Source: a bacterium
GTDB taxonomy: Bacteria; SM23-31; JAUVVT01
Reading direction: 5' to 3'
DNA: 13,863 bases
Assembly (NCBI GenBank): GCA_030616165.1
Contig: JAUWXV010000080.1
Location: forward strand, 1-13,863
Shown: in pieces, positions 1 through 13,863 of the stretch
Layout of the letters: each line of letters starts with the position of its first letter
Position numbering within the stretch: position 1 is the stretch's first letter
Notes under the pieces: model-generated
Told to the model about the DNA's origin: nothing
What the model saw: the letters and a program-made list of their open reading frames with translations, nothing else
Database searches by the model: none
Position numbers and translations under genes: made by a program

Positions 1-102
1 AGTAGAGAACGGAATCGGAAAAAAGTAACTGTTCATTGGCAATTTACAAAGAACGATGCCCGAATTAAATTGGGCAGATATTATATTGATGTCAGAAATT
101 AA
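1..102 (+). CDS. C-terminal end of a probable DDE transposase (5' part outside window)
   Basis: Frame 1 is open from the window edge to a TAA at 100-102 and gives 33 residues. The core WQFTKNDARIKLGRYY resembles the C-terminal tail of DDE transposases (W-x-F-T-x-x-D-A-R-x-K-L-x-x-x-Y), as I recall it from IS630-like and related elements. The exact IS family cannot be fixed from 33 residues. If this is right, the right end of an insertion sequence lies between 103 and about 235, but the left end is outside the window, so no inverted repeat can be matched. Basis: the open frame is seen directly; the transposase identity is from memory of the family and moderately uncertain. An unrelated protein tail is possible. 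Confidence 0.5.
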   Translation, partial: SRERNRKKVTVHWQFTKNDARIKLGRYYIDVRN

Positions 103-235
103 TGTCACAATGCACTAGTCAATGATAACTGAGGAAATAAATATTTAAAGAGAGAGTATAGACATCCATGGGTAATACCCAATGAAGTATAAAAACCATC
201 TAAAATTAAATTCATAAATAAAATAGGAGATAAAG
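103..235. other. Short intergenic leader before the ceramidase-like gene
   Basis: This AT-rich 133-base spacer separates the transposase tail from the next gene. It holds a small palindrome, TGGGTA-A-TACCCA at 169-181, which could be an operator half-site pair or chance. No convincing -35/-10 pair is visible. If the upstream fragment is a transposase, an IS terminal repeat and its target duplication should lie here. Confidence 0.4.
225..229 (+). promoter_or_regulatory. Ribosome binding site AGGAG for the ceramidase-like gene
   Basis: AGGAG lies 6 bases before the ATG at 236. The spacing is good and supports that start over later in-frame Met codons. Confidence 0.75.
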
Positions 236-1768
236 ATGTTACATTATTTATCAAAAATTGCAGAAAGATTAGTAATTCTTTTTATTTTAGTTATAATCAT
301 AGAGTTAATTGATTTCTCCAACGCTAAGGCTTCATCTTTACTCGCTGGAGCAGCTAAAATAAATATTACTAAAGATAAACCAACAGCATTAGTTAATGAC
401 CCACTGTATGTCAAAGCGTTGGTATTAGATGATGGGAAAACAAAGGCAGTTATTATCACAATAGACATCGGGGGAGTACAATATAAGTTTTTATCAGAAG
501 TACGAAGTCGGATTCAGAAGGAATTAAAGATAGATGGAAACAATGTTTTGATAAATTCTTCTCATAACCATCATGTTAATGACCAATTAGCAGAAGATTA
601 TATTGATAGGACTGTAAAAGCTGTGAAAAAGGCTTCTCAAAATATGGTACCAGTTAAGATTGGCACAGGTACCGGACATGAATATAGAATTACAATGAAC
701 CGCAGGCTCAAGTTAAAAAACGGAAAGGAATGGACTATACGACGTGCTGTTCCCTGTCCCCAGGATGATGAAGTTGTAGATATAGCTGAACCATTTGACC
801 CGGAAATAGGCATTCTCCGTATAGATAGAACGGATGGGAAACCTCTGGCAGTGCTTTACAATTTTGCCGGTCATGCATATGGCGGTGTTCCAAATAAAGG
901 AGTAACAGCATGTTTTCCAGGATTTGCATCTAAGAGTATTGAAGATAATTTGGGCAATGGTGCTGTAGCACTCTTTTTGCAGGGAGCTGCGGGAGATATC
1001 ACCCCAGTTCTCTATAAAGATGTTAATGCTCATAGACCAGCAGAAGCACTCGGTACGATATTGGGTTTGAGTACATTAGAAGCTTTGAAAAATATACCCA
1101 CGAAGGAAAATGGAAGTATATATGTTATCAGAGAAGATATAACATTTCCGGTAAGAACAGATATTCCAGAACGTATTGATTCTCTGGAAGCACAGAAAAA
1201 ACGTGTCCTGGATTATTTTAAAGGAGTAGGTTGTGGAGCCCATGGTGCAGGAACAAGTTTGAACTTCAAAACATTTCTACCCCTTTATATAAAATATATG
1301 ATGTCCCCTGAATTTCCCTCATATTATTCCTACAGATACTTACAGGAAAAAAAGATAGGGAAAAATGACCTTGAAATGCTTGATTCCGATAATAGAAGAG
1401 ATGTGCAAAAATATTTGAGTAACATTTACAAAATGGAAGAATTAATTAAAATTGAGGCAAATCTGCAGCGTTTAAGTGGAGTAGTTCCCAAAACTTCTTT
1501 TACGGCCGAAATACTGGGTATGAAGATTGGAGACTTTGTCCTGATAACATGTCCAGGTGAAGCGTTTGCTCAAGTGGGATTAAATATTAAAAAATTATCA
1601 CCATACGAAAACACCTTTATTTCCGGTTACTCAAATGGTTCTATTGGCTATGCCCCTACTTCGGATGCATACGATGGAGAAGCATATGAAGTTTCTGGCT
1701 CTCGATTGGCTCCTGAGTGGCAAAAAATTTATGAGGAAAAAGCTTTAGAAATAATTAGCAAACTGTAA
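236..1768 (+). CDS. Secreted neutral/alkaline ceramidase-like protein (N-terminal catalytic domain only)
   Basis: This 510-residue exported protein belongs to the neutral/alkaline non-lysosomal ceramidase N-terminal domain family, whose founders are zinc amidases that split ceramide. An N-terminal hydrophobic segment (about residues 11-26) followed by SNA looks like a signal peptide cleaved near residue 30. Family landmarks are SSHNHH (108-113), FAGHAYG (210-216), FPGFASKSIED (228-238), LQGAAGDITP (248-257), CPGEAFAQVG (439-448) and the loop GYSNGSIGYAP (464-474). By motif position the zinc ligands would be a His at 110 or 112, His213, Glu442 and Tyr472. True ceramidases have Ser in the nucleophile segment (G-D/N-x-S-P), whereas here it is Thr256. 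The C-terminal Ig-like domain of ceramidases is absent; at about 510 residues it is shorter than the roughly 650-750 of true ceramidases. Many environmental proteins of this shape have unknown substrates, so ceramide cleavage is not established. It lies 137 bases upstream of the isomerase-like gene on the same strand and may be co-regulated with it. Confidence 0.85.
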   Translation: MLHYLSKIAERLVILFILVIIIELIDFSNAKASSLLAGAAKINITKDKPTALVNDPLYVKALVLDDGKTKAVIITIDIGGVQYKFLSEVRSRIQKELKIDGNNVLINSSHNHHVNDQLAEDYIDRTVKAVKKASQNMVPVKIGTGTGHEYRITMNRRLKLKNGKEWTIRRAVPCPQDDEVVDIAEPFDPEIGILRIDRTDGKPLAVLYNFAGHAYGGVPNKGVTACFPGFASKSIEDNLGNGAVALFLQGAAGDITPVLYKDVNAHRPAEALGTILGLSTLEALKNIPTKENGSIYVIREDITFPVRTDIPERIDSLEAQKKRVLDYFKGVGCGAHGAGTSLNFKTFLPLYIKYMMSPEFPSYYSYRYLQEKKIGKNDLEMLDSDNRRDVQKYLSNIYKMEELIKIEANLQRLSGVVPKTSFTAEILGMKIGDFVLITCPGEAFAQVGLNIKKLSPYENTFISGYSNGSIGYAPTSDAYDGEAYEVSGSRLAPEWQKIYEEKALEIISKL

Positions 1769-1895
1769 TCGATTTCCTTTAATAGGACTGCAATAAGTTG
1801 AAGTAGGGGGCATGATATATAATACCAGATGGTTTAATCATTTGGATCTTATTTAGAACTTTTATTTCGTGAATTTCAATAAATTAAATTAATTT

Positions 1896-1902
1896 GGGAG
1901 GA
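1896..1902 (+). promoter_or_regulatory. Ribosome binding site GGGAGGA deciding the start at 1906
   Basis: A strong Shine-Dalgarno sequence lies just before the ATG at 1906. An alternative TTG at 1894 overlaps this site and would add four residues ahead of the Tat motif, so 1906 is the better start. Confidence 0.85.
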
Positions 1903-1905
1903 ATT

Positions 1906-3486
1906 ATGTCAGAAATTAATCGTCGCAGTTTTTTGAAAGCATCTACTGGTGCAGTTTGTGCCACTGCATTAGTTGGACCGATGACTGCAAAACCAAAGGA
2001 AATTTTAAAGAATAGTAAAAACGCGAAGGTTTATACAGTATTTTATCCTACAGCTCCTTCTGCAGATGATACTTCGGTTGTTCCGACATCAAACAGAGAA
2101 ATTTTAACTATGTTAAAGAGAAAATGTGATGGAGTTGATTTTATAGCAAGAGATTTAACAAGACCTGCAAAAAGTGCGATAAGTCCGGGTGAAGGTATTG
2201 AATTAAAACCTTCAACTCTTGCGGGTGTTATCAATGAAATGGAAGACCTGAGAAAATTGGAATTTGACGGAGTTCTTATTATTGGGCAAGCAAGGAATTA
2301 TGCATTAACGGAGACTTCCGGGCTGCCGACAATAATTACGAATGTTATTGGTGACTTTATGGGTAATCCCTATGCACTTTACAAAAAACAAGGAGGGATA
2401 TTAAAAGCTGATATAGACCCATGGCATTATAGTGCTTATTCGAAGGATTCTGAGGCTATGTTTGAAGATTTAGTTGAAAAAATAAAATTGATTAGAGCTC
2501 TCAAGAAGATGAAAGAATCAAGGATTCTAATTGTAACAGATGATGAATATGTCAATTCCTACAGAGGAGATGCTCGAAAAAGTTATCCACCCGGATATAA
2601 CGAGATTATTCTCAGTGAATTGGATAAAGTTTTAGGAACAAAAGTGACAAAGATAGGAAGTGATGAAGTAACTGAAAACGGGGATATTCAGAATCTATGG
2701 CACAATGATAGCCCCGAAGCAGAAGAAATTGCGAAAATGTGGATAAGCGAAGCCGAAGGAATGAAGAATACAATAGAGTCTGAGGTGGTGAGAGCGGCTA
2801 AGGTGTATTTGGCTTTAAAAATATTGATGAAGAAATATAATGCTACTGCGATAGCTTTCCATCTCAGGTCCCTAATTAAAAATCCAAGACCCGAGGATAA
2901 GGTCTGGCCATGTTTATGTACTGGAGAATTTCAAAAACAGGGAATAGTCGCATGCTGTCAGGCACATTTAAATATAATACTTACCCATATGTTAGCGCAG
3001 TATGCTTTCGGAAGACCGAGTATGATGGGTGATTTTCAGGTATATACATTCCATAATTTATCTATTGTTCAGCATTGTGAAGGTCCATTTAATATTTACG
3101 GAGGAGATGACAGAGTTCCTTATATATTGGTGGGTCATAGAGAGAGGGATGTAAGGGGACATTCACAAACCGGAGTTGGGGCAGTTGCGACAATATTTTA
3201 CCCACCAAACGAACCAGTTACAATATGGAGGATTAATCTGCTTACAAAGGAAGTACTTGTTCACACCGGGACTACTATTTCGAGAGCCTCTGTTTTTAAA
3301 AATCATTATGAAGAGATGATGTGAAGGACGAAGATAATTGCATCAGTTGATGCAAAGAAGGTAATAGAACATATTTATCCAGATTATTACGGGGTTCATA
3401 GATCAGCAACTTTTGGTGACCATAGAGAACGGATTAAGGATTTGGCAACTTTGATGGGGTATAATGTCATAGAAGAGGACAGATGA
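1906..3486 (+). CDS. Tat-exported L-fucose-isomerase-like protein with in-frame TGA; candidate selenoprotein
   Basis: Conventional calling ends this gene at the TGA at 3322-3324 (472 residues). The same frame continues for 53 codons to TGA at 3484-3486 (526 residues, TGA at residue 473). The N-terminus carries a twin-arginine motif, NRRSFLK (residues 5-11), plus a hydrophobic stretch, so a folded enzyme is probably exported. The C-terminal half resembles the L-fucose/L-arabinose isomerase-like superfamily (COG2407-type): CLCTGEFQKQG (336-346), ACCQAHLN (349-356), MMGDFQVYTFHN (373-384) and GHRERDVRGHS (410-420). By analogy with FucI, Glu341, Asp376 and His498 are candidate metal ligands; His498 lies in the part after the TGA. 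That part (YYGVHRSATFGDHRERIKDL, then a V-I-E-E-D end) looks like a normal family C-terminus. From memory, homologues often have Cys before R-T/D-K, so the TGA would replace Cys. Readthrough as selenocysteine is inference; a nonsense mutation or base error is the alternative. Sugar substrate unknown. Confidence 0.8.
3322..3324 (+). other. In-frame TGA, possible selenocysteine codon
   Basis: The TGA follows ...EEMM and is followed directly by RTKIIASVD in the same frame, with no shift. Other genes here use TGA as a real stop (for example at 9522-9524 on the minus strand) and encode Trp by TGG, so genome-wide TGA recoding is unlikely. A local hairpin downstream supports site-specific selenocysteine insertion. 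Confidence 0.55.
3338..3355 (+). promoter_or_regulatory. Candidate bacterial SECIS hairpin downstream of the in-frame TGA
   Basis: TTGCATC (3338-3344) pairs perfectly with GATGCAA (3349-3355) around the loop AGTT; counted as DNA it is an 8+8 inverted repeat around GT. Twenty bases separate the TGA from the apical loop, and the loop has G as its second base, followed by U. Bacterial SECIS elements, as known from E. coli fdhF and from published search models, sit immediately after the UGA, inside the coding region, with the apical loop roughly 16-37 bases downstream and a conserved G near the start of the loop. No bulged U like that of fdhF is seen, and the lower stem does not extend. No selA, selB or selC is in the window. 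Confidence 0.5.
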
Positions 3487-3641
3487 TTTAAGATTAAATT
3501 TTTAAAGTATAGTATAGGAATAATCAGAGAATTTATAAAAAAATTATAGGTCAGTGAAATTCTTTTAAGTGTCTCATAAGTCTTTCTTTTGAATAAATTC
3601 GGGCATCTTATTTTGAGTCTAATTATTTTAAAATATCATAT
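3487..3641. other. Convergent intergenic region
   Basis: This AT-rich spacer lies between the ends of two convergent genes. A bidirectional terminator would be expected, but no GC-rich stem followed by a T tract is visible. The only symmetry is a weak 9-bp AT-rich stem (3526-3534 with 3557-3565, one G-U pair) around a 22-base loop. Confidence 0.4.
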
Positions 3642-5774
3642 TTATTGATTTGCAATCGGTTTTCCATCAGCGTTCAACGTTTCTATCATACGGAGTTTCT
3701 TCTCTTGTAATACTTTATAGCAATCGGGCAGATCAAAGAATTTCAGTATATTTGGAACAAAACAAGAAAGGGGCCAGGAATATGTTTCAGACTCAGCAAC
3801 TGCTGAATATGAAGTTAGTGCATTTTTAATAGTAACCTGCTTAACCTGATTTGATAAGACAGAGGCAAATACCGCAGGAATAGACCCCCATCCTTTACCT
3901 ACCAAATGTACTTCTTCATGCCCGCATTCTCTAAGCCAGTCGAGTACACGCATTATGTCGAGGGTCTTTTGTCCTACGTACGGTTTATCAAGCATTAAAG
4001 AATGGCCTGCATACAAATAGTCACTTCCATAAGGATCAAGAAATGAATTCGGATAGCATGTGTTTGGCTTTGATTCTCCAATCCCCCGAACATCGCAAGT
4101 GTAAAATACCGAAGCAGGTTCGATAGAGATTAGTTCTTTAATGAGAGGTTCCTCCCGCAATTCCGCATCACTCGAATGATGTGCTATGTACAAAACAGCA
4201 CGTTTGTTTTCTTTTGGCGGTCTTGACATCATTCTCTCATCAGACAGGCGGTAGACTATTGCAAAAATTCCCGGTTCTGTTTCAACGGAATACACGCAAA
4301 ACTGTTTCGGATACGAATTCCGATTATGATAGCTCCTTCCGTAGCTATGAGCCATATATCTATATTCAGGAGTGGGATTATTACGCTGTAATTCAGAAAG
4401 GTTATCCAGCCGAAGGAGTTTTATAATCTGCTGTTTTAATTCTTCCTGTGTAAAACTTTTTTGCCTTTTTTTTGCTAATTCCAGCGACTTTTCTTTTGTA
4501 AATGAATATACAGGTTTGGAATTTAACTCTGATACCTGCCCGTTTGGAGCACACCAAATAGTCTCATCTTTTTCAATAACAATCTCGGGTTCTTTTTGAG
4601 CATTTGAAATACCTGTAATATTGTTAAAAAACTGGTACATCGCTTCACGGTTATCCTGTGTATATCCATGATATCCTTCACCCGCAAAAAACTGGACATT
4701 TTCTTCCGCACCTAATTTTTTATATAAATGTTTGAGCTGTTCATAAGCAGTTTCTGAGCCACGTACATCAAAGTAATCCTTCTTTTTTGCAAGAATAATC
4801 ACAGGTTTCGGCACCATAGCAGCAAGGAAATCAAACATATCAAGTCCTAAGCTTAATATTTTGGGTGGATATTGCTCTGTGTCTGCAGGGAGTTCATTCT
4901 CGAGGTTTCTTCTAAAGGTGGTTACAAAACAACCCGGTGCCCCCATGGTAAACCTGCTTTCAACACCGCATAGCCAGGTTGTCATAGTACCGCCTCCGGA
5001 ATTACCAGTAACGCCGATTTGATCGGGGTCAACTTCCTTTCGGGTGAGCAGGTAGTCTAAAGCACGGATTCCATCCCATGCACGCCATGAACCGAAAGAT
5101 TCACCGACCAGGGCTTGTTGGTTTCCGGCACACAAATGTTCCTGCACGGGACTGCCGATTTTTGACTTTAAATTTTCATCTGGATACTGCAGACGTTCTC
5201 CCTGCCCTATAGGGTCGTAAATCAGGACAACATATCCCAGTCTTGCCAGCCCCTGTGCAAAAGACTGATAAAATTCGGACGCTTTACCATTAACAGAATG
5301 ACCGCATGTTCCCACCACTCCCGGCAGTGGAAACTTTCTACCTTTGGGGATGTAAAGGTTCGCCGTGACAAGAAAATTAGGCCGGCTTTCAAAGATAATA
5401 TTTTCAATCTTATACGTATCACGTTCGATAACTTTAACAATACGAGGATTCAAAGGTGTTTTTTCAGGCCAGGGTCCAAAACTGAGCTGAATTTTCCCTC
5501 TTACGTCCCGAATATAAGCTTCAGCTTCGGCAGCGGTCTTTATGGCAGACCGGCGCTTATTTGCTGTCTCTTCTAACTGTTTTAAATGCCGAACAAAATA
5601 TTCATGCACCATACGGGGAAATCTATTGGGGGATTCTGTGGTATTATTTAGGGTCTGTGGAAAAGTCATATCTATCCAGAAACTGATAAACAAAATAGAG
5701 GTTAAAAGGGTAATTAATTTGAAATATATCTTACTTTGCATTGATTTTCTTCGTAATATAGAAATTGAATACAT
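3642..5774 (-). CDS. Secreted acetylxylan-esterase-like protein with two alpha/beta hydrolase domains
   Basis: This 710-residue protein starts at the ATG at 5774, preceded by GAGGTG; a longer reading from a TTG at 5792 would run through that ribosome site. A basic n-region (RRK) and hydrophobic segment LITLLTSILFISFWI (about residues 21-35) form a signal peptide or anchor. Domain 1 (about 95-390) is a serine hydrolase of the acetylxylan esterase/dienelactone hydrolase type. It has an oxyanion-type segment (GTCGHSVNGK), GYVVLIYDPIGQGER, the nucleophile elbow GNSGGG (Ser259), an acid in KKDYFDVRGS (Asp333 or Asp336) and a His in GEGYHGYTQ (His369). Domain 2 (about 490-700) repeats the fold (YTCDVRGIGES, then VHLVGKGWGSIPA), but its elbow GKGWG has Gly628 where the Ser should be, so it is probably non-catalytic. 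Such tandem proteins of about 700 residues are common in Planctomycetes and allied phyla. Likely role: deacetylating or de-esterifying a polysaccharide outside the cytoplasm. It converges on the isomerase-like gene; substrate not determined. Confidence 0.85.
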   Translation of the reverse strand: MYSISILRRKSMQSKIYFKLITLLTSILFISFWIDMTFPQTLNNTTESPNRFPRMVHEYFVRHLKQLEETANKRRSAIKTAAEAEAYIRDVRGKIQLSFGPWPEKTPLNPRIVKVIERDTYKIENIIFESRPNFLVTANLYIPKGRKFPLPGVVGTCGHSVNGKASEFYQSFAQGLARLGYVVLIYDPIGQGERLQYPDENLKSKIGSPVQEHLCAGNQQALVGESFGSWRAWDGIRALDYLLTRKEVDPDQIGVTGNSGGGTMTTWLCGVESRFTMGAPGCFVTTFRRNLENELPADTEQYPPKILSLGLDMFDFLAAMVPKPVIILAKKKDYFDVRGSETAYEQLKHLYKKLGAEENVQFFAGEGYHGYTQDNREAMYQFFNNITGISNAQKEPEIVIEKDETIWCAPNGQVSELNSKPVYSFTKEKSLELAKKRQKSFTQEELKQQIIKLLRLDNLSELQRNNPTPEYRYMAHSYGRSYHNRNSYPKQFCVYSVETEPGIFAIVYRLSDERMMSRPPKENKRAVLYIAHHSSDAELREEPLIKELISIEPASVFYTCDVRGIGESKPNTCYPNSFLDPYGSDYLYAGHSLMLDKPYVGQKTLDIMRVLDWLRECGHEEVHLVGKGWGSIPAVFASVLSNQVKQVTIKNALTSYSAVAESETYSWPLSCFVPNILKFFDLPDCYKVLQEKKLRMIETLNADGKPIANQ

Positions 5775-5780
5775 TTTTCT

Positions 5781-5786
5781 CACCTC
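5781..5786 (-). promoter_or_regulatory. Ribosome binding site GAGGTG deciding the start at 5774
   Basis: On the minus strand GAGGTG stands 6 bases before ATG (5774-5772). It lies inside the longer TTG-start reading, which is therefore rejected. Confidence 0.75.
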
Positions 5787-6108
5787 ATTCAAAATAAAAT
5801 TTTTTTATAGATAAAAGAAATTAGCAATATATTATAAAGATAAAAATAATTTTGTTATAAAAAAGCGTTTATTTACATTATTATTTTAAATCTCATTGAA
5901 GGATTATTATCATACTATTATAAAATTTCACCTGGATAATAAACTAAGAATCTTTATTAAAATATAAATAAATTAAGAAGATAATTCAAAAAGAAAAAAG
6001 TTTTTTATTTTAGATTATTTTTTTGTATTGCGTAATATAACAATAAATATAATGTATCACCTTGTATAAAACAAAGATGAATTTAAGTATAGAAACAGGG
6101 ATGAGAAA
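5787..6108. other. Very AT-rich intergenic spacer with no gene
   Basis: The core (5821-6060) has 37 G+C in 240 bases by hand count, about 15%, far below the flanking genes. No coding frame with a ribosome site is seen on either strand. It must contain the end of the caspase-operon transcript and the promoter of the hydrolase gene, both reading right to left. A minus-strand TATAAT lies at 5836-5831, but there is no good -35 hexamer at the usual distance. No GC-rich hairpin with a T tract was found, so the terminator is not identified. Confidence 0.5.
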
Positions 6109-7149
6109 TTAATGGACTTTTTCGTATTTTTCAATTTCATCGCTGATTTCAGCAAGACGGATAAAAAGGGATTCAAGTTTGGCGAAATAATCTCGTTCAG
6201 TGTATTTCGTCTTTTCTGCTTTTAAAAGGAATATTTCCTGGTTAATTTCTTTCTGTTCAAGGAAATATTTCGCAAAAACACTATCACCTGTGCTTGCCAC
6301 TGCTGCCTCGACTGCCCTGGTGCGTTCCAGCAAGTACGTGATACTCGACAGGCTGCCCTCGGCGTAATCATCCAGTTCTTCAGCCCTATAAGCGGACTTG
6401 TCCCCGGTATCTTCTAACAGCGGATGTTCTGTTGCAAGATGGTCACTCTCTTCATACCATCTTGCCGTCCTTTCGGATGCATATTGAAAAGCCTCCAACA
6501 CGGAGAGGTCACCATTTTTATCCTGGTCAGATGCACTGCTGTTCATGGCTTCAATCAGGAATTTGGGGAAAATAGTTTCATTCCGTTCTGTCCCGCTTTT
6601 TGTGGCAGTAATTATAATCCTTCTTGGTGCACTGAGATGGGTGATAAATGGGGCACTGCAGCTTGTGGTATTGATAAATATAATTCTACGGGCATTTAGA
6701 GTCTGGACCAATTCAGCATAATCGGCATCCTTCAAATCCCGCCGGGGAATGTTCAACATTGCATTTTTACCATCAAAACTGCCGTGACCGAAAAGAAAAA
6801 TATAGATATCATCTTTATCGGTTACTTTTTTCGAAAGATTGGAAAATTGTGCTTTTATATTTTCAGCGGTGGAAATTTCATTAATAAAATTTTCTTCCTC
6901 TGAACGGGAGTCAGCCAGAACGATTATATTGTTCTCCGAAAACTGGAATTTTTCAATAAGGTTTTTCCGGGTTTCATACAGGTATTTATGGAATTTTTCC
7001 CTGTATTCCCGGCTGCCGCCCAATCCGACAATTAGTAGTACATACCGCCTGGTTTCATCCTGGGCATATACCGCTCCGAATCCGGTAAAAAAGTATATGC
7101 AGAGGTAAATAACTACCAAGTTTATTTTCTTTATATTATAAAGTACCAT
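6109..7149 (-). CDS. Secreted caspase/legumain-like cysteine protease (clan CD) with EF-hand loop
   Basis: This 346-residue protein has a signal peptide (hydrophobic residues 10-26, VYA then Q, cleavage near 29). The mature part opens with YVLLIVGLGGSREYR, the first strand of a caspase-type fold. The catalytic dyad is clear: His122 in LFGHGSFDG (119-127) after a hydrophobic strand, and Cys164 in IFINTTSCSAPFI (157-169) after the next strand. This HGS/SC pairing fits clan CD, closer to legumain-like C13 than to animal caspases. Between the catalytic core and the tail is DQDKNGDLSVLE (208-219), a textbook 12-residue EF-hand loop, which suggests calcium control. The C-terminal part (about 265-343) is helical and charged, probably a coiled coil. 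It is the last gene of the VWA operon, 19 bases after the preceding stop, with only a weak ribosome site. It probably works in the periplasm; the target is unknown. Identity as a clan CD peptidase is confident, specificity is not. Confidence 0.85.
   Translation of the reverse strand: MVLYNIKKINLVVIYLCIYFFTGFGAVYAQDETRRYVLLIVGLGGSREYREKFHKYLYETRKNLIEKFQFSENNIIVLADSRSEEENFINEISTAENIKAQFSNLSKKVTDKDDIYIFLFGHGSFDGKNAMLNIPRRDLKDADYAELVQTLNARRIIFINTTSCSAPFITHLSAPRRIIITATKSGTERNETIFPKFLIEAMNSSASDQDKNGDLSVLEAFQYASERTARWYEESDHLATEHPLLEDTGDKSAYRAEELDDYAEGSLSSITYLLERTRAVEAAVASTGDSVFAKYFLEQKEINQEIFLLKAEKTKYTERDYFAKLESLFIRLAEISDEIEKYEKVH
6493..6528 (-). other. EF-hand calcium-binding loop inside the caspase-like protease
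   Basis: Residues 208-219 read D-x-D-x-N-G-D-L-S-V-L-E. Acidic or polar ligands stand at positions 1, 3, 5 and 9, with Gly at 6 and Glu at 12, the full canonical spacing. Only one loop is seen, as in dockerin-like or single EF-hand insertions. Confidence 0.75.
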
Positions 7150-7168
7150 TATTCGTGAAAGAGTTTTA

Positions 7169-9484
7169 TTACGGGAGTCCCTTTTGCCTCCTGTATATCC
7201 ATTCTGCCGAAAATAAAATGACTAAAAGCAGGAAGATTAACGGTAAATCCCATAAGTATTCTGTGCGATAAACCGAGGTTCTTGTTTTCCGTGTTTTTAA
7301 ATTTATCGGGATATCTTCAGCCTCAAATGGTTCGTAATATATACCACCGTTTAATTCCGCAAGATTTTCAAGGAAATCTCTTTTAAGTGTAGCGTTATAG
7401 AACTCTTTTTTTGAAGGGCGACTAAGGAAACTCTGATACTTTTTTCCGATAGTTTCGCCGTTTTGTTGAGCCTCGACCTCTATTGTATATACCCCCGGAT
7501 GTTGCGGTATAAACGTACTCAGGTATTCTCCCTCTTCGGTTAATTCGGGACGGAAGTGTATCTCATGGATGCCGCCGAATGGATCCGTAAGGATTCCTGA
7601 AACATCTGTAAAAATCAACGGGTCGTATTTGTTGTCATAAACACCGACTCGAATCGGGATTTCGATACCCGGTTCAAAACGATTTTCAGTAAGGTCAATA
7701 TTGACTTTACCTGGAGAATCGGTGCTCAGCCATCGTGCAAATTGACGCCAGAACCTTTCATGGCGTGTATCCTTTGCATCAAGTAACATCTGCCACCGCC
7801 AGGTGCTCGCAGTAGCAAGAGCCGCCGTCCGTCCCTTCCCATACCGCTGTATAACGAGCAATGGCTCACGACCTCCATACCGATCCTCGGGCTTTTCAGC
7901 GAGAATAGTCGCTCCCGGTTTCACAACACCAAAATAGTTAATAGTGAAGAGTTTGGGCATTTCATCCCATATTGACCTGTTTGTCGTTACATTGGTTGCC
8001 AATTTCAAAATAGGATTTTCCAATCCGGCACCTGTCGGCACAAATTTGAAACCCTGTTCTTCTTCAGGAATAACGGGATTTTTAAAGTCCGGCTGAATTG
8101 TCATCCTCCTCTTCGGGTCCAGTTCAACCGGCAAAAGGTCGGCAATCGGGGTATTCCAGAAATCTCCCTCTGCAAAAGAATTACGACCACCCAACATTAA
8201 AAAACCTCCACCCCTCTTTCTGACAAATTTCTCGACCATCTCGAGCTGCTTTATAGAGAAATAGCTCGCCTCAATATCACCAAATATAACAGCCTTAAAA
8301 CCGAACAGTTCTTCCTCAGAGTCAGGAAATCCACCTCTTAGTTCATTGACCGTATATATACCCTGACGATAATATTTCCCGGTACCGGTTCTCGTTATAG
8401 AGGTAAAATCCAAAACCTGATCGTCTTCCAATACTCTTTTGATAAATTTAAAATCGCTGCGCAAATGTCCCTCTAAATAAAGTATCCTGATAGTATCTTT
8501 TTTAGAATCAATTAACATGTTGAGGGTGTTGTTCTCAACATTCAATTCATTCAGTACAGGAGTTATTTGCACGGTGTATTCTGCCGCATCATCTTCTTCA
8601 GGTTCATAAAAAAATGAGAAAAGATCAATTTTACCATTTCCTTTAAGGTTCATATCTTTAGTAAAAGCCAGTTTCTCTCCTTTATAAATATTGAATGTAA
8701 CTGGCTCTATTTCATCGATCCAGCTTCTCACCTTTACTTCTACTTCCGCCCCTGTACCTTCCAGCAATTCCTTGTTGGTTGTTACGTCCAGGAGTTCACG
8801 TTCCTGCTCTAACGTCTCACTTCCCAGACCAACAATATGCAGCGGAATGTCAAGACTGCGAAGTTCTTCTGCAATACTCCGTGTATCATCTTTGCTGTTG
8901 TCACCTCCGTCTGAAAACAGGAGAATGCCTGCCAGTGGAAGACCTTTAAAATCTGAAAGAACACGCTGCAGAGATGCTGTAAAATTTGTTTCACGCCCAT
9001 CTGGCTCCAGATACGCTATACTGTCCACACGCGATGCTTCATTACTAAAAATATAATGACGAATTCTAAAATTTTCTTCCAGTTCGGACAGTATGCCGTT
9101 ATTATTATCTAATAATATAGTATTAATATCATCATGGCGGGTCTGTCCGAAATAACCGTCAGGTATGTTCATGCTCGCAGAATTGTCTATCAATACCGCG
9201 AGAAAGTTTTCATTCGGAATAACGTCCGGCATCATAAGCATTGGTTCAAAAAGCGGAAAGCAGAGCAGGAGAAGTACGATTATCCTGAGGCTAATTGAGA
9301 ATACTCTGCTCCGGTTTCTTGCATATATGTTCGTTAGATAATAGATAATTAAGAAGCCAATGAGTAGAATCAGCAACAATCCCAAGAACAGGTATGCGGC
9401 ATTACCTGCCTGGAATAAAAAATCCCCTTCTTCATAGTTTATTCGTTTAAACTTTAAAAGATATTCGAACCACTTTTCAGACAT
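7169..9484 (-). CDS. Membrane VWA-domain protein with glutamine-amidotransferase-like domain
   Basis: This is a 771-residue membrane protein. Two N-terminal transmembrane helices (about 30-50 and 63-80) are followed by a von Willebrand factor A domain (about 93-225) with a complete metal-ion-dependent adhesion site: DNSAS (100-104), Thr166 and Asp192 in LFSDGGDN. A beta-rich linker (240-325) leads to a class I glutamine-amidotransferase-like domain (about 330-650), marked by IRILYLEGH and GGGFLMLGGRNSFAEGDFW. The nucleophilic Cys of real amidotransferases is not evident there, so this domain is probably structural or ligand-binding. A beta-sandwich segment (about 610-700) follows, then a C-terminal transmembrane helix near 747-760 (LIFLLLVILFSAEW). 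The VWA domain should face the periplasm. Family members sit in MoxR/DUF58 operons. The gene starts 37 bases after the preceding stop and ends 19 bases before the protease gene, so it probably acts with both neighbours. Confidence 0.85.
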   Translation of the reverse strand: MSEKWFEYLLKFKRINYEEGDFLFQAGNAAYLFLGLLLILLIGFLIIYYLTNIYARNRSRVFSISLRIIVLLLLCFPLFEPMLMMPDVIPNENFLAVLIDNSASMNIPDGYFGQTRHDDINTILLDNNNGILSELEENFRIRHYIFSNEASRVDSIAYLEPDGRETNFTASLQRVLSDFKGLPLAGILLFSDGGDNSKDDTRSIAEELRSLDIPLHIVGLGSETLEQERELLDVTTNKELLEGTGAEVEVKVRSWIDEIEPVTFNIYKGEKLAFTKDMNLKGNGKIDLFSFFYEPEEDDAAEYTVQITPVLNELNVENNTLNMLIDSKKDTIRILYLEGHLRSDFKFIKRVLEDDQVLDFTSITRTGTGKYYRQGIYTVNELRGGFPDSEEELFGFKAVIFGDIEASYFSIKQLEMVEKFVRKRGGGFLMLGGRNSFAEGDFWNTPIADLLPVELDPKRRMTIQPDFKNPVIPEEEQGFKFVPTGAGLENPILKLATNVTTNRSIWDEMPKLFTINYFGVVKPGATILAEKPEDRYGGREPLLVIQRYGKGRTAALATASTWRWQMLLDAKDTRHERFWRQFARWLSTDSPGKVNIDLTENRFEPGIEIPIRVGVYDNKYDPLIFTDVSGILTDPFGGIHEIHFRPELTEEGEYLSTFIPQHPGVYTIEVEAQQNGETIGKKYQSFLSRPSKKEFYNATLKRDFLENLAELNGGIYYEPFEAEDIPINLKTRKTRTSVYRTEYLWDLPLIFLLLVILFSAEWIYRRQKGLP

Positions 9485-9521
9485 TTTATCTATTTATTCT
9501 GCTCTTATCTAACAGACTTAT

Positions 9522-12500
9522 TCATTTTTTTTTGGAGATTGACTCGAAATACTTATCAACCAATCTCTTGTACTCTGGAGGGACTTCCGCTTTACGCATG
9601 CCGTATAGCTTTTTCTCTAATTCAATCGCATCCAGACGTTCTAAAAGGTGCATTTCAATCTGTGACAATGGGTCAAAAATATTTTTCTTAAAATGTTCCT
9701 TTGCAGCCTCATCAAGGAGTTCGCCGGTTATACGAGGTGCGGCTGTATGACGGGCACCTTCAAGAGTATGCCGCATACCGCTGTCATCCATATACTCCCG
9801 CTCCATTCTATCTATCATCTGCTGGAATTGTTCGAGAAGTCTCTGCATTCGTACAGTGTTATTTCGGTCTCGGTCTCCACCGCCTCTTCCCCCCTGCTGC
9901 TGGTCCTGCATCTGTTCCTGTCCTTGCGACTGTTGCTGCTGCTCTCTGCTGTTTGTATTCTGCTGGCTATCACGCTGCTGCTGTTGATTCGGCTGTGTCT
10001 GTGCCGTAATTTCTTCAAAACGTCTAAGCATTTCCCTCGTATCTTCAAGAGACCGGCTTAATCTTTCTTCTTCAGTTATAGGTAATCCACCTTCCAGTTC
10101 ACGTATCTGGTTCTCCAGCATCTCAATGCTGTACTGTATATTATCCTCAAGTATACGGGCATATGTCAGCCATCCATTTTGTAAAAAAACCCTTGATTCT
10201 TCCATTTTCCTTTCTAAATCTTCACGTTTAATGGTGTTCTGGATATTTCTCATATCCGTTGAAGTCTGTGGATTTTCCTGGAGTGTTTGCTCTTCAATCG
10301 CCTTTGCCTGATTTTCCAGACTTTTCAGGTTGTCAATCATGTTTTCTCTATTTTCAGTTATTCTTTTCAGATTAGTTTCATCATACACCTTCCCGCGATT
10401 CTTTTGTATTTCATCGAACGTTTCACGGATATCCTTAGCAAGTTGATTCTCCTGCTCCTTGAACTGCTCAAAGTTTTCCGTAAAATTATCGAGCATCTCC
10501 CGGGCATTATCGGTAAGTGACATCCGCATATCTTGCTGTAGTTTATTGAGTTCGTTCAATGCCTGGCGCTGTTTAGACATCGACTGCTGTATGTTTCCAT
10601 TTTTCATTTCTTGTTCAGCCTGACGCATCGTCTCAGCAATCCTCTGCATCCGTTCCTGTAATTGTCTCGTAATCTGCTGATTATCCCTTGACATCTGCCG
10701 CATCGTGTTGGATAAGTTTTCCGCCTCCTGCCGAAGTTCCTCCTGGTCACGTTTCAGGCGGTCTAAAAATCTTCGGTCATCTTCCTCCTGAAGATTATTT
10801 CTGCTCTGATTGGCGAGCAATTGCTGCCTTTTTGCAAGTTCCTCAATCTTTTGTAAAGCATCGTTGACCTCTTCGTTCTGCTGTTGTTCACTCTGCTGCT
10901 GCTGTATTTCATATTTGTCCTTGGAAATATCGAGTTCAAGGTCCATTAATTCCGTCATTCGCTCTTCACTCGGAGACCTCTGGCTTCCGCCTGCCTGGCT
11001 TGCCTGCTGGCGACTCCGCTGAACACGCTTTTCCTTATTTTTTGCATCTGCTTTTAACAAGTAGTTGAGTGCCTTTTGTTCCGGCTTCAGTGCCTCTACC
11101 AGTTCACTATCGGTTAAAAAGTCGACCGCCGAATTCATTTCTTTCACCGCGGCGCGGAGTAAATCCGCAATTTCCTTATTCTCTTCGTCGGTAATCATCT
11201 CCATTGAAAACGCAGTGGAATTAACACGACTGTCAATGTTGTCTCTTAGATTTGTCTGTGCCTGGACGAGTGCTTCCCTGGATTCTTCAAAGTCTTCGGG
11301 AGTCTTTTCATTCCTCAGCCGGTAGAGTTTCCACGTTGCGGCTATAATCATTTGTTGATTGATAACCATCTGACTGCCCTGCTGACCGCCCTGCTGTTCA
11401 CCGCCACTTTGTTGATTATTTACCTGTGTGTATTTCGCATCAAATGGAATTACCTCGATAAAATACATATCCGTTACCGCAGGATTATCTTTGTGGAAAT
11501 TATCTTCTGCTTCAACGTAATATGAGATTATATCACCCGGCTCTAAAATAAAATCTTCAAGATAAAAAATATGTGCCCCGGAAACATCTGTAACACCCCT
11601 GGAGTCATTGTCAATAAGGTCGACTGGTTTTTCTTCATCACCATTTATCGAGTATTTTAGTTGAACCCTGTTAACGCCAAAATCATCCGTTACAGATGCC
11701 GCAAGTAATACCTCCTCCACCGCGTTAACCCGGACGTCCCTCTGCGGGTCGGTTATGGTGATTATTGGCAATTCGTCATCAACGGGCGTAATTTGATATT
11801 CTTCAGGAAATTTATTGTTTTTATCCTCTTTATCAGTCAGTTTTACATAGTATATTCCATAATCCTGTAAAGTAAGATTTCCACGAAAAATCCCATTATA
11901 GAGAGGTCTCAATGGAATACGCTGGGAATCGTTCACTATCAGTTCTCCTGTGACCACAGTACCGGTTGTCTCGATTGTTAACGTAACTTCCGAACCTTTT
12001 AATCCGCGGATATTCCCCGTGTTCTCTTCAGTTCTATCCGGCAAACCTGTATATGAAGGATAGGAGTATTTCAAATCGATTTGAGTAACTTTCGGAAATT
12101 CATATATCGATATTGTAAACTCAGGAGAACGCATTTCGTTGAGTTCAATGTAGTAGTTGATAGGCTCCTGAATACTCAAGAATTGATACATATACAACGG
12201 CTTATTAAGCCCTTTCTCCATAATTTCCTTGCGCCAGATATCTTCCTCTATTTTAAAATGCAGTACAACATCATCATACGATGCCTTCTTAAGTTCCGCC
12301 ATTATTTCCTGAGACTCTCCTTTTTCAATTTGAATATTACCGGGAATTATGTGAATAATATCCTGTTGAATCTCAGCCGCTGGCATTGAAATGAGCTCCA
12401 TTTTCGAAGTTACCGTGCTTATATCATCCTTGAAAGTATAGATGAAAAGCAGAAAAAGAAGAAGCAGTCCGTAAGCAGTATATGAAAGTATTCGCTCTTT

Positions 12501-12935
12501 TTTGCGGTCGATAACTGTAGAAATTTGAACTGTCTGTGCTTTGCGTGAAGCGTCGTCAATGAGTTTGTCAAACAGGATGTTTTTTTCGCGTTGCGATAAA
12601 AGACCATCTACTTCTACTGCACTGTTAATACGGTCTTCCAACTCCGGAATCTTTTCTTCGATAAAAAGGGCAATCTTTTGGTTACTAAGTCGCTGACACA
12701 AAGGGCGGATGACAAACTGCACTATTTCAACGAGGAGAACTATTGATGCCACTGCAATACCGATGCTTTGAAACAAGGGAGAAATGCCAAACTGGTAACT
12801 CAAAAGAATGTAGATTACTGCAAAAAAGATAAATGTTAAGACAGTGATAGCAATTCCCTGTTTTAAAGTCCTGAATATCCAGCGCCTTTTAATATCTTTG
12901 ACTAATTTCTTGAGTTTGTAAGATGAAGTTTTCAT
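9522..12935 (-). CDS. Large membrane protein with beta-sandwich and Q-rich coiled-coil regions (DUF4175-like)
   Basis: This 1137-residue protein begins at an ATG with AGAGG 7 bases upstream. Transmembrane helices lie at about 26-46, 55-75 and 150-167. The exposed part has several Ig-like beta domains (about 190-500) with landmarks YPSYTGLPDRTEEN (292-305), a conserved type of fold junction, and SVTDDFGVNRVQLKYSING (414-432), typical of this family. From about 505 to 975 it is highly charged, Gln-rich and helical, a long coiled coil with heptad-like R/Q/E/L spacing. A low-complexity Gln/Gly/Arg stretch (978-1022) precedes a helical C-terminal domain (1026-1130). It resembles the large DUF4175-type proteins found between VWA genes in MoxR operons; the exact family is from memory. 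It may act as a scaffold in a membrane complex with the flanking VWA proteins. The gene ends in nine A residues before TGA. Molecular function unknown. Confidence 0.75.
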   Translation of the reverse strand: MKTSSYKLKKLVKDIKRRWIFRTLKQGIAITVLTFIFFAVIYILLSYQFGISPLFQSIGIAVASIVLLVEIVQFVIRPLCQRLSNQKIALFIEEKIPELEDRINSAVEVDGLLSQREKNILFDKLIDDASRKAQTVQISTVIDRKKERILSYTAYGLLLLFLLFIYTFKDDISTVTSKMELISMPAAEIQQDIIHIIPGNIQIEKGESQEIMAELKKASYDDVVLHFKIEEDIWRKEIMEKGLNKPLYMYQFLSIQEPINYYIELNEMRSPEFTISIYEFPKVTQIDLKYSYPSYTGLPDRTEENTGNIRGLKGSEVTLTIETTGTVVTGELIVNDSQRIPLRPLYNGIFRGNLTLQDYGIYYVKLTDKEDKNNKFPEEYQITPVDDELPIITITDPQRDVRVNAVEEVLLAASVTDDFGVNRVQLKYSINGDEEKPVDLIDNDSRGVTDVSGAHIFYLEDFILEPGDIISYYVEAEDNFHKDNPAVTDMYFIEVIPFDAKYTQVNNQQSGGEQQGGQQGSQMVINQQMIIAATWKLYRLRNEKTPEDFEESREALVQAQTNLRDNIDSRVNSTAFSMEMITDEENKEIADLLRAAVKEMNSAVDFLTDSELVEALKPEQKALNYLLKADAKNKEKRVQRSRQQASQAGGSQRSPSEERMTELMDLELDISKDKYEIQQQQSEQQQNEEVNDALQKIEELAKRQQLLANQSRNNLQEEDDRRFLDRLKRDQEELRQEAENLSNTMRQMSRDNQQITRQLQERMQRIAETMRQAEQEMKNGNIQQSMSKQRQALNELNKLQQDMRMSLTDNAREMLDNFTENFEQFKEQENQLAKDIRETFDEIQKNRGKVYDETNLKRITENRENMIDNLKSLENQAKAIEEQTLQENPQTSTDMRNIQNTIKREDLERKMEESRVFLQNGWLTYARILEDNIQYSIEMLENQIRELEGGLPITEEERLSRSLEDTREMLRRFEEITAQTQPNQQQQRDSQQNTNSREQQQQSQGQEQMQDQQQGGRGGGDRDRNNTVRMQRLLEQFQQMIDRMEREYMDDSGMRHTLEGARHTAAPRITGELLDEAAKEHFKKNIFDPLSQIEMHLLERLDAIELEKKLYGMRKAEVPPEYKRLVDKYFESISKKK
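9876..10004 (-). repeat. Low-complexity Gln-rich segment in the DUF4175-like protein
   Basis: Residues 978-1020 are mainly Gln with Gly, Arg, Ser and Asp, encoded by mixed CAA/CAG codons rather than a pure triplet repeat. A second, weaker Gln-rich stretch lies near residues 507-529 and a third near 677-687. They look like flexible linkers between helical segments. The plus-strand open frames opposite them are by-products of this composition. Confidence 0.7.
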
Positions 12936-12942
12936 ATAAAAA

Positions 12943-12947
12943 CCTCT
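12943..12947 (-). promoter_or_regulatory. Ribosome binding site AGAGG for the DUF4175-like gene
   Basis: On the minus strand AGAGG stands 7 bases before the ATG at 12935, inside the 42-base gap after the upstream stop. Confidence 0.65.
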
Positions 12948-12977
12948 GTTGTGTATTGAATTAAAACTAAATAAACT

Positions 12978-13863
12978 TTATTTTGGCTTTTGCCCGAATT
13001 TCGCCTCGACCTTACGGTTTGCGAAAAATGTCTCAAACAGAAACAGCGCAATAATGAATAGCAATATGTATCGCCACAATTTCTGGTTTTTTTCTTCCTC
13101 TACAATATTCCTGAGGTTTGCCAGTTTCACTTCATTTTCGCCTTTGTTTATTGGACGAGTAACCGCCGTGTATACTTCCGCCTCGTCTTTCGAGGTTAAA
13201 TCAGACTCGCGCCCTTCCACATTTACAGAAAAATATCTATGTTTATCACCATGAACAGCCTTATAATTCCCCGGGACTTCCGTTTCACGAAAATAACCTG
13301 TCCCGGTCTCATCTATGGTCACCTTAAATATATTCTCACCCGGTGCGTTCACCTCCCATTCATCCCCAGGCTCACTATGCAATGACACTGCCTCCCCCAC
13401 TACAAAAGTATTTTTCCTCTCTGAGGAGGTTAATACGTATTTTGCCAACTGGTATACGAATGGTAAATAAATTTCATTCACAGGGAAATCTCCCCATTCC
13501 GTATTGAATGTTGAAGTAAAAACAAGAATTTTCCCCTTACCGAGTATTCGTTCAATCATAAAGGCGTCATCTGTATCATATTTACCAATAACCACTGCAT
13601 TTGTATCCGGGATAACCTTAACGTATTCTCTGAATTTGGGTCTGAAAATATCGCCTGTTCCGGATTTTGCGAATATAGAAAAAATCGGGTGCTTTAAATC
13701 TACTTCTCCAATAATTGCATTAGGTAACTGAAGAGTCCGAACCGCAACACGTTCACCAAGACTACCTATACCTAACTCACTAAGGTTGCGTGAAAATGGT
13801 TTCAAATTTACCTGCCCCCCAAACGAAAGAAGAAGACCTCCCCCTTCTTCAACACACTCTTTT
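12978..13863 (-). CDS. Partial BatA/VWA-type membrane protein (C-terminal 294 residues)
   Basis: The frame runs open to the window edge; the N-terminal part is outside. A TTG codon at 13805 is not a plausible start, because in-frame sequence continues upstream with EEGGGLLLSFGGQVN, a motif typical of the glutamine-amidotransferase-like part of BatA-domain/VWA proteins (usually G-G-G-L-L-x-F-L-G-D). The visible region then has a Rossmann-like stretch (FMIERILGKGKILVFTST), YLPFVYQLAKYVL, a beta-sandwich segment and a single C-terminal transmembrane helix (about 21 residues: RYILLFIIALFLFETFF), followed by a short basic cytoplasmic tail. The complete protein would be expected to have an N-terminal BatA transmembrane domain and a VWA domain. 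It is the first gene of the visible operon, 42 bases ahead of the DUF4175-like gene. Family assignment is fairly secure; the extent of the missing part is not known. Confidence 0.8.
   Translation of the reverse strand, partial: KECVEEGGGLLLSFGGQVNLKPFSRNLSELGIGSLGERVAVRTLQLPNAIIGEVDLKHPIFSIFAKSGTGDIFRPKFREYVKVIPDTNAVVIGKYDTDDAFMIERILGKGKILVFTSTFNTEWGDFPVNEIYLPFVYQLAKYVLTSSERKNTFVVGEAVSLHSEPGDEWEVNAPGENIFKVTIDETGTGYFRETEVPGNYKAVHGDKHRYFSVNVEGRESDLTSKDEAEVYTAVTRPINKGENEVKLANLRNIVEEEKNQKLWRYILLFIIALFLFETFFANRKVEAKFGQKPK

Follow-up and report, generated by a model that had tools for sequence, protein, structure and literature searches.

A predicted selenocysteine residue in a bacterial protein with the arabinose/fucose-isomerase fold

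The DNA analysed here, referred to as the window, is a stretch of 13,863 nucleotides from a bacterium of the SM23-31 lineage (assembly GCA_030616165.1, contig JAUWXV010000080.1). It contains a sugar-isomerase-like gene, starting at ATG 1906 with a GGAGG Shine-Dalgarno sequence immediately 5', in which a single in-frame TGA occupies the position of residue 473 and is followed by a frame that stays open for 53 codons (Table 1). The question raised by this locus is whether that codon ends the protein or is read as selenocysteine (Sec), as was proposed in an earlier, sequence-only reading. We put the probability that UGA 473 encodes selenocysteine, as predicted by computation, at about 0.94. The computed support covers the pairing of Sec with Cys, the Sec machinery, the hairpin, the fold and the constraint on the tail of the protein.

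Table 1. Positions of the features discussed, in the window unless another contig is named
Feature	Position	Strand	Basis or remark
CDS of the isomerase-fold protein, predicted to contain Sec	1906..3486	+	526 aa; Sec at 473; final stop TGA 3484-3486
TAT-type N-terminal signal, S-E-I-N-R-R-S-F-L-K	1906..1995	+	TIGR01409, PF10518, RRxFLK
Segment with C351, Q352 (Glu in most relatives), D376, H390, C391	2956..3078	+	Residue table of relatives; near presumed metal site
TGA, predicted to be read as selenocysteine 473	3322..3324	+	TGA in 3 genes, Cys in 41/42 other aligned relatives
Post-TGA C-terminus, 53 codons, with conserved R474, K476, H498	3325..3483	+	Alignment of relatives; purifying selection
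Putative bSECIS hairpin UUGCAUC-AGUU-GAUGCAA	3338..3355	+	Loop AGUU 3345-3348, 20 nt past UGA
selA-selB-selD-selC in a row	contig C100, 115-4617		Machinery matches; SelD itself a UGA gene

Relatives were first sought in 60 genomes, among them that of the window itself (G000) and the only other searched genome of the same family (G001). The sequence-only reading had suggested looking for the same TGA in relatives, and two further genes carry it, each with exactly one in-frame TGA: a paralogue on contig C223 of the window genome, 61% identical to the window gene, and a gene of G001, 64% identical. The homology of the window gene to both of these and to the Cys-containing relatives is full-length, and the TGA lies at the identical aligned codon in all three genes, which stand on separate contigs in two genomes. 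Among the 45 genes from all fetched relatives that align at column 473, 41 have Cys, three have TGA and one has Val, so the cysteine that the sequence-only reading ascribed to homologues is indeed the rule. The nearest relatives free of TGA are two tandem copies in one Planctomycetota MAG (51% and 43% by tblastn), both with Cys at 473. Searching 386 genomes gave about 60 matches to the family, with an internal TGA in these three only and TAA in two others. Maximum-likelihood analysis groups the three TGA genes in a single clade (100/100) that is embedded among Cys genes and lies beside a planctomycete Cys gene, so that a single change from Cys to Sec would be the simplest history. Among 392 genomes of the planctomycete phylum, relatives turned up in none but the one already found, and plasmid records searched for the family gave no match.

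The genes required for insertion of selenocysteine, whose presence had been named as a check, were all found in the window genome: those for SelA (455 bits, its N-terminus appearing to be on contig C84), SelB (353 bits) and SelD (362 bits), and that for tRNA-Sec (70 bits), which ARAGORN calls as tRNA-SeC with anticodon tca. The selD gene has an in-frame TGA of its own, at a site that we read as K-C-A-G-U-A-G-K. In draft genomes the contig bearing the sel genes could in principle have been misbinned, but SelA occurs throughout the clade, being found in 6/6 genomes examined of this phylum. In G001, which is 70% complete, SelA is present, and SelB, SelD and tRNA-Sec gave no match over the cut-off. 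SelA was not found in G032 or G060, the two searched genomes that carry the nearest Cys relatives, nor was any other part of the Sec machinery. Adjoining selA, at 616-2658 of contig C84, is a gene for a protein with LVIVD-repeat, Ig-like and AhpC-TSA (TlpA-like) regions and a C-terminal T9SS sorting domain. An in-frame TGA in this gene yields W-U-P-V-C, with U470 in a U-x-x-C arrangement, a selenoprotein site of a known type; the product is probably a multi-domain selenoprotein secreted through T9SS.

Bacterial SECIS (bSECIS) hairpins have been modelled with a loop of 3-9 nt that has G in its first two positions, a stem of 4-16 bp, a distance of 16-37 nt from the UGA and a minimum free energy of at most -7.5 kcal/mol (PMC13188914). 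The putative hairpin in the window, with 7 bp and -8.2 kcal/mol, and its counterpart on C223 (UAGCAUC-AGUU-GAUGCUA, -8.6 kcal/mol, with one compensatory change from U-A to A-U) both fall within this model. That of G001 is borderline: its five inner pairs are kept, there is one mismatch, and its -7.4 kcal/mol is marginally outside the limit. An AGUU-loop hairpin is found at 20 nt in 3/3 of the TGA genes, the loop of the selD hairpin is likewise 20 nt from its UGA, and in the TlpA-like gene a hairpin with an AGUUG loop lies 16 nt after the TGA. A comparable hairpin is absent from the planctomycete Cys genes (-2.2 and -1.1 kcal/mol at the site). The presence of a hairpin was rejected as proof of selenocysteine in itself, since a 7-bp hairpin that obeys the rules follows about 7% of the TGA triplets on these contigs, and for this reason its weight rests on conservation and spacing. 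Synonymous codons are conserved at 9/12 positions in the hairpin vs 101/254 in the gene, a comparison that comes from three sequences only and is not convincing.

SelB and Sec-tRNA(Sec) would thus insert selenocysteine at UGA 473, with the hairpin just past the codon as their guide, and Sec would take the place of the nearly invariant Cys of this isomerase-fold family. It is highly improbable that the codon is decoded instead as Cys, Trp or some other amino acid, whether by a suppressor tRNA or because the code has been reassigned. Such decoding would accord with the Cys found here in relatives, and some bacteria do have UCA-anticodon tRNAs other than tRNA-Sec; but other genes of this genome terminate at TGA, the genome has tRNA-Sec together with selA, selB and selD, and hairpins stand after the UGA in all the UGA genes, whereas the planctomycete Cys genes are without them.

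Slimmer still is the chance that the TGA is a real stop, in a gene that is truncated or a pseudogene and has a decaying remnant for a tail. TGA does terminate other genes here in the normal way, as the sequence-only reading had observed for the window: it ends the window gene at 9522-12935 and the alaS-, pcrB- and gmhA-like genes (named from reading their translations) on contig C223. Against termination at codon 473, the same codon recurs in three genes that have diverged to 61-64% identity, and what follows it in them is 70-81% identical and aligns end to end with relatives, retaining the family-conserved residues listed in Table 1. The tail is under purifying selection (dN/dS about 0.2-0.3 when the three TGA genes are compared), and this, with the end-to-end alignment, shows that its homology is not due to chance. 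The frame past the TGA does therefore encode a family C-terminus, as had been claimed. The accompanying argument, that a neutral region would rarely keep both frame and homology, stands for the homology; openness alone is weak evidence, because 53 open codons have a chance of ~3% on base composition alone. Translation of the tail as a separate product would have no in-frame start codon before 3442. Least probable of all is a sequencing or assembly error for TGC or TGG, which the draft state of the genome and the single assembly per species would allow, but which is opposed by the same codon on three independent contigs and by the lack of an internal TGA in the rest of the family members found.

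The fucose-isomerase-like fold attributed to the protein from its sequence is borne out by a structure model (mean pLDDT 80, pTM 0.83), whose best matches are the isomerases of L-fucose, D-arabinose and L-arabinose, aligned along almost the full chain (420-436 residues) at Z about 26, the next-best fold reaching 10.8. On this model the window protein would have the L-arabinose/L-fucose-isomerase fold. It resembles AraA and FucI (PDB 2ajt, 1fui, 3a9r) in overall fold, but differs from them in sequence, with about 12% identity, in the predicted Sec at 473 and in its TAT-type signal. In Pfam and NCBIfam there is no model for the family, and nothing but the TAT signal scored over a cut-off for the window protein. 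The sulfoquinovose isomerase SftI model (NF048012) is matched weakly by paralogues from the window genome, at 46 and 41 bits vs a cut-off of 700, and by the window protein itself at 11.8 bits, far below the cut-off.

In the wider family C351, H390, C391, C473 and H498 are essentially invariant, and by its three nearly invariant cysteines (351, 391 and 473) it stands out as a three-Cys branch within the AraA/FucI superfamily. A profile alignment places the E352 column on E306 of E. coli AraA, a metal ligand; in the Sec clade, as in the planctomycete genes, residue 352 is Gln, so that the window clade is set apart from AraA and FucI both by this substitution and by its three conserved Cys/Sec positions. 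The other presumed ligands, D376, H390 and H498, are present, the histidines being putative equivalents, and conservation of H390 and H498 suggests the same metal site as in AraA/FucI. Along the chain, two of the presumed ligands adjoin Cys/Sec positions, and the third follows Sec473 at a distance of 25 residues. Since the likely ligand Glu352 is Gln in this clade, ordinary aldose-ketose isomerase activity seems doubtful.

Sec473 may lie near the metal site with C351 and C391, where it could act as a metal ligand, or as a nucleophile or redox group towards a substrate that is a sugar or derives from one; we regard such a role as possible, at somewhat under even odds. A fuller proposal, which we rate as rather unlikely, is that the wider family has branched off from the arabinose/fucose isomerases as a three-cysteine lineage, with C351, C391 and Cys/Sec473 around the metal site and a chemistry other than aldose-ketose isomerisation, Sec being the more reactive version. 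The chemistry may then be redox or nucleophilic, or may involve a metal/Fe-S centre, and, if the proposal is true, selenium would enter exported carbohydrate metabolism through a fold that is not known to carry out redox reactions. Export is predicted from the N-terminus, where the window protein matches NCBIfam TIGR01409 at 19.2 bits (cut-off 16.7) and Pfam PF10518 at 21.2, just below the cut-off of 22.7, and whose RRxFLK motif is common to both other Sec genes. A TAT signal would suit a protein that needs its metal bound before export; the window protein probably folds and acquires its metal in the cytoplasm and then leaves by the TAT pathway.

The majority of selenoproteins known so far are redox enzymes or have the thioredoxin fold. 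Selenoprotein formate dehydrogenases exported by the TAT system exist, and share the TAT signal with the window protein, but they are molybdopterin enzymes of unrelated fold. In its UGA, its downstream hairpin within the bSECIS model, its Sec/Cys pair and the accompanying sel genes, the present case is like known bacterial selenoproteins. What sets it apart is the almost certain placement of the 21st amino acid in the arabinose/fucose-isomerase fold. The view that this fold had no known selenoprotein withstood two enquiries: an inventory of 2026 tabulates 119 prokaryotic selenoprotein families or subfamilies (PMC13188914) and has no sugar-isomerase or AraA/FucI-fold family among them; and a text search of the literature, beyond which subscription papers, preprints or RefSeq records may contain one, found no paper joining selenoproteins and sugar isomerases, the two terms co-occurring in one rumen metagenome paper. 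Selenocysteine at a near-invariant Cys suggests real chemistry at that Cys, and Sec473 thereby indicates where the active site may lie in a three-cysteine family that is still poorly characterised. Standard gene callers cut such genes short at the TGA.

The gene neighbourhoods differ, and offer hints only. In the window a ceramidase-like gene lies upstream of the Sec gene, and housekeeping genes adjoin the C223 copy. On contig C381 of G001 an alpha-L-rhamnosidase gene (2137-4245) is divergent from the Sec gene, a hint of deoxy-sugar metabolism. Further along the window, on the minus strand, are genes for a Peptidase C13 (legumain/caspase-like) protein (6109-7149), beside it a glutamine-amidotransferase-like membrane protein (7169-9484), and, at 9522-12935, a protein of 1137 aa rich in Gln and Glu.
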